Positions 1-64,000 of a stretch of DNA of 64,000 nt are shown piece after piece. Every line of letters starts with the position of its first letter. Position 1 is the first letter of the stretch. The DNA lies in the NCBI GenBank assembly GCA_033584155.1, contig CP138355.1, positions 4,801,501-4,865,500 on the forward strand. The letters run 5' to 3'. The notes under the pieces are model-generated. The model saw only the letters and a list, made by a program, of their open reading frames with translations, ran no database searches and had not been told where the DNA came from. The position numbers and the translations under genes are program-made. The DNA is from Candidatus Electrothrix scaldis (GTDB lineage Bacteria > Desulfobacterota > Desulfobulbia > Desulfobulbales > Desulfobulbaceae).

Positions 1-1
1 T

Positions 2-256
2 CTTGTTGTTGGAGAAAAACGTTTATTTGAAGATTATCGGACGTTTTTACTTCTGTTGCTTTTTTCATTCATCGCCAATTTTTTAATAAATTTTTTGCAT
101 GCAATTGCACCCGGCTTCCTGGTCAGTATAACCGATGCCGTTGCTGCCATTGTCGTAGCAGTAATTGCAATTATTTGGTTGCTCTATATGTTTCTTGATT
201 CTCTGTGGGGTGTGATCACGTTGCTTTTGGATGCGGTTGGCATTGCATCTAGATAA
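2..256 (+). CDS. C-terminal part of an unidentified membrane protein (cut by window edge)
   Basis: The frame is open from the first bases of the window and closes with TAA at 254-256, so only the C-terminal 84 residues are visible. After a charged stretch (GEKRLFEDYRTF) there are two strongly hydrophobic segments, roughly residues 18-43 and 48-80, which suggest an inner-membrane protein. I do not recognise the family. The stop falls within about 15 bases of the point where the damaged RND transporter sequence begins, so the junction near 250-260 may be a recombination point and this end may not be the native C-terminus. Confidence 0.45.
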   Translation, partial: LVVGEKRLFEDYRTFLLLLLFSFIANFLINFLHAIAPGFLVSITDAVAAIVVAVIAIIWLLYMFLDSLWGVITLLLDAVGIASR

Positions 257-3200
257 AATCCCGGTTAAAAGTGATCAGATCAGGTTGCGCAACGAAGGCC
301 GCACCCCGGACGGTAAACCCGCAGGTGGCTGGGACTTAGCCGAGCTGCGTTCTGTCCAGGACTGGTATGTGCGCTACGCCCTGATGGGGCCCTGCGGCGG
401 GGGGTGCTGGACAAGGCCGGCAGCGAGGTGGTGGGCGGGGTGGCGGTGGTGCGTTACGGCGATAATCCCTTGGCCGCCATTGAACGGATCAAGGAGAAAA
501 TCCGGGAGATCTCGCCGGGCCTGCCCAGCAAGACCCTGGCCGACGGCACGGTGAGCAAAGTCACCATTGTCCCTTTTTACGACCGCTCCGGCCTGATTCA
601 CGAGACCCTGGACACCCTGAAGACCGCCCTGAGCGAGGAGATCCTGATCACCATAATCGTGGTGCTGGTCACGGTCATGCATCTGCGCAGCTCGGTGCTC
701 ATCTCCTCCCTCCTGCCCCTGACCGTGCTCATGGCCTTTATCGGCATGAAGGTCTTTCATGTGGATGCCAACGTGGTGGCCCTGTCCGGCATCGCCATCG
801 CCATCGGTACCATCGTGGACATGGGCATCATCATCTGCGAGAACATCCTCACCCGGATGGACGAGGCCGGGCCGGAGGAATCCACCCTGCAAATCATCTA
901 TGAGGCCTCGGTGGAGGTGGGCAGTGCCGTGCTCACTGCGGTATCCACCACCATTGTCAGCTTTCTGCCGGTCTTCACCATGCAGGCCGCCGAAGGCAAG
1001 CTCTTCAGGCCCCTGGCCTACACCAAAACCTTTGCTCTGATATCCTCAGTGGTCATCGCCCTGACCGTGTTGCCGCCTCTGGCCCATATCCTCTTCCGAC
1101 GCAGGAAGGAAGGCAGAGCTTCCTGGCGAATCCGCTTTGCCCTGCCCATCCTGCTGATCATCGCCGGGGCTGTCCTGGCCTGGAAGGTCCATTTCCTCGG
1201 TCTGATCGTGCTCGGCTTCGGTTGCTATAGGCTGATCCTTCAGTTCCTGCCCAAGAAGCTCTCGCCCCTCCTCACCCGGCTGGAGAACTGGCTGGTCATC
1301 CTGCTGGTCACGGTGCTGCTGGCCCGGAGCTGGCAGCCCCTGGGGATTGAGAAAGGGGCATGGGCCAACTTCTTCTTTGTCGGCCTGCTCATCGGCGGCC
1401 TGCTGGGATCGTTCCAGGTCTTCCAGTGGCTCTATCCGCACCTGCTGCGCATCTTCCTGCGCCGAAAACTGGCCTTCCTGACCCTGCCCCTGCTGATCGT
1501 GATCGGCGGGGCAATGGTCTGGCTGGGCGTGCCCAAACTCACCGGCTGGCTGCCGGACAGCATCCGCCGCACCAAACCCATGATGGGCCTGGCGCACAGC
1601 TTTCCTGGACTGGGCCGGGAATTCATGCCCGCCCTGGATGAGGGATCCTTCCTCTACATGCCCACCACCATGCCCCATGCCGGACTGACCGAGGTGCAGG
1701 AGGTGCTGGCGACCCAGGATCGGGCCGAGACCCCGCTGGATCCGGCACCGCTCTCCATGATCGAGACCATCATCAACTACCATCCCGAATATCTAGAGTC
1801 TCCTCAAAAAGTCAGAGGCTCGTACAGGTAAGATTTTAGGACTCGTCGTCCAGTAATGGGAAGCTAACTCAATCGTTATCACATTATATCTACATAGTTT
1901 TACAATTCAGTTTTCCACCGAATGGAGAAGAAGGTCTTTAAGACTAAGCTGCTTACCTTTGGTGTGCCAAATCATGTGCATGTTTTATGAGAGGGGGATC
2001 ATGAAAAGCATGCACTTTTTATCCAAAATTTGCACGATTTTCATTAAGAATTAGCAAGTTAAGACTTTTCAAGTTGAATCTATCTACAGGAAGAGACAGG
2101 CAAGCGCCTCCTGTTCGCCTGGCGCGCGGACCGCAAGGACTTCTGCCGCAGCCCGGAAGGGGTGCTGCTCAAGGCCGGGGACGGTATGCCCTATCTGGTG
2201 CAGGGGAGGTTCGAGCGCGATGAACGGGGTAGACTGATCCCGGATGAAAACGGTAAACCCTTCCGACTCTGGCGTCCTCCCCTTGACCCGGCCATCAACC
2301 CGGACCGCGAGGCCTGGGCAGGCATTCAAACTCCGGATGATATCTGGAACGAAATCGTTCAGGCAGCCGAAATCCCCGGTGTGACCTCGGCCCCCAAGCT
2401 CCAGCCCATTGCGGCCCGCATCGTCATGCTCCAGAGCGGGATGCGCGCGCCTATGGGGATCAAGGTCAAGGGGCCGGATCTGGCCACCATCGAGCAGGTG
2501 GGCCTGGACCTGGAACGGCTGCTCAAACAGGTGCCTTCAATTTCCCCGCTGACCGTACTGGCCGACCGGGTGGTGGGCAAGCCCTATCTGGAAATCGTCA
2601 TCGACCGCGAGGCCATCTCGCGACACGGCATCAAGCTGGGTAAGGTGCAGGAGGTGATTTCGGCAGCCGTGGGCGGCAAGATGATCACCATGACCGTGGA
2701 AGGCCGGGAACGCTACCCGGTCCAGGTGCGCTACCAGCGCGAACGGCGGGATTCGGTGGAGGCCCTGAGCCGCATTCTGGTCACCGCCTCCACCGGCGAG
2801 CATATCCCCCTGGCCCAGCTGGCCGACATCCGCTATGTGCGCGGCCCGCAGATGATCAAGAGCGAGGACACCTTCCTGACCGGCTATGTCCTGTTTGATA
2901 AGAAAAAGGGCTTTGCCGAGGTGGACGTGGTGGAGCAAGCCCGCAGCTTCCTGGAGGAAAAGATCGCCGGCGGCGAACTGCGCATCCCGCCGGGCGTATC
3001 CTATACCTTTGCCGGGAATTACGAAAACCAGATCCGGGCCCAGAAGCGACTCTCCGTGGTACTGCCCCTGGCCCTGCTGGTGATCATGCTCATTCTCTAT
3101 CTTCAGTTCCGCTCTCCGGTCACCACCCTGATGGTTTTCTCCGGCATCCTGGTGGCCTGGTCCGGCGGTTTTCTGATGATCTGGCTCTACAGTCAGGACT

Positions 3201-3616
3201 GGTTCCTGGATTTTTCCCTGTTCGGCACGGACATGCGCGGGCTTTTTCAGGTCCATAGTATCAACCTCTCCGTGGCCATCTGGGTGGGCTTCCTGGCCCT
3301 GTTCGGCATCGCCACCGACGACGGGGTGCTCATGGCCACCTATCTGGATGAGTCCAGGGCCAAGTTCACAGGAAAAAGCCGGCAGGAGGTGCGGGATATG
3401 GTCCTGTACGGGGCCCGGCGACGCATCCGCCCGGCCCTGATGACCTCGGCCACCACCATTCTCGCTTTGATCCCGATTTTGACTTCCACCGGACGGGGTT
3501 CGGATATTATGGTGCCTATGGCTATTCCCTCCTTCGGCGGGATGATTATTGCGATGCTGACTGTGTTTGTCGTGCCTGTGTTGTATTGTTGGGTTGAGGA
3601 GGGGAGGGTGAGATGA
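257..3616 (+). pseudogene. CusA-type heavy-metal efflux RND transporter, decayed
   Basis: Translation in two frames matches HME-RND inner-membrane pumps (CusA/CzcA), which export cations such as Cu(I) or Ag(I) with a periplasmic adaptor and an outer-membrane channel. Landmarks are KSDQIRLRNEGRTPDGKPAGGWDLAELRS near the start, the TM motif AIGTIVDMGIIICENI, FPGLGREFMPALDEGSFLYMPT, and the C-terminal FGIATDDGVLMATYLDES. The N-terminus is missing. Near 384-395 a frame change joins RYALM to the RRGVLDKAG region, with roughly 100 or more residues lost. Around 1719 ATQD runs straight into RAETPLDPAP, lacking the usual linker of about 17 residues. At 1796 a MITE-like element interrupts the frame. 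No adaptor or outer-membrane gene is nearby. The gene cannot make a working pump as it stands. Confidence 0.85.
1796..2080. mobile_element. MITE-like insertion in the RND gene
   Basis: A 285-bp AT-rich segment sits between two copies of TATCTA (1790-1795 and 2081-2086). Its ends form an imperfect inverted repeat: GAGTCTCCTCAAAAAGTC on the left and, as reverse complement of the right end, GATTCAACTTGAAAAGTC, matching at 13 of 18 positions. Removing the element with one TATCTA restores the codons for HPEYLQEETGKR, the expected RND sequence. It has no coding capacity of its own. The transposase that would move it is not in this window. Confidence 0.75.
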
Positions 3617-3667
3617 TCCCGGATTTGTTTCTTTGCCTGCATAGAGCGATTGCTGTATACTGAGATC

Positions 3668-4111
3668 ATGATGAAAATATATCTTGATAACTGCTGCATT
3701 CAACGACCGCTTGATGACAGGACTCAACTGAGGATTGCGGTGGAGGGTGAAATCATCCTGAACATCCTCTCGCAGATTGAAGCGGGACAGATTAACTTGC
3801 TTTCATCCGAAATTTCGCTTTATGAGGCGGAAAAGATCAGCAATACCTTTCGCAGAGAATTCACACTGAAGGTACTGAGCGAACGAAACGGATTCACCCT
3901 GCTCAATGATGCGATTGAAGAACGCTCAAGGCTGTTCACCGATTTTGGCATCAAACCGATTGATGCCCTGCATCTTGCAGCGGCGGAAATACTGAAAGCT
4001 GACTTCTTCTGCACCTACGATGACAGCTCTCTGAAAAAGGCGAAGAGAGTAGGCGACCTCGGAGTCAGGGCGGTTTCAATCCTTGAACTGTTACAGGAGA
4101 TGGAGAAATGA
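3668..4111 (+). CDS. PIN-domain ribonuclease toxin
   Basis: A 147-residue PIN-fold protein, the family of Mg2+-dependent RNases used as type II toxins. The start MMKIYLDNCC places the first conserved Asp at residue 7. The later acidic positions are visible in PIDALHLAAAEI and in TYDDS near the C-terminus, and the body (EISLYEAEKISN...) fits the usual helices. ATG 3668 or 3671 may be used; an in-frame TTG at 3650 is less likely. Its stop overlaps the start of the next gene (ATGA), a sign of translational coupling. The toxin precedes its partner, the reverse of the usual order. Confidence 0.75.
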   Translation: MMKIYLDNCCIQRPLDDRTQLRIAVEGEIILNILSQIEAGQINLLSSEISLYEAEKISNTFRREFTLKVLSERNGFTLLNDAIEERSRLFTDFGIKPIDALHLAAAEILKADFFCTYDDSSLKKAKRVGDLGVRAVSILELLQEMEK

Positions 4112-4317
4112 GTGCTACAGCGACAACGTTGAACGATATAAATATCAAAGCTATTGCTCTGTTAAGCAGCAAGCTCGGAACGGCGGACACAATACGTTTT
4201 CTCAATCAGTTCACGACCGGGTTCGGTGACTATACGGAAGAAAGAAAAAAAGTGTTTGATAAGATGAGTCTGGATGATATTGTAGCTGAAATAAAGGAGC
4301 GGAGAAAGCAAGCCTGA
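4108..4317 (+). CDS. Small partner of the PIN toxin (probable antitoxin)
   Basis: A 69-residue protein (MSATATTLNDINIKAIALLSSKLG...) starting four bases before the PIN gene ends. The N-terminal half has helices with ADTIRFLNQFTTGFGDYTEER; the C-terminal half (MSLDDIVAEIKERRKQA) is charged and could wrap the toxin. I know this type as a small protein found beside PIN genes, but no DNA-binding fold is obvious. The antitoxin role is inferred from size, overlap and context. Confidence 0.6.
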   Translation: MSATATTLNDINIKAIALLSSKLGTADTIRFLNQFTTGFGDYTEERKKVFDKMSLDDIVAEIKERRKQA

Positions 4318-4666
4318 AAATCCTCTTCGTTATGGTGATGCCTATGGCAAATCGCCGGATGGAGTGATCAATATGTGTCATCGGATTGGTGGGATGGTTT
4401 GTGGGGAGAAAAGGGGATGAATCGATTCCTAACCTGTTTTGGGGCAGGATTTAATTTTGCTCTGACCCCTTTTATTTTGACCCCTTTTATTTTTTTTAAG
4501 TACCCGCTCATAATTTTTTAACATCGTGATGCACGGAACTACAATCAGTTGCCGGTATAAAATGTTAAATTATTTTTGGTCGCCTACTTATGCAGAAGAA
4601 AATATAAAAACTACTGAACGCCCAAAAAAAGAGCATTCAGTAAGTTACATCAACGAGATACCAAAG
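4318..4666. other. Intergenic DNA with a tandem 15-bp repeat
   Basis: No convincing gene is seen. The unit GACCCCTTTTATTTT occurs twice in tandem at 4464-4478 and 4479-4493, just after GGCAGGATTTAATTTTGCTC. Sequences of this kind (a polypyrimidine CCCCTTTT next to ATTT) resemble the REP-type ends flanking the RAYT gene at 23.6 kb, so this may be an orphan REP remnant. The rest is AT-rich and lies between convergent genes. Confidence 0.4.
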
Positions 4667-5236
4667 CTAGAAATGTGGATTTTTTCTGATATCTATGCCT
4701 TTTTTGACACACACCTCCATTGCTCCACGATTTTTGGTTGTCAAACAGATGTCTAACATCTTTTTACAACTTAAAAAATTATTTCTGTTGCAGCCTTTGA
4801 AGCATTTTTGCACTCTAGATTTATCCCCAAATCCATGCGCTGTACATGCTGTATAAAAAGCGTTTCCAAAAGCCCTCTCTCTCACTTCAGAAAATTTCAT
4901 AATTTTTTGAGTAAGTGCATCGTATGAACCTGCAAGCCATGTAAGATAACAATTAAACATACCAACGCTACCCCCAGCTATATTATCAAAACATTTTTTT
5001 TGAATATCTTTTTGTATCTGCTCAACAGAACGTTGTTCTTTCTCCAAGAGCTTTCCTTTTACTGCATTAGAGCAACTCTTCAGATCATTTTTAACAACGC
5101 AACCTTTTAACGAATCAATATAATTTAAAAAATTTGTCATACTTTCAGGCTCGCTTGGTGCTGACAAACATAAACTTGGCGATGTCACTGATAATATAAA
5201 AACTAACAAACACGACTTGAGTGATACGCTCATCAT
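4667..5236 (-). CDS. Secreted cysteine-rich protein, family unknown
   Basis: A 189-residue protein. Residues 1-26 form a clear signal peptide (basic start, hydrophobic core LLVFILSVTSPSLCLSA). The mature part holds about ten cysteines, mostly as isolated GC, SC, KC and NC pairs, consistent with disulfides in the periplasm or outside the cell. No enzyme motif was found. The ribosome-binding site AGGAG sits just upstream of the ATG. It lies downstream of the larger cysteine-rich gene on the same strand. Without the MITE-like insertion between them the spacing would be about 80 bases, so they probably formed one transcription unit. Confidence 0.6.
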   Translation of the reverse strand: MMSVSLKSCLLVFILSVTSPSLCLSAPSEPESMTNFLNYIDSLKGCVVKNDLKSCSNAVKGKLLEKEQRSVEQIQKDIQKKCFDNIAGGSVGMFNCYLTWLAGSYDALTQKIMKFSEVRERAFGNAFYTACTAHGFGDKSRVQKCFKGCNRNNFLSCKKMLDICLTTKNRGAMEVCVKKGIDIRKNPHF

Positions 5237-5270
5237 ATTCTCCTGTTATTCTGATTGAATCTTATTAGAG

Positions 5271-5542
5271 CTCACCGATTGGTTAATATTCAAGTAATTA
5301 AATTAATTATTTTTTGTATAAAAACGGTTACATGTAAGCTTGTTCTGTAAAATCATAACGTTAGACAAGGCCCCTGAAAACAACCTCTTGGGCTTATTCC
5401 TATCTAAGATTATATATCAATAAGCCCAGATGCAATATTTATGCAAATATAGCAACAATGTCGCATTTTTTTATATAGGTGACTGATATGTAAATTTTAA
5501 TTTTAATTAATTATATACGTTTTTTATTAACCAATCGGTGAG
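5271..5542. mobile_element. MITE-like element with perfect inverted ends
   Basis: The 272-bp segment is bounded by an 18-bp perfect inverted repeat, CTCACCGATTGGTTAATA at 5271-5288 and its reverse complement at 5525-5542. It is flanked by the direct repeat TTAGAG (5265-5270 and 5543-5548). The core is very AT-rich and codes for nothing. Size, ends and 6-bp target duplication define a non-autonomous DNA transposon. It is inserted between two secreted-protein genes, next to a hairpin. Confidence 0.85.
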
Positions 5543-5543
5543 T

Positions 5544-5574
5544 TAGAGGACAGAGATACTCTCACTGTCCTCTA
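5544..5574 (-). terminator. Hairpin after the large cysteine-rich gene
   Basis: TAGAGGACAG pairs with CTGTCCTCTA, a 10-bp perfect stem with an 11-base loop, about 18 bases past the stop of the gene at 5592. No T-run follows on the minus strand, because the MITE-like element begins there. It may be an attenuating or mRNA-stabilising hairpin in a two-gene unit. Confidence 0.4.
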
Positions 5575-5591
5575 TTTCACATCCTGCTTGC

Positions 5592-7463
5592 TCAATTTAG
5601 CTTTATCTGTAGATACGGTATATGATGATTCGGAAATGGTATCCGCTTCTCATATTTACAGGAATAAAGCATAGGATATTCAAGGCACTCTTTGAAGCCC
5701 GCCGCTTTCAGGCATTTCTTACCTTTTTTTGAGCAAGGCACGTCAAAACTGACATCAGTCCATCGTTGATAAGTCATGCTCCCTGCACTAATGTCAACCT
5801 TGGAAATCTTAAAACCATCCACGATTTTTTTGGCCTCAGCCACTTTCTCATTCAGCCTCTTCACATCATTATTGAATTTTGTTTCAGCTCGGGACGATAA
5901 GCACTGCTTCAGTGCTTGAGGCGCAGAGGCAATGGATCTGATTTTGGAAATCGCTCTTTCAGCATCAGTTAATATTTGTGAAACACGGGGGAGTTCTCTC
6001 CCAAGGTCAGAAAATTCTGCTCCCATTTTCCGTAATTCATCAAGATTTTTTATAAAATCAAGAGGGTCAGATAGGTTCGGCAGTTTCCCGGTTGCTATAG
6101 CTTGAAGGAGCTGTTCTTTATATCCTGCCTGATCAATACTATCGAGCGCGGAAGAAACCTGTTCGAGCTGATTCAACAGCCTTTCAATTTTCCTAAGAGT
6201 ACGATTGAAATCGTTCACTCTGTCTCCAAAACCGGCTATATTCTCAAGACTTCTCAGTGCGTCCCGCACCTCATAGGCTTCAGATGTAGCACAGCCAGTA
6301 GCACTCTGCTTAAATTCATAACCTATTGTTCTAGCTATTTCAACTGTATCTTCGAGAGTATCTTTGAGTCTGACAACCCGGGTATTCAACTTTTTATCGA
6401 AATTTTTTAGCTGAACAATAGTTTGATCTTTTGTTTCTTGAAAATAATCAACAAACAAATTGATCAATGTATCACAATCTCCGTATGCACATCCTACTGC
6501 TCTTACAACAAAGTCTATATAAAAACGCTGTCCTATCTCGGGAGCAAGTATAAAAAACTTATCAGTATCCGACAATTTTTTAGTAACTTCATCCTTATTA
6601 TCCTTTACGGAGAATCCTTGGTCAGTAATGCACTGCGACATTTCTGCAAACGCTGTGAGAGCTTTTGAAGTAGCTTGATTAACTTCACCACTGTTCATGA
6701 CCTTATCAAGTCCATCATCCAGAAATTTTGACAGGCTGTCCATACAGTTACAACCAACTCCGGCCACTTTTAAGGTATCTTTAATCTTTGGTGAGATACG
6801 GTCATCACAAATACTTATCTTGTCTGTGCTAAGTCCGCAAGGAATATTGATATTTTTCTCACGAGTACCTGGCACGCATACTTCCTCTTTACATGTTCTA
6901 TTCACAGTACCCGGTACGCAGACTTCCTTTTTACAAGTTTTATTCACGGTACCCGGCACACAGACTTTCTTTTTACAGGTTCTATTCACGGTACCCGGCA
7001 CACAGACACATTTTTCTTCCTTGCAAAATCTTGTTTTACATCCTTTCCAGTTACAGTTAACACCACACGGATACCTGACAGTTGTACATTTTTCTGTCTT
7101 ACAAGGATCGACTTTCGGGCATGAATAAGAAACTGTTTTCTTGCTCTTGCAAGAATCATATTTCGGACATGGATAAGAAACTGTTTTTTTGCTTTTGCAA
7201 GGAACGGCTTTCGGGCATGAATAAGAAACTGTTTTCTTTGTTTTACAGGAAAGCGGCTCGAAAATCGTTTCTCGACACATTTTCACTGACGTTGGATACG
7301 AAACACCTGTATCGCATATTTTTTGGATAGAGCCAGAAACGGCTTTGCAAACTTTTTGGGCTTCACTCTCAGCGTTTGCTGTCAATGGGAATTGTAAAAC
7401 GAAAAAAGCCAGCAATAGCAAAAAAATTCCAGTAGAATTTTCACTCAAATAGATGCGTTTCAT
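5592..7463 (-). CDS. Secreted protein with cysteine repeat arrays and a helical C-terminus
   Basis: ATG at 7463 gives 623 residues and a good signal peptide (LLLLAFFVLQFPLTANA, cleavage near residue 31). Two repeat arrays follow. Residues 73-120 are three 16-residue units of the form CKSKKTVSYSCPKxxx. Residues 154-200 are 14-residue units of the form CVPGTVNRTCKKKV, repeated about four times. A few linker cysteines (CNWKGCKTRFC) lie between them. Residues 240-580 are mainly amphipathic helix with sparse cysteines. The tail holds another group (DVPCSKKGKKCLKAAGFKEC...YSCKYEKRIPFP). An extended upstream reading to 7700 is rejected because the signal peptide would be internal. I do not recognise the family. 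A disulfide-stabilised surface or periplasmic structural protein is a reasonable guess. Confidence 0.6.
   Translation of the reverse strand: MKRIYLSENSTGIFLLLLAFFVLQFPLTANAESEAQKVCKAVSGSIQKICDTGVSYPTSVKMCRETIFEPLSCKTKKTVSYSCPKAVPCKSKKTVSYPCPKYDSCKSKKTVSYSCPKVDPCKTEKCTTVRYPCGVNCNWKGCKTRFCKEEKCVCVPGTVNRTCKKKVCVPGTVNKTCKKEVCVPGTVNRTCKEEVCVPGTREKNINIPCGLSTDKISICDDRISPKIKDTLKVAGVGCNCMDSLSKFLDDGLDKVMNSGEVNQATSKALTAFAEMSQCITDQGFSVKDNKDEVTKKLSDTDKFFILAPEIGQRFYIDFVVRAVGCAYGDCDTLINLFVDYFQETKDQTIVQLKNFDKKLNTRVVRLKDTLEDTVEIARTIGYEFKQSATGCATSEAYEVRDALRSLENIAGFGDRVNDFNRTLRKIERLLNQLEQVSSALDSIDQAGYKEQLLQAIATGKLPNLSDPLDFIKNLDELRKMGAEFSDLGRELPRVSQILTDAERAISKIRSIASAPQALKQCLSSRAETKFNNDVKRLNEKVAEAKKIVDGFKISKVDISAGSMTYQRWTDVSFDVPCSKKGKKCLKAAGFKECLEYPMLYSCKYEKRIPFPNHHIPYLQIKLN
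6864..7247 (-). repeat. Two in-gene tandem repeat arrays (48-bp and 42-bp units)
   Basis: At 7104-7247 a 48-bp unit encoding the CKSKKTVSYxCPKxxx module occurs three times with few changes. At 6864-7004 a 42-bp unit encoding CVPGTVNRTCKKxV occurs about four times. Units are nearly identical in DNA, which suggests recent expansion by slippage or unequal exchange and probable length variation between strains. Confidence 0.7.
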
Positions 7464-7915
7464 GATAGCCCCCCCGCCCAATCTTATTTTTTTAGAATTC
7501 AGTTCATGTGATGATGATATGGAATAGTAAGGATCAATGTCAAGGAAAAAGTATTTTAACCAAGGCTGTGAGACCCACGGCAAACGCATGACTTGCCCAT
7601 AAAAAATCAACAAGTTACAGCCTTTGGATTTTTTGGCTGAAATTAGGAGATACTCAGCCATGCTACTTTTCCGACACTTTTTATGCTGTTCATTACACAA
7701 ATAGGCCAGCGCACCCCGGTACGATCACGGGGAGACAATATTTTTCCGAAATTATTGAAAAAGTCATGCATTTGCCGTACTGTGAGACCAAATCTGTTTC
7801 TATACAGAACTCTATCCTCAACAACCATATCCAAAAAACAGATGAGCTTATCTAAATTTTAGATAAATGGGATAAATCGGGGCCAGGATAAATCGGGGCC
7901 AGACCACTTTTTTCC
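7464..7915. other. Intergenic DNA with a palindrome and a tandem 16-bp repeat
   Basis: No supported gene. 7848-7866 is a perfect AT palindrome, TTATCTAAA-T-TTTAGATAA. Directly after it GATAAATCGGGGCCAG is repeated in tandem (7871-7886, 7887-7902). A minus-strand stretch at 7643-7834 translates to a sequence vaguely like the N-terminal part of an IS5-type transposase (DRVLYRNRFGLTVRQMHDFF), but it is too short to call. Confidence 0.35.
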
Positions 7916-8183
7916 GTAGCGAATGACCTCCTCCTTGTAGTTCACAGCTCTACACCCTCTCTCTCCACCGCCTTTTTGAACGGCAACGCATCGTATTCAG
8001 GCGAAGACCATTCCTGCCTGCTCCGTATAATACTGCTCACCACCTCATCATTTTCCAGTTCAATATCATACAGCCCATCCTTCAGCTTTGTTATGTTCTC
8101 TCTGTCCAACGGATGATCAGCGATGATCAGAAAATCCCGGTCAAAATCCTGCCGGGTTGCATTGGCGGACAGGGGAACCATCC
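7916..8183 (-). pseudogene. MNT nucleotidyltransferase remnant A, with the first codons of its HEPN partner
   Basis: The minus strand encodes ARQDFDRDFLIIADHPLDRENITKLKDGLYDIELENDEVVSSIIRSRQEWSSPEYDALPFKKAVEREGVEL, the C-terminal two thirds of an MNT-type minimal nucleotidyltransferase. The family signature GSRVRxEARxxSDxDFL is broken by one extra C near 8166, and the N-terminal part is absent. The stop overlaps a GTG (7945) opening VNYKEVIRY, the start of a HEPN gene that ends after about ten codons. MNT and HEPN proteins normally form an AMPylating antitoxin and RNase toxin pair. This copy is dead, and related copies recur to 15.4 kb. Confidence 0.75.
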
Positions 8184-8285
8184 CCCTCCGAAACGCCCCT
8201 CAACTCCTGGCAATAATTAATCAGCTACCACTTATCTAGCTGTTTATATTACCATCGCATAATTTTACCCCCTTCCCCTTGCCTT

Positions 8286-8328
8286 TCGCGACAAATCGCG
8301 ACACAATAACTGTCGCAATATGTCGCGA
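8286..8328. promoter_or_regulatory. Four-site operator upstream of the Fic gene
   Basis: The octamer TCGCGACA occurs at 8286-8293 and 8296-8303. Its inverse follows as TGTCGCAA at 8311-8318 and TGTCGCGA at 8321-8328. Sites within each pair start 10 bp apart, one helical turn, so the block is a symmetric array. It lies about 50 bp before the Fic start, over a possible promoter (TTGCCT at 8279, CACAAT at 8302, 17-bp spacing). The N-terminal winged helix of the Fic protein is the obvious candidate to bind it. Confidence 0.6.
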
Positions 8329-8374
8329 TTCAATATGACAATTCGTCTCCCAAGATTGAACGAAGGAAATAAAG

Positions 8375-9772
8375 ATGGCAAAAACTGACTTAACCCGGCA
8401 ACAAAAAGAAGTTCTGAAAATTTTAGCCGACAATCCACAGGGCGTTGATGTCAGGCAAATTATACATAGCTTGCAAGCTCCTCCTCATAAGCGAACAGTT
8501 CAACGCTGGCTCACGGCGCTGGCTGCTGAAGGACACATATCCGTTGTCGGTAAGGGCCGAGCAACTCTCTACAGGCTACCGACAGACCAGCATGATAAAC
8601 TGCCCCCCCCCACAGATGATAAGGCCAGGGAAGATTATGAGCGTTATATTCCCATCTCCAAAGAAGGCCGGGAAATTATGGCCTATGTCCGACAAAGCCG
8701 CACAGGCAGAACTCCGGCAGGCTATGAACGGAGCTTTTTGAGCGATTACATTCCTGGCAAAACAAATTATCTGGACGATTCGCTCCGTGCCCACCTCTAT
8801 CACCTTGGTGAAACAGAAGAACAAAAACATCCTGCGGGCACCTATGGCCGCGCGATTTTAAGCCGATTGCTGATTGACCTGTCCTGGGCTTCCAGTCGTC
8901 TGGAGGGGAACACCTACTCCCGGCTCGATACAGAACGCCTCATTGCACAGGGCCAATACGCTGAGGGCAAGGATGCCCAGGAAGCACAAATGATCCTCAA
9001 CCACAAAACGGCAATCGAACTTCTTATTGATGGTGCTGACGATATTGGCTTTGACACCTATACCTTTCTCAGTCTCCACGGACTGTTGTCAGAAAACCTG
9101 ATGCCTGACCCAGAAAGCAGTGGACGATTGCGCTGGCGCCCCGTGCATATCGGTGGTTCAGTGTATGTGCCGCTTGCAATGCCGCAACTCATAGAAGAAT
9201 GTTTCCGGGAGATCATTGATAAGGCAGCGACAATCAAAGATCCTTTTGAGCAGGCATTCTTTATTATGGTGCAACTGCCCTATCTACAGCCTTTTGAGGA
9301 TGTCAACAAAAGAGTATCCCGACTCGGTGCAAATATCTCGCTCATCAAAAACAACCTTTGTCCACTGACTTTCCTGGATGTACCTGAACGCGCCTATATT
9401 GACGCCCAATTGGGAGTTTATGAAATGAATAGATATGAACTGCTGCGTGACCTTTTTATATGGGCCTACGAACGCTCAGCAAATGAGTACAATGCGGTCA
9501 GGAAAAGTTTGGCGGATCCAGACCCGTTCAGGCTGCGTTATAGAAAAGAGATGCACGAACTTATAGGTGACATAGTCCGCAATTGTCGCCCGGATGCAGA
9601 AGCGGTCATCAGCAGTTACGCTGACAAGCGACTTGCTCAGGCAGACCGGCCAGCCTTTGTGGAAATGGTAAAAAAAGAAATCAGTCGTCTGCATATGGGA
9701 ATCATTGCCCGTTACCGCATCCGGCCTGCGGAGTTTGCTACCTGGCAGAAGAGTAAAGAAAGATTGTTCTGA
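8375..9772 (+). CDS. Fic-family protein with N-terminal winged-helix domain and altered Fic motif
   Basis: A 465-residue protein. Residues 1-72 look like a winged helix-turn-helix (LTRQQKEVLKILADNPQGVDVRQIIHSL... wing GKGRATLYRLP). Residues 165-340 are the Fic fold. SSRLEGN at 173-179 fits the inhibitory motif [ST]xxxE[GN]. The catalytic loop reads QPFEDVNKRVSR at 305-316 where active enzymes have HPFxxGNGRxxR, so the catalytic His is Gln and both glycines are replaced. I recall a widespread Fic subgroup with DVNKR, so this may be a family trait rather than damage. AMPylation is doubtful, and transcriptional regulation is a plausible role. AGGA lies ten bases before ATG. Its TGA stop lies in the start of MNT remnant B. 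Confidence 0.8.
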   Translation: MAKTDLTRQQKEVLKILADNPQGVDVRQIIHSLQAPPHKRTVQRWLTALAAEGHISVVGKGRATLYRLPTDQHDKLPPPTDDKAREDYERYIPISKEGREIMAYVRQSRTGRTPAGYERSFLSDYIPGKTNYLDDSLRAHLYHLGETEEQKHPAGTYGRAILSRLLIDLSWASSRLEGNTYSRLDTERLIAQGQYAEGKDAQEAQMILNHKTAIELLIDGADDIGFDTYTFLSLHGLLSENLMPDPESSGRLRWRPVHIGGSVYVPLAMPQLIEECFREIIDKAATIKDPFEQAFFIMVQLPYLQPFEDVNKRVSRLGANISLIKNNLCPLTFLDVPERAYIDAQLGVYEMNRYELLRDLFIWAYERSANEYNAVRKSLADPDPFRLRYRKEMHELIGDIVRNCRPDAEAVISSYADKRLAQADRPAFVEMVKKEISRLHMGIIARYRIRPAEFATWQKSKERLF

Positions 9773-10065
9773 ACGGCAAGACATCGTATTCAGGCGAAGA
9801 CCACTCCTGCCTGCTCCGTATAATACTGCTCACCACCTCATCATTCTCCAATTCAATATCATACAGCCCGTCCTTCAGCTTTGCTATGATTTCTCTGTCC
9901 AACGGATGATCAGCGATGATCAGAAAATCCCGGTCAGAATCCTGCCGGGCTGCATTGGCGGACACGGGAACCGTGCAGAATTACTTTCGCATCAGGAATC
10001 AGACGATGCACTTCCTCCCGCACCTGATGCAGGAGCTTGACCTGATTAAGCAAAGAAGTTACCAT
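9770..10065 (-). pseudogene. MNT nucleotidyltransferase remnant B, nearly full N-terminus
   Basis: On the minus strand an ATG at 10065 opens MVTSLLNQVKLLHQVREEVHRLIPDAKVILHGSRVR, the intact N-terminal half. One extra C in the codon after GSRVR shifts the frame; the downstream frame then reads ARQDSDRDFLIIADHPLDREIIAKLKDGLYDIELENDEVVSSIIRSRQEWSSPEYDVLPF. The C-terminal residues KKAVEREG are cut off where the Fic gene ends. This is the most informative copy, because it shows the original gene was about 110 codons. Confidence 0.75.
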
Positions 10066-10173
10066 AAGGATATGGAAAAATGCCTGCATAAGAGAATGCC
10101 AGGATTGAAGAGATTACGTCCGCAAGGGCTGGCAGCAGCCGTCTCAAGACTGCGTAGCTGCAAGGAGAATGTC

Positions 10174-10443
10174 ATGCAATTGAATATAAATGATATGCTT
10201 TTGAAAAGAGCGCAACAAGTCAGTGGTCTGCAATCTGCTCAGGCCGTCATTGAAGCTGCGCTGCACATTTTGATTGCTCAACGACATCAAGGTGCATCCG
10301 AAGCCGGAAGGCTGGAAAATCCTCTGAAACTGTTGCTTGAATCGGACTTTATCGGCTGTGCCGACAGTGACGAAACCCGCCTTTCACAAACCTATAAAAA
10401 CGAGCTGACCGGAATTTTAGAAAAAAAATATGGTTATCGCTGA
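10174..10443 (+). CDS. VapB-type antitoxin 1
   Basis: An 89-residue protein starting MQLNINDMLLKRAQQVSGLQSAQAVIEAALHIL, a ribbon-helix-helix of the VapB (DUF2191) kind. The charged C-terminal half (LLLESDFIGCADSDETRLSQTYKNELTGILEKKYGYR) would mask the toxin. AAGGAGA at 10162-10168 fixes the start at 10174; the open frame further upstream runs through MNT remnant B and is not part of the gene. It overlaps the next gene by 14 bases. Confidence 0.8.
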   Translation: MQLNINDMLLKRAQQVSGLQSAQAVIEAALHILIAQRHQGASEAGRLENPLKLLLESDFIGCADSDETRLSQTYKNELTGILEKKYGYR

Positions 10444-10846
10444 TACCGGTTTATGGGTTGCCTTAGCATATCCGAAAGACAAGCATCACGAATTGGCGAA
10501 ACAACGTCTTGCCGAATTATCGGCGCAAAATGAGCGGATGATTACGACCTGTGCGGTGATGACGGAAACCTGTCATTTACTGCTGGCAAGAGCCGGGATT
10601 TCCGCACAACAGAAGTTTATTGAAAAGTATCGGCAGGGCGTGTTTTCCGTTTTCGAGTTGAATACGGAACATTCAGAGCGGATTGCCGAACTGATGCAAA
10701 AATACGCTGATCTGCCAATGGATCTGGCTGATGCGTCGCTGGTGGTTTTGGCGGAATATCTTGGGCATGGACGTATTTTATCAACGGATCAACGCGACTT
10801 TCATACCTATCACTTGAATCCAGGCCATTTGAGAATCTGCTGTTGA
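10430..10846 (+). CDS. VapC-type PIN ribonuclease toxin 1
   Basis: A 138-residue PIN protein. MVIADTGLWVALAYPKDKHHE has the first catalytic Asp at position 5. TCAVMTETCHLL carries the conserved Glu, and LPMDLADASLVVLAEYLGHGRILSTDQRDFHTY the C-terminal acidic cluster. Such toxins cut tRNA or rRNA at specific sites. It is translationally coupled to the VapB gene, whose protein should bind it and repress the pair. The set is complete and looks functional. Confidence 0.85.
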   Translation: MVIADTGLWVALAYPKDKHHELAKQRLAELSAQNERMITTCAVMTETCHLLLARAGISAQQKFIEKYRQGVFSVFELNTEHSERIAELMQKYADLPMDLADASLVVLAEYLGHGRILSTDQRDFHTYHLNPGHLRICC

Positions 10847-10919
10847 CGGTAAATCCGGGAGCGGCGCAGCATGAATAATGTGCCGAGGCTGTCGATAACT
10901 TGATGTATAATCTCATGAC

Positions 10920-11163
10920 TCTATACCCTCTCTCTCCACCGCCTTTTTGAACAGCAACACATCGTATTCAGGCGAAGACCACTCCTGCCTGCTCCGTATA
11001 ATACTGCTCACCACCTCATCATTTTCCAGTTCTATATCATACAGCCCATCCTTCAGCTTTGTTATGATCTCTCTGTCCAACGGATGATCAGCGATGATCA
11101 GAAAATCCCGGTCAGAATCCTGCCGGGATTCATTGCGGACACGGGAACCGTGCAGAATCGTGT
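10920..11163 (-). pseudogene. MNT nucleotidyltransferase remnant C
   Basis: The minus strand reads ILHGSRVRNESRQDSDRDFLIIADHPLDREIITKLKDGLYDIELENDEVVSSIIRSRQEWSSPEYDVLLFKKAVERG. The nucleotidyltransferase motif GSRVRNESRQDSDRD is in frame here, unlike in A, B and D. The sequence upstream of ILHGS diverges from copies B and F at 11160-11165 and meets a stop, so the normal N-terminus is lost. The C-terminus is also altered. It lies between the VapBC1 and VapBC2 modules. Confidence 0.7.
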
Positions 11164-11196
11164 ATATTAACCCGTCTGCGCAATACCTTGTTGTTC

Positions 11197-11225
11197 TTGC
11201 CAGATGGTAAGCATCCTTCTATAAT
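11197..11225 (+). promoter_or_regulatory. Sigma-70-type promoter for VapBC module 2
   Basis: TTGCCA at 11197-11202 and a perfect TATAAT at 11220-11225 with 17-bp spacing, about 70 bases before the antitoxin start. This is one of the best promoter matches I see in the window. Confidence 0.6.
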
Positions 11226-11296
11226 AGACTACAAGAGAAATAATACTGTAAGGTCATCATTGATCAATCAGATACAAATACTTGCCAGGAAAAGAT

Positions 11297-11500
11297 ATGG
11301 AACAGACAACAAGAACACCTGATAACGAACTGGTACGCCGCTGCATGGAGCGGACAGGGATTAAAACACAGGAGGCGGTCATTGATTACGCATTGCGTGA
11401 GCTGCTCCGACGTGAAAATCAGTTGGAAATCCTGCAATTAAAGGGGCGTATTCATTGGGAAGGCAATCTGGAGGAATGGCGGCAGAGGCGTGACGCATGA
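11297..11500 (+). CDS. VapB-type antitoxin 2
   Basis: A 67-residue protein, MEQTTRTPDNELVRRCMERTGIKTQEAVIDYALRELLRRENQLEILQLKGRIHWEGNLEEWRQRRDA. The segment around TGIKTQEAVIDYALRELLRRE is the ribbon-helix-helix of the VapB family, and the tail LKGRIHWEGNLEEWR is typical of the toxin-binding part. AGGA at 11287-11290 supports ATG 11297 rather than the in-frame TTG at 11282. The stop overlaps the VapC start (ATGA). Confidence 0.8.
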   Translation: MEQTTRTPDNELVRRCMERTGIKTQEAVIDYALRELLRRENQLEILQLKGRIHWEGNLEEWRQRRDA

Positions 11501-11910
11501 TGGTGTTGGTTGATACCAGTGTCTGGATAGATTTCTTTTCAGCCAGTGCCTGCCGACATGTCGATGCTTTGGAACAACTTATTATCAACAAAGAAGATGT
11601 CTGCTTCTGCGGCGTAATTCTGACCGAAATTCTTCAGGGAATCAGAAACGACGCAGAGTTTGAACGCACACGGGAACTCCTGGAAAGTCTGATTGTTCTG
11701 CCGATGCGTCACACTGTTTTTCTGCGGTCAGCCGAGATATACCGTTCTCTGCGGAAACAGGGTATCACCATCAGGAAACCGGTTGACTGCATGATTGCAT
11801 CCACAGCCATTGAATACAACCTGCCTCTCCTTCATAACGACAGAGATTTCAATCCGATTGAGCAGTATTGTGGGCTAAAGAGCTTCCTCTCATCCGAGGG
11901 ATTGCAGTAA
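11497..11910 (+). CDS. VapC-type PIN ribonuclease toxin 2
   Basis: A 137-residue PIN protein beginning MMVLVDTSVWIDFF, the classic VapC opening with Asp 6. The remaining active-site acids fall in VILTEILQG, RKPVDCMIASTAI and LLHNDRDF. Length and motif order match functional VapC RNases. It overlaps the antitoxin gene by four bases. The UPF0175 gene follows 54 bases later and may share the transcript. Confidence 0.88.
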   Translation: MMVLVDTSVWIDFFSASACRHVDALEQLIINKEDVCFCGVILTEILQGIRNDAEFERTRELLESLIVLPMRHTVFLRSAEIYRSLRKQGITIRKPVDCMIASTAIEYNLPLLHNDRDFNPIEQYCGLKSFLSSEGLQ

Positions 11911-11964
11911 CAGGCGACAACTTGAAAGCACTTAACAAAAGGAGCTTTGGAGGTGAATAACATA

Positions 11965-12225
11965 ATGAATACCCAGTCAATATCTATAGACTTCCCCGCC
12001 GACATCCTCCTCGCCCTGAATGAGACGGAAAACGAACTGCGGCAACGCATTCGCCTTGCTCTGGCTGTTCAGCTGTATAAAGCACAGAAACTGACAGTCG
12101 GAAAAGCTGCGCAGATCGCCGGGCTGTCCCGGTTGCAGTTCGAGACCGTTCTGTCGGAAAACGAGATCCCGATATCCAATCTGACAGCCGCCGAGGTTAT
12201 GGATGACATCGCGAAGCTCAAGTGA
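11965..12225 (+). CDS. UPF0175-family antitoxin
   Basis: An 86-residue protein, MNTQSISIDFPADILLALNETENELRQRIRLALAVQLYKAQKLTVGKAAQIAGLSRLQFETVLSENEIP. The helix-turn-helix KLTVGKAAQIAGLSRLQFETVL and the LAVQLYK segment are hallmarks of UPF0175, known as the partner of DUF3368 PIN-like toxins. GGAGG at 11950 supports ATG 11965. It overlaps the next frame by 23 bases. Confidence 0.85.
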   Translation: MNTQSISIDFPADILLALNETENELRQRIRLALAVQLYKAQKLTVGKAAQIAGLSRLQFETVLSENEIPISNLTAAEVMDDIAKLK

Positions 12226-12715
12226 GAAAAACGGTCTTGTTATTGCGGATTCCGGCGCAATATTCTCACTGGCCGTTGTTGATCAGCTGGAGATACTCAA
12301 TGCGTTGTTTGATGACATCTCTATTCCCAATGCCGTCTGGCTGGAGATCACTCTTGACAAAACAACCGATTACTATCCGCGAATCCACCGTTTTTTCCGC
12401 GATAAAATCAAACCGATCAAAGGACTGAACACCCTGACTCCTCTGATGGATTACGGTGAATCGGAATGTATGCTCCTCTACAAAGAATCAGCAGCCGATT
12501 TCCTGCTAATCGATGGCAGAAAAGCCCGTGCAATTGCAGAAAATTTCGGAATAAACTGCATCGGTACGCTGGGAATATTATCCGTTGCCCGCGATAAAAA
12601 TCTTATCCCTGCTCTCAAGCCGCTTTTTGAAATGCTGTTGGCAAACAAACGCTTTTATTCCATCAAATTGCTCAACTCTCTTTTAGCGCAGCATGATGAA
12701 GATATGATGACGTGA
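12203..12715 (+). CDS. DUF3368 PIN-like toxin
   Basis: A 170-residue protein. GLVIADSGAIFSLAVVDQLEILNALF is the DUF3368 opening with the PIN Asp. LMDYGESECMLLYKESAADFLLIDGRKARAIAENFGINCIGTLGILSVARDKNLI carries the conserved GESE and the IDGRKAR acidic region. ATG 12203 lies inside the antitoxin gene, and no other start is available before the conserved block. The pair is complete. Known members act as nuclease-like toxins; target unknown. Confidence 0.82.
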   Translation: MTSRSSSEKNGLVIADSGAIFSLAVVDQLEILNALFDDISIPNAVWLEITLDKTTDYYPRIHRFFRDKIKPIKGLNTLTPLMDYGESECMLLYKESAADFLLIDGRKARAIAENFGINCIGTLGILSVARDKNLIPALKPLFEMLLANKRFYSIKLLNSLLAQHDEDMMT

Positions 12716-12740
12716 GATCCTGCATAAAAGACTGTCACAA

Positions 12741-12944
12741 TTTTACACCCTCTCTCTCCACCGCCTTTTTAAACGGCAACGCATCGTATTCAGGCGAAGA
12801 CCATTCCTGCCTGCTCCGTATAATGCTGCCCATCCTTCAGCTGTGTTATGATCTCTCTGTCCAACGGATGATCGGCAATGATCAGAAAATCCCAGTCGGA
12901 ATCCTGCCGGGTTGCATTGGCGGACACGGGAACCGTGCATAACT
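12741..12944 (-). pseudogene. MNT nucleotidyltransferase remnant D, internally deleted
   Basis: The same repeat as A-C, but about 42 bases encoding the YDIELENDEVVSS region are missing, joining GLCG-type codons at 12825-12830. It also has the extra C after GSRVR seen in A and B. It ends at GTGCATAACTAG, where the other copies continue with the N-terminal codons. It separates the DUF3368 gene from HigBA. Confidence 0.65.
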
Positions 12945-13021
12945 AGGGGTCACGGTGGGGAAATCGACATAACGCCGCTTTTCTCTCACTGACCTTTTTT
13001 TACACCAAGGCCCCTCCCCTC

Positions 13022-13050
13022 TTGTCAAGAGTAATCCAATGGATTACAAT
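13022..13050 (+). promoter_or_regulatory. Promoter and palindromic operator of HigBA
   Basis: TTGTCA (13022-13027) and TACAAT (13045-13050) are separated by 17 bp. The perfect palindrome GTAATCCA-A-TGGATTAC at 13031-13047 fills the spacer and overlaps the -10 box. This is the expected place for repression by the XRE antitoxin encoded at 13407. The predicted transcript start, 6-7 bases after the -10 box, coincides with the ATG at 13057. Confidence 0.6.
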
Positions 13051-13056
13051 ATCCCT

Positions 13057-13410
13057 ATGAATACAGTAGTCGAACTCCCGGAATTCATCCGACGTGCGGA
13101 AAAATTACTGCGTAACCCGGAGCGGGAAAATTTGATCCGATATCTTGCAGCCAATCCGGAGGCGGGTGTACTCCTGCAGGGTACAGGCGGCATTCGGAAA
13201 CTGCGCTGGAAATGCGAAGGCGCGGGAAAAAGCGGCGGTGTCCGGGTTATCTACTATTTTCACAGTGAGCAATATCCGTTGTTTCTGCTGACCTTGTTCG
13301 GAAAATCGGAAAAGGCAAACATCAGCAAAGCGGAGCGGAATATGCTGGCCAAATTAACTGAAGAACTGCTGGCAACATATGGAAGTAAACAAAGAGGGGG
13401 CGTGAGATGA
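13057..13410 (+). CDS. RelE/HigB-type toxin
   Basis: A 117-residue protein. VVELPEFIRRAEKLLRNPERENLIRYLAANPEAGVLLQGTGGIRKLRWKCEGAGKSGGVRVIYYFHSEQYPLFLLTLFGKSEKANISKAERN matches the RelE/HigB2 fold, which cleaves mRNA on the ribosome; key basic residues lie in RKLRWK and GVRVIYYF. An ATG at 13039 lies inside the operator and promoter, so 13057 (MNTVVELPEF) is preferred. No Shine-Dalgarno is present, consistent with a leaderless message. The gene overlaps its antitoxin by four bases. Confidence 0.82.
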   Translation: MNTVVELPEFIRRAEKLLRNPERENLIRYLAANPEAGVLLQGTGGIRKLRWKCEGAGKSGGVRVIYYFHSEQYPLFLLTLFGKSEKANISKAERNMLAKLTEELLATYGSKQRGGVR

Positions 13411-13703
13411 GCAGCGCATTTGAGAGTATTCAACAGGGACTACGTGAATCTATTGATTTCGCGAAAGGAAAACCGATAAAGGCTGTTGCGCATGAGGTTA
13501 CACAGCCGGACGTGAAGGCGGTTCGTCAGCATATAGGAATGACCCAGGCGGAATTCGCTTCCGCATTCGGTATCAGTTTGGGGACACTGCGCCACTGGGA
13601 ACGGGGCGACCGCACCCCGCGAGGTCCGGCACGTGTACTGCTGAATGTTGTGGCAAAGGAACCGAAAGCTGTGTTGCGGGCGTTGTCAGGTCACAGAAAC
13701 TAA
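13407..13703 (+). CDS. HigA/XRE-type antitoxin
   Basis: A 98-residue protein. The C-terminal part VKAVRQHIGMTQAEFASAFGISLGTLRHWERGDRTPRGPARVLLNVVAKEPKAVLRAL is a textbook XRE helix-turn-helix. The N-terminal part contacts the toxin. The toxin-first order is normal for HigBA. It should repress through the palindrome at 13031-13047. GGGGGCGTGAG before the start is a usable ribosome-binding site. Confidence 0.85.
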   Translation: MSSAFESIQQGLRESIDFAKGKPIKAVAHEVTQPDVKAVRQHIGMTQAEFASAFGISLGTLRHWERGDRTPRGPARVLLNVVAKEPKAVLRALSGHRN

Positions 13704-13926
13704 AAAAGTATATCGAAAAATTCTTGCCATACTGTCGCAGATAATTGGTTTCTTCAGCACGTTCAAGCCGGTAGCGGATTATGTCCTCCTTGTAGTTCAC
13801 AATTCTACCCTCTCTCTCCACCGCCTTTTTTGAACGGCAAGGCATCGTATGCAGGCAAAGACCACTCCTGCCTGCTCCGCATAATACTGCTCACCACCTC
13901 ATCATTTTCCAACTCAATATCATACA

Positions 13927-14141
13927 CCTGAATCCGTGAAGGATATGAAATAAAATATGTAATAAATACTGTTTAACTAGCCGCCGATAAAGAAGAAAAA
14001 GTGCAATAGAAAGGTGTCGAAAAATCTAACCCAGTGGGTTAGATTTTTCGACAGGTACCCATTATACTTTTATTGGTTAAATATCAATATCTTGATTACA
14101 AGACGAGGTTATTTCCATTGCATTAGCTTCACGGATTCAGG
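13927..14141. mobile_element. MITE-like element inside MNT remnant E
   Basis: A 215-bp insertion bounded by the perfect inverted repeat CCTGAATCCGTGAAG and flanked by ATACA on both sides (13922-13926, 14142-14146). Removing it and one ATACA rejoins the MNT sequence exactly as in copies A-C. There is no coding capacity. The centre carries a 39-bp palindrome. Confidence 0.85.
14015..14053. repeat. 39-bp perfect palindrome within the MITE-like element
   Basis: TGTCGAAAAATCTAACCCA, one central G, then its exact reverse complement. As RNA it would form a 19-bp stem with almost no loop; as DNA it could extrude a cruciform. It could be a nested palindromic unit or a bidirectional terminator. Confidence 0.7.
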
Positions 14142-14220
14142 ATACAGCCCATTCTTCAGTTTTGTTATGATCTTTCTATCCAACGGATGATCGGCTATGA
14201 TCAGACATTGCGGGCACTTT

Positions 14221-15147
14221 CTAAAGTTTCAGAAGAAGCCCGACGTTTCGAACAAACCCATATTTCAATATCTTGTATCTAAGCATTATCAGACGCTTAC
14301 CCCAAAACGATTGCTTACTTAATGCACCAAAGCGATCCAACATCGTCCTTGTTTCTTGCGGGAGCTCTCTGTCAAAACGAGTTAAAAAAGCTTGCGCTTG
14401 TTTTGTTTTATCGTGTAAGTGTTGAGTGGCTGAAGGATCATTTTTAAAAAGATTAATGGCTTTTTGAACAACATTATAGAGGGTATAGGCTTTAGCCCCT
14501 GTATCGTTGTTTTGATGTTGCCTATAAAGTAATGTTTGTTTTTGTAATGGCACTATGGTGCCAAACTGAGATGCAGCCAATCCAAGCCACCAATCGTGCA
14601 TAATGGCTTCATTTGCTACTGGAAGAGCCTTTTGAGCTAAGGCTCTATTAATCATCGCTGTACATCCAGTAATCGTGTTATGCATCAGTAAACGATTAAG
14701 AGAATTGAGATGGGGATTGATATATTCAAATTGCCACAGTGATGTCGCAATGGGTTGTAGTGTTTCATCCACAACACTCACATCCGTATGCACCAACGTA
14801 GGAATATTCACTCCTTCATGTTCTTGCATCGCTGCCAGGGTGAGTTCAACTTTATCAGCATTCCATACATCATCTTGGTCACAAAACATGAAATAATCAC
14901 TCGTTGTGTGCTGCATGGCATACGCAAGGAGCGTAGAAAAGCTCCGTTTGGCTCCTAAGCTTTCATTAGCCTCTAGACAAAGCACTTTGTACTGATTTAA
15001 GATTTCAACAGTGTTATCTGAGCTTCCATCATCTCTGGCAATGATGATTATATTTTTGTAACTCTGCTTTAACAGAGAATCAAGCTGTGCTTCGAGGTAA
15101 GCTCCACCATTATAGGTAGCAAGGAGTATGGTAACAATTGGTTGCAT
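14221..15147 (-). CDS. GT2-family glycosyltransferase (rhamnosyltransferase-like)
   Basis: A 308-residue protein. VTILLATYNGGAYLEAQLDSLLKQSY and ARDDGSSDNTVEIL form the GT-A nucleotide-binding start, and FMFCDQDDVWNADKVE holds the metal-binding DxD-like motif. IMHDWWLGLAASQFG is the acceptor-side motif seen in O-antigen rhamnosyltransferases. Base composition is more AT-rich than the flanking operons. It stands alone on the minus strand between two pieces of MNT repeat, far from the polysaccharide genes at 58.8-64 kb, so it is probably acquired. No strong ribosome-binding site was seen. Confidence 0.85.
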   Translation of the reverse strand: MQPIVTILLATYNGGAYLEAQLDSLLKQSYKNIIIIARDDGSSDNTVEILNQYKVLCLEANESLGAKRSFSTLLAYAMQHTTSDYFMFCDQDDVWNADKVELTLAAMQEHEGVNIPTLVHTDVSVVDETLQPIATSLWQFEYINPHLNSLNRLLMHNTITGCTAMINRALAQKALPVANEAIMHDWWLGLAASQFGTIVPLQKQTLLYRQHQNNDTGAKAYTLYNVVQKAINLFKNDPSATQHLHDKTKQAQAFLTRFDRELPQETRTMLDRFGALSKQSFWGKRLIMLRYKILKYGFVRNVGLLLKL

Positions 15148-15648
15148 AGAGACAGCGGCCCATCATAACGCCTCGAAAGGCAATAAAGATCGTTGAGTAA
15201 AGTAACAGCTGCAAGAAAAATGACTTTTCTATTCAGCTCTCCAAAGATTGATCAATAACGAATATGGTTAGATTGCGCAACAAGTTGCTTAACTCCGGCC
15301 ACAAAAACCACCGGGCTTCATTGCGGACATGAGAACCGTGCAGAATTACTTTCGCCTCAATGCATGAGGTGATTATAGGATCTATTTGCCTCATACGCCC
15401 CAAGATGGCTCCTGCCAGCAACGAAAAAAAACTCACTCTCCTACAAACTGGCAGAGAATGGAAAGAGAAAAACTTGACTTCGTAATGCGTTACCTTTAAA
15501 GTCAGTTCATTTATGCTGTGATCCACAGCATGGGACTATATTTCTCTTTCCGCCCAGAAGTATGGGCAATTCCCCTTTTATTTGAGCAAAACGCGATCCA
15601 ACCGATCTTCTTGTGGCGTAACTCTACCAAAAACAACAGGAGCTCACC
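15148..15648. other. Intergenic DNA around MNT remnant F
   Basis: Apart from the MNT remnant at 15311-15394 I see no gene. The last 100 bases lead into the zinc-ribbon gene with a good ribosome-binding site (AACAGGAGCTCACC). A short GCCCA/TGGGC hairpin lies near 15552-15568. Confidence 0.4.
15311..15394 (-). pseudogene. MNT nucleotidyltransferase remnant F (N-terminal part only)
   Basis: The minus strand reads MRQIDPIITSCIEAKVILHGSHVRNEAR, the N-terminal third including the GSxVRNEAR half of the nucleotidyltransferase motif, then diverges. It forms the right flank of the glycosyltransferase gene; the left flank is the C-terminal piece of copy E. CATTGCGGACAT here and CATTGCGGGCAC at 14206 look like the two sides of one insertion point. 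Confidence 0.6.
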
Positions 15649-16674
15649 ATGAAACTCACCTGCCCCCATTGCGGAGTCACAGGTTCAATTGATGATAAAT
15701 TTATCGGCAAGCAGTTAAAATGCCCCAAATGTAATGAACGCTTCACGGTAACCGAGGAAGACGCCATACAAACAGCCCCCCCTTCCTCTCCCCCACCTGT
15801 TCCACCCAAGAAATCAAATACGAGCAACTCGCTTCCCAAGCAACAGCCCTCTCAAGAAACCGAAGAGGCGGCATGTACGGGCTGCGGCAATACCTTTCCC
15901 GAAGACGAGCTCATCGAGTTAGGAGGTCGACTGATCTGTGCGACCTGCAAACCAGTAGCACTGCAAAAGCTCAAAGAAGGAGCGGTTGAGAGTGGCTCAG
16001 GTGGACTTGAATCAGGAATAGCTGGTCATTACACCTTGCAGGCTAAGGAGGTTCTCTCGGAGGCCTGGGAAAAGGTCAAGGGCTCTAAAATGACGATAGC
16101 GGGAGCCGTCTTTGCTATGTATTGCATCACCGCCCTCTTGATGTTCATCGGTGGGGCAGCCTTGAATATGTTGGGTCTTAACGGACAGAATTTGACGCTT
16201 TTTATAATCAGCCAGTTAATTCTACAGCTCGTATCTGGAGCAGTATCAGCGCTTCTATACAGTGGCCTCATGATGATGGGCGTACGACGAGCCGTGGACG
16301 AACCCATCAGCTTTTCCACGCTCTTTGACGGTTTTGACAAGGCAAAACAAATCATTATCGTTGCTTTCCTTCAAACGATCATTATTATGCTCGGATTTCT
16401 CCTCCTGGTTATACCAGGTATTTACCTCAGCATAGGATATCTCATGACCTACCCACTGATTATAGAGAAAGACCTTAGCCCTTGGGAGGCTATGGAGGCC
16501 TCGCGTAAAGCCATTCATCATCACTGGTTTCAGGTATTCGGGCTGTTCTTCGTTATGGGCCTTATTTTTATGATTTCCGCCCTTCCCTTAGGTATAGGTA
16601 CGTTCTGGACCATGCCGATGGGCATTATCATGTTCGGTATCGTCTACAGAACAATCTTTGGAACAAAAAAATAA
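15649..16674 (+). CDS. Zinc-ribbon membrane protein (MJ0042-type N-terminus)
   Basis: A 341-residue protein. MKLTCPHCGVTGSIDDKFIGKQLKCPKCNERF is a CxxC...CxxC zinc ribbon of the MJ0042 kind. After a Pro-rich linker a second CxxC pair appears (CTGCGNTF...ICATCKP). From residue 140 there are five or six membrane helices, with the pattern LLLVIPGIYLSIGYLMTYPLIIEKDLSPWEAMEASRKAIHHHW, as in DUF975 and GPDPase-type membrane domains. It opens a run of co-directional, closely spaced genes. A role in membrane assembly or envelope stress is inferred only from the MoxR-type neighbours. Confidence 0.7.
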   Translation: MKLTCPHCGVTGSIDDKFIGKQLKCPKCNERFTVTEEDAIQTAPPSSPPPVPPKKSNTSNSLPKQQPSQETEEAACTGCGNTFPEDELIELGGRLICATCKPVALQKLKEGAVESGSGGLESGIAGHYTLQAKEVLSEAWEKVKGSKMTIAGAVFAMYCITALLMFIGGAALNMLGLNGQNLTLFIISQLILQLVSGAVSALLYSGLMMMGVRRAVDEPISFSTLFDGFDKAKQIIIVAFLQTIIIMLGFLLLVIPGIYLSIGYLMTYPLIIEKDLSPWEAMEASRKAIHHHWFQVFGLFFVMGLIFMISALPLGIGTFWTMPMGIIMFGIVYRTIFGTKK

Positions 16675-16698
16675 AAAGAGATCCTACAGCAAAAACAG

Positions 16699-17259
16699 AT
16701 GCTCATTACGTGCCCCGGCTGCGGAGAACCGCTTCGTCCTGAACAGTACAATAATGACTCGCAATGCACACAGTGCTCGGCCCCACTTCTCTGCACAGCC
16801 TATCCGGCGCTTGTCAGAGACAAAGAGATTGCGCATGCCGAGCACATTGGTGACGAAAAACAGGCAAGCTGCTTTTACCACCCTGCCAAGCAGGCTATTG
16901 TTGATTGCGGCCATTGCGGTCGCTTTCTCTGCGCCCTCTGTGACCTTGAGATGGGAGACGTTCATATTTGCCCGGCCTGCCTGAGCCGGGGCAAGGACCA
17001 GCATAACGTACTTGAGCAAAAGCAAGGACGTGTTCGCTATGACATGCTCGCCTTGGTCCTTGCCTTCTGGCCACTCCTGCTTTTTCTGCCCTTTGCGGTG
17101 ATCAGCGCCCCTGTGGCCCTCTATCTCACCTTGAGGCATTATAAAACGCCATTATCCCTTACCACTGTTACCCGCTGGCGCTTTCCTGTGGCTGCATTGC
17201 TCGCCATCGCGCAACTGGTCGGGATCGGCTGGGGCACCTATTTCTTGATTTCCCTGTAG
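16699..17259 (+). CDS. Membrane protein with B-box-like zinc finger
   Basis: A 186-residue protein. The N-terminus carries a CxxC ribbon (ITCPGCGEPLRPE...CTQCSAPL) and then CFYHPAKQAIVDCGHCGRFLCALCDLEMGDVHICPACL, a B-box-type zinc-binding array often seen at the N-terminus of rhomboid-like or other bacterial membrane proteins. Two helices follow (MLALVLAFWPLLLFLPFAVISAPVALYL and VAALLAIAQLVGIGWGTYFLISL). It lies 24 bases after the previous gene and two bases before the next. Specific function unknown. Confidence 0.65.
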   Translation: MLITCPGCGEPLRPEQYNNDSQCTQCSAPLLCTAYPALVRDKEIAHAEHIGDEKQASCFYHPAKQAIVDCGHCGRFLCALCDLEMGDVHICPACLSRGKDQHNVLEQKQGRVRYDMLALVLAFWPLLLFLPFAVISAPVALYLTLRHYKTPLSLTTVTRWRFPVAALLAIAQLVGIGWGTYFLISL

Positions 17260-17261
17260 GC

Positions 17262-18290
17262 ATGAAAAAAGAAAATACCTATCGTCTGATCAAAGGAAGT
17301 CGCCAACGTGATTTTATCGGCAGCATGTCCAGCCTCTGGCTTGCGGATGATCACCTGCTTCTGGTGAGAAACAGCGGCTGGAAGGAATCATACCGAAAAT
17401 TTTATTTTGCAGATATCCAGGGATTGATTATTGCCAAAACCAAGCAACGGAGAAATCAGACCATCCTCCTGCTGTTTTTCACCCTTTTCTTTCTGGGTAT
17501 GGCTGCCCTGGCTGGTAAAATAGGCGGGATGATCCTCGGTTCAATCACCGTTCTTATCCTGCTTGTTCTCTCAATAAACTGGTTCAAAGGAGAAACCTGC
17601 AGGACCCAGATTGTCACCGCAGTACAAAGCATCTCTCTTCCCTGCAACCGCTTTCCTGTGGCCAAACGTCTCAAGGAAACCCTCACCACCTCCATAACAA
17701 AGGTGCAAGGATCATTTGATGCAGAGCACAGCGAGAAGCTCATAACCACACTTCAAAAAATTTCCGAAGAGAAGAAGGCCACAGCGTCCTCCTCTCGCAA
17801 AGGGGATTCCCAGGAGCAGCAATTCACCCTGTTCTTTGACAAACGCGCCCACATCCTCACCTATATCCTTTTTCTTATCCTGGCAGGTATCAGTGCTGTC
17901 TCTCTCGGGGGACGAGAACAGCTCCTCTATACGACGGAATCCATCCTCTTTGGTCTGACCCTGATTACCATTATAGTGGCCTTGTACCGTCAATCGCGGA
18001 GCAAAATAACAGGCATTTTATCATCTCTCACCTGGATATCGTCTATCATCTTGGTCATTGGAATTGTGTTAAATTTTGGATTAATCGCTGTAGCCATGCA
18101 GCAGACGAACGATATACCCGCCATGCTCAACAACGAGTACAAGCTCTGGATGATGCTGGGCCAGGTGCAACCGGAAGATTCACTCTATCTCAGGGTACTC
18201 CTGATAAGCAGGGCGAGCTGTTTTACCCTGCTGGGCATACTCGGTCTCCTGTTCACCCGCAAAGCGAACAACACAAAGGCAGATGCTTAA
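17262..18290 (+). CDS. Membrane protein, function unknown
   Basis: A 342-residue protein. The first 70 residues look soluble (RLIKGSRQRDFIGSMSSLWLADDHLLLVRNSGWKESYRKFYFADIQGLIIAKT), like a small PH-type domain. A membrane pair follows (ILLLFFTLFFLGMAALAGKIGGMILGSITVLILLVLSI), then a cytoplasmic loop, then four helices in the C-terminal half. It overlaps the next gene by eight bases, so it is co-translated with the B-box proteins. Confidence 0.55.
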   Translation: MKKENTYRLIKGSRQRDFIGSMSSLWLADDHLLLVRNSGWKESYRKFYFADIQGLIIAKTKQRRNQTILLLFFTLFFLGMAALAGKIGGMILGSITVLILLVLSINWFKGETCRTQIVTAVQSISLPCNRFPVAKRLKETLTTSITKVQGSFDAEHSEKLITTLQKISEEKKATASSSRKGDSQEQQFTLFFDKRAHILTYILFLILAGISAVSLGGREQLLYTTESILFGLTLITIIVALYRQSRSKITGILSSLTWISSIILVIGIVLNFGLIAVAMQQTNDIPAMLNNEYKLWMMLGQVQPEDSLYLRVLLISRASCFTLLGILGLLFTRKANNTKADA

Positions 18291-18603
18291 TACCTCCGGA
18301 GCCTGTTTTAACCATGCAAATCGGGAGCCGGTCGCCCGTTGCCCGGAATGCAACCGTTATTTTTGCCGGGAATGCGTCAGTGATCATGATGGCCGCCTGC
18401 TCTGTTCAGCCTGTCTCCACAACACCACCGAGCATCAGGAAGAACGAAAAAGCAGCTGGCTCAAATACCTCATCCCACCGTTTCAGGTTCTCCTGGGAGT
18501 GCTGGGTGCCTGGCTGGCTTTTTATCTCCTGGCCAGCACGCTCCTCTCCATTCCTTCAACCATCCACGATGTGACCTTCCGGCATGAGCAAAAAGCACGA
18601 TGA
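18283..18603 (+). CDS. Small B-box zinc-finger protein with one membrane helix
   Basis: A 106-residue protein. ACFNHANREPVARCPECNRYFCRECVSDHDGRLLCSACL is a B-box-type zinc module closely resembling that in the 16699 gene, followed by one or two hydrophobic segments (LIPPFQVLLGVLGAWLAFYLLASTLL). It overlaps both neighbours (8 and 20 bases). Two such modules in one operon suggest a shared binding partner. Confidence 0.65.
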   Translation: MLNTSGACFNHANREPVARCPECNRYFCRECVSDHDGRLLCSACLHNTTEHQEERKSSWLKYLIPPFQVLLGVLGAWLAFYLLASTLLSIPSTIHDVTFRHEQKAR

Positions 18604-19549
18604 ACTCTTCAGCGTGAGCCATTTTCTGCTCATGGACGAGGCCTTGACTCTAGTCAGGACTGGCGGCCCAAGCGCCCTCTTCTTTTATTATCTCGGAACC
18701 CTCCCCTTTGTTGCGGCGCTGCTTGTCTTTTGGAATGATATGAGCTATTCCAGCTTTGCTGCTGAACATGCTTTGTGGACCTCCCTGCTCATGGGCATGC
18801 TCTTCTGCTGGATGAAAGGATGGCAGGCTGTCTACGGCAGAGTCCTTCATGATATTCGGCTGGGGATTACACCGCAGCTGGCAGGGCCTGCCGAGTTCTT
18901 CCGTATCTGCTTTCGCCAGGCAATGATACAGCCCTGGGGTATTTTCCTTTTCATGCTCTGCATCCCTTTGCTCTTTCTCCCCTTTCCCTGGGTGAATGCC
19001 TTTTTCCAAAATCATACCGTACTTGGGGCGGTTGCGAATAAAAAGGAACTCACCCGCCAGAGTATGGCCTTGGCAGTAAAGGAGAAATGGCAAAACTATG
19101 TAGTCATCTGGATACTCAGCCCCTGGCCCCTTTTTCTCGTCTTTCTGAGCTGCTTCGGCCTGGCTGCACTGATTATTCATTTTGGCGAGATGTATGGTAT
19201 CCGCACAGAGTTCTTCGGCGATCTTCCCTGGTTTGTCATCGGCGTGTTGCTCATCGTTGCCGGGGTCTGGCCTGCCAGCCCCTTGGGAGTAGTACTTGCT
19301 GCCAACATTCTTCTCCTCCTCATTGCCTTGCCCCACCTGATTAATATGCTCACAGGTGTGGAAACCGTCATGCTCCGTAGCGGTTTTTACTGGTTTGCCA
19401 ACACCACCAGCCTGCTGACCATCTCCTGCGGCGTATATCTCCTCCTTGACCCACTGCTCAAGGCCGCCTATACCCTGCGTTGTTTTTATGGGATGTCCTT
19501 ACGGAGCGGGACTGATTTGCTGGTTGATTTGCGATTGGCCAACAAATAA
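18584..19549 (+). CDS. Polytopic membrane protein of the MoxR/DUF58-type operon
   Basis: A 321-residue protein with about eight hydrophobic segments, e.g. SALFFYYLGTLPFVAALLVFW, GIFLFMLCIPLLFLPFPWVNAFF and ILLLLIALPHLINMLTGVETVM. It ends with SLRSGTDLLVDLRLA. A protein of this type commonly precedes the DUF4129 gene in MoxR-DUF58 operons. Here that gene lies 4.8 kb away because the CHAT gene and a RAYT element intervene. Confidence 0.6.
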   Translation: MSKKHDELFSVSHFLLMDEALTLVRTGGPSALFFYYLGTLPFVAALLVFWNDMSYSSFAAEHALWTSLLMGMLFCWMKGWQAVYGRVLHDIRLGITPQLAGPAEFFRICFRQAMIQPWGIFLFMLCIPLLFLPFPWVNAFFQNHTVLGAVANKKELTRQSMALAVKEKWQNYVVIWILSPWPLFLVFLSCFGLAALIIHFGEMYGIRTEFFGDLPWFVIGVLLIVAGVWPASPLGVVLAANILLLLIALPHLINMLTGVETVMLRSGFYWFANTTSLLTISCGVYLLLDPLLKAAYTLRCFYGMSLRSGTDLLVDLRLANK

Positions 19550-19587
19550 GATCGACCAGCCATTATTTGACCACCGGAGAACACACC

Positions 19588-22500
19588 ATGCCCGCTGAAC
19601 TGATGCTAAATTTCCCTGACCCGACGCAGGTCGCTGTTCATCTTCATGTCCCAGATGATGAATATGCGGACATGACCTCGGCCTTTGCCTTTGTCAATCC
19701 GCTCACAGACAAGGACATGGAGGAAATCCGCTGGTACCTGGAGGACTACGGCACCGGCTACCGGGCGGAACCGGATGATGAGCGGGCCAACAGGGTACGG
19801 GAGCAACTGCCCGATTGGGGAACCGCTCTGTTTAAGGCTGTATTCAAAGCGGATGATAAGATCGCTGATAAGGCTTATGAACTTTTCCGTAATTTCCGGG
19901 ACGAGGAGGAAAAAGGCCGACTGCTCACCATTGCTGCTGATCATCCGGCAGTGCTTTCGCTGCCTTGGGAGCTGCTTCGCCCAGCCAGCGGTGTTTTTCT
20001 CTTCGGTGAGACCCCGCGCATCTCCATCCGCCGTCGTCTGCCTATGGCCGGAGAGGGACGCAGGCCCCATAAGCGTAAGCCCAAGCCCGTGCTGCGCCTG
20101 CTCTTCATTGTCAGCCGCCCGGAAGATGCCGGGTTCATCAATCCCCGTACTGATCCGCAGGCTGTGCTGGATGCGCTGGAGCAACAGGAACAGCAGCGGG
20201 TGGAGGTGGAATTCCTCCGCCCGGCCACACTCTCGGCACTTGAGGAACGGCTTCGTGATGAGGATCAGCCTGCTGTGGACATCATTCATTTTGACGGCCA
20301 CGGCGTTTTTAACCGCAGCGGCAAGCTGGGCAAAGATGCGGCAAAGACGCATATCCCGGAGTACATGAAAGGACTGCTTCTTAAGGCGGAAAGCAAAGGT
20401 GAGACAACAGCGGTTCCCAAGCATACCGGCTATCTCCTCTTTGAGGATGAGCAGGGTAAAAAAGCCTTGGTGGAAGCCCGACTGCTGGGTGAGCTGTTCC
20501 ACCGCCAGCGCATCGGTCTGGTGGTGCTGTCCGCCTGTCAGTCTGCGGCAATGGATGAAGACGATGCCATGAGCAGTGTGGCAGCCTGGCTCACCCATGC
20601 CGGTATTCCCGGTGTGCTGGCGATGACGCACAGCGTTTTAGTCACCACTGCCGGACTGCTGTTTGCCCGGTTTTATCGCAGTCTGTTCAGAGGCGATCCG
20701 GTGGGCAAGGCTTTGGACGATGCCCGTGCAGCCTTGTATTTTGATCCCAAGCGGGGGGAACGGCTGCGCGGCGCAGGCGGCAATCAGAGCGTGACCCTCA
20801 AGCTGCACGACTGGTTCCTGCCTGCCCTGTATCAGACCGGCCCGAATCGTCCGCTGCTGAATCAGGATGATGCGGGCGAAGTCCCGGCACCGGACAAAAA
20901 GCATAACCTACCCAAGATGCAGGAGTCGGGTTTCTTCGGTAGAACCCGCGAACTCTGGCGGATTGAACGGGCCTTTACCGTGCATAAAACCCGCCGTTTT
21001 TCCGTTACCGGCTTCGGCGGTCAGGGCAAGACCTATCTTGCCTTGGAAACGGGATACTGGCTGCTACGCACCGGCCTGTTTCAGCGAGTCTGCTTTGTCA
21101 GTTTTTCCGGTTTCCAGGGAGTTGATCCGGTGGGTGTGACGGTCAGCACCCTGGCGACCGTGCTGGATGAAAGTCTGCCTGATGCGGAAGCTGCTGAGGC
21201 AGCTCTGAAACGGATTCCGACGCTGTTGATTCTCGACAACCTGGAGAGCTTGGCCGACGAAGCCGGTCTGCCGGAGCTGCTGATTGCGGCCACCCGCTGG
21301 TCAGAGGCCGGGGACAGTCGCGTCCTGCTCACCTCCCGCCAGCCGGATTTCAATCATCCCAACTATCGCACAGCAGGCACCTTCGAGCATCAATGCCTGC
21401 ACCTCAAGGGCTTAGGGATACAGGATGCGCTGGATTGGTTCGGCGAGCTGATGCGTTTGCCGCCGGAACCGAAATTCGGGATGCCTGAACGTAGTGCCTT
21501 GGTCAATCTGTTTGAGCAGGTGGACTTTCATCCTCTGTCCATCGGCCTGCTGGCGCAGCAGCTCAAGGAACGCCGCCCGGCGGAGTTGGGTGAGCGGCTG
21601 GAAGCCCTGCTGGAGGAGCAGCCCGCTGACCGGGAAGATCGAACCCTGCTGGCCTCGCTGGAATTGTCTTTAGAGCGACTGCCGGAGCGGTGCCGGGAGT
21701 GGCTGCCGAGGTTGGGGGTGTTTCAGGGCGGGGGATTGGAGGAGATCGTGGTGAAGGTGGCCGGACTGGAAGACTATCCCACTGAATGGTCTATTTTGCG
21801 TTTTCACCTGATGCTCTCAGGTTTAATGCAAGCAGAGCGGCTGTTAGAAGGCATCTTTCTGCGCTTCCATCCAACGTTAGCTCCAGCCTTATGGCACCAG
21901 CTTGAGAAGAAAGAGCAAGTCGAATTGCTGGAATGCTATTGCCAAATTTATTATCAGTTGTCCGGGGAGCTGTACCGCTTGGACAATAAGAGCCCTCGTG
22001 CAGCTCGCATCATTGCCCAATGCGAGCTGTCGAATTTACTGCAAGCTATCCATGCAACTTTGCAGGCAGATGGGAACAAAGAGGGAGAGGATTTTGCTAA
22101 CAGAGTTAATAAAATTCTCCGCTTTTTTGGGTTACAGCGAGATACTGAAGAATTGGTAGAGGTGGCTAATAAGGTAGACAGCACGGTTGGCTCTCAGGCA
22201 TGGTTTATCTCCCGTAGCAATTTGGGTGAGCAGCTTTTGGGTAGCGGTCAGATTATAGCAGCAACGCAGGTTTTTAAAGATATCCTTGCCGAGATTGATA
22301 AGACCCCCAGCTATAATCACTGTATTACTTTGCATAAGCTAGGTCGTTGCTGTCGTATGCAAAATCAGCTTGTTGAAGCAGAACAGTACTACCGGCAGGA
22401 ACTGGCTGAATTATCCCATTTGGAGCAGAGCGGTGGAGTGCGGCGAGTAATTGGTTCTGTTTGGACCGATTTGGCTGATGTGCTGTGTGACCAAGGCAAC

Positions 22501-23403
22501 TATATGGAGGCCAAGGTAGCTTATAAAAGAACCCTAGAGATTATGAAAGAGTTGAATGATAAGCGTAGCATTGCAGTAGTTATAGGGCAACTAGGGACCT
22601 TGGCCTATATGCAAGGTGAGCTAGCTCAAGCGGCAGAGTGGCACAAGGAATCTCTTTTTTTCTTTCAACGTATTAACGATCCTGGCATGGAGGCTGTGGC
22701 TTGGCATCAGCTTGGCATGGTCTATCAAAAGACAAAGCTTTGGCAGTTAGCGGAGCAGGCTTACCGGGAAGCTGCCCGACTGAATGAGGTGCTAGGATTG
22801 CTGGCTGGCCATAATGGGGCTGGTACTAGTTGGAATCAACTCGCTCGAATCTGCACGGCTACAGGCCGTATAGCAGAGGCAGAAAAATGGTATAGAAAGG
22901 CATTGGAAGTTCATCAAGCAATAGGCGACCAGCCTCACATTGCCTCTACCCTCAATAATCTTGCAAGCCTTATAGCTAAAGATACGGCAAGGCTAGATGA
23001 AGCTAGCGGCTTGGCCGAGGAATCTCTAGCCATTAAGAAAAAAAATGACCCGACAGCAGTAGAGATATGGAAGGCATATGAGCTGCTGGCCCGTATCGCC
23101 AGTCAACAGGACGACAGCAACCAGGCTACTACGTATCGTGCCAAGGGAAGGCAGGCGTACTTCGCCTTTCTTGGCTGGCGCCAGCAGGTTCAACAGCATG
23201 ATCCGTTGATTGCAGCTGCGGTGCAGGGTGATGATATGGAAGCTGCCTTGGTACCTTACGGTGATGAGTGGGCCAACTTGAAAGCCGCGATCCAGCGCAT
23301 CCTCAACGGTGAGCGAGATGAAGCCGTCCTGTCTGAGTCGCTGAATTACGTGGATGCCGCCATTATTCGCGTTATTCTGGAGGGCATTGCCGAACAGGAG
23401 TAG
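19588..23403 (+). CDS. CHAT protease - NB-ARC NTPase - TPR protein
   Basis: A 1271-residue STAND-type protein. Residues about 100-410 form a CHAT caspase-like domain with the dyad His238 (IIHFDGHGVF) and Cys317 (VVLSACQSA). The NTPase has Walker A GFGGQGKT at 475-482, Walker B LLILDNLE with Asp550, sensor RVLLTSRQ, and HPLSIGLLAQ. From about residue 790 there are tandem TPR units (LGEQLLGSGQIIAATQVF..., LADVLCDQGNYMEAKVAYKRTLEI, LGTLAYMQGELAQAAEWHKESL, LARICTATGRIAEAEKWYRKALEV). Known relatives are NTP-dependent sensors that release a protease, often in anti-phage or cell-suicide systems. ATG 19588 follows CCGGAGA. Base composition drops visibly from about 21.78 kb, so the sensor end may have another origin. 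No substrate gene adjoins it. Confidence 0.88.
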   Translation: MPAELMLNFPDPTQVAVHLHVPDDEYADMTSAFAFVNPLTDKDMEEIRWYLEDYGTGYRAEPDDERANRVREQLPDWGTALFKAVFKADDKIADKAYELFRNFRDEEEKGRLLTIAADHPAVLSLPWELLRPASGVFLFGETPRISIRRRLPMAGEGRRPHKRKPKPVLRLLFIVSRPEDAGFINPRTDPQAVLDALEQQEQQRVEVEFLRPATLSALEERLRDEDQPAVDIIHFDGHGVFNRSGKLGKDAAKTHIPEYMKGLLLKAESKGETTAVPKHTGYLLFEDEQGKKALVEARLLGELFHRQRIGLVVLSACQSAAMDEDDAMSSVAAWLTHAGIPGVLAMTHSVLVTTAGLLFARFYRSLFRGDPVGKALDDARAALYFDPKRGERLRGAGGNQSVTLKLHDWFLPALYQTGPNRPLLNQDDAGEVPAPDKKHNLPKMQESGFFGRTRELWRIERAFTVHKTRRFSVTGFGGQGKTYLALETGYWLLRTGLFQRVCFVSFSGFQGVDPVGVTVSTLATVLDESLPDAEAAEAALKRIPTLLILDNLESLADEAGLPELLIAATRWSEAGDSRVLLTSRQPDFNHPNYRTAGTFEHQCLHLKGLGIQDALDWFGELMRLPPEPKFGMPERSALVNLFEQVDFHPLSIGLLAQQLKERRPAELGERLEALLEEQPADREDRTLLASLELSLERLPERCREWLPRLGVFQGGGLEEIVVKVAGLEDYPTEWSILRFHLMLSGLMQAERLLEGIFLRFHPTLAPALWHQLEKKEQVELLECYCQIYYQLSGELYRLDNKSPRAARIIAQCELSNLLQAIHATLQADGNKEGEDFANRVNKILRFFGLQRDTEELVEVANKVDSTVGSQAWFISRSNLGEQLLGSGQIIAATQVFKDILAEIDKTPSYNHCITLHKLGRCCRMQNQLVEAEQYYRQELAELSHLEQSGGVRRVIGSVWTDLADVLCDQGNYMEAKVAYKRTLEIMKELNDKRSIAVVIGQLGTLAYMQGELAQAAEWHKESLFFFQRINDPGMEAVAWHQLGMVYQKTKLWQLAEQAYREAARLNEVLGLLAGHNGAGTSWNQLARICTATGRIAEAEKWYRKALEVHQAIGDQPHIASTLNNLASLIAKDTARLDEASGLAEESLAIKKKNDPTAVEIWKAYELLARIASQQDDSNQATTYRAKGRQAYFAFLGWRQQVQQHDPLIAAAVQGDDMEAALVPYGDEWANLKAAIQRILNGERDEAVLSESLNYVDAAIIRVILEGIAEQE

Positions 23404-23466
23404 GGCTGGTTCACAAACTCATATTCACCAATACGCAGAACCTCTTCCATTCCGAGGAACAAACCA

Positions 23467-23546
23467 ATGAAAATCGCAAACCCCCTGTACGATGTCGTGT
23501 TCAAATACCTGATGCAGGATATGCGGGTTGCCAAACTGGTCATATC
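23467..23546 (+). pseudogene. 5' stub of an Rpn/PD-(D/E)XK nuclease-type gene
   Basis: GAGGAACAAACCAATG opens MKIANPLYDVVFKYLMQDMRVAKLVIS, the characteristic N-terminus of the Rpn-like, PD-(D/E)XK nuclease transposase family (recombination-promoting nucleases). After about 27 codons it runs into a 9-bp tandem repeat and the RAYT element, and no later part is found. The gene was cut by the RAYT insertion or a linked deletion. Confidence 0.7.
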
Positions 23547-23573
23547 AGGCAAAAGAGGCAAAAGAGGCAAAAG
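23547..23573 (+). repeat. Tandem 9-bp repeat, three copies
   Basis: AGGCAAAAG is present three times without change. It joins the truncated nuclease gene to the left REP hairpin and probably arose by slippage at the insertion junction. Confidence 0.7.
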
Positions 23574-23649
23574 GGGACAGATTTATTTTTTACTTGGCGG
23601 TTGGCGGATAAATGAATATATTGGAAGAAAAATAAATCTGTCCCCTTTT
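23569..23649. repeat. REP-type hairpin left of the RAYT gene
   Basis: A 22-bp perfect inverted repeat (23569-23590 and 23628-23649; core GGGGACAGATTTATTTTT) with a 37-base loop. It ends six bases before the transposase start codon and is the expected substrate of RAYT enzymes. Confidence 0.8.
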
Positions 23650-23654
23650 GAAAA

Positions 23655-24347
23655 ATGCCCCGATCAGCCAGAATCATACTTCCGCATACGCCGCATCACA
23701 TTGTTCAGCGAGGACATAACCGTCAGGCTGTTTTTACTTCCGACGACGATTATAACTATTACCGGGAAAACCTTGCTTTTTTCAAAAAGGAGTTCGGCTG
23801 CCGAATATACGCCTACTGCCTGATGACCAACCATGTCCACCTCGTCATTGATCCCGGCGGAAATCCGGAATCACTCGCACTCCTGATGAAGCGGGTTGCC
23901 GGACGACAGACGAGATATATCAACAAACTGGAGAGCCGTTCAGGCAGTTTGTGGGAAGGCCGCTATAAATCCAGTATAATATCCGCCGAGGAGTATCTAC
24001 CCGCCTGCTGCCGCTATATTGAACTGAATCCCCTGCGGGCCGGAATGATCACTGATCCTGCTCAATATCAATGGTCAAGTTACAGAGCTAAAGTCTGCGG
24101 GAAAAAGGATGCGGTTGTTGATCCGCCGCCGTTTTATCTATCATCAGGAGATACTGAACAGGAACGACGAACAGCATATAAAGAATATGTTTTCGGTACG
24201 GTAGCGGCGTATGAAATCAAGCTGATACGGGAAGCATTGCAGAGGGGGCAGCTGACTGGTAGTGACCGGTTCCGGGAGGAGATTGAAAAAAAACACGGAA
24301 TTCGCATCTCAAATAAAAAGCAAGGTCGGCCCAGACGGAAAAGCTAA
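23655..24347 (+). CDS. RAYT: REP-associated tyrosine (Y1/HUH) transposase
   Basis: A 230-residue protein of the TnpA_REP branch of IS200-like transposases. MTNHVHLVI carries the HUH metal-binding histidines, and CRYIELNPLRAGMI carries the catalytic tyrosine. The opening MPRSARIILPHTPHHIVQRGHNRQAVF is typical. These enzymes cut single-stranded DNA at palindromic REP sequences, and REP-like hairpins lie on both sides. The gene looks intact. It stands between the truncated nuclease gene and the DUF4129 gene, inside an otherwise co-directional operon. Confidence 0.9.
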   Translation: MPRSARIILPHTPHHIVQRGHNRQAVFTSDDDYNYYRENLAFFKKEFGCRIYAYCLMTNHVHLVIDPGGNPESLALLMKRVAGRQTRYINKLESRSGSLWEGRYKSSIISAEEYLPACCRYIELNPLRAGMITDPAQYQWSSYRAKVCGKKDAVVDPPPFYLSSGDTEQERRTAYKEYVFGTVAAYEIKLIREALQRGQLTGSDRFREEIEKKHGIRISNKKQGRPRRKS

Positions 24348-24351
24348 GCCC

Positions 24352-24402
24352 AAAAGGGGGAAAATTGAATATATTGAAAAAAAATAAATCCGTCCCCTTT
24401 TT
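24352..24402. repeat. REP-type sequence right of the RAYT gene
   Basis: AAAAGGGGG...ATAAATCCGTCCCCTTTT is an imperfect version of the left hairpin, and its loop (TTGAATATATTGAA) resembles part of the left loop (ATGAATATATTGG). It overlaps the first 12 codons of the DUF4129 gene. Confidence 0.7.
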
Positions 24403-25255
24403 CCTCATTCTCCTCGTCGGGCTTTGCCTCCCTCAACGGGGTCAAGCTGACCAGACAGGGCAGAGTACTGTTGTTTCCGAGCCAGCACTCAACCAAGCGA
24501 TTACCGAAACCCTGCAACAACCTGAGTTTGCCTGGCGACTCCCCAGAGAGCAGGCTGCTCAAAAAGAAGGAGAATCAACAGGGATTCTGAAGCATTTCAT
24601 GGTGCCTCTACAACATTTTTTCAAAGGGATAGGAGTCTGGCTCGGGGATCTCATACAAGGCAGCGTTAATTGGCTGGGTGAAAATCTCGGTTCTCTGTTT
24701 GAATGGCTCAAGGGCCTTCTACACAACAAGCACGAGGTAAAAAAGCACCGTGATTTCAGCTTTAAGGAGTTCTCCAAACCAGCGGCCCTAATCCTGATTG
24801 TCGCCATTATCCTGATCATTCTCTTCCTTTTACTTAAGTCCTTCCGCAACCGCCCTGTTGTGGCAGAGGTCAGCTCCGAGCCCATCCAATCTGTTCCCGA
24901 TTTAGCGGCGGAGACCACCACAGCTGATCAGCTGGAGGAAGAACAATGGTTGGCCCTGGCAGGAGAAATGTTGGAAAAAAGTGAGCTCCGAATGGCACTC
25001 CGGGCCTTCTTCCTTGCCAGCCTTGCCCTGCTCGGAAGGCATCGCCTCATCAATATTGCCCCCTTTAAAACCAACCGGGACTACCTCAGAGAGCTCTCAT
25101 CACGAAGTGGGCATGCCCTGGCAGATCTTATTGAGCCTTTTCGTGAGAATATCAGACTCTTTGAAAAAAGCTGGTACGGAGACCACCAGATCAGTAATGA
25201 AATCCTGGCCCAGGTACAGGAAAACGCAAACCTGATGAGGGCGAGCTGTGGTTAA
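24365..25255 (+). CDS. DUF4129-domain membrane protein
   Basis: A 296-residue protein. The best start is TTG 24365, with GGGGG at 24356-24360 as ribosome-binding site. The N-terminus NILKKNKSVPFFLILLVGLCLPQRGQA then makes a signal sequence. A membrane helix lies near residues 138-158 (ALILIVAIILIILFLLL). The C-terminal DUF4129 block is RMALRAFFLASLALLGRHRLINIAPFKTNRDYLREL. Both start codon and ribosome-binding site lie within the right REP sequence, so the native 5' end was probably replaced by the insertion. It overlaps the DUF4350 gene by eight bases. The family belongs to MoxR operons; exact role unknown. Confidence 0.82.
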   Translation: MNILKKNKSVPFFLILLVGLCLPQRGQADQTGQSTVVSEPALNQAITETLQQPEFAWRLPREQAAQKEGESTGILKHFMVPLQHFFKGIGVWLGDLIQGSVNWLGENLGSLFEWLKGLLHNKHEVKKHRDFSFKEFSKPAALILIVAIILIILFLLLKSFRNRPVVAEVSSEPIQSVPDLAAETTTADQLEEEQWLALAGEMLEKSELRMALRAFFLASLALLGRHRLINIAPFKTNRDYLRELSSRSGHALADLIEPFRENIRLFEKSWYGDHQISNEILAQVQENANLMRASCG

Positions 25256-26615
25256 TCCTGGAGCGTACAGAGGACGCAGCTGGATAGCCCTGCTCCTGCT
25301 GACTCTGTCTTTTTGTGCAGCGCTACTCTGGATCTTTTCCCTCCGCCTGGAAAGCGGTGATTTCCTGCCCGCCTATTCAAGCCTGCGCAAAGACCCGATG
25401 GGAACAGCGGTGCTCTATGAGAGCCTGCAGAAAAGCGGTCTCAAGGTGGAACGCAACCATGAGCCCTTTTCCAACACGCTTTCCGGTCACAATACAACCC
25501 TGCTGGTTATCGGCCATAAAGAGGGGCCAGTCAACCTCTTCAGAGATAAAATAACACAAGAAACCATCACCTCCTTTGTGGAACAAGGCGGCCGTCTGGT
25601 CATCACTACTGGCAGCGTGTTTTCTTCGGAACCTAAGAAAAAATCTGAAAAATCTCTCACAGAAGAAGACAAGGAGCGAGAAGAGCAAGACTCTGATCAG
25701 GAACAGGAAGCCGAGGAACCAGCCCCCGATGATGATGATACGGGGTCAGAAAAAGATGAGAGCGCAATAGAGGAAAAGGAGAGCGATGCCCCGCCCCCTC
25801 CTGCCTGGGCTGTTCACACAGGATCCCCTGATAAAAAAGAAAAGAAAAACGAAAAGAAGGACGACAAAACCAGCTTTTCTCCTGTAGCTACAGGCAAGCT
25901 GGCAAGCAGGGAGCTCGGGGTTACTTGGCCAGACAGGCTCGTCTTCAAGGATCTCTTCAAAAATCCAGATGACCAATGGCAGGTGCTTCTCACCCTTGAG
26001 GAGGAACCAGTCCTGATTGAGCGCCAGCTGGGTAAAGGGAGCATTGTGTTGGCGACCTCATCCTTTTTTCTTTCCAACGAGGCCATGTTACGGGATCGCC
26101 AGGTTCCCCTGATCACATGGCTCCTCGGAAGCCCGAATCGGCTGATCGTTGATGAATTCCACCACGGGCTCCGTTCACGGAAATCCGTTGTCAGTCTGGT
26201 CCGCAGCCATAATCTGCATGGGGTCATTCTTGGCCTTTTGCTGCTGGCCGCCCTCTTTCTCTGGAAAAACAGCTCATCACTCCTGCCCCGCTCCGACGGA
26301 CAAAAGGAGCAAGTCCGGCATCAGATTGGTCGGAATCAATCTGAAGGCATGGTCAACACCCTACGCCTGCACCACCCGGATAATCTGGTCGGCCTTGCCC
26401 TCCAGCAATGGGAAAGAGGCAACCGAAAATGGTGTGAAAAACACCCGGAGCAGCTCGAAAAAATGCGGCAAATTGCCGAACCTCATCCTGGGCCTCGTAC
26501 CAAAGCACAAAATAAGGCTATAAATCGGGAAGAAAAGCAGATCGAACAGTACCGAGCCATTACTCGAATTCTCCATGAAAATAATAAGCGAACCCACCAA
26601 CAGAGAACATTATGA
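25248..26615 (+). CDS. DUF4350-domain membrane protein
   Basis: A 455-residue protein with a GTG start. An N-terminal helix (SWIALLLLTLSFCAALLWIFSL) is followed by the DUF4350 part (DPMGTAVLYESLQKSGLKVERN... TTLLVIGHKEGPV... EQGGRLVITTGS). An acidic low-complexity insert at about residues 130-190 is rich in Glu, Asp and Pro. IERQLGKGSIVLATSSFFLSNEAM and LIVDEFHHGLRS complete the domain, then a second helix near residue 325. It overlaps the MoxR gene by four bases (ATGA). The acidic insert is unusually long. Confidence 0.8.
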   Translation: MVNPGAYRGRSWIALLLLTLSFCAALLWIFSLRLESGDFLPAYSSLRKDPMGTAVLYESLQKSGLKVERNHEPFSNTLSGHNTTLLVIGHKEGPVNLFRDKITQETITSFVEQGGRLVITTGSVFSSEPKKKSEKSLTEEDKEREEQDSDQEQEAEEPAPDDDDTGSEKDESAIEEKESDAPPPPAWAVHTGSPDKKEKKNEKKDDKTSFSPVATGKLASRELGVTWPDRLVFKDLFKNPDDQWQVLLTLEEEPVLIERQLGKGSIVLATSSFFLSNEAMLRDRQVPLITWLLGSPNRLIVDEFHHGLRSRKSVVSLVRSHNLHGVILGLLLLAALFLWKNSSSLLPRSDGQKEQVRHQIGRNQSEGMVNTLRLHHPDNLVGLALQQWERGNRKWCEKHPEQLEKMRQIAEPHPGPRTKAQNKAINREEKQIEQYRAITRILHENNKRTHQQRTL

Positions 26616-27580
26616 ATGAAGCACCATTACAGCAACTGCAGGAGGTCCTGAAACGAGCCAGACAGGAAATCGGCAAGGTAATTATCGGCCAGCAAGAGGT
26701 CATTGACCGGGCTCTCATCGCCGTTTTCACCAGCAGCCATGCCCTCATAGAAGGCGTTCCCGGCGTGGGCAAAACCCTCTTGGTCAGGACCATCGGACGG
26801 GTGCTGGGCTGCGAAACCAACCGCATTCAGTTCACACCGGATCTGATGCCCACGGACATCACTGGAACCAACATCTATAACCTGCAAAAGCAGAGTTTTG
26901 ATCTGGTCAAGGGGCCGATTTTCACCACCTTTCTCCTGGCCGACGAAATCAACCGGGCCCCGGCCAAGACCCAGTCCGCCCTGCTCCAAGCCATGCAGGA
27001 ACACCAGGTCTCCATTGATCGGGACACCCATACCCTTTCTCCCAATTTCACGGTCTTTGCCACCCAGAATCCCGTAGAGTACGAAGGAACCTACCCCCTT
27101 CCCGAGGCCCAAAAGGACCGCTTCATGCTCAAAATCAGCATGAACGAACCAAACCGGGATGATGAGCTGCAACTTGCCGGACGCATCCTTGGCAAAGACA
27201 GTCCTGAGCAGGTGTTAGCAAGCGATGCCGTCCGACCGGTCCTTTCTGAAAAGCACCTCGTTCCCTGCAAAAAACTCTTTGAACAGGTGATGATCAAAGA
27301 AGAGTTGATTGCTTATGTGGTTGACTTAGTCCGGGCCACCCGCAGCCATGAGAGCATTATGGTGGGTGCCGGGCCACGGGCCACCCAGGCCCTGCTCCTG
27401 GCCTCACGGGCAGCAGCAGCTCTTGACGGGCGTGATTTTGTTGTGCCGGACGATATCAAGGATCTTTCCGCCCCGGTCATGGAGCACAGGCTGGTCCTGC
27501 GCCCAGAGTTCGAAATCGAAGGCCTGACACCGGGAGAGGTAGTGTCTGATATTCTCCGGCAGGTTGAGGTGCCTAAGTAG
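26612..27580 (+). CDS. MoxR-family AAA+ ATPase
   Basis: A 322-residue MoxR ATPase. Walker A is GVPGVGKT (48-55) and Walker B LLADEINRAP with D111 E112. Sensor 1 lies in FTVFATQNPVEYEGTYPLPEAQKDRF. The C-terminal lid has GAGPRATQALLLASRAAAALDGRDFVVPDDI. MoxR proteins act with DUF58/VWA partners as chaperones that mature or insert metal into target complexes. The gene overlaps DUF4350 by four bases and the DUF58 gene by one. Confidence 0.95.
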   Translation: MNEAPLQQLQEVLKRARQEIGKVIIGQQEVIDRALIAVFTSSHALIEGVPGVGKTLLVRTIGRVLGCETNRIQFTPDLMPTDITGTNIYNLQKQSFDLVKGPIFTTFLLADEINRAPAKTQSALLQAMQEHQVSIDRDTHTLSPNFTVFATQNPVEYEGTYPLPEAQKDRFMLKISMNEPNRDDELQLAGRILGKDSPEQVLASDAVRPVLSEKHLVPCKKLFEQVMIKEELIAYVVDLVRATRSHESIMVGAGPRATQALLLASRAAAALDGRDFVVPDDIKDLSAPVMEHRLVLRPEFEIEGLTPGEVVSDILRQVEVPK

Positions 27581-28917
27581 TGTCATCCCTGGTTCCTGCA
27601 AGACAACTACTGATCTACACAGCCGCCCTCCTGCCTCTGGGGCTGTTACCAGTCATAAATCCATCTTTTGTCCCGGCAGCTGTCGTGCTCGCCTGCCTGG
27701 CCTTGCTGCCGGTTCTCGCTGACGGGCTGCTGTCACGAAATCGCCTGCAAGATCTTGGCTTGGAACTCCCCCCGGTAATTCGCTTATGTGCCGGTCGTCG
27801 AGGCGAAATCCAGGTGACTGCCACCCGCAAGGAAAACGGTCCTACCCAGGTCGCAGTGGGCATAGACCTCCCTCCGACTATTACAAGTGAAAACGACATC
27901 CTCTCTGTTGCTCTCGCCAAAGAACACGAACGCTTTACCTTCCCCTTTCCCGTTCTTGCCAACGAACGAGGACGCTTTACCTTGACGCTAATCATGGCTG
28001 CCACCCGCTCCCGTCTCGGCTTTTGGGAGGTGCGGCAAGGAACTACTCTGTCTTCCGAGGTCCGGGTATATCCTAATCTCCAATTGGAACAAAAAAGTCT
28101 GGCCCCGCTTTTCCTCCCCAAAAGGGGACCGGGAGCGCATCCCCAACGCCAGATAGGCCAGGGAAGAGAGTTCGAAAAACTTCGGGAATATCTGCCGGGT
28201 GACTCGATGGATATGATTCACTGGAAGGCAACGGCCAAGCGACAGCAACCCATGTCCAAGCTGTACCAGGTAGAACGAGTCCAGGAGATCTATGCAGTGG
28301 TGGATGCAGCCCGACTGAGCGGCCAGCCCGGAGCCGGGCAGGAACAACGACTGGAGTCCTTCATCCGTGCTGCCCTGGTCATGGGCATGGCGGCCCGCCA
28401 CCAGGGGGACCTCTTCGGCCTGCTGACCTTCAGTCATCGCATTGAATCCTTTTTGCGGGCCAAAGGGGGGACCGGTCATTTCAACCTCTGTCGTGATCAT
28501 CTGAGCATGTTGGAGATGCAGACGGTTAGCCCGGATTTCAGAGAATTGGCGGTCTTTATCCGGCAAAAACTCAAAAAACGAGCCCTGCTAGCCTTCATGA
28601 CCAGCCTTGATGACCCGGTCCTTGCCGAAGAATTACTCAAAGCAGTGGAGCTGATCTGTCGGCAGCATCTGGTGATGATTATGGTCATGGTTCCAAAGGC
28701 GGTCAGACCCTTGTTTGCCGATGTTGCAGATGAGCAGGTGAGCAGTATGGATGATATCCGGCGCAATCTGGTCGGTCATTTCCAGGATCAGCAGATGCGC
28801 ACCTGGGAGCGGGAGTTTCACCGCCTGGGTGTCACCATGATGCGCAGTGATGCGCAAACCTTGGCTGGCCTGGCCGTGCAACAATACCTGAGCATTAAAG
28901 CCAGGCAAATTTTATAA
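27580..28917 (+). CDS. DUF58-domain protein (MoxR partner)
   Basis: A 445-residue protein with a GTG start overlapping the MoxR stop. Two N-terminal helices (LLIYTAALLPLGLLPVINPSFVPAAVVLACLALLPVLADGL) anchor it. REFEKLREYLPGDSMDMIHWKATAKRQQPMSKLYQVER is the DUF58 signature. The C-terminal half resembles a VWA fold (YAVVDAARLSG... ALLAFMTSLDDP). It is the standard partner of MoxR. Confidence 0.92.
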   Translation: MSSLVPARQLLIYTAALLPLGLLPVINPSFVPAAVVLACLALLPVLADGLLSRNRLQDLGLELPPVIRLCAGRRGEIQVTATRKENGPTQVAVGIDLPPTITSENDILSVALAKEHERFTFPFPVLANERGRFTLTLIMAATRSRLGFWEVRQGTTLSSEVRVYPNLQLEQKSLAPLFLPKRGPGAHPQRQIGQGREFEKLREYLPGDSMDMIHWKATAKRQQPMSKLYQVERVQEIYAVVDAARLSGQPGAGQEQRLESFIRAALVMGMAARHQGDLFGLLTFSHRIESFLRAKGGTGHFNLCRDHLSMLEMQTVSPDFRELAVFIRQKLKKRALLAFMTSLDDPVLAEELLKAVELICRQHLVMIMVMVPKAVRPLFADVADEQVSSMDDIRRNLVGHFQDQQMRTWEREFHRLGVTMMRSDAQTLAGLAVQQYLSIKARQIL

Positions 28918-28923
28918 CACTCA

Positions 28924-28988
28924 TTCCGGCCCTCCGGGCCGGAACAACAAAACATAGAAATTGGTCGGGTGACTCCAGGAAGTCACCC
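28924..28988 (+). terminator. Two hairpins between DUF58 and SpoIIM genes
   Basis: TTCCGGCCC-TCC-GGGCCGGAA (28924-28944) is a perfect 9-bp stem. GGGTGACT-CCAGGA-AGTCACCC (28967-28988) is an 8-bp stem 22 bases later. Neither has a T-run, so partial attenuation or mRNA protection is as likely as full termination. Confidence 0.5.
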
Positions 28989-29012
28989 ACTCCTTTCATA
29001 TAACGAGACAGC

Positions 29013-30038
29013 ATGATCCTCAATATCGACAAATTTATCACCGAGGAGCGTCCCTTCTGGGAAGAGCTGGAGACCTTTCTCCAGCGATCTGGTAAGGAGA
29101 ATGCAGAGTGCTTCAGCCTGGAGGAAATCCGGCGGTTTCATTACCTCTATCAACGCTGTTCTGCAGGCCTGGGCCGTTTAGCGACCTTTAGCGCAGAACC
29201 GGAAACCAGAGGTTACCTGGAAAACCTCATCGCCCGTGCCTATGCGGAAATCCATGAACGACGGAGAACCGAACGAAACCTTAAAGGAGCACAGCGACTG
29301 TTCAGGATCTTCCCGCAAACCTTCCGTCGTCATATCAAAGCATTTTGCCTTGTTCTCATCGTCACCCTGCTCGGCGCTGCCTTTGGTGGCTTTGTGCTGA
29401 TCAAAGATCCCCAAGCCAAAACCGTGATTCTCCCGTTCAGCCATTTGCAGAACAGTCCAGATGAACGGGTTGCAGATGAGATGGAGGAAAAAGGAGAGCG
29501 GCTAAGTGGTCATCAGGCAGAGTTTGCAGGGTCCCTCATGACCCATAATATCAAGGTGGCCATTTTCGCTATGGGCCTGGGACTGACCTTCGGGATAGGA
29601 ACGCTGATTTCTCTGTTTTATAACGGAATTATTCTTGGGGCGGTCGCGGTGGATTATATTCTGGCAGGCCAGGGAACCTTTCTGACCGGTTGGCTCCTGC
29701 CCCACGGTTCCATAGAGATACCTGCTTTTCTGGTGGCAGGCCAGGCCGGACTGGTGCTCGCCCAAGCCTTGATCGGCTACGGCGACCGGACCCCGGCAGG
29801 CCAAAGGCTGCGGAGGATTTTACCGGACCTGACTGTGCTCATTGGCGGCGTGGCGGTGATGTTGATCTGGGCAGGCTTAGTGGAATCGTTTTTCTCCCAA
29901 TACCATGAACCGGTGATCCCCTACAGCATAAAGATCAGCTTCGGCGTGGCCGAACTGCTCCTCCTTATCCTCTACCTCGGCCTGGTTGGCAAACGGTCTC
30001 CAGAACAGCACTCTCCCTCAGCCCAGGGCATTGAGTAA
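29013..30038 (+). CDS. SpoIIM-like (stage II sporulation protein M) membrane protein
   Basis: A 341-residue protein. The N-terminal region MILNIDKFITEERPFWEELETFLQRSG... is the usual cytoplasmic helical part. The SpoIIM membrane domain starts near residue 105 (AFCLVLIVTLLGAAFGGFVL). It continues with NIKVAIFAMGLGLTFGIGTLISLFYNGIILGAVAVDYILAG and GWLLPHGSIEIPAFLVAGQAGLVLAQALI. In non-sporulating bacteria this family goes with MoxR, DUF58 and RDD genes. It lies two bases before the RDD gene. Confidence 0.9.
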   Translation: MILNIDKFITEERPFWEELETFLQRSGKENAECFSLEEIRRFHYLYQRCSAGLGRLATFSAEPETRGYLENLIARAYAEIHERRRTERNLKGAQRLFRIFPQTFRRHIKAFCLVLIVTLLGAAFGGFVLIKDPQAKTVILPFSHLQNSPDERVADEMEEKGERLSGHQAEFAGSLMTHNIKVAIFAMGLGLTFGIGTLISLFYNGIILGAVAVDYILAGQGTFLTGWLLPHGSIEIPAFLVAGQAGLVLAQALIGYGDRTPAGQRLRRILPDLTVLIGGVAVMLIWAGLVESFFSQYHEPVIPYSIKISFGVAELLLLILYLGLVGKRSPEQHSPSAQGIE

Positions 30039-30040
30039 AC

Positions 30041-30820
30041 ATGTATCAAAAGAAAAAACAGCTCCGTATCCGTACGCCGGAAGGGATATCTTTTGCCCTT
30101 GAACCGGCGAGTCCCCTGATGCGCTTTTTTGCCTGGAGCATCGATACCCTGCTGGTCATAGGCATAAGCCTTTTGCTCCAACAGCTCTTTTTCAACCACC
30201 TTATCAAAGTCGCACCTGATCTCGGCACAGGCCTCTACCTCTTAGTGACAACAGCGCTCTACCTCTGCTACGCCATGTGCCTGGAATGGTTCTGGCACGG
30301 TCGGACCCTGGGAAAACGTCTTTTCCGTCTTCGAGTGATGGACAGCAAGGGATTTCATCTGCAAGCCAGCCAGGTGGTGATCAGGAATCTCCTCCGGGTT
30401 ATAGATTCTCTGCCGCTTTTTTATCTGGTCGGGGGCGCAGCCTCCTTTTTCTCCCCACTCTACCAAAGGCTGGGTGATCGAGTCGCTAATACCGTTGTCA
30501 TCAAACTCCCCAAATTCAGCAGCCCAGATCTCACAGGAATCGGTGAGCAAAAATTCAACTCACTCCGTGCCTATCCGCATCTGGTTGCCCGCCTGCGCCA
30601 GGCCGTCACTCCGGCTGAGGCCGATATAGGGCTACAGGCCCTACGCAGACGGGACACCCTTGATGACCAGGAGCGAACGGCCTTTTTTGATCAACTTACA
30701 GATCATTTCAAGGCCAAGTGTACCTTTCCCGAGGAAGCCGTTCACGCCTGTAGTAGTGAGCAGTATGTCAGGAATGTTGTGGAGGTGTTGTATGAGAGTG
30801 GACAAAGTGAAAAGAAGTGA
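30041..30820 (+). CDS. RDD-family membrane protein
   Basis: A 259-residue protein. The RDD domain (LMRFFAWSIDTLLVIGISLLLQQL... LEWFWHGRTLGKRLFRLRVMDSKGFHLQASQVVIRNLLRVID) spans residues 25-165. A soluble C-terminal extension of about 80 residues follows (ARLRQAVTPAEADIGLQALRRRDTLDDQERTAFFDQLTDHFK...). It ends the operon. A second, decayed copy of this extension is found at 43267-43503. Confidence 0.88.
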   Translation: MYQKKKQLRIRTPEGISFALEPASPLMRFFAWSIDTLLVIGISLLLQQLFFNHLIKVAPDLGTGLYLLVTTALYLCYAMCLEWFWHGRTLGKRLFRLRVMDSKGFHLQASQVVIRNLLRVIDSLPLFYLVGGAASFFSPLYQRLGDRVANTVVIKLPKFSSPDLTGIGEQKFNSLRAYPHLVARLRQAVTPAEADIGLQALRRRDTLDDQERTAFFDQLTDHFKAKCTFPEEAVHACSSEQYVRNVVEVLYESGQSEKK

Positions 30821-31003
30821 ATTATTCTTTACCATTGTGTCTATATGGTGATCGCAAGGCACTGACCTCCGTTCAACGCCATCGTCGTAGACTAAGATTA
30901 TTCCCGTTCACTGCTACGGAACAAATTCCGACCACAAAATACTGCCAGCCTCTCCCGCTTCATCTCAAGGATATAACTTCTCAAGCCTTGGCATCTTCTC
31001 TGT

Positions 31004-31165
31004 TTAATCGACCTTATCCTGAACCTTTGTCGGCGGAGTTTCTTTTTTACCCTCGTCTCCTGTCTTCTGGTTGCAAGATGTCTTGCCGAAAACTTTTTTG
31101 ATCCTGGTCATAATTTGATGACAAGTTCCTTCTGCGCGATCTGTTATACTTGGATGCTCATTCAT
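31004..31165 (-). CDS. Small CsbD-like stress protein
   Basis: A 53-residue protein, MNEHPSITDRAEGTCHQIMTRIKKVFGKTSCNQKTGDEGKKETPPTKVQDKVD. The spacing of AEGxxHQ, IKKxFGK, DEGKK and KVQDKV resembles CsbD proteins (sigma-B-type general stress proteins), with cysteines in place of the usual Ala or Gly. AGGAG seven bases before ATG lies inside the end of the upstream gene, and the two frames overlap by eight bases. Confidence 0.6.
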   Translation of the reverse strand: MNEHPSITDRAEGTCHQIMTRIKKVFGKTSCNQKTGDEGKKETPPTKVQDKVD

Positions 31166-31583
31166 TGCGATTTCTCCTGTGTTGCGATTTTTCAGAATGT
31201 GATTTTTTGCCATGCAGACTGCTGGAAACGGCTTCGACACCCCGTCGAAGGCTGCCGATGACTGCGGCCAGCTGAAACAGGGTTTCTTCAAGCCCCGGTT
31301 TAATCTCCGACTGAAACGCTTTCATCCAATCAGCCATGTCGTGGAAGGTTTCAATACTATCCTCAATCCGTTCCGTCTGCTCCTGAACGGATCGGACAAG
31401 ACCTTTGACCCCACCGGAAACCAAATCGACTTCATGACTGACCGAAGCAAGTAGCTTTTCCGCTTCGCGGGCGGTCCGACGAACCTGAACAAGGGCAAGA
31501 ATCTCAACAACAGCCCTCATCACCATGACCGCCGCAATGACCGTAACGCTGATTGCCAGCAGTATTTCCAGAGGTTCAGACAC
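31158..31583 (-). CDS. DUF948-like membrane-anchored coiled-coil protein
   Basis: A 141-residue protein with a GTG start. One N-terminal helix (ILLAISVTVIAAVMVMRAVVEILALVQV) is followed by amphipathic heptads (EKLLASVSHEVDLVSGGVKGLVRSVQEQTERIEDSIETFHDMADWM), the layout of DUF948/YtxG proteins that pair with YtxH. The basic tail HGKKSHSEKSQHRRNRN may bind nucleic acid or phospholipid. It lies nine bases after the YtxH gene. Confidence 0.65.
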   Translation of the reverse strand: MSEPLEILLAISVTVIAAVMVMRAVVEILALVQVRRTAREAEKLLASVSHEVDLVSGGVKGLVRSVQEQTERIEDSIETFHDMADWMKAFQSEIKPGLEETLFQLAAVIGSLRRGVEAVSSSLHGKKSHSEKSQHRRNRNE

Positions 31584-31592
31584 GACGGATAC

Positions 31593-31907
31593 TCAGTTTT
31601 TCTTTTCGTCGCTGCCTGCCAAAAGCTCTTTCGCCTTCTGGCGGGCCTCTGAAAGATGTCGTTCAGCCTCTTTCTTCAAAGTTTTTGCCTGCTGTTCGGC
31701 TTCCTCTATGATATTCTTGGCCTTGGTGCTGACATCAGCGTACATTTCCTTGGTGTCCTCCACCGCATTACCGCCTTTTGTCCTGAGATCCGCACGCATT
31801 CTTTTTCCCGATTTCGGGGCAAGGAAAATGCCCGCTAATGCGCCCAGCGCACCGCCCATCAAAAAAAACAGCGCAAAATGACTGGGGTGTTTCCTATATT
31901 CTGACAT
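31593..31907 (-). CDS. YtxH-family protein
   Basis: A 104-residue protein. HFALFFLMGGALGALAGIFLAPKSGKRMRADLR is the YtxH signature: one glycine-rich membrane helix, then APKSGKR. A long Ala/Lys/Glu helix follows (KAKNIIEEAEQQAKTLKKEAERHLSEARQKAKELL). AAGGAGAAG precedes the ATG. It heads a small stress-type operon with the next two minus-strand genes. Confidence 0.85.
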   Translation of the reverse strand: MSEYRKHPSHFALFFLMGGALGALAGIFLAPKSGKRMRADLRTKGGNAVEDTKEMYADVSTKAKNIIEEAEQQAKTLKKEAERHLSEARQKAKELLAGSDEKKN

Positions 31908-31967
31908 AATCTTCTCCTTTCCTTTATGCTGGCCGCCTGAATCGTCAGCGGTTTATAAACTCGATTG

Positions 31968-32156
31968 TTATTCTTCTTGTTCGACAATTACTGTAGTATC
32001 TGTGCCTTTTTTACCGGTCTTCCCCGCTGGCCCGTCAGGGTCATTGCAGGCAATCAGCGGGGATGCCAGCAATAACCTGATAAAAAACGAGGCATTTCCG
32101 GCCGCTGTTTTTGCACAACTGGTGACAGGTGATGAAATGACATTGTGCTTTTTCAC
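31968..32156 (-). CDS. Small putative lipoprotein
   Basis: A 62-residue frame from a GTG with GGAG nine bases upstream. FFIRLLLASPLIACNDPDGP looks like a lipoprotein signal with Cys at about residue 37, followed by the short hydrophilic tail DPDGPAGKTGKKGTDTTVIVEQEE, which holds collagen-like GPAGKTG. Small lipoproteins of this form occur near YtxH/CsbD genes. The leader of about 20 residues before the hydrophobic core is long for a lipoprotein, so a later start is possible. Confidence 0.45.
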   Translation of the reverse strand: MKKHNVISSPVTSCAKTAAGNASFFIRLLLASPLIACNDPDGPAGKTGKKGTDTTVIVEQEE

Positions 32157-32477
32157 AGTAGTTGCTCCCTTTGTGGATGTAATCAGCAGTGAAGTTCATT
32201 GCTGAGATTTTTTTGAACTTCCTTGCCAATATGTTTTCTCTGGCAGTATCAAATCGCAAGGATACAACTGTTGTTGCAGAATAGGGGCCGGTTTGCCGGA
32301 TAAACAAAAAGCTGTTGTATAAAGAAGGGTTGTCTGATCTTTGAAACACAAAGGAAAGATACTACAGCGGTGTCGGCCTCAATATTTGACTGAAAACCTT
32401 GGTATGTTGAGGGCCAAGAGGTGATAGAGAAGGGGTGATGGAGGAGAGCGAATCAGGCGATGCTGAGAAGCAGATGT
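32157..32477. other. Intergenic region between stress cluster and activator gene
   Basis: No gene seen. On the minus strand TTGGCAAGGAAGTTCA (32229 to 32214) is a partial match to a sigma-54 -24/-12 element, about 58 bases before the lipoprotein start. The -12 part reads TTCA instead of TTGC, so it is weak. The adjacent sigma-54 activator makes it worth noting. Confidence 0.25.
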
Positions 32478-33962
32478 TCAGGTTTGAGGGCGGCAAATAC
32501 CGAGCTTATGCATCCGTGCCCGCAAGGTGCTGGCGTTGATGCCAAGGATCAGGGCTGCACCGTCCTTACCTTCAATGCGCCATCTGGTTTCAGAAAGGAT
32601 TTTCATGATGTGCTGCCGTTCTATCCCTTCCAGCGTCCGTTCATCAGACGATGCAACAGGAAGAATGGGAGAGAGAATCTTCAGCTCATCGGTCAGGTGC
32701 AGCACCGGACCGGAGCAGAGAATCACTGCCCGTTCAATGACACCTTCCAACTCCCGGATGTTGCCGGGCCAAGGGTACTCCTGCAAGGCCCTGATCGTCT
32801 CCTTGCGGACAGAAATGATGTTTTTTCCCAGTTTCTTGGCATAGCGCTCGGCAAAGGCATGGACCAGCATCGGAATGTCTTCTTTGCGCTGGCGCAGGGG
32901 CGGCACCGTGAGGGGGAACACGTTGAGCCGATAGTACAGGTCCTGGCGGAATCTGCCCCTGCCAGCCTCTTCCTCAAGATTGCGGTTGGTGGTTGCCACT
33001 ATCCGCACATCGACTTTGACGGTGCGGGACGATCCCAGCCGCTCAAACTCGTTATACTGGATGACTCGGAGCAGTTTTGCCTGCAGTTCAAGCGGCAGCT
33101 CGCCGATCTCATCCAGGCAGAGCGTGGAGCCGTCGGCAATTTCAAAGCGGCCCAACTGTCTGGTGTCTGCCCCGGTGTATGCACCCTTCTCACGCCCGAA
33201 CAGTTCGCTTTCGATCAGATTGCCGGGCAGTGCCGCGCAGTTGACGGTAATCAGCGGACGTTCGCGGCGCGGACTCATATCGTGGATGGCGGCAGCGATC
33301 AGCTCTTTGCCCGTGCCGGTCTCGCCGAGAATCAGCACCGTGGTGTTGCCGGGCGCCACCTGCTCGGCCATGCGGAGAACATCGCTGAGCCCACTGCTTT
33401 GTCCGATGATTTGCCTGCACTGATGCTTCAGCCGCAGTTCCCGGCGAAAATAAAAATTTTCAGCCTCAACCTGTTCTTTCAATACGCTGATTTCCGCCAG
33501 AGCCGTCTGAAGTTCAGCCGTCCGCTCCTCCACCCGTTGCTCCAGTTCGGCACCGGCGTTCTGCAACGCTGTTTCGATCCGTTTCCGTTCGGTAATGTCG
33601 CGGATATTGCATTGAATCACTTCATCCTGACCAGCCTGGTAAATATTACTGACAAACTCCACGGCAATCAGCCGTCCGTCTTTGGTCTCAAGCGGCAGAT
33701 CATTGTAACGAACATATCTTTTCTGCTTCAGTTCGGAAAATGCGGCCTTTGAAGCATCAATATCTTTGAACGCCCCTATCTCCCAAAGATTTTTTCCTAA
33801 GAAATCCTCACGGGAATACCCCAGCATTTCCGTCAGAAAGGGATTCACATCCGTAATCTTGCCGGTCTCGGCATCAAGAATCAGGATGCCGTCTCTGGCC
33901 GCTTCAAAAAGCCGCCGATAACGGATTTCTGAAGATTGCATGTGTTGTTCGCTCTGTTTCAT
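32478..33962 (-). CDS. PAS-domain sigma-54-dependent transcriptional activator
   Basis: A 494-residue protein. A PAS domain at about 12-130 (YRRLFEAARDGILILDAETGKITDVNPFLTEMLGYSREDFLGKN) is followed by a coiled-coil linker and an AAA+ core with Walker A GETGTGKE. The sigma-54 contact loop reads GAYTGA where most have GAFTGA; Walker B is LCLDEIGELPLELQ, and R-finger motifs follow (FRQDLYYRLNVFPLTVPPLRQRKEDI). A Fis-type HTH ends the protein (ILGINASTLRARMHKLGI). There is no receiver domain, so the PAS part is the likely sensor. Probable targets are the divergent or neighbouring minus-strand genes. Confidence 0.93.
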   Translation of the reverse strand: MKQSEQHMQSSEIRYRRLFEAARDGILILDAETGKITDVNPFLTEMLGYSREDFLGKNLWEIGAFKDIDASKAAFSELKQKRYVRYNDLPLETKDGRLIAVEFVSNIYQAGQDEVIQCNIRDITERKRIETALQNAGAELEQRVEERTAELQTALAEISVLKEQVEAENFYFRRELRLKHQCRQIIGQSSGLSDVLRMAEQVAPGNTTVLILGETGTGKELIAAAIHDMSPRRERPLITVNCAALPGNLIESELFGREKGAYTGADTRQLGRFEIADGSTLCLDEIGELPLELQAKLLRVIQYNEFERLGSSRTVKVDVRIVATTNRNLEEEAGRGRFRQDLYYRLNVFPLTVPPLRQRKEDIPMLVHAFAERYAKKLGKNIISVRKETIRALQEYPWPGNIRELEGVIERAVILCSGPVLHLTDELKILSPILPVASSDERTLEGIERQHIMKILSETRWRIEGKDGAALILGINASTLRARMHKLGICRPQT

Positions 33963-34027
33963 GCTGTCTCGGATGAAAGAAAAGAGCAGCCCCTGTGCGT
34001 CAGCCTGACCGTTCTTTGTTGAAGTAA

Positions 34028-37000
34028 TTACAAATTGCAGCCCACAGTCACCTCGACGTGATGCTCCCGGCGGTCGTCCACAAGAGGGATCATGCCTTGC
34101 CGCCGTCCCGCGCTCTCCACAACGACTCCGTCTGCCGTTACCTGAACCATCTGACCCGCCTGCTCCTCCGCCTTTTCATCCACGCTCTTCACGCTCTTTA
34201 TGTTGATGTGATAAATCGTCTCACGATAACGATAGTGGATTTTGTACGACTCCCAATGGTCCGGGATACACGGTGCAATGAGCAGATGATCCCTTTCCAG
34301 CTGCAGCCCCAGAAGTGTTTCCACGGTCAGCCGGTACATCCAGCTTGCCGCCCCGGTGTACCAAGTCCAGCCGCCTCGTCCGGTGTGTGGCGACGCACCA
34401 TAAATATCTGCACACATAACGTAGGGCTCGACCTTGTAGCGTTCGACTTCCGCAGGTCCGCTGCCGTGGTTGACCGGATTGATCATGGCGAATAATTCCC
34501 AGGCCCGTTTCCTGTCCCCCATCATGGCAAAGGCCATCGCGGTCCAGATCGCGGCATGGGTATATTGGCCGCCGTTTTCGCGGACCCCGGGCACGTACCC
34601 TTTGATATAACCGGGCTCAAGGTCCGACTTGTCCAGAGGCGGAGCAAGCAGCTGGATCAACCGGGCATCGCGCCGTACCAAGCGTTTGTCTACCGCCTCC
34701 ATTGCCTGACGGGTTCGGATGGAGTCGCCGCCGCCGGAAATGACAGCCCAGCTTTGGCTGATGGAATCGATCTGGCATTCATCATTGGCAGACGAGCCCA
34801 AGGGGGTACCGTCATCAAACCAGGCCCGCCGATACCAGTCGCCGTCCCAGGCATTGGCTTCAATGTTGCCACGCAGCAACGCTGCCTGTTCAGTGCAGAT
34901 TTCAGCAAAGGCCTCATCGTTTCGGCTCCGCGCCAGATTGGCAAACAGCTCAAGGTTCTCGTACAGAAACCACCCCAGCCAAACGCTCTCGCCCTTGCCG
35001 TCACGACCGACGAGATTCATGCCATCGTTCCAGTCACCGCAGCCCATCAGCGGTAATTGATGTTCACCAAAGCGTAAGCCATGTTTGATTGCACGGACAC
35101 AATGCTCATAAAGGCTGGCCTTTTCGGTCGAGCGTTGCGGACAGTCGAAATGAGCCTCCTCTTCCGGATTCAACTCGCGACCTTCCAGAAAATGAACTGA
35201 CTCATCAAGTACCCCTGTGTCGCCGCTCGCCAGCACATAACGACAGGTTGCATAGGGCAGCCACAGGTAGTCATCGGAAAAATGGGTACGTACGCCTTGT
35301 CCATTGGGCGGATGCCACCAGTGCTGCACATCCCCCTGAAGGAACTGGCGTTCGGCGCAACGGATTAACTGTTCGCGGGCGAGCCACGGGGCTGCATGGA
35401 CCAAGGCCATAGTGTCCTGCAATTGATCGCGAAAACCATAGGCTCCGCCGGACTGATAATATCCGCTCCGGCCCCAGAGCCTGCTGGACAGTGTCTGATA
35501 GATCAGCCAGCCATTGGCCAGTACGTTCAAGGCGGGATCGGGTGTATCTACGTTCACCGCACCCAAAGTGTGGTTCCAGTATTCCCACACCGCTTCCAAT
35601 GCCTGTCGCGCACCGGCTGAATCGCTGAATCGCCGGATGAAATGCTGTGCTTCGTCGGTGTCTTGGGCTGCCCCGAAGATAAAGACGATCTCACGCTCTT
35701 GGCCCTGGGCCAGTTCAATCCGGGTCTGCATCGCGGCACAGGGATCAAATCCTGCCCCTGTCCTTCCGGACAAACGCTTACGGCGCAGAGCAGCCGGATT
35801 GGCCAGAGTGCCGTTACGGCCGATGAACCCTGTACGGTTTCCGGTCACTGCACGCTCAAGCTCACTGATCTGCACAAAAACGACCCGGCCGCCGCATTCG
35901 CGACCATAAGCATTGCGGGCAAATAACGCCCCGCTGTGCGGATCTGTCTCAGTAACAATGTGCATCAGATTGGTGTGTCGCCATTCACCGAGCACCAGCT
36001 CCCAATAGCCGGTCAGTGATAATTGACGTGGACGATTTGAAGTATTGCGAAGCTTTATGACTGCAAACTTCACCGGAGCGTCCATTGCAACGTAGGTGAA
36101 CAGTTCTGAGGAAATACCGGCCTCATCATGCTCAAACACGGAGTAGCCGAAACCGTGTCGGCAGACATACCCGGACCGACCGCAGGCAGGCAGGGGTGTC
36201 GGTGACCAGAATGCCCCTGTTTCCTCATCCCGGATATAGAATGCCTCGCCGCTGCTGTCGCAGAGGGGGTCGTTGTGCCAGGTGGTCAACCTGAATTCGT
36301 GGGCGTTTTCCACCCAGGTATAGGCACCGCCGCTCTCGCTGACCACGGTGCCGATATGCGGGCTGGCAATGACATTAACCCACGGTGCCGGCGTATTCTG
36401 ACCAGGTTCAAGGGTGATAATATATTCGTGACCGTCGGGCGTGAAGCCACCAAGACCGTTAAAGAAAATGCGTTCCCGCGCTAACAGCGGATGAACAGTT
36501 TCAGCTCCGGGTTGCTGTAAGGGTGCCAGATTATCCGGCACAGGCCTGGGCGATACACGGCGATTCATCTGCTCGGTTAAGGTCTCGGCGGTATCGGTGA
36601 AGACTATGCGGGCGACTGTCTGAAACAACACCCGGTCTTCCTCGGAAAGCTCATCAGCGCGCCGGACAAAGACCCCTCCCGGTTTCTCGAACATTTGCGC
36701 TTCCTGGCCGGCGTTGATCAACCCCATGATCCGGTCGTGCAGGACGGCCCGGTAACCGGAGAAATCCTCGTTCACTATCACCAAATCCGCAGTAAGGCCT
36801 TTCATCCGCCAATAGGCATGGGCCTGCAGCATCTGTTTGACCAGATCAATGCGTTTTATGTCGCTGATGTGTATCAGGACAATGGGCAGATCGCCCGAAA
36901 TGGCAAAGCGCCAAAGTCCAGACTGACCAAGCCGGTTGCGGGCAATGATGCCGGGTGCGGCACGGCGCAGGGCATTGCTGTAAATGACCGAAGCAGCCAG

Positions 37001-40000
37001 GCGGCCAAAGACCTGTGCATCGACTTCGCTTGCGCCCAGGTTGCGCAAGACCTCCTGGCTCTGGAACCATGCCATTTCAAAGGCGCGATCAACAAAATGC
37101 CGGTCGCAGTACTTGTCAAGCAAGGCCAATGCCGCCTCCCGCGTGTCCGCGACACCGGAGATGATCTGCACGGTCGCTGATTTATCAGCAGACAAGGTGA
37201 TGGTACGGCGGATCGCCACGATAGGATCAAGCACCGAACCATCAGTATTTGACAACATGGACAGCCCGGTCTTCTCCATGACTACCGGGTTGGCCGGAGT
37301 TCGCCCTCGACCGATAAATCGGGCGCGGTCCGTCTCAAAAGATGGCTCGTCGGCAATCGTGCCGGGTGCTGCTAACAGGTGAAACATCCACGGCACCTGC
37401 TCTCCCGGTGTGCGGGGGCGGCGAGTGCAGAGGATCGCCTGCCGGTCGGCGAGGATTTCAGTCTGCACAAACAGATTACTGAAAGAACGATGGGCCAGAT
37501 CGGCATTCAACGGTGCCAGGACAACCTCTGCGTAACTGGTCATCTCGATATGACGAGTACGGTTCGACTTATTCGTGAGCGTAACACGGCGGATCTCGAC
37601 ATCATCTTCAGGGGAAACGCTGATCTCGGTGTACGCTTCAACGGCCTGATCACATCGCCGGTATTCAGCGCGCGCCTGCACGAAAATCGCCTCGTAATGA
37701 TCAGCCTTGCGCAATGTCGGTTGATGTGCGGTTGACCAGTAACGACCGGTGTCGCGATCCCGCAAATAAATAAATGTTCCCCAGCAATCGGCAGTGACGT
37801 CCTCGCGCCAGCGGGTAACGGCCAGATCTCGCCAGCTGCTGTACCCTCCACCGGCATTAGTCGCCATGACGTGGTATCTGCCGTTGGACAACAGATGAAC
37901 TTCAGGTGTCGGCGTGTCCGGGTCAGTAAACACGCGCATGATCTCCCCTGCTTCAGCCGGGGTGGAATGGGCAGCAGCACTCACTTCGGCTGCGTGCGGG
38001 TGCAGAGGGGATTCTTTTTTCGGCACCCGCTCCTGTAATAATAATTCCGTCGCCCGGACAAGAGGGTCGGACATGAATCGGCGTTGCATCGGCTGATTGA
38101 GCAATACATGATCAAAAGCCAGCAGGCTCATTCCCTGATGATGCGCCATGAAGGTACGGACAATGGCATTATTCTTCCCTCGCGGCACCCGGGAAGGCGT
38201 GTAATCCACTGCATCGTAGAAGCCATAGCTGCCGAGAAACCCATTGGTTGCCAGCGTCTGCAAATTGCGACACGCTTCCTGCGGCATCACTGTCAGTGCC
38301 AGTGCGCTGGCATAAGGAGCAATAACCAGATCGTCTCCCAGCCCGCGCTTGAGGCCCAGACCGGGAACGCCAAAGGCCCTGTATTGATAGACCTGATGTA
38401 TATCCGTGGCATTATAGCAGGACTCGGAAATACCCCACGGCACAGCGCGTTGTCGGCCGTATTCTATCTGGCGGGATACTGCGGCCTTGCATGCCTGCGC
38501 CAACAAAGTATTTTCGTAACTCGGCATGATCAGCCCCGGCATGAGGTATTCAAACATTGAGCCGCTCCACGAAATCAGGCTCACATCGCCCCCATGACTT
38601 GTCAGCAGGCGACCGAGTGAGAACCAATGCTTCTGCGGCACCTGACCCTGTGAGATGAGCAGGAAACTGGCCAAGCGTGCTTCTGATGCCAGCAGGTCGT
38701 AGCAGGCCGGATCGCTCCGTCGTTCTCCTGCATCGTAACCTATGGTCAGCAGGCAGCGTGACGTATCGTAGAGAAATTCAAAGTCCATTTCCGCAAGTTC
38801 GCGGCAACGATGCACCAGATCGTCGATGATGTTGAGCCGTTCCAACGCGCCCTGAGCGTGCTGTCCTTCGGCTGAGGTTTCCCCGGTCGATGACAGTTCC
38901 TCAGTGCTTTCAGTGCTGACTCCGTGCTCTCCGGCCGATTCCGCCAATAATTCAGATAACTCCGTCAATGTCGGAATATGACTGAACTGCTGTGCTGCCG
39001 GTGCAAAAAATTCCAGATCATCCCGAAGGGCTTGCACTTGCCGATCGAATGCCTTTGCCCAGTAATAAAGCTCTCCGTCAGTATCAATCTCCGCTGGCAG
39101 CCACGAAACCAGTTCCCCGCCAATACGATACATCTCATCCAACAGGATCGTGGCCGCAGCCAGTGTCCGGGGCTGCCCGGTGAATGTGTGTGAGCGGAGC
39201 GTATTCTGTAAAACCTCCACCTTCTCTTGAAGAACAGCGAGCTGCGAAGAGAAAACCTGCTCGGTTAACTCCTGTTCAACTAAGACCTGCAAGGTGTCCT
39301 GTAATCCCAAAAAAGCGTTTAAGGACAACACCGGTTGATGTTTCAACTCGACCAATCCCGCCTGAAGGGTGAGCAGGCTGCCCACCAAATTGCCGCTGTC
39401 CACCGAAGAAATATATTGCGGACGGAGCTGTCGCAGGGTTCGCGTATCGTACCAGTTGTAAAAATGGCCGCAGTAACGCTCCAGCTTTTCCATGGTGGTC
39501 AAGGTGTTTTCGGTCAGCTGCAGGAATTCTCCGGCGGCAATGTAACCGAAATCGTATGCAGCCAGGTTGGCAAGCAAGGACATGCCGATGTTCGTGGGCG
39601 AGGTCCGCGAGGCAATGGCCGGAATCGGATATTCCTGGAAATTATCAGGCGGCAGCCAGTTATCCTCCGGCCCGACAAAATCCGCAAAAAAACGCCAGGT
39701 TCGCCGGGCCGACATCCGCAGGAAGGACCGTTGCTCATCGCTTACATCCGGTGAGGGCGACAACAGCGGCCTGCTGATCCACCAGCCGACCATTGGAGAC
39801 ACCAGCCAGAGCAACAGAACAGGCGCAGAAAAGAGCAGGTCTGCTGATCGACTGCCCCCGCCGCCCCCAACTACAAAAGCTAAAGCCAAGCCGAGGGCCA
39901 TTGCCAGAACCGGCGTAATCCACATCTCGATAAAAAATTCAGCCCAGGATCGACGCGCGTTGCGACGGGCATAGGATGGTAAATGCCAGAGCAGCAATCC

Positions 40001-42769
40001 GCGCCGCGTGAACAGCATCCGAACACCTGAGCGGCGGATCGCATCCAGGCAAATCAACGTATCATAGGGCAAAAAGACCAAGGTCAGCAAAGCAAGCACA
40101 ATCGGACGGCCTGTGGATTTGCCGGTCAGGAGCAAATGCGTCGGCCAATTATGTTCTTCCGGCTTACGGATGAGATCGATCACAGCTCCCAGCACGGATG
40201 GCAGAAACAATACGGTCGCAACCAGCACAGTCCAGAACCATGCCGATCCCGGACCGAACAGCCAGCCTCCGACCAGTAAGGCAAACAGTGCCGGTGAGAC
40301 AAGACTGCGGCGCAGGTTGTCGAAAATCTTCCACACCGACAAGGCACTGAGCGGGTTCGATTGCCGCTTCGCTTTTGCTTCCTCCGCCCCCTGTGCTTGC
40401 TTTAACTCATTTCTCCGGAGCGGTCCGGGCACATGCGGCAGCAGCCAGCTGGCAAGCTGCCAGTCGCCGCGTATCCAACGATGTCGTCGGCTGGCCTCCA
40501 TGACGTAACTGGCCGGATGTTCTTCAATGAGATCCACATCAGTCACCAAGGCCGAACGCGCATAGCCGCTTTCCAGCAAATCGTGACTGAGAATGAGATT
40601 CTCCGGAAAGCGTCCATCCACGGCCTGACGAAATGCATCCACATCATAGATGCCCTTGCCGACAAACGACCCCTCGCCGAAAATATCCTGATAGACATCG
40701 GATATTTCGCGAGTATAGGGATCAATACCTGCTTCACCTGCGAACAGTTTAGTAAACCGTGATCGGCCTGCACTGATCAGACTGATTGATGCGCGTGGTT
40801 GCAGAATCGCATAGCCTTGGACAACGCGCCCCTTGTCCGGGTCATAAACAGGTCGATTCAGAGGATGGGCAATGTTGCCGATCAGGGTGCGGGCTGCGTC
40901 GCGGGGCAGTTGCGTGTCCGTATCCAGCGTGATGACATACTTAATCGAACGGAGAATGGAAGGATCTCCGACAATATCAGAGAACGCAGTCTGTGCTTCG
41001 CCACGCAGCACACTGTTGAACTGCTCCAATTTGCCGCGCTTGCGCTCATATCCCATCCATATTCGTTCGTATGGGTTCCAAACCCTGGGTCGGTGAAACA
41101 GATAGAAAATGCACGGGCGATCCTCGCGGTAGGTCTTGTTGAGCACCTGAATTCCTTTGCGCACGTGGGAGATCAGAGCGTCATCGTCCGGCAGAGTGCG
41201 TTCGGACGCATCATGGAAATCCGTCAGCAAGGCAAAGAACAGATGCGGATCACGATTGCCGAGATAGCGGATTTCCAGGGCTTCGAGAAGAGCATCAATC
41301 TCCTGCTGACTGCCCAGTAAGGTCGGGACAATGACCATAGTGCGGTGAATGAATGGAATGCCTTTGAAAAAATCCAATCGCGGCAGGGTGCGGGGCGGCA
41401 TGAGAAGTGTTGCCAACCGATTTACCAGCGGCACGGCCAGGGCCGTGGAGCTGATGAGGCCGGTGATCGCAAAAAAACAAAACCGCCAGACACCTGATAC
41501 GAGGCCGTTGAAAGAGGAAAGCAGGACAGAGGTCGAAAGCAGGGTGAGCAGCAGGATAGGAGCGAGGTACAGGATCAGACGAAAATGTTGACTCATCCGG
41601 CTGGCCGGTAATCTCCATAACAAACGCCATGACGGACGCCATGACAAACGGCAGCCGACCGCCTGTTCCAGCACCGACCGTCCATGATTGATCAGATAAA
41701 AACCGACATGCGCGGTGCGGTCATCGGTCCCGGATTGTTCCGCAGCAGTCCGGGCTAAGGCGACAGCTTGACGTGCCACTGCCAACTCACTGTGTGAACT
41801 GTCCCTTGCCACGACTTCGATGATATGCCGGTACCTGTCCCGGGTAGCGAAATCCTGGTTGCCATGCATCCCCGACGGGTCATCACGCAATGTCTGCTCA
41901 ACCACACTGAGCGACTCGACAAAATCACTCCAGTCCATTGCGCCGATGAAACGCAGACTGCTGATACTGTTTGCGATGGAAATCTGGTTTGCTGCTGCTG
42001 TTCGTCCGGCCGCTGCCGACAACTGTGTTGCGGTTACCCCCTGTTCGAGGAGTTTTTGTTCAACCCAGGCTTGCACAAAGGCCATAGCAGACCCCTGCGC
42101 CTGGAGTCTTGCGTAAAATTCTTCCACAAACGGTGCTGTCAGAGGCACATCGGCATTGGCAAACTCGGCAAGCAGCTGGATAAGCTGTTTCGGTTCCCGT
42201 TCAGCCGCTTCGAGCATGCGGTCCGCCCAGGTAATGGCCGCGTCAAGCTCCTCGCGCCGACGGGCGATAAGCCACCCGATCCGGCGAAGGTTTTCCAGCA
42301 GTGCCAGGCGCAGCATGATCGGGAAAGCCCACAATTCTCCCAACATTAAGGGTTCAGCAGTCTGGTATGCGGCAATGAACTGGATGGTGTTGTCGCTGTC
42401 GATCCGACCGTCCATGTGAGAGATCAGCTCCAAAGCCAAGTCATAGATGCGGGGAAAACCGGCTGACAGGCCGTCGGCCAGTCGCGGCAACTGACGGCTA
42501 TACCCGCGCGGCAGATGCCGACGCGCCAAACTGATCTGCTGTTCAATGAGATAAAAATTGTCGAGCAGCCATGCCTCTGCCGGGACGATCCGTTGTCCCG
42601 GTGCTGCTGCTGTCACAACATCATACGCCATCAGGAGAACGCGTTCATTATCAGCCAGTCGGCGCAGCAATTTGTCCGGTCCGGGGCGCGGTTTGATTGT
42701 ATGTTGCCCGGCCAGCAGTACCGCGTGACGCTTCAGTTGCCCGATGCTGAACAGCTCCGAGCGCAGCAA
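34028..42769 (-). CDS. ndvB: NdvB/Cgs-type cyclic beta-1,2-glucan synthase
   Basis: A 2913-residue protein, close to the ~2860 of Brucella Cgs. In order: N-terminal region (1-395); helices near 395-465 (LILYLAPILLLTLLSTSVLL); GT84 transferase with acidic motif YVITLDTDTQLPRD near 615 and SHDLLESGYARSALVTDVDLIEEHP; further helices; a GH144-like middle with WGISESCYNATD; two sugar-binding modules; and a C-terminal GH94 phosphorylase with GDWNDGMN near 2578. The enzyme polymerises UDP-glucose on itself, trims the chain and cyclises it into periplasmic glucan. No ATG or GTG is in frame near the 5' end; TTG 42769 is the first usual start, yet in-frame coding continues upstream toward AAGGAG at 42850. 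Confidence 0.9.
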   Translation of the reverse strand: MLRSELFSIGQLKRHAVLLAGQHTIKPRPGPDKLLRRLADNERVLLMAYDVVTAAAPGQRIVPAEAWLLDNFYLIEQQISLARRHLPRGYSRQLPRLADGLSAGFPRIYDLALELISHMDGRIDSDNTIQFIAAYQTAEPLMLGELWAFPIMLRLALLENLRRIGWLIARRREELDAAITWADRMLEAAEREPKQLIQLLAEFANADVPLTAPFVEEFYARLQAQGSAMAFVQAWVEQKLLEQGVTATQLSAAAGRTAAANQISIANSISSLRFIGAMDWSDFVESLSVVEQTLRDDPSGMHGNQDFATRDRYRHIIEVVARDSSHSELAVARQAVALARTAAEQSGTDDRTAHVGFYLINHGRSVLEQAVGCRLSWRPSWRLLWRLPASRMSQHFRLILYLAPILLLTLLSTSVLLSSFNGLVSGVWRFCFFAITGLISSTALAVPLVNRLATLLMPPRTLPRLDFFKGIPFIHRTMVIVPTLLGSQQEIDALLEALEIRYLGNRDPHLFFALLTDFHDASERTLPDDDALISHVRKGIQVLNKTYREDRPCIFYLFHRPRVWNPYERIWMGYERKRGKLEQFNSVLRGEAQTAFSDIVGDPSILRSIKYVITLDTDTQLPRDAARTLIGNIAHPLNRPVYDPDKGRVVQGYAILQPRASISLISAGRSRFTKLFAGEAGIDPYTREISDVYQDIFGEGSFVGKGIYDVDAFRQAVDGRFPENLILSHDLLESGYARSALVTDVDLIEEHPASYVMEASRRHRWIRGDWQLASWLLPHVPGPLRRNELKQAQGAEEAKAKRQSNPLSALSVWKIFDNLRRSLVSPALFALLVGGWLFGPGSAWFWTVLVATVLFLPSVLGAVIDLIRKPEEHNWPTHLLLTGKSTGRPIVLALLTLVFLPYDTLICLDAIRRSGVRMLFTRRGLLLWHLPSYARRNARRSWAEFFIEMWITPVLAMALGLALAFVVGGGGGSRSADLLFSAPVLLLWLVSPMVGWWISRPLLSPSPDVSDEQRSFLRMSARRTWRFFADFVGPEDNWLPPDNFQEYPIPAIASRTSPTNIGMSLLANLAAYDFGYIAAGEFLQLTENTLTTMEKLERYCGHFYNWYDTRTLRQLRPQYISSVDSGNLVGSLLTLQAGLVELKHQPVLSLNAFLGLQDTLQVLVEQELTEQVFSSQLAVLQEKVEVLQNTLRSHTFTGQPRTLAAATILLDEMYRIGGELVSWLPAEIDTDGELYYWAKAFDRQVQALRDDLEFFAPAAQQFSHIPTLTELSELLAESAGEHGVSTESTEELSSTGETSAEGQHAQGALERLNIIDDLVHRCRELAEMDFEFLYDTSRCLLTIGYDAGERRSDPACYDLLASEARLASFLLISQGQVPQKHWFSLGRLLTSHGGDVSLISWSGSMFEYLMPGLIMPSYENTLLAQACKAAVSRQIEYGRQRAVPWGISESCYNATDIHQVYQYRAFGVPGLGLKRGLGDDLVIAPYASALALTVMPQEACRNLQTLATNGFLGSYGFYDAVDYTPSRVPRGKNNAIVRTFMAHHQGMSLLAFDHVLLNQPMQRRFMSDPLVRATELLLQERVPKKESPLHPHAAEVSAAAHSTPAEAGEIMRVFTDPDTPTPEVHLLSNGRYHVMATNAGGGYSSWRDLAVTRWREDVTADCWGTFIYLRDRDTGRYWSTAHQPTLRKADHYEAIFVQARAEYRRCDQAVEAYTEISVSPEDDVEIRRVTLTNKSNRTRHIEMTSYAEVVLAPLNADLAHRSFSNLFVQTEILADRQAILCTRRPRTPGEQVPWMFHLLAAPGTIADEPSFETDRARFIGRGRTPANPVVMEKTGLSMLSNTDGSVLDPIVAIRRTITLSADKSATVQIISGVADTREAALALLDKYCDRHFVDRAFEMAWFQSQEVLRNLGASEVDAQVFGRLAASVIYSNALRRAAPGIIARNRLGQSGLWRFAISGDLPIVLIHISDIKRIDLVKQMLQAHAYWRMKGLTADLVIVNEDFSGYRAVLHDRIMGLINAGQEAQMFEKPGGVFVRRADELSEEDRVLFQTVARIVFTDTAETLTEQMNRRVSPRPVPDNLAPLQQPGAETVHPLLARERIFFNGLGGFTPDGHEYIITLEPGQNTPAPWVNVIASPHIGTVVSESGGAYTWVENAHEFRLTTWHNDPLCDSSGEAFYIRDEETGAFWSPTPLPACGRSGYVCRHGFGYSVFEHDEAGISSELFTYVAMDAPVKFAVIKLRNTSNRPRQLSLTGYWELVLGEWRHTNLMHIVTETDPHSGALFARNAYGRECGGRVVFVQISELERAVTGNRTGFIGRNGTLANPAALRRKRLSGRTGAGFDPCAAMQTRIELAQGQEREIVFIFGAAQDTDEAQHFIRRFSDSAGARQALEAVWEYWNHTLGAVNVDTPDPALNVLANGWLIYQTLSSRLWGRSGYYQSGGAYGFRDQLQDTMALVHAAPWLAREQLIRCAERQFLQGDVQHWWHPPNGQGVRTHFSDDYLWLPYATCRYVLASGDTGVLDESVHFLEGRELNPEEEAHFDCPQRSTEKASLYEHCVRAIKHGLRFGEHQLPLMGCGDWNDGMNLVGRDGKGESVWLGWFLYENLELFANLARSRNDEAFAEICTEQAALLRGNIEANAWDGDWYRRAWFDDGTPLGSSANDECQIDSISQSWAVISGGGDSIRTRQAMEAVDKRLVRRDARLIQLLAPPLDKSDLEPGYIKGYVPGVRENGGQYTHAAIWTAMAFAMMGDRKRAWELFAMINPVNHGSGPAEVERYKVEPYVMCADIYGASPHTGRGGWTWYTGAASWMYRLTVETLLGLQLERDHLLIAPCIPDHWESYKIHYRYRETIYHINIKSVKSVDEKAEEQAGQMVQVTADGVVVESAGRRQGMIPLVDDRREHHVEVTVGCNL

Positions 42770-43221
42770 CTCCGTATTTCCATCGCTGCGCGGTGTATTC
42801 CGTGTGTATCTTGAGGGTTCGAACTCTTTGATGACTATGATATTCTCCTTGCGCGAAGTGTGGGGGGGGGCATAAGCTCAACCCTCATTAAAAAACACAC
42901 CAACTGCTTTTATTTCATAAGCTGATCACCTGGTAATCAAGATGTTATCATTCTGCTTTGCCTGATATTGAAGCATCAGGCAACAATGGGCTGTCAAAGG
43001 AGATCGGCACTCAAGGCCAAGGTTTACGTGAATGAGTACGAATAATTCTAGTACGTAAAGGTTGGACTGTATTTTTTGAAGGAGTGATTTCTGAGAAGTG
43101 ACAATCGGGAGAAGAGCGTTCGGTATGTATTTTCATATCGAGAGATTAACACGACATCCTGCCGAAAGAAAGCATATTCGCTAGTTGGGCTCTAACTCCT
43201 TCTTGGCAGGCTTTCCTGTCC
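42770..43221. other. 5' region of the glucan synthase gene
   Basis: The first 80 bases remain open in the synthase frame (ENIIVIKEFEPSRYTRNTPRSDGNTE) and begin beside an AAGGAG, so the true start may be a rare codon there (ATC/ATA region near 42840). A run of eight G lies at about 42863-42870. Beyond this the sequence is AT-rich, and I see no gene. Confidence 0.4.
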
Positions 43222-43503
43222 AAATCAGCTTCGGCGTGATTGAGCCGCTTCTCTGCCTCAATTTGGTACGCCCGCCTGCGCCAGGCCGTCACTTCGGCTG
43301 AAGCCGATATCGGTTTGCAGGCTCTGCGCAGACGGGATACTCTCGATGATCAGGAGCGGACCGCATTCTTTGACCAGCTTGCAGATCATTTCAAGGCCAA
43401 GTGCTCCTTTCCTGAGGAAGCCGTTCACGCCTGTAGCAGCGAGCAGTATGTCAGGAATGTGGTTGAGCTCCTGTATGAGAGTGGGAAGAATGTGAAGCTG
43501 TAG
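43222..43503 (+). pseudogene. Fused remnant of a second SpoIIM-RDD gene pair
   Basis: 43267-43503 encodes ARLRQAVTSAEADIGLQALRRRDTLDDQERTAFFDQLADHFKAKCSFPEEAVHACSSEQYVRNVVELLYES, nearly identical to the C-terminal extension of the RDD protein at 30820. Just before it AAATCAGCTTCGGCGTG matches codons for KISFGV near the end of the SpoIIM gene (about 29931). The RDD membrane domain between them is deleted. There is no usable start. Confidence 0.75.
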
Positions 43504-44112
43504 ATTTCTCCAAATTTGTTACCCGTAGAACATATCCAGAACTACCTTCCCCACCGCATTACGAAAGTAGTGCCTCAAGTCAGCACAACGTAATCCCACT
43601 TCGGAAACAGGGACCAATCTTTTTTCTTTCTCGCCCAACTAATTTCCTTCATATGGATAAAAATTCAGCAAATTATCCAATAAAATTCAATACCGATCTT
43701 CTTGTTTTTCTAAAATTATTCCTTGAAATTTAAAATTAATTATCATTAAAATTAAATAATCTATTTTATTCTTCTCGTAAAAACACAAGATACCCTGATT
43801 CCAGCATGGAAAAAAAACAGGAGAAAGACTTATGGAAAGGGTGCATTTCCAAAAAGTAGGAAGTTTACCAGATGAGCACAATTTTCAAACTGAGCATATA
43901 TATCAATAAGTTGCAATAGCATCGCTAAAACCTATAAAGAGAAATATAAAAACATTATGCTCAGGTAAACAGCGCAAATCATCCAAAAAGGGGTGGTTTG
44001 ATCATTATTCTAAATGACATTTTGATGAAGCTAAATATAAATCATTGTAAAGTTAGCTAGATAAGACCAAGTGACATTCCTGCTTTTTGCCTACTTTTTG
44101 GGAATGCTCCCT
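43504..44112. other. AT-rich intergenic region before the lipoprotein locus
   Basis: About 600 bases without a supported gene. Most is strongly AT-rich from 43640 on (e.g. TTTAAAATTAATTATC), consistent with a promoter region for the lipoprotein gene. No clear promoter, repeat or RNA gene was identified. Confidence 0.35.
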
Positions 44113-44697
44113 ATGGAAAACAATAGAAACTACAAAGAACAATCGTATGATTCAAGCCATCGAAGAACTCGCCGTTTCTTTCTTCCTGCAACGGTGTGTG
44201 TGGCCCTGCTGGCGGGTTGTGCTGCCAGTCCGGTGGAGCAGGACTTGGCGTCGGGAGGCGCCACTGTGGAGATTAAATATCTCGATAGCGTAACAATGGA
44301 TATTATTGACGACACAAGAACAAAACGTCAGAAATTTTATAACGATGCTCTAATAAATCGTAAGCGAGACTACTCACAGGGAAAACAAGGTGCTGTTGAT
44401 CGGGTTTCTACAATTGCTGCTGCGCTTAATGCTAATTTACAGAGGGACCAATCTGTGCTGGAGCGATATCAAGCTGAAGGCAGTCGACAGCTTTCCGCTT
44501 TGGAGAACAGCGAGGAACTTGGAAATGAAACACTTGAGCATAACAAGAAACTCATTTCACAGACCAACCAATTGAATGATGCAAAAGTGAAGGCCCTGGA
44601 AAGTGAGGCAAACACATTGGCGGAGCTGAACAAGACAAAGGTAGAAGCTGTAAATACACTTATTGAGGAGTACCAATCTGAGATTAAAAGTATATAA
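44113..44697 (+). pseudogene. Coiled-coil lipoprotein gene, 5' fragment before the first IS
   Basis: ATG 44113 starts a 194-residue reading. The lipoprotein signal is RRFFLPATVCVALLAGC with lipobox LLAGC near residue 36, then a helical region rich in Glu, Lys, Asn and Gln (SALENSEELGNETLEHNKKLISQTNQLNDAKVKALESEANTLAELNKTKVEAVNTLIEEYQ). The TAA stop lies in the duplicated target TATAA of the IS1380 copy. Sequence past the next two IS elements continues the coiled coil, but in a frame shifted by two bases (TATATAA instead of TATAA). It may therefore be one broken gene, or a short lipoprotein with a separate neighbour. Confidence 0.6.
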
Positions 44698-46371
44698 CCT
44701 AAATCCTGCAATTGATCTTTTTGGCTCAAATGACTAACCATTTGGTGTTGTAGAAAACCAAAAATTCTGAAAATAGTTATCAGTTGATAGTAAAAAACAC
44801 CGAAAAGTGCTGTTTCCAGATAAGCAGATGCCTCTTTAAGGCTGATCAAGTAGAATATTTTGCCCCACAAGACGCACTAATCCTGTTGATGGAAAAAAAT
44901 ATTTCAAAAAAAGAGGTAGTAGTGCTGGTCAGTACAGCCCCACCGCCACCCAGTCATCCCACTGAGTGGAATACAGCATTCGTTCGGGAACAAATAGCTT
45001 TTGCTGCCGTCCACCAGTAGTATACTTCCCAGCCACCCGAACGAGAAATGTACGAATTGTACCTGGCTCCCAGCGACGTAATACAGCATTACCGCTCAAT
45101 AAAGCCATCCATCGTATCGTGTTGTATGCCAGAATAGCAGCTTGAAACAACACACTATTTGCCCAGAAATCTTCTGTCTTGATATGTACCAACGCAGTCT
45201 GGTTTTTTGCTTCCTCAATCCAGGTTTCACAAGTTGCTCGTTGGCCGTATCGTTTGTGGACCTGCCATGGATCAGCAATCTCACTGACCACATAACAGAA
45301 GTAATCGAACTCCTTCATCTCAAACAGGGTCGCTGGTTTTGCCGGGTCAGCCGGTTTCTCTCTGCGGACCGCAACAAAGAGTCGGGTCGAAGACCAGGTC
45401 GTACATTTATGAAAAAAGATACATTGTTCCCAACCGGCCTGCCCGGGGACCGGCTCCCAGGATTGTTTGGACAGAAGGGTGACCAGCCCCTTGAGCTTAA
45501 CCTTGATCAGGTAACTATGACCATACTGATCCAAAAGATCAAGCAGGGCACCAACAAAAAAACCGCTGTCGCCCCTGAACAAAATCCGGGTTCCATTGGG
45601 AAGGTGTGCCAGAAGTTGCTTGGTAAACTCGACAATACCATTACTTGTATAGGCATTGCCGCATCGAAGCCACCCTTGCAATATCTCTTTGCTTTCAGCG
45701 CAAAATGCAAGCAGAGGATGATACGATTTTGCACCGCGTTTATGTGGATTAAACCCTTTGGCCGCTCCTTGCTGAGAACCGTATACCGTCTTTTCTGTGG
45801 AATCCACATCAACAACCAGACAGTGGGCTGCACCGACTTTACTTTTCCCGGATCGCAATCCCTTACGCCACATGCGAGCACGCAACCGATGATTAAGAAC
45901 TTCCAGGTTATTGATATGACGATAGCTGAATGTTCGAAAAAGGCGGCCAAAGGTTGTTTCGTCCGGGATTAACCGCCATCCTGCTATCCGGCAAAGTACG
46001 CTATCTGCCCAGACTGTTGCAATATTGCTGATAGAACGAGCTCCGCCGATAATAGCTATCAAAGGGAGAAATATTATATCAACTGCATCATAAGTGGCGG
46101 TGGCTCCGCGTTGATGTTCTAAAGTTTCCTGGATAAGCTGGCCAACATTATGTTTTTGCAGGAACTTTACGGCAGGAATCAAGCCTGCCTGTGCTGTAAC
46201 CCCTTTTGCTCCTTTATTAATTTGTATTTTTTTGGGCGAGACTCGGGCAGATCGTTTATTCTGTTTAGACTTCATAAAAATAGTGACCCTCTTCTGTAGT
46301 AATTTTACCTTTAACATATTGAGGATTATACTATTTTTACGATACCCTTTCAACTAATTGCAGGATTTAGG
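44698..46371 (-). mobile_element. IS1380-family insertion sequence, copy 1
   Basis: A 1674-bp element with inverted ends beginning CCTAAATCCTGCAATT and a 5-bp target duplication TATAA (44693-44697, 46372-46376). It carries one intact transposase gene on the minus strand. A near-identical second copy lies at 57032-58706. Confidence 0.92.
44929..46275 (-). CDS. IS1380-family DDE transposase, intact
   Basis: A 448-residue transposase. DVDSTEKTVYGSQQGAAKGFNPHKRGAKSYHPLLAFCAESKEILQGWLRCGNAYTSNG is the signature block with the first catalytic Asp. ILFRGDSGFFVGALLDLL holds the second Asp and YGQRATCETWIEEAKNQ the Glu. ATG 46275 (MKSKQNKRSARVSPKKIQINKGAKGVTAQAGL) is the likely start. It catalyses cut-and-paste transposition at the CCTAAATCC ends. 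Confidence 0.9.
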   Translation of the reverse strand: MKSKQNKRSARVSPKKIQINKGAKGVTAQAGLIPAVKFLQKHNVGQLIQETLEHQRGATATYDAVDIIFLPLIAIIGGARSISNIATVWADSVLCRIAGWRLIPDETTFGRLFRTFSYRHINNLEVLNHRLRARMWRKGLRSGKSKVGAAHCLVVDVDSTEKTVYGSQQGAAKGFNPHKRGAKSYHPLLAFCAESKEILQGWLRCGNAYTSNGIVEFTKQLLAHLPNGTRILFRGDSGFFVGALLDLLDQYGHSYLIKVKLKGLVTLLSKQSWEPVPGQAGWEQCIFFHKCTTWSSTRLFVAVRREKPADPAKPATLFEMKEFDYFCYVVSEIADPWQVHKRYGQRATCETWIEEAKNQTALVHIKTEDFWANSVLFQAAILAYNTIRWMALLSGNAVLRRWEPGTIRTFLVRVAGKYTTGGRQQKLFVPERMLYSTQWDDWVAVGLY

Positions 46372-46384
46372 TATAAATGAAAAA

Positions 46385-48077
46385 GGGTGCGGCTCTTTTC
46401 CTGCAATCTTCCAGCGATTATATCATTGCCGGAACTGCATCACCGTTCGGCATCCAGATATAGTTCCTGCACCGCTCCTTCCAAAAATGAAAGTTCAGGT
46501 ATTTTTTCAGATCTCCGCTGGTTTTCAGCGCCCTTAGCTTCAGCACAGCATCCGCTGATTTCAGTCGCCAACGAGCACCGGTGAGATCCATACGATCCTT
46601 GACCAAGTGACGACAAGCTCCCTCTATTACACCGGTGGCGATAGGCAGTCCTTTCAAAAGAGCTTCTTCATATCTCAGTCGTTTCTGATTTTTCTTGATA
46701 TAATTCGCAGCAGTATCCGCAGGGATACGTTTATTTTCATCTAATCCTCTACGTGTAGCCGCACGACGCAATCCGCTCGCCACGCTTTGCGCGTTTCCTT
46801 TCAAAATCTCAAGCGTACGGCCCTGAACCCACTTTTCTCGTTTTTCAGCGTTCTCTTTCTCTGGATAAAGAGCATGAACCGCCTTCCACAGGTACTCGAC
46901 AACATGAATAAAATCCTGAATAACGGTTACTTTTACATCATGCTTCTCCGCCTGTACCTCGACCTGCCTGACCAGATCGGTCTGCCCGTCGATAAGAACA
47001 ACCCATTCCATTTCTTGTTCAGGGTCTCGTCGAAGCGCCTCCCGGAATCCCTGGTCAAGGGCGTTTCCCATATCTTCCGTAATCTCCGCCCAGACCCGCT
47101 TGTTTTTAATTTCTGGACGCTCCGGTGCGACTTCCCCGTCAATATTGAGAAGCTGTTCAGGAGTGCGCTGATAAGGGGATGTGTCATACACTGAGACAAC
47201 GGTCGCCATCCGCTTACGCCCCTTTTTCTCTCCGGGCTGAAGTCGGGCTTTTTTCTTATCCTGATCCTTTTCCGCTTGTTTTTTGGCGGCGGGACGCAGA
47301 TCCTGATTATGCATTGATACGCCCTTACCGTCCGCCGTAATGACTAAAATACTGCCCTTTACGGACGACAAGTCAAGGGGTTGCTCGTAAAATTCCTTGA
47401 AATCACGAACAATATCTGCGGATACTTCCTGAAGTTGACGTTTAGGCAGTATTCCGCCTCCCTGACGTTCCAGAAACTCCAATGTTTCGTCAAAAGAAGC
47501 GACTGCCGTCAAATGCGCTATTTCACTTCGTAGGCCGTGTGAATACTTGTCGGGCGGCAAATTCAACTCGGCATCCAGAGGAAAAACGCTGCCGACAAAC
47601 TGCCCGTAATAACCGATTCGTGACAGCTCGACCTCTCCGAAACGTGATTCAATTTTTCGAGTACAATCTGTTCTGCGACGATTGCGACGAATACCGTCTT
47701 CTCCGAGAACAAATTCTTTTTTCTCTTCTTCTGCGGAACGCTGAGACAGATATCCCTGCGCCAGCTGCCGTATAATTTCCTGTCCTTTCTGTTGAATAAC
47801 TGCTTCCACGTCTCCGAAAGAGGATGTGGAGAATTCTATACCGGATATATGGGACGCCAGTTTATCAAGTGCTTCAAAAGACCGAAGATAATGCTCAATA
47901 TTGCTTTCCGTAAGGTGACAGGGGCTGTACATATGGAACCTCCAAAACGCCGTGAAAAAAAATACCCATAATTTCTTACCGTATCATGAGAAGCAATTCA
48001 AGCAAATTGTAAACAATCTGTTATTCGCAATCGAAATTTTATCAGTATGTTAACCTTGTATCAAAGGAGCCGCACCC
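46385..48077 (-). mobile_element. ISKra4-family insertion sequence
   Basis: A 1693-bp element with inverted ends GGGTGCGGCTCTTTT / GGGTGCGGCTCCTTT and a 9-bp target duplication AATGAAAAA (46376-46384, 48078-48086). It lies only 13 bases from the end of the IS1380 copy. Its single transposase gene is intact. Confidence 0.9.
46418..47932 (-). CDS. ISKra4-family transposase
   Basis: A 504-residue protein. GSILVITADGKGVSMHNQDLRP, EMEWVVLIDGQTDLVRQVEVQAE, VIQDFIHVVEYLWKAVHALYPE and LPIATGVIEGACRHLVKDRMDLTGARWRLKSADAVLKLRAL are the conserved blocks of ISKra4 transposases (RNase H-type core with acidic triad, and the GVIEGACR motif). GGAGG precedes ATG 47932. No frameshift was seen. Confidence 0.9.
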   Translation of the reverse strand: MYSPCHLTESNIEHYLRSFEALDKLASHISGIEFSTSSFGDVEAVIQQKGQEIIRQLAQGYLSQRSAEEEKKEFVLGEDGIRRNRRRTDCTRKIESRFGEVELSRIGYYGQFVGSVFPLDAELNLPPDKYSHGLRSEIAHLTAVASFDETLEFLERQGGGILPKRQLQEVSADIVRDFKEFYEQPLDLSSVKGSILVITADGKGVSMHNQDLRPAAKKQAEKDQDKKKARLQPGEKKGRKRMATVVSVYDTSPYQRTPEQLLNIDGEVAPERPEIKNKRVWAEITEDMGNALDQGFREALRRDPEQEMEWVVLIDGQTDLVRQVEVQAEKHDVKVTVIQDFIHVVEYLWKAVHALYPEKENAEKREKWVQGRTLEILKGNAQSVASGLRRAATRRGLDENKRIPADTAANYIKKNQKRLRYEEALLKGLPIATGVIEGACRHLVKDRMDLTGARWRLKSADAVLKLRALKTSGDLKKYLNFHFWKERCRNYIWMPNGDAVPAMI

Positions 48078-48086
48078 AATGAAAAA

Positions 48087-48248
48087 ATGGCCGCAGCGGA
48101 AGCTGAGCTGGCTGATTTGAAAGAGCAATACAAAAATGCAACTGAAGATGAGCAGACTAAATTAGATGAAAAAATAACAGCTCTCGAAGGAGTAAAGGGA
48201 GACAGAAAGAGTGGAGTATTACATGATCTCCAAGAGGATAAGAAAATA
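48087..48248 (+). pseudogene. Lipoprotein gene, middle fragment between ISKra4 and IS3
   Basis: Fifty-four codons, MAAAEAELADLKEQYKNATEDEQTKLDEKITALEGVKGDRKSGVLHDLQEDKKI, continue the heptad pattern of the lipoprotein fragment. In the restored target the codons N-E-K precede M. The first stop (TGA 48249) is the first three bases of the IS3 element. There is no ribosome-binding site, so it is a gene fragment rather than a small gene. Confidence 0.6.
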
Positions 48249-48302
48249 TGACCCGTCCTGAATATAGTTGACACATTAATGACCATTCAGGAGGGGAATA
48301 AT

Positions 48303-48656
48303 ATGAAAAAAGAACCTGTCAAACGTTACAGCCAGGCACTTAAACAACAGGTTGTCAGAGAGTACGAAGAGGGCGTCAGCATCTACAGCTTGCGTCAGAA
48401 ATATGGCATTGGCGCTCACGGCACCGTAGAGCGATGGATTAAGAAGTTTGGCCGTTCCGGTTACCGCGCCGAGGTTGTGCATATCCAAACGGTTGAAGAT
48501 CAGCTTGAATTTAAAGCAATGAAAAGCCGGATCAAGGAGCTGGAATCGGCATTGGCACAAAGCGTCCTTGAAAACCGGATGCTGGAAACCACGATAGAAG
48601 TAGCCGATCAATCATTGGGCACTGATATTAAAAAAAATTTCGGGAGGAAATTATAA
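48303..48656 (+). CDS. IS3 OrfA (transposase N-terminal part)
   Basis: A 117-residue protein with a helix-turn-helix (YSQALKQQVVREYEEGVSIYSLRQKYGIGAHGTVERWIKKFG) and a leucine-zipper segment (QLEFKAMKSRIKELESALAQSVLENRMLE). AGGAGGGG precedes ATG 48303. An A8 run at 48630-48637 near the 3' end allows -1 slippage into orfB. Confidence 0.88.
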   Translation: MKKEPVKRYSQALKQQVVREYEEGVSIYSLRQKYGIGAHGTVERWIKKFGRSGYRAEVVHIQTVEDQLEFKAMKSRIKELESALAQSVLENRMLETTIEVADQSLGTDIKKNFGRKL

Positions 48657-49510
48657 CCAGGGCAGCAGCTGTAAGGCAGATCAGCAGGCAGGCGGCCTGT
48701 AACTGGTACGGTATCAGTCGGCAGGCATATTACCAGGCATTGCAGCGACAGATGCTCCAGGCAGCCGAAAACCAACTCATCGTGGAACTGGTCAGGGCCA
48801 TCCGCCAGCGTCACCCACGTATGGGCGGACGAAAACTGCATTACGAACTACAGGATTCGATGGCCGCCTTGGGAATTTTCAGGGGCAGAGACGCATTTTT
48901 CAAGCTGTTGTCAGCACATAACCTGCTGGTTCCAACCAGACTCAGCCGTCGCAGAACCACACATGCAGGCCTGTGGCGATGTCCCAACCTGTTGATTGAT
49001 TTAACCATTACCCACGTCCATCAGGCCTGGGTTGGTGACATCACCTATATCACGACCGAGGCAGGATTTGTTTATCTGGCTTTACTGACCGATGTTTTTT
49101 CTCGCTTTATTGTCGGCTTCGATCTCTCGTCGTCGCTTGCGGTCGAAGGGTGTGACCGGGCGCTGAAACAGGCGATAGCACAGGCTGACGGTGCTGATTT
49201 GCGTGGCCTGATCCATCATTCGGATCATGGGGTGCAATACACCGCCTGGTTGTACCGGGAGCGATTGCAAAAGATGGAGATACGTTCCAGCATGGGAGAA
49301 GTGGGCAACTGTTACGAAAACGCCTTAGCTGAACGAGTGAATGGAATCTTAAAAGGCGAATATGGCCTTGACGACCTTTTCATTGATAAGGAACATGCTC
49401 AGAAAGCTGTCCGGGAAGCTGTATGGCTATACAATTATGAACGGCCTCATCTGGCACTCAACTATGGCAAGCCTGCAGAGATTTATTTTGAGAAAATTGA
49501 TGTGAAGTAG
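48637..49510 (+). CDS. IS3 OrfB (DDE transposase domain, made by -1 frameshift)
   Basis: The -1 frame is open from the A8 run (FREEIITRAAAVRQISRQAACNWYGISRQAYY...) to 49510. HQAWVGDITYI, IHHSDHGVQYT and YENALAERVNGILKGEYGLDD supply the catalytic D, D and E of the rve domain. Programmed -1 slippage on AAAAAAAA followed by a GGGAGG stimulator-like motif would give the fused OrfAB transposase. A TTG at 48740 is an alternative internal start, but less likely. Confidence 0.88.
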
Positions 49511-49548
49511 TTACTATTTTGGTGTCAACATATTTCAGGACTTGACAG

Positions 49549-52476
49549 AATAAGTTATTCACAACTGATGGAAAGATAGATGAAACGACTACCCTGTTTG
49601 GGAGTTCTCCTATAGGGTTAACAGAAAACAGAGTTGGAAGCTACCCATTAGATCCAACAGCAAATATAGAATACGAATGGAAACCGAAAGACCCACAAGA
49701 TCCCTCAAAAGGTGGTGATTGGATACGGAAAACAAAGTATGAATTTAACCCATCACAACTTCCAAAAGCCCAAGTTCCTGATGATGTTAGCTATCTTGAT
49801 AATGCACTAAATGGAATAACTAACATAGATGATACAATGAAAAAACTTGCCAATTCAAGCACTGACGAAGCAATCAGAAGAACACGAGAACTGGCTGCAC
49901 CTCCTATTGAACGCATCCGCAATGACGAGGCCGTGTTTGATTATCTCATAGACGGATATCGCAACACGCTGGTGTCCAGTGGTGCGGAATATGGAGGTAT
50001 GGTACGGCGGGTACTGCCTTTCAGCTTTACCTTTACGCCGGGTAGCAGCAGCAAGTCGGGTTTTAGCGCACGGGTGCTACTCAAGCCGGATCAGAAGCAG
50101 ATAGCCGAAGCAACTGAAATGATTGCGCCGCATTTAAATGCAGTAATGCAGGATATGGCGACTGGGTATATGCAGCATTGGCAGGAAGCGGAAAGAAAAA
50201 TACTTCCTGAGCTGAACAGAGCAAACGAGAGTGACAGCTTGTTGGCTAGTGTACTTTTTCAGGACTGGAATGAATCTTGCGATGGCTACCGGAAAGGATA
50301 TGACGATACAAAAGATCTAATTCTCGACGGCTTTTACAGCAAATTTGAGGAATTATTTTACAAGCACGATGCTAATGGCGATCCGTTGGAGTTGAAAAAT
50401 AAAGACATGAAGGTGCCATCATTCAACCAAGCCATGAAAGCATATGCAAGAAGCCTTCAAGTGATTCGTGCTGCAATTGAGAATGGTTCTGTGTCGTCAT
50501 CGCCAGCGCAGGAACATCAAAAAATCACATACAATTTAGATGATGCGATTAAAGGCATAAAGAAAAAAATCGGCGATATGAACCAATTTCTCAAAGAAGA
50601 TACAAGAGGCATAGGTGAATCCGACCATTCTGTATACGAGCTAAAAGATTATGGTTTTTCTGACCAGAAGCGGGCTGTTCATTCAACAAGCTGTCAGCTT
50701 CATGCAAGCATAGAGAAAGCTGTACGAAAAACGCAGAAAAGCACTCCTGCAAACAATAACGACACCGACTCTTTCAGCCTGATTCATGACATCAATCAAC
50801 TGGCAATGGTAATGACAACTGCCGGAATAGCTTACGATCTCCGCCTGAAAACAAATCCTTTGCTCATAAATAAAGGTACTATATCCATAAAGAAAGACGG
50901 GATGCGCTATAAAGCGTTACTGCCTCAAATTAATAATGAGCAACTTGAGGATGTTGCCGAAAAAGCCGCCGCACCAAGGATTGTCCAAAATACCTCCCGT
51001 GAGCATGTGGTTGAAATTCCTGACACTGCTAAGATGAACACCTTCCTTTCCGCCGCATTGACCGGTAATGAAGTGTCGAGCCAACTTGGTATGACCGCAG
51101 GTGCAGAACTTGCTGCCGCTCTCTCCTCCTCTTCAGCCTTTCTGAAACGTATTCCTTATGCAGTACCGTTCACCGGCCAAAGTTTATCCCTTGCCAAAAA
51201 AGCCTGTAGTGACGAGCAGGAGAAAACAGTATGCAGCAATAATGACAAAGCTAAGAAGCCTTGTATTTGTAGTTATGAAAAACAGAGTTTCGGTTGGAAA
51301 TTCTACAAAACTCCGTCCGGGGTGCGACAGATGGGTGGCATTGCTCAGTCATTCAAGACTACGGTGGTCAACTCGGCAGTAGTTGTGTCCATGCCCGAAT
51401 GGATCAGCAAGCTGGAGGCGACTTATGAGTTGTCTGAGGATGGCGGCAAAACGTGGCGCAGGGCTGGGCAAGAGGAGATTACCTTGGCTGGAGCTTCATT
51501 GCGCGGTGCTCTTAACTCCGGTTCCTCCTCCTTTGATACATGGGTCAAGTATCATTTGTATCGGGAAGTAGATGGAGAAGCCGGAATGCCGAAACTGAAA
51601 AGCTGCACTCAAGAAAATGATTCATCATACAATATTATACATGGCAATTCGAGGGGGTACACAGCTCTGTGCGGTGAGAATTTGCACGGCGTGAAAGCTG
51701 TACTGGTCGGCGGACGATATGTTGATGATGGAGATATAGAGAAGGTATCCAGCAGTTTGATCAAACTGAAGGTTCCTAATCTCGGACCATACGAGTGTTC
51801 CTCGTCCACATGCAACAGCAACAGTAAATGCCAAGTTGTTCTGTTGTCAGATTTTGGAGCACATAACAGCGACAAGCCGTCCTGCCTGCAATTTTCATTC
51901 TCAGCACCGTCTGATGATGTTCCGCTGTCGCTGTTTGTCGAGTCTGAACCACCAGTGATAACTGATAATAGCGGCAATAAAAATGTAACGATCAAATTAT
52001 CTGCAAAAGCTGGTGCGACTTTAGATTATTACATATCTCCTTATGATGGCAAAAAGGAATCTTTGACCAGTAAAAATCCAAAACAGATTACCCTCAAAAA
52101 AAATGACCTAATTGGTATATGCACGGAAGAAAAAAGCGAGCCATGCTCCATAGAGATTTTTGGTGGAATTAAGGTTGGAGGAAAAGCAATAGAAGGTTTG
52201 CTTTATACTGTCAATATGAACCGTTCTACGCAAGATTCTTCTGCTCTCGGCTGGTGGGATACATATCCGAAAAGCCATCCTTCTGTTGATCAGTATCCAG
52301 AGAAAATATCTGGTGATAACTATCGGCTCTATATCAAGGGGGTTGAAGATAATGAAACCTTTAGACTTGCTGAAGTTAGCATAAACAAGCAGCATACTAT
52401 CACTGATCCTAATAGTAATAGGGAGGGGAAACTTATCACTCCGTGTTGTAATAAACTTCAAAAGAGAGCATGGTAA
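49549..52476 (+). pseudogene. Large 3' fragment of the interrupted surface protein gene
   Basis: 975 codons are open from the IS3 edge (NKLFTTDGKIDETTTLFGSSPIGLTENRVGSYPLDPTANIEYEWKPKD...). An internal ATG at 49837 could start an 879-residue product. The first part is helical (AHLNAVMQDMATGYMQHWQEAERKILPELNRAN). Residues after 50900 contain a hydrophobic Ala/Ser stretch, a cysteine group (KKACSDEQEKTVCSNNDKAKKPCICSYEKQ) and beta-rich C-terminal repeats (AGATLDYYISPYDGKKESL...). I do not recognise the family. With the two upstream fragments it may represent one lipoprotein of about 1220 residues. Confidence 0.6.
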
Positions 52477-52483
52477 CAATAGG

Positions 52484-52930
52484 ATGTTAAAATTTGAGAT
52501 GAAAAAGATTCTCTATATTGAACCTCGTAATGGTCCTGATTTGGCGTTTATTCAGTTTAAGGATAACGACAGTTTCCCCGAAAAAATTAATCTTGCTTCC
52601 ACAGTTCCAACTACAGAACAAGATGTATGTACTATAGGATACCCTGCGAAAGATGAGAAGTATAGAGATCAAACATTCATGGATGAATTATTCGACGGGG
52701 GGATATACGGAGTTAAGAGAGTCGCTCCAGGAAAAATAATATTCATTCCTGATGAAAAAGAACTTCATCATGATTGCTGTACGTTAGGAGGAAACTCAGG
52801 ATCTGCTGTTTTTGATTATCTTAATGCTGAGGCCGTCGGCCTGCACTATGATGGTAAACATGATGTCGCAAACTATGCGATTTCTGCTGCAATAATTGCA
52901 GATCGTCTTACAAGGCAAGGATTGGCATAA
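52484..52930 (+). CDS. Trypsin-like serine protease, C-terminal half only
   Basis: A 148-residue frame. GPDLAFIQFKDND matches the catalytic-Asp strand (DIAxL) of V8/trypsin-like peptidases, and DCCTLGGNSGSAVFDYLNAEAVGLHY is the catalytic serine region GNSGS. The N-terminal barrel with TAAHC is absent, and ATG 52484 begins only eight bases past the previous stop. It is probably a 5'-deleted gene, or one whose His domain was lost in rearrangements of this locus; catalysis is unlikely. Confidence 0.65.
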   Translation: MLKFEMKKILYIEPRNGPDLAFIQFKDNDSFPEKINLASTVPTTEQDVCTIGYPAKDEKYRDQTFMDELFDGGIYGVKRVAPGKIIFIPDEKELHHDCCTLGGNSGSAVFDYLNAEAVGLHYDGKHDVANYAISAAIIADRLTRQGLA

Positions 52931-52989
52931 CCCTCCGAAAGAAACAATCTGGAGGGTTATTCATCACAACTACACAAAGGAGGCCCACC

Positions 52990-53649
52990 ATGAACACAAC
53001 AACTGGTACGTTAGAACTACTTGACGCAGACTTAGTGAAAAAATCCGACACAACAACCCTTAATGTCATCGTTTGCGCTCCAACTCTGGGCTGGACCAAC
53101 GTTCTCCTGGACAGCTTGATCTATGTAAAGCCCCCGGAGGACGGCATTCAGGAAGTTATTCTGAGAGGCACCCCACCCTGCGGGATTGTTCCTCAAGTAC
53201 TGGAGCGGTTTGATCTTTCCGTTGAGCTACCCTCAGCACCGTGGCTTCGAGGGGTACGAATCGTCGATGAGAACAGAAAACTACTGCTTGTCCTCAGAAC
53301 GCCGGTCAGGGAGCAGCCACCTGTGGGCAATGACTTCACCGCCATTGAATCTGCTGGTTTGAAAGGTGATAAACTCATCCTTGATGTTCGATATGGTGGC
53401 GGTTGCCTGAACCATACCTTCCAGCTCAATTGGGACGGAGAAATACTCAAAAGTATCCCTCCGCAAGTCGTGCTGGAGTTATCTCATAATGCAAACGGCG
53501 ATAGCTGCAAAGCCTTGGTAAGTGAAAGGCTTCAGTTTGATCTGTCTGTGATTATTGACGACCCGAGGCAATACATCATCCGAGTCAGAACCGATGTGAC
53601 CGAGGTGATCGCTTACACCCCGGCTTCACCTGTTCAGCAACAAGCCTGA
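52990..53649 (+). CDS. Hypothetical protein with a GGGC...NGDSC beta domain
   Basis: A 219-residue soluble protein with no signal peptide. The C-terminal half (GLKGDKLILDVRYGGGCLNHTFQLNWDGEILKSIPPQVVLELSHNANGDSCKALVSERLQFDLSVI) follows a pattern I know from small secreted or lipoprotein domains with one conserved disulfide (GGCxxH...GDxC). AAAGGAGG before ATG 52990 is an excellent ribosome-binding site. The gene seems intact and independent. Confidence 0.6.
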   Translation: MNTTTGTLELLDADLVKKSDTTTLNVIVCAPTLGWTNVLLDSLIYVKPPEDGIQEVILRGTPPCGIVPQVLERFDLSVELPSAPWLRGVRIVDENRKLLLVLRTPVREQPPVGNDFTAIESAGLKGDKLILDVRYGGGCLNHTFQLNWDGEILKSIPPQVVLELSHNANGDSCKALVSERLQFDLSVIIDDPRQYIIRVRTDVTEVIAYTPASPVQQQA

Positions 53650-53702
53650 TCCTGCCTTATCGTCCTTGCTTCAAAACAAAAAATAAACTTTTCACAAAGC
53701 AC

Positions 53703-53729
53703 TCCGGGTTCCATAAATTGGAGCCCGGA
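53703..53729 (+). terminator. Hairpin after the hypothetical gene
   Basis: TCCGGGTTCC-ATAAATT-GGAGCCCGGA, an almost perfect stem, 54 bases after the stop at 53649. No T-run follows, so factor-independent termination would be weak. Confidence 0.45.
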
Positions 53730-53928
53730 TCTACCTCACCGGATAACTCAAGCTCAGTGCAATCCAACACATCTCCTCACATACCACGACGGCTTTCCTT
53801 TCCACCCTTCCGTCATCTTCCCTTGCATTTTCCCAATCCATACGCTAGTGATTGAAGAGTACCGTTATGAAAACGGGCCCAAGTTCACCAGATTCACTTC
53901 ACGAAATTTACCATTGCACCATAAATCC

Positions 53929-56900
53929 ATGCGTACCCTTCTGCTCTTTTGCTATTTGCTTATCCCCCTGCTCTTTCCCTTTTCATTACAAGCACAAGGA
54001 ACTGAAGAAACTCCCGTTTCGGACACGCTTCCTCCCCCTCTGCACCAAGACATCCACATTTCCTTTGATCTTGCATCCTCGCTGATGCTGGGTAAGTCCA
54101 CCCTAATCCTGCCTCCAGAGAGGAAGCTCAAGCTCTCGTTAAACGAACTGGAGAATGTCCGCATAGAGCTCATAGAAGCCGAAACAACAGAGCCTGAAGA
54201 AAACGAGCAAGAGCCTATCCCGCAGGAAATAGCACCAAATAGCGACAACACCATCTCGCTCACCCCGGCAGCGCAAGAACGCCCCCTCTCCCTCACATGG
54301 CAGGTATCAGCTCCTGCGCCGGGGAGTTCCGGCAATCTCATCACCCCAGAGGGAATCACCCTAACTGGTTTCTGGCACCCAATGGCAGAGGAGAAGATGA
54401 CCTTTTCACTGAATGCGAAGCTGCCTCCCGGTTTCTCCGGCGTGACCGAGGCCAACGAACTAAAAATCATAGCAGAAGAAGACAAACAAGTCCTGAGAGC
54501 CACATCTCCCCAGCCACTTTCCTCCATCAATTTTGCGGCTGGCCCATACACCGTCCTTTCTCACCGGCTCAATAATCTCACAATCTATGGTTATTTTTTC
54601 CCAGAAGACGAAGAACTCGCCCCGGCCTACCTCAATAAAGCTGCGGAGTATGTGCAACGTTACGAGGATCTCATCGGACCTTTTCCCTATCAACGCTATT
54701 CCATTGTTGAAAACCGGCTACCCACCGGTTACGGCATGCCCAGCTTCACCTTGTTGGGGCAGGCTGTAGTTCGCTTGCCCTTTATCAAGGACACCTCCCT
54801 GGGCCATGAAATCCTCCATTCCTGGTTTGGCAATGCTATTGAAAATGGTGAGGGCGGTAACTGGTGCGAGGGCCTCACCACTCTGCTGGCAGACCAAACC
54901 TATGCTACAGAAAAAGGAGAAGGCACCGACTATCGCAAGAACCAACTCCTCCGCTATCAGGCCTATGTAGGGCAGGAGAACGATGTCACAGTATTCGATT
55001 TTCAACACGGTAGCGATTCCCAGCCGATGGCGAGAAAAATGCGTGCTATCGGGTATGATAAGGTCAGCATGCTCTTCCATATGCTCCGCAAGGAACTCGG
55101 TGATGAGCCTTTTCTTGCCGCACTCAGACAGCTCTATCAGGATAAAAAATATGCTGCTGCCAATTGGTCCGACCTGGAGAATGCCTTTGCCGTTGCCTCG
55201 GGTCGGGACCTCTCTCTCTTCTTCAGCCAATGGCTTTCCCGCGCTGACATCCCCTCCTTTACTGTAGAGCAGGTCGGAATGGAGCAAAAAGGAGGTAAGA
55301 GCGAGATCTCCTTTCATATCATCCAACAGACCGAGAAATCCTACCATTTTCGTCTTCCGGTCCAGGTGAAAACACGAACGGAGACCATCCGTGAAACCAT
55401 CGCTATCGACTCAGCAGACCAGGCAGTAACAATCACCGTGCCCAGCCTGCCCACGGAAATGATTATTGACCCGCAATATGACCTGATGCGGACATTAGAC
55501 GGGAAAGAACGCCCCCCGGTCTGGATGCAATTCATTGGAGCCAAGGAAAAGACAGTTGTCTTGCCAGAGAATGGCGCGGAGCTCTCCGCTTACCTTCCCC
55601 TGACTACGGAGCTTGAGCGCTGGGGCAGTACTATCGTCAAGCCGGAAGACGTAAAAAACAGTGAACTTTCGCAGGGAAGCTTCCTCTTCCTGGGCAGCTC
55701 AGTCCTGCGACAAACCCTTTTTGGAGCCTCCGAGGAACGGGTCACCGGTTTCAATCTTGATGTGCGGAAAAATCCCTTAAATCAGGAACAGGTCATGGTC
55801 CTGATATCCTCTGCATCTCTGGAAGAAAGCCAGAAGGCCTTGCCCAAACTCATGCATTATGGCAAGTATTCCCGCCTGCTTTTTCATGAAGGAAGAATCA
55901 AAAAGAAAGAGATAGCCTTGGCAGACAACGGCATCCGCCTGCCCCTGCTCAAACCACCCGTCGGCGTCCCGGCCCCGCAGATGCAGGAGTTCTCAGTCAT
56001 CCTCAATGATATATCGCAAAGCAAAATTATCTATGCAGGAGAAACCCATACAGATTACGGGACCCACCTGCTCCAGTTGCAGGTCCTCCAGGCCCTGCGG
56101 GAACAGCTGGTGCAGGAAGGGCGTGGTGATAATCTGGTCATAGGGATGGAGATGTTTCCCCGTAGCTCTCAACCCGCCCTGGACGGCTTTATCAATGGAA
56201 CCATCGCTACTGAACAGGATTTTCTTCGCCTCTCAGATTATTATAATGTCTGGGGCTATGATTATCGTATGTACCGGGACATCATCAATTATGCCAAGGC
56301 CCACCGTATTCCTCTCATCGGGCTTAACCTGAATAAAGACATTGTCAGTAAGGTATTTCAAACGGGTTCAACCGACGAACTGACACCGGAGCAATACAAC
56401 GAGGCAGCGCCGGACCGCAATCTGGACATTGCTGGATATCGTGAACGCCTTATCCAGATCCATGCTCTGCATAAGGAGAAGGATGAGAAAAACTTTGGTG
56501 GCTTCCTGCAGGCCCAAGCCATGTGGGATGAAACTATGGCCGAATCCATAGTGAAGTATCTTCAGGCCCATCCTGAGAAAAAAATACTGGTGCTGGCAGG
56601 AACCGGCCATGTGTATAAGGACAGCGCAATTCCGCCTCGGGTGGCCCGCAGGATGGAAGCACGCCAGTCCGTGCTCATTGCCAATAACGGCCAGGTCACT
56701 GGGAGAGAAAAGGGTTGGCAGGCCGATTATCTGATATTCACTGAGGAGGTGGATCTTCCCCCTGCTGGTAAGATCGGGGTAGCGCTGAAGGAAGAGAAGC
56801 AGACCAAGGACCGGCCTTCCCGAGTTGAGATTACAGATATCAGCCCCTTAAGTAAAGCTGGTGAGGCAGGCCTACAACAGGGTGATGTTATCCTGGCTGT

Positions 56901-57036
56901 GGATAATTCGCCAATTACCACCATCGGTGATTTAAAAATAGCTCTTCTCGATAAAACGCCAGGCGAGACGGTTCAGCTCAATATTGTCAGGAAGAATAAA
57001 GTGATGAATATCAAGGTGGAATTATCTGATACCTAA
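53929..57036 (+). CDS. M1-like metallopeptidase - ChaN domain - PDZ fusion protein
   Basis: From ATG 53929 the product has 1035 residues and a signal peptide (RTLLLFCYLLIPLLFPFSLQAQ); GTG 53848 would bury it. Residues about 150-470 form an M1/M61-like zinc peptidase with H293-EILH-297 and E314 (16 residues between, against 18 in classic M1) and the GYDKVSM tyrosine region. Residues about 695-930 match ChaN/DUF399 (IIYAGETHTDYGTHLLQLQVLQAL, VIGMEMFPRSSQPALDGF, GTGHVYKDSAIPPRVARR), a haem-binding lipoprotein family. The last 90 residues are PDZ (GLQQGDVILAVDNSPITTIGDLKIAL). It is probably periplasmic. The final codon and stop come from the IS1380 copy; the old end lies at 58708-58755. Confidence 0.85.
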   Translation: MRTLLLFCYLLIPLLFPFSLQAQGTEETPVSDTLPPPLHQDIHISFDLASSLMLGKSTLILPPERKLKLSLNELENVRIELIEAETTEPEENEQEPIPQEIAPNSDNTISLTPAAQERPLSLTWQVSAPAPGSSGNLITPEGITLTGFWHPMAEEKMTFSLNAKLPPGFSGVTEANELKIIAEEDKQVLRATSPQPLSSINFAAGPYTVLSHRLNNLTIYGYFFPEDEELAPAYLNKAAEYVQRYEDLIGPFPYQRYSIVENRLPTGYGMPSFTLLGQAVVRLPFIKDTSLGHEILHSWFGNAIENGEGGNWCEGLTTLLADQTYATEKGEGTDYRKNQLLRYQAYVGQENDVTVFDFQHGSDSQPMARKMRAIGYDKVSMLFHMLRKELGDEPFLAALRQLYQDKKYAAANWSDLENAFAVASGRDLSLFFSQWLSRADIPSFTVEQVGMEQKGGKSEISFHIIQQTEKSYHFRLPVQVKTRTETIRETIAIDSADQAVTITVPSLPTEMIIDPQYDLMRTLDGKERPPVWMQFIGAKEKTVVLPENGAELSAYLPLTTELERWGSTIVKPEDVKNSELSQGSFLFLGSSVLRQTLFGASEERVTGFNLDVRKNPLNQEQVMVLISSASLEESQKALPKLMHYGKYSRLLFHEGRIKKKEIALADNGIRLPLLKPPVGVPAPQMQEFSVILNDISQSKIIYAGETHTDYGTHLLQLQVLQALREQLVQEGRGDNLVIGMEMFPRSSQPALDGFINGTIATEQDFLRLSDYYNVWGYDYRMYRDIINYAKAHRIPLIGLNLNKDIVSKVFQTGSTDELTPEQYNEAAPDRNLDIAGYRERLIQIHALHKEKDEKNFGGFLQAQAMWDETMAESIVKYLQAHPEKKILVLAGTGHVYKDSAIPPRVARRMEARQSVLIANNGQVTGREKGWQADYLIFTEEVDLPPAGKIGVALKEEKQTKDRPSRVEITDISPLSKAGEAGLQQGDVILAVDNSPITTIGDLKIALLDKTPGETVQLNIVRKNKVMNIKVELSDT

Positions 57037-58706
57037 ATCCTGCAATTGATCTTTTTGGCTCAAATGACTAACCATTTGGTGTTGTAGAAAACCAAAAATT
57101 CTGAAAATAGTTATCAGTTGATAGTAAAAAACACCGAAAAGTGCTGTTTCCAGATAAGCAGATGCCTCTTTAAGGCTGATCAAGTAGAATATTTTGCCCC
57201 ACAAGACGCACTAATCCTGTTGATGGAAAAAAATATTTCAAAAAAAGAGGTAGTAGTGCTGGTCAGTACAGCCCCACCGCCACCCAGTCATCCCACTGAG
57301 TGGAATACAGCATTCGTTCGGGAACAAATAGCTTTTGCTGCCGTCCACCAGTAGTATACTTCCCAGCCACCCGAACGAGAAATGTACGAATTGTACCTGG
57401 CTCCCAGCGACGTAATACAGCATTACCGCTCAATAAAGCCATCCATCGTATCGTGTTGTATGCCAGAATAGCAGTTTGAAACAACACACTATTTGCCCAG
57501 AAATCTTCTGTCTTGATATGTACCAACGCAGTCTGGTTTTTTGCTTCCTCAATCCAGGTTTCACAAGTTGCTCGTTGGCCGTATCGTTTGTGGACCTGCC
57601 ATGGATCAGCAATCTCACTGACCACATAACAGAAGTAATCGAACTCCTTCATCTCAAACAGGGTCGCTGGTTTTGCCGGGTCAGCCGGTTTCTCTCTGCG
57701 GACCGCAACAAAGAGTCGGGTCGAAGACCAGGTCGTACATTTATGAAAAAAGATACATTGTTCCCAACCGGCCTGCCCGGGGACCGGCTCCCAGGATTGT
57801 TTGGACAGAAGGGTGACCAGCCCCTTGAGCTTAACCTTGATCAGGTAACTATGACCATACTGATCCAAAAGATCAAGCAGGGCACCAACAAAAAAAACCG
57901 CTGTCGCCCCTGAACAAAATCCGGGTTCCATTGGGAAGGTGTGCCAGAAGTTGCTTGGTAAACTCGACAATACCATTACTTGTATAGGCATTGCCGCATC
58001 GAAGCCACCCTTGCAATATCTCTTTGCTTTCAGCGCAAAATGCAAGCAGAGGATGATACGATTTTGCACCGCGTTTATGTGGATTAAACCCTTTGGCCGC
58101 TCCTTGCTGAGAACCGTATACCGTCTTTTCTGTGGAATCCACATCAACAACCAGACAGTGGGCTGCACCGACTTTACTTTTCCCGGATCGCAATCCCTTA
58201 CGCCACATGCGAGCACGCAACCGATGATTAAGAACTTCCAGGTTATTGATATGACGATAGCTGAATGTTCGAAAAAGGCGGCCAAAGGTTGTTTCGTCCG
58301 GGATTAACCGCCATCCTGCTATCCGGCAAAGTACGCTATCTGCCCAGACTGTTGCAATATTGCTGATAGAACGAGCTCCGCCGATAATAGCTATCAAAGG
58401 GAGAAATATTATATCAACTGCATCATAAGTGGCGGTGGCTCCGCGTTGATGTTCTAAAGTTTCCTGGATAAGCTGGCCAACATTATGTTTTTGCAGGAAC
58501 TTTACGGCAGGAATCAAGCCTGCCTGTGCTGTAACCCCTTTTGCTCCTTTATTAATTTGTATTTTTTTGGGCGAGACTCGGGCAGATCGTTTATTCTGTT
58601 TAGACTTCATAAAAATAGTGACCCTCTTCTGTAGTAATTTTACCTTTAACATATTGAGGATTATACTATTTTTACGATACCCTTTCAACTAATTGCAGGA
58701 TTTAGG
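57032..58706 (-). mobile_element. IS1380-family insertion sequence, copy 2
   Basis: 1675 bp, the same ends as copy 1, with target duplication TGATA (57027-57031, 58707-58711). It differs from copy 1 by an extra A in a poly-A run (57890-57897) and at least one substitution (T at 57476 where copy 1 has C). The near identity points to recent transposition. Confidence 0.92.
57263..58610 (-). pseudogene. IS1380 transposase, frameshifted copy
   Basis: The sequence equals the intact transposase at 44929 except for one added A in a run of A (eight here, seven in copy 1), which breaks the frame after ILFRGDSGFF. The N-terminal part ends at 57873; the C-terminal part is open separately. It could be a true mutation, slippage-tolerated, or a homopolymer sequencing error. 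Copy 1 could act on this element in trans. Confidence 0.8.
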
Positions 58707-58707
58707 T

Positions 58708-58755
58708 GATATGGAAAAAACGGCTATGATGCCGCCGGGGCACCCGAAGAGGTAG
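58708..58755 (+). pseudogene. Displaced 3' end of the M1-ChaN-PDZ gene
   Basis: Reading on from the target duplication gives GAT-ATG-GAA..., that is D-MEKTAMMPPGHPKR-stop, in frame with the PDZ gene if the IS is removed. The pre-insertion protein therefore ended 14 residues later than now. The strand of the gene and the TGATA duplication make this reconstruction direct. Confidence 0.75.
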
Positions 58756-58778
58756 AGAAAGGCCGGAGAAATATTCGA

Positions 58779-60821
58779 CTACCGCCTGGGAACCACGGCA
58801 TAGGCAGTTAAATTCTTCGACAAGGCTTTTTTCTCAATATACCATTCCTTTTTCGGCAGACTTAAAAGATACGATGCTATTTTCTTATTGGCCCTATACA
58901 AGTATCGTTGTTGCCTAAAAACCGATTCGACCTGACTCGGAGCAACCATCGCAAAGGCAGAAACAATATCTTGGGGTTGCAAAACTTTTTCCCGATCAAG
59001 CAGAACCAAATACTGCCTGTCAGGTGCAAAGGACTTGATAATTCTCCTATTACTACTCACCGTGTATACTGTAACCGGACTCTCCAGTGGGAGAACATTG
59101 GGAACAATTTCTCCCTGGTTCTGCCAGCCAAGAAAATAGCGACTCACTATGGTGAGGGGCAAATCTTCTGTAAAAACTCCGAGCAAACCACAAATAGAGT
59201 TATTGGAATCACGACCGCATTCCTGCTGCGAATCGGTTTTCTCCTTGCTTTCCCCAATAAATCTGACCGTCTCAATCAATAAGCTCTCTGCACTGCTCTG
59301 TAAGGCTGGATGCGCTGGGGGATGCAGGATTTCCCAACACGCGATTACAAACATACAGAGGAACACGCCCCCTCGAAGAACCCGATACTGTCTGATCCTG
59401 TCGTACACTAAACCAGCAAGCACTCCAGAAAGACAGCAGGTTGCAACGAGTAAACTCCAGCCTTCTCGCTGATAGGAAGAGAATTGCAAGAAACCGCTGG
59501 AGGCCTGCACCGTGGTCAGAGCGCCCCAGGTCCCGAGAATTGTAATGCCTATATGCTGACGAAAAACACCGTAGCCCAAGCAAATGAGGTAAAGGACCAA
59601 TAAGGCCCAGCCCATCAGATCAATAAAAAAATTACCAAAGCCAAAGCGCTTAATCGTAAAAAAGTCCACGACAAGCTGAAAGTACGGGCTGGCAAGAACT
59701 ATCTCAACATACTTATTATGAGTAACCGAGGTTTTCTTGCTGACTTGCTGCACCTTATGCACCACCTTCTCTGTGGTCGCCTTTTCTTCACCGCCGTACT
59801 GGATGAGCACTCGGGCGGTATTAAAACGCTGCCCAGAACCTGCCTGCCAAAAATGGAAGCTCGCCAGCAGGACAGCAGGCAAACACAGCAAGATAAGAAA
59901 TAAGGTTTGCCGCAACCACTGCCGACGTGTCCGTAACAAAGCAACAAGGCGCTCTATAAGAAAAATGATGAAGATATGAAGCAGCATCATAGGGACAGAG
60001 GCTGCTAAGCCCAGCAAGGCTATGATAAAGAGCAAAGTCAGACCGAGTATATTTCCCTCTTTTTTTTCAGCAAGAAGAGCGTATAAATACAGGATACAGG
60101 GAATAAGCAGTAAACCGAACTGATTGGCAAAGGCCCCTATCCCTGTTTTTATGAGGATATTCATGCCAGGAAAACAGGCCGCGCAGAAGCTGCCCAAAAG
60201 CGCAGGACGCCGGTTCACGAGCCGTTCAAGCACAACATAGATCGCCAGTACCAAAGCTGTCCCGAAAAAAGCCCCGGCAAAACGGGCTACGAGGTACGGA
60301 TCAAGCCCAAAAAGCAACACAGGTAGAGCTAAGAGCCAGTGATACCCCGCCGGATAGACAATATTAAAAATCTTACCATGTTCGGAGAGATGACGAAGAT
60401 AATGAAGATGGGTGTAGGCATCAGATTGGCCTAAGGCTGCGGTCTGTAAAGGATGGATAGAGCGGACAGCAAAGGCGGTAATCAAAACCAGCAAAAGGGG
60501 TAAGGCACTCTTTATCCAGTCTTTGGTAAAAATCCGTTGAACAGACTGACGTAAACGAGGAGACAGAAAGGAGACCAGAGAGCCTCCTGTCAACAAACAA
60601 AGATACACTGCCGCTTCGGTCCCAGGGGCGTGTCCCACCACATGTGACCAAACCAACCCAATGGTGGCTTGGCTACCAGTACCAACCAGAAGTGCCCCAA
60701 GCAGGGTTTCCGACCAGTCGCGTTTTGGCAAGAGAAGATGAGCAATGGGCAAAGGCAAAAGCACCAGAAGGACAAAAAGGCTTGCTGTTACGGTGCCCAT
60801 GTGAAGAAAGAGTGATGCCAT
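58779..60821 (-). CDS. Polytopic membrane protein, GT-C-like
   Basis: A 680-residue protein with about 12-14 hydrophobic segments in the first 500 residues and a soluble C-terminal part. The loop GQSDAYTHLHYLRHLSEHGKIFNIVYPAGYHWLLALP after the third or fourth helix has the acidic/aromatic character of GT-C glycosyltransferase first loops (D, H, Y and PAG motifs). ArnT/PMT-type transfer from a polyprenyl-linked sugar is plausible but not proven. It lies at the downstream end of the polysaccharide cluster. Confidence 0.65.
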   Translation of the reverse strand: MASLFLHMGTVTASLFVLLVLLPLPIAHLLLPKRDWSETLLGALLVGTGSQATIGLVWSHVVGHAPGTEAAVYLCLLTGGSLVSFLSPRLRQSVQRIFTKDWIKSALPLLLVLITAFAVRSIHPLQTAALGQSDAYTHLHYLRHLSEHGKIFNIVYPAGYHWLLALPVLLFGLDPYLVARFAGAFFGTALVLAIYVVLERLVNRRPALLGSFCAACFPGMNILIKTGIGAFANQFGLLLIPCILYLYALLAEKKEGNILGLTLLFIIALLGLAASVPMMLLHIFIIFLIERLVALLRTRRQWLRQTLFLILLCLPAVLLASFHFWQAGSGQRFNTARVLIQYGGEEKATTEKVVHKVQQVSKKTSVTHNKYVEIVLASPYFQLVVDFFTIKRFGFGNFFIDLMGWALLVLYLICLGYGVFRQHIGITILGTWGALTTVQASSGFLQFSSYQREGWSLLVATCCLSGVLAGLVYDRIRQYRVLRGGVFLCMFVIACWEILHPPAHPALQSSAESLLIETVRFIGESKEKTDSQQECGRDSNNSICGLLGVFTEDLPLTIVSRYFLGWQNQGEIVPNVLPLESPVTVYTVSSNRRIIKSFAPDRQYLVLLDREKVLQPQDIVSAFAMVAPSQVESVFRQQRYLYRANKKIASYLLSLPKKEWYIEKKALSKNLTAYAVVPRR

Positions 60822-60854
60822 AGCCCTATAATGAGCAAAAAATCGGAGCGAGCT

Positions 60855-61556
60855 CTACAGATATTTCTGCACTGAGAGTTTCAGTGACTCGGGAATTAAC
60901 TTAAATAATGACGACGGAATTTTGGCTTTCAGACTATTCAGTCGATTACTTTTGTTCAAGAAAGCTCTGTTATACCCTTGGTCCCACCAGCCGTCCGCCA
61001 GAGGATCAAAGACAGGAGCTTCCGTTCGGCGAAAAAATGTTGTTTTCCCAAGCACCTCTATGCACTCAAACATATCATCTGCACTGAGAATTTCTGCCAT
61101 TCTCTTAATAGAGGGGATATTGGTATCATCAAGGATTAATAAGGCATTCTCGGCAAGGTGAGGGTAAATATAATAATATTCCAACTCGGGAAAGGGATAG
61201 CCGTGCGGTCCATCAATCAAGGCAACCTGCAATGGTTTTGTGAAGGTAAATGCCGGAACAGTTTGCTGGGTTGGACCATTTATAAGTTCAGTACTTTCCT
61301 GGCGAAAAAGGCCAGACTCCCGTACCTTAGTCAGGCTTTTTCCCACATCAAGGGCAAAGGCTAGATGATGTTCGGATATTTGTGAAAAAAACAGCGTGGA
61401 TTTCCCTGCACCTGTTTCCATGCTATAGTGAATGGGGGCTATTTGATCGCAGTACTCCGCTATCCTCTTCAACACTGCATCAGATAAAGGGCCGGAACCA
61501 TGCCAATCAGCAGGCAAGGCATTTATCTGAGCTAATACGTTTTGATAATCAGGCAT
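60855..61556 (-). CDS. SAM-dependent methyltransferase-like protein
   Basis: A 233-residue protein. HYSMETGAGKSTLFFSQISEHHLAFALDVGKSL resembles the SAM-binding E/DxGxGxST loop of Methyltransf_24-type enzymes, and VALIDGPHGYPFPELEYYYIYPHLAENALLILDDTNIPSIKRM carries the DGxHxYE-like block and the acidic LDD strand. ATG 61556 (MPDYQNVLAQINAL) is preferred to the upstream TTG. In this cluster it could methylate a sugar of the surface polysaccharide. Confidence 0.75.
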   Translation of the reverse strand: MPDYQNVLAQINALPADWHGSGPLSDAVLKRIAEYCDQIAPIHYSMETGAGKSTLFFSQISEHHLAFALDVGKSLTKVRESGLFRQESTELINGPTQQTVPAFTFTKPLQVALIDGPHGYPFPELEYYYIYPHLAENALLILDDTNIPSIKRMAEILSADDMFECIEVLGKTTFFRRTEAPVFDPLADGWWDQGYNRAFLNKSNRLNSLKAKIPSSLFKLIPESLKLSVQKYL

Positions 61557-61696
61557 TTCCAATAAATTCTCTGCATTTTATGAATATGGTCGGTAAAGCC
61601 AATCAAGCTTCCCATCCTTTATGTTCTATTGCCCATTCCGCTGGGCCAAAGGGCGTTACCTAACTGCCTCTTTGACAACAGAAATTGCTGAAAGAT

Positions 61697-62704
61697 TTAA
61701 ACTCGGATATCTCGACCCTTATATCCATCAGCAAGGCCGATGAAAAAACTGAGAAAAAGGAGCATACGCCATTGCAAAGGGGATGCTTTGTTCCCAGAGC
61801 CCTCTTGTCTTCGCAACCAATTCCATCCCCATATTCCCCAAGGAGCAGAGCAAAACAAAACCAAGAGCCTACGCAGTCCCCGCTTGAGGACCCCGTCTGC
61901 TTGTTTAACCTTAGCCCAAAATAATCTGGCAGAATAGCCCATCAGATAGACCCGTCGGGTGATCCCCTGCACGGTCAGCATATGCCAATGAAAGCCTTCG
62001 GCAGCAGGGTCATAGATCAGACGCATTCCCTGCTCAGCAAGTCGATAGCCTAACTCCAAATCTTCGTGGGAGGCATAGGGAAAGGATTCATCGAACCAGC
62101 CACTTTGCTCCAACAACGAGGTTTTCACCGACACATTACAGGTATAGAAAAAAATCGGGCCAGCCTCTTTTCCCGGGGTCAGAGCGGCATAGTTGAAAAA
62201 ATAGGCTCTGCCTTCTGTTGCCAGCCACAGCATGAAGGGATTAGGTTGCAGAGCTTCAGGAAAAGAGACATATCCTAACAAGGCTTTTTCCTTTTCAGGA
62301 TGCTGCTCATGAAAGGCAAGATGCCGCTCTATCAGAGTCTTGCTTGGTTCGATGTCATCGCCGGTGATAAACACCGCCTTGCCACGTATCATGGAGAGCC
62401 CGATATTGCGGGCCCGGGCCGGACCACCGTTCTCCTTCAATAAGGCATAACTGAACATCAATCCTGTCTGAGCAGCAAACTGCTCCAACACCTCAGCTGT
62501 CCGATCTGTCGAGCCGTCATCCACTACAATTATCTCGTACTTCTCCTTATCTGCGCTCTGTTGTTCAAGCCCTTGGAGGGTACGTTGCAAAGCAGCATAC
62601 CTATTAAAGGTCGGGATGAGAATAGAGAGCTCCAGATCTTCAGAAAAACTAAAGGAATTACTTTGACCAATTATCCTGATGTCTTTTCGCCTGTCCCTTT
62701 GCAT
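61697..62704 (-). CDS. GT2-family glycosyltransferase
   Basis: A 335-residue protein. LSILIPTFNRYAALQRTLQGLEQQ, EIIVVDDGSTDRTAEVLEQ, NGGPARARNIGLSMIRGKAVFITGDDIEP (the DxD-like GDDIE) and SHEDLELGYRLAEQGMRLIYDPAAEGFHWH (acceptor ED motif) are a full GT-A set. A hydrophobic C-terminal region (LRRLLVLFCSAPWGIWGWNWL... MLLFLSFFIGLADGYKG) likely binds the membrane. It lies 26 bases after the UDP-galactopyranose mutase gene. Confidence 0.92.
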   Translation of the reverse strand: MQRDRRKDIRIIGQSNSFSFSEDLELSILIPTFNRYAALQRTLQGLEQQSADKEKYEIIVVDDGSTDRTAEVLEQFAAQTGLMFSYALLKENGGPARARNIGLSMIRGKAVFITGDDIEPSKTLIERHLAFHEQHPEKEKALLGYVSFPEALQPNPFMLWLATEGRAYFFNYAALTPGKEAGPIFFYTCNVSVKTSLLEQSGWFDESFPYASHEDLELGYRLAEQGMRLIYDPAAEGFHWHMLTVQGITRRVYLMGYSARLFWAKVKQADGVLKRGLRRLLVLFCSAPWGIWGWNWLRRQEGSGNKASPLQWRMLLFLSFFIGLADGYKGRDIRV

Positions 62705-62730
62705 AGAAAAAACTACTATTCCGCGCTCAA

Positions 62731-63867
62731 TCAGTTGTTCCTTTGTATGAGATCCTTATACACAGTCAATGCCATTTCTATGGTCTGGTCCATATCATAA
62801 TACTTATAATCGCCTAGTCTTCCACCTATAATAACATTTGTTTTTTTCTTCTCTTGCAGATAATGTGCAAGCATCTCAGTGTTACGCGAGTCCATGATAG
62901 GATAGTATGGATTATCCTCTCCTTGCTTAATAGAGTATTCCTTGATAATCATAGTCTTATCTTTTGGATAAGCTCTTTCAGGATGCAAATGCCTGGGCTC
63001 GTGAATTCGAGTGTACGGGACAGCTTGTTCAGCGTAGTTCATGACAGATGTTCCCTGGTAATCTTCGACCTCTATGATCTCTTTGTCAAAATCCAAACTC
63101 AACCATTCAAGCCTTCCGTACTTATAATCAAAAAATTTATCAACTGGCCCACTATATATCACAGTTGTTGTTTCTGGAATCTGGTCTTTTATTGCAAAAT
63201 AATCTGTATTCAACTGGAGAGTAATACGATCATTTTGCAGCATGTTTTGAAAAATTTCCGTATATCCATTGAGCGGCACCCCTTGCCAACGATCAAAATA
63301 ATAACTCTCATTATAATTCGTTCTAAAGGGCAATCTGTTTAAGATAGATTCAGGCAGCTGTACAGGATACTTATGCCATTGTTTGAGAGTATACTCTTTG
63401 ATAAAAGCCTCATAGAGAGGTCTCCCTATCATAGAAATGGCTTTTTCTTCAAAATTCCTGGGCTGCTCTATAAGATCTTTTTCCCGTTCCCGGCGGAGGA
63501 ACTCTTCCACCTCATATGGCTTGAGATTTGTATTATAAAAGGAATTAATGGTTTCCAGATTAATAGGCATCTGGTACACCTTTCCTTTATAGGTCGTAAG
63601 CACCTGATGAAAATACCCATTAATCTCTGTAAATTTGGTTAAATAATCCCACACCTCTTTCTTTGAGGTATGAAATATATGGGTTCCATAGGTATGGTAA
63701 TGAATACCTGTCTGTTCATCATCTTCGGAAGAGCAATTTCCTCCGATATGCTTTCTGCTATCGATAACCAAGACCTTTTCCTGGAGGTCATTGGCAAGGC
63801 GCTCTGCGATTACCGCACCAAAAAAACCAGCGCCAACAACCAGGTATTTCACACCATTAAGATCCAT
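62731..63867 (-). CDS. glf: UDP-galactopyranose mutase
   Basis: A 378-residue flavoenzyme converting UDP-galactopyranose into UDP-galactofuranose for surface glycans. KYLVVGAGFFGAVIAERLANDLQEKVLVIDSRKHIGGNC is the FAD-binding Rossmann start, YGTHIFHTSKKEVWDY the substrate-side motif, and NVIIGGRLGDYKYYDMDQTIEMAL the C-terminal flavin contact. Length is standard (about 370-390). AAAGGAG precedes ATG 63867. It shows that galactofuranose is part of the polymer made here. Confidence 0.96.
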   Translation of the reverse strand: MDLNGVKYLVVGAGFFGAVIAERLANDLQEKVLVIDSRKHIGGNCSSEDDEQTGIHYHTYGTHIFHTSKKEVWDYLTKFTEINGYFHQVLTTYKGKVYQMPINLETINSFYNTNLKPYEVEEFLRREREKDLIEQPRNFEEKAISMIGRPLYEAFIKEYTLKQWHKYPVQLPESILNRLPFRTNYNESYYFDRWQGVPLNGYTEIFQNMLQNDRITLQLNTDYFAIKDQIPETTTVIYSGPVDKFFDYKYGRLEWLSLDFDKEIIEVEDYQGTSVMNYAEQAVPYTRIHEPRHLHPERAYPKDKTMIIKEYSIKQGEDNPYYPIMDSRNTEMLAHYLQEKKKTNVIIGGRLGDYKYYDMDQTIEMALTVYKDLIQRNN

Positions 63868-64000
63868 AAGACTCGTTTGCTCCTTTCAAACCAAAAAAAT
63901 CCTCCCAGCGATATCGTATTGCAGCCCGCACCCATCCCGCAACATAAGCCATATAGATACGACTGGCAACAGCTCTGTCATACGAAGAAAACAGACCGGT
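63857..64000 (-). CDS. C-terminal end of an upstream polysaccharide-cluster gene (cut by window edge)
   Basis: The minus-strand frame is open from the window end: TGLFSSYDRAVASRIYMAYVAGWVRAAIRYRWEDFFGLKGANESYGS-stop. It overlaps the UDP-galactopyranose mutase start by eleven bases, so the two are translationally coupled. The basic/aromatic helix resembles the tail of a membrane-associated glycosyltransferase, but 47 residues are too few to name it. Confidence 0.5.
   Translation of the reverse strand, partial: TGLFSSYDRAVASRIYMAYVAGWVRAAIRYRWEDFFGLKGANESYGS

Follow-up and report, generated by a model that had tools for sequence, protein, structure and literature searches.

Between two closely related cable bacterium genomes, that of Candidatus Electrothrix scaldis (G000) and its relative G005, a whole sensor block of a CHAT-STAND-TPR gene differs, from about 21.76 to about 23.55 kb of the window (the entire stretch of 64,000 nucleotides analysed), while both flanks match. 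We consider it probable that this gene (19588-23403; gene A) encodes an NLR-like receptor whose sensor was replaced by recombination, so that a constant effector is re-aimed. Gene A and the features of its locus described in the next section lie on the forward strand; G000 is the genome carrying gene A, and G001, G002, G005 and so on are the genomes of relatives.

Architecture and locus of gene A

Gene A is an open frame of 1271 amino acids counted from the ATG at 19588. A TTG lies upstream in frame at 19567, and residues are numbered from the ATG for His238 and Cys317 and from the TTG for the changepoint at residue 730. The CHAT protease domain (19903-20754, residues 106-389; Pfam PF12770, E 7e-27) scores 95 bits against a cutoff of 24. 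His238 (20299-20301, motif HFDGHG) and Cys317 (20536-20538, motif ACQ), located by alignment and motif, are invariant in all nine aligned sequences; from knowledge of the CHAT family we take them to be the catalytic dyad. The P-loop NTPase (21001-21336; Walker A motif GFGGQGKT at 21010-21033, residue 475) is placed between this effector and the TPR array (Pfam TPR_12, E 2e-37), as in STAND NTPase receptors. The tandem TPRs are modelled as a superhelix (pLDDT 81), which matches LGN TPR structures and further TPR superhelices, among them that of the STAND-TPR protein 6mfv. Protease dyad, NTPase and TPR sensor thus follow each other in the STAND order, in agreement with the original prediction, but its NB-ARC label for the NTPase could not be retained. 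NB-ARC was absent among the Pfam matches up to E 5 for 20887-21801, though other STAND genes of G000 do match it, and NACHT was matched below the cutoff (E 3.6e-4, 20.8 bits versus 26.7). The domain is better called STAND or NACHT-like, with "NB-ARC" as a loose term. The structure model of the NTPase module is poor (pLDDT 52), and the fold search with this low-confidence model placed plant NB-ARC resistosomes on top and SAVED-CHAT (8tl0) second; Avs4 (8dgf) was found at rank 26 among the fold matches of gene A.

The gene was predicted to be lodged in a conserved MoxR-type operon, and genes for DUF4129, DUF4350, MoxR (AAA_3), DUF58 and SpoIIM indeed follow the interruption. The flanking frames 18584-19549 (97% amino acid identity to the G005 counterpart) and 24365-25255 (DUF4129) are halves of one ancestral membrane/DUF4129 gene, which is a single open frame in five of the eight genomes having it among 249 searched; the front half matches residues 2-316 of the 607-residue single-frame gene of G013. 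Gene A and a REP-type transposase element, the latter absent from the original prediction, occupy the interruption. This REP/RAYT element (about 23568-24402) has palindromic ends, with inverted repeats at 23568-23590/23628-23650 and 23555-23591/24379-24415. It carries a REP-associated tyrosine transposase (23655-24347; Pfam Y1_Tnp, E 6e-15; NCBIfam REP_Tyr_transpos, E 6e-22, 78.1 bits, just under the cutoff of 80), so that a Y1 transposase is flanked by REP palindromes, as in RAYT elements. Comparison with the single-frame gene suggests that the back half of the ancestral gene restarted inside the right arm of the element. Between sensor and element lies a 5' stub (23446-23549, ATG 23467), which is missing from G005; it belongs to the gene that G002 has directly after its sensor. 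That G002 gene may be Rpn nuclease family-like, a label that found no support in Pfam or NCBIfam. The operon around gene A showed no CRISPR partner.

Probable replacement of the sensor block between G000 and G005

DNA identity between G000 and G005 starts at about 93%, drops to about 66% at 21.75-21.80 kb and rises to about 98% from about 23.55 kb onwards. The changepoint falls at residue 730, where DNA identity drops from 0.936 to 0.665; uniform divergence along the gene, named beforehand as evidence against an exchange, therefore does not hold for G005. The NTPase module ends in conserved sequence (21590-21753), a likely 5' recombination anchor whose last part (21701-21753) is identical in both genomes, and identity of gene A to its paralogue B peaks at residues 671-720. 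The first mismatches to G005 appear at 21754 and become dense from 21801 on, which together with the identity and GC changepoints places the 5' boundary of the exchanged block at 21754-21801. The exchanged TPR sensor itself (21802-23400), which has TPR matches, shows about 65% DNA identity to G005.

For G000 versus G005, dS is 0.15-0.33 in the module and 0.84-2.5 in the sensor, compared to 0.04-0.56 in 11 flanking genes, and sensor dN/dS is well under 1. Since synonymous divergence jumps too, which protein-level selection alone would not produce, the block appears to have been replaced. The stub downstream of the sensor also differs between the two genomes, and the replaced block therefore extends past the stop codon. 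A sharp break, raised synonymous distance and matching flanks are what exchange by recombination should leave, and the exchanged sensor of the original prediction is supported.

It is unlikely that the sensor diverged in place without ever being exchanged, whether by targeted hypermutation or under very strong diversifying selection. In-place divergence might leave sensor trees such as those obtained, which are almost star-like, have long tips and group G000A, G005A and G002A weakly (78%), and diversity-generating retroelements are reported to diversify STAND sensors of multicellular bacteria (PMC10907252). Against this stand the jump at synonymous sites together with the low dN/dS, the extension of the block into the 3' flank and the proximity of the G005 sensor to other clades described below. 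Moreover, G000 holds six reverse transcriptase (RVT_1) matches, none within 500 kb of gene A, and gene A was rejected as a target of a diversity-generating retroelement, as no reverse transcriptase is nearby. An assembly chimera in G000 or G005 is very unlikely: both genomes are single contigs with frames intact across the break, and breaks of this kind recur in several genes and also in other genomes.

The fall in GC seen at about 21.78 kb in the original prediction was recovered as a changepoint at 21769 (0.592 to 0.489; log-likelihood ratio, LLR, 20.0 versus a maximum of 8.4 over 500 codon permutations), with the GC3 changepoint at 21763, and it coincides with the break in identity to G005. 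However, the unusual part of gene A is its GC-rich N-terminal half (0.591; 1.6-kb stretches of the window have a median of 0.491 and a maximum of 0.597), while the sensor half, with 0.489, is average for the window. Because of this the GC fall alone would not reveal an exchange, and base composition was rejected as sufficient proof of one. Paralogue C has the same kind of fall (0.623 to 0.508, LLR 29 versus 8.9); paralogue B has no overall GC fall (7.2 versus 9.2), yet GC3 falls (12.5 versus 9.8). The labels TIR, for paralogue C, and serA are ones we presume from sequence.

Modules and sensors in relatives, paralogues and other receptor genes

In four genes, from G000, G005, G002 and G001, the CHAT-NTPase modules are 88-95% identical and the sensors 33-60%. 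The module is found at this locus in G000 and G005 and in other gene surroundings in G002 and G001, which disposes of a constant presence in the operon, the second observation that would have spoken against exchange. Between G000 and G001, module dS is 0.49-0.56 (lowest window 0.47) compared to 1.10-2.92 in 10 operon genes, indicating that the module itself moves between species. One could hence suppose that a successful CHAT-NTPase module recently spread onto old resident sensors, since a module younger than the operon genes does spread. For gene A we regard this as unlikely, because between G000 and G005 the module has diverged as much as the flanks, the sensor block alone departing from this level. 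Recombination is not limited to the sensor, as PHI is also significant in the module.

Replacement of the sensor is also consistent with the distances among relatives. Sensor pS exceeds module pS in all six pairs of clade A and all six of clade B, with bootstrap intervals that exclude 0. The G005 sensor is nearer in pS to G005B, G003 and G026 than the G005 module is in three of six comparisons, the other three straddling 0; for the G000 sensor, none of six comparisons placed it nearer to other clades than its module. The topology tests of the sensor tree are weak: a grouping of G000A with G005A is not rejected, an A clade fails the AU test (p 0.03) but not the SH test (0.37), and in the window-wise trees two sensor windows reject no topology. 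G010 and the broken G001D, which contains a run of N, are excluded from trees and pS; in the comparison of paralogue C, G002C gave no frame and G007C was partial, and L079 was left out of A2.

In the proposed comparison of paralogues, the N-terminal part is thus conserved and the C-terminal part variable within clades A and B, but not between gene A and paralogue B of the same genome, which is 59% identical with nearly uniform divergence along the gene. As identity is about 59% throughout, paralogue B was rejected as the sensor donor. Among 257 genomes of the order no donor allele of the G000 sensor was found, the nearest being 62% identical, and no orphan sensor cassettes were detected, as all 11 sensor matches (in 7 of the 257 genomes) adjoin a CHAT-NTPase module or are truncated by a contig end.

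Our survey of other receptor genes started from 19 further G000 stretches with CHAT or TPR genes, of which 11 could be paired to G005 by shared flanks and 8 remained unpaired; with the three receptor loci this gave 14 locus pairs and 61 gene pairs. Gene A has the strongest changepoint of all 61. Each of the six STAND genes that could be aligned with a same-locus partner has a sharp break, in five near the sensor border and in one (G000:C1:3149174-3153433) at both ends, and these six exceed the other 55 pairs (Mann-Whitney p 1e-4, with groups chosen afterwards). TPR genes without a P-loop break in two of six cases and lack a sharp break in the other four. Breaks beyond their own permutations occur in 28 of the 61 pairs, operon genes included, e.g. 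15649-16674 (0.96 to 0.73). The pair L170_464/L191_315 ranks third, probably due to a start-site mismatch; at one locus the receptor genes of L170 and L191 are unrelated, and L171 and L193 have two genes versus one. A broader scheme is possible, and we put it forward tentatively: cable bacteria would exchange sensor blocks combinatorially and genome-wide among several STAND families, always near the NTPase-sensor border, with few effectors and a shared TPR pool, and effector domains would sometimes be exchanged as well, as at G000:C1:3149174-3153433.

Proposed function and relation to known receptors

We propose that the CHAT cysteine protease at the N-terminus and the TPR sensor at the C-terminus act as one receptor together with the STAND NTPase switch between them. 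By analogy to the family, the sensor would bind a phage or foreign protein, upon which the NTPase would oligomerise and the protease would cleave a cellular target, leading to growth stop or cell death. Sensor replacement would have its 5' anchor where the NTPase module ends in conserved sequence and would stop 3' at the left edge of the REP/RAYT element, which may mark or assist this boundary. Replacement alleles would be drawn from a pool common to paralogous receptors, and each exchange would re-aim the constant effector.

From neighbourhood and layout we infer an antiphage role. Alternatively, gene A might be real and mosaic and serve kin recognition, filament development or regulated proteolysis, which we judge rather less probable. 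Cable bacteria are multicellular, and PADLOC matched gene A with a generic TPR model as the sole defence-system match. In G001, by contrast, an Abi_2 gene adjoins the module, and the split site holds genes which we presume from sequence to be Rhs-like and VapBC-like. Non-self recognition between strains is raised in PMC10907252, but the layout of gene A is also that of antiviral STAND proteins (PMC10907252, PMC12931631).

Avs and bNACHT proteins share with gene A the order of effector, STAND NTPase and C-terminal repeat sensor; gene A differs in its CHAT protease effector, in place of a nuclease or SIR2, and no Avs model of PADLOC matched its sequence. The CHAT proteases of type III CRISPR systems (TPR-CHAT/Csx29, SAVED-CHAT) have the CHAT fold in common with gene A, whose activator is probably a STAND switch instead. 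In type I restriction, domains of the specificity subunit HsdS are exchanged by recombination, which likewise gives a constant effector another recognition module, although HsdS is a DNA-binding subunit and gene A probably a protein-sensing receptor. Fungal and plant NLR repertoires combine a CHAT or other effector, an NTPase and TPRs with a variable sensor; gene A is bacterial, and its exchange is deduced from same-locus genome comparison. In multicellular bacteria with retroelement-diversified STAND sensors (PMC10907252), the C-terminal sensor is likewise variable and the rest of the STAND gene conserved, but in gene A a TPR sensor was probably replaced as a whole block, synonymous sites included, and no reverse transcriptase is nearby. 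The main text of that paper makes no mention of cable bacteria.

Bacteria with a few hard-wired receptors face changing phages, and the known ways of keeping pace are hypermutation by retroelements and the gain or loss of entire genes. At the locus of gene A, in two close genomes, the protease-switch module is unchanged and the sensor is different, and other receptor genes have similar breaks. The same-locus genes of G000 and G005 are natural sensor-swap pairs, and ligand specificity can therefore be tested by comparing such pairs. The parallel with plant and fungal NLRs, in which the sensor is the fast-changing part, is thereby extended, and sensor replacement together with the similar breaks in other G000 receptors suggests how bacteria may re-aim their receptors.

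Identity break within the receptor gene

The receptor gene (19588-23403) has named relatives in a Desulfobulbaceae MAG and in Candidatus Electrothrix gigas and lies in a genome of one contig (5,089,909 bases). Its ORF carries a CHAT domain (E 7e-27), a P-loop NTPase and TPRs (E 2e-37); all nine aligned sequences share His238 and Cys317, and GC changes at 21769. This confirms the original prediction of a CHAT-NTPase-TPR gene with a fall in GC at about 21.78 kb, while of its label NB-ARC the P-loop NTPase part stood and the match obtained was a weak one to NACHT.

Identity to the same locus of the close relative G005, taken in 150-column windows, was 0.88-0.98 in the CHAT-NTPase module. It fell to 0.60-0.74 in the C-terminal TPR sensor and rose to 0.95-1.00 from the RAYT onwards. 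No differences occur at 21701-21753; the first mismatch falls at 21754, and from 21801 on mismatches are dense. Synonymous distances were 0.15-0.33 for the module, 0.84-2.54 for the sensor and 0.04-0.56 for 11 flanking genes. Since module and flanks are close to G005 and the sensor block is far, including at synonymous sites, the suspected exchange of the sensor is supported and, taken on its own, very likely. Sensors are under constraint, with dN well below dS. In G002 the sensor is followed by a further gene. Downstream of the stop codon, the window's genome (G000) has 80-odd bases from the start of that gene, whereas G005 lacks them and has a 3' flank resembling that of G002; the replaced block therefore reaches up to the RAYT element's left edge. 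The zinc-ribbon membrane gene of the operon (15649-16674) also shows a sharp break against G005, from 0.96 to 0.73 at ORF residue 148.

Modules and sensors among relatives

Modules are 88-95% and sensors 33-60% identical in clade A (genes of G000, G005, G001 and G002), compared to 82-97% and 63-82% in clade B (G000B, G005B, G003 and G002B, B denoting paralogue B). The conserved N-terminal and variable C-terminal part expected among paralogues was thus seen in both clades. When module pS is subtracted from sensor pS, the bootstrap interval excludes zero in all six pairs of each clade and includes it for G026-G034, the only Electronema-like pair (a genus name inferred by us). The G005 sensor is nearer in pS than its module to G005B, G003 and G026, with intervals straddling zero for G000B, G002B and G034; by the same comparison, the G000 sensor is not closer to other clades than its module. 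Along the sensors the nearest neighbour switches. Between G000 and G001 the module dS of ~0.5 lies below that of 10 operon genes (1.10-2.92), so the module too has passed from species to species. At E 1e-60, the module family occurs in 8 and the sensor family in 7 of 257 genomes of the order, all within the window's family.

The sensor alignment rejected the module topology (AU p 0.004) and, by AU (p 0.03) but not SH (0.37), the A clade, yet did not reject grouping G000A with G005A; the module alignment overwhelmingly rejected the sensor topology, and window-wise tests gave no rejection in any window. The PHI test reached significance in the module (0 of 300); in the sensor it was weaker on the full set of rows (12 of 300) and significant once G001A was left out (0 of 300). 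Due to these mixed results, distance and position, not topology, are the main evidence for exchange.

Insertion site and possible mechanism

The flanking ORFs (18584-19549 and 24365-25255) are two halves of one membrane/DUF4129 gene, found in 8 of 249 genomes of the order. It is one open frame in five carriers (G013, G105, G119, G041, G064), bearing out the view that the receptor gene interrupts an operon, and in two pieces in G000, G005 and G001. What separates the halves in G000 and G005 is the receptor gene together with a REP/RAYT element. In G001 the gene (L081, L064) is split at an almost identical codon, with halves on two contigs beside genes which we take to be Rhs-like and VapBC-like; its receptor adjoins Abi_2 on a third, short contig. 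Neither half was detected in G002 or G003 at the thresholds applied. As the gene is whole in five genomes and broken in three, the site looks insertion-prone. At present the DUF4129 half (24365-25255) starts with a TTG that lies inside the right REP/RAYT arm; its first residues thus seem to come from the transposon end.

Residues 671-720 show the greatest likeness between clades A and B (80% amino acid, 79% DNA, versus 53-70% DNA elsewhere), and the 5' boundary of the replaced block follows this stretch. Such a position would fit homologous recombination with its anchor at the conserved NTPase-module end. The 3' boundary lies at the REP/RAYT element, perhaps by chance and perhaps because the element had a part in it.

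Other receptor genes and putative function

Among 61 same-locus G000/G005 gene pairs, from 14 locus pairs picked for CHAT or TPR genes, the receptor gene ranked first in strength of internal break. Further STAND genes whose partner could be aligned ranked 2 (paralogue C, whose final 100 residues return to 85%), 4 (L180), 6 (L166), 7 (L168) and 12 (paralogue B); Mann-Whitney p against the remaining pairs was 1e-4, for groups chosen afterwards. The L180 gene (L180:3175-7434; G000:C1:3149174-3153433, minus strand) carries CHAT, SIR2_2 and NB-ARC, and both its CHAT and C-terminal ends are changed around a 94-100% identical middle, a possible effector exchange. A seventh STAND pair (L171/L193), two genes versus one, has diverged throughout, and L170:1814 and L191:1767 are unrelated receptor-like TPR genes at one locus with near-identical neighbours. 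Of six TPR genes without P-loop, L169_2256 and L177_2479 show a break and L164_2531, L173_2400, L174_2684 and L178_2451 none. As 28 of the 61 pairs exceeded their own permutations, breaks inside genes occur often in this set, and the receptors stand at the far end of a trend. TPR_12 matches number 134 in G000 and 139 in G005, many in genes of 400-800 aa without same-locus partner.

A literature search, yielding mostly listings and abstracts, found no account of sensor blocks being exchanged in STAND genes of bacteria, nor of receptor genes in cable bacteria. Work of Bechon et al. from 2024 reportedly treats recognition diversity in bacterial NLR-like proteins and may bear on the novelty of sensor exchange.

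By analogy with its protein family, the TPRs of the receptor would bind a ligand and the NTPase would then assemble, activating CHAT to cleave a target; fold matches to plant resistosomes, SAVED-CHAT and Avs4 agree with this scheme, the module model being poor (pLDDT 52). A defence function appears moderately probable, and we consider sensor exchange and defence function, taken jointly, likewise moderately probable.
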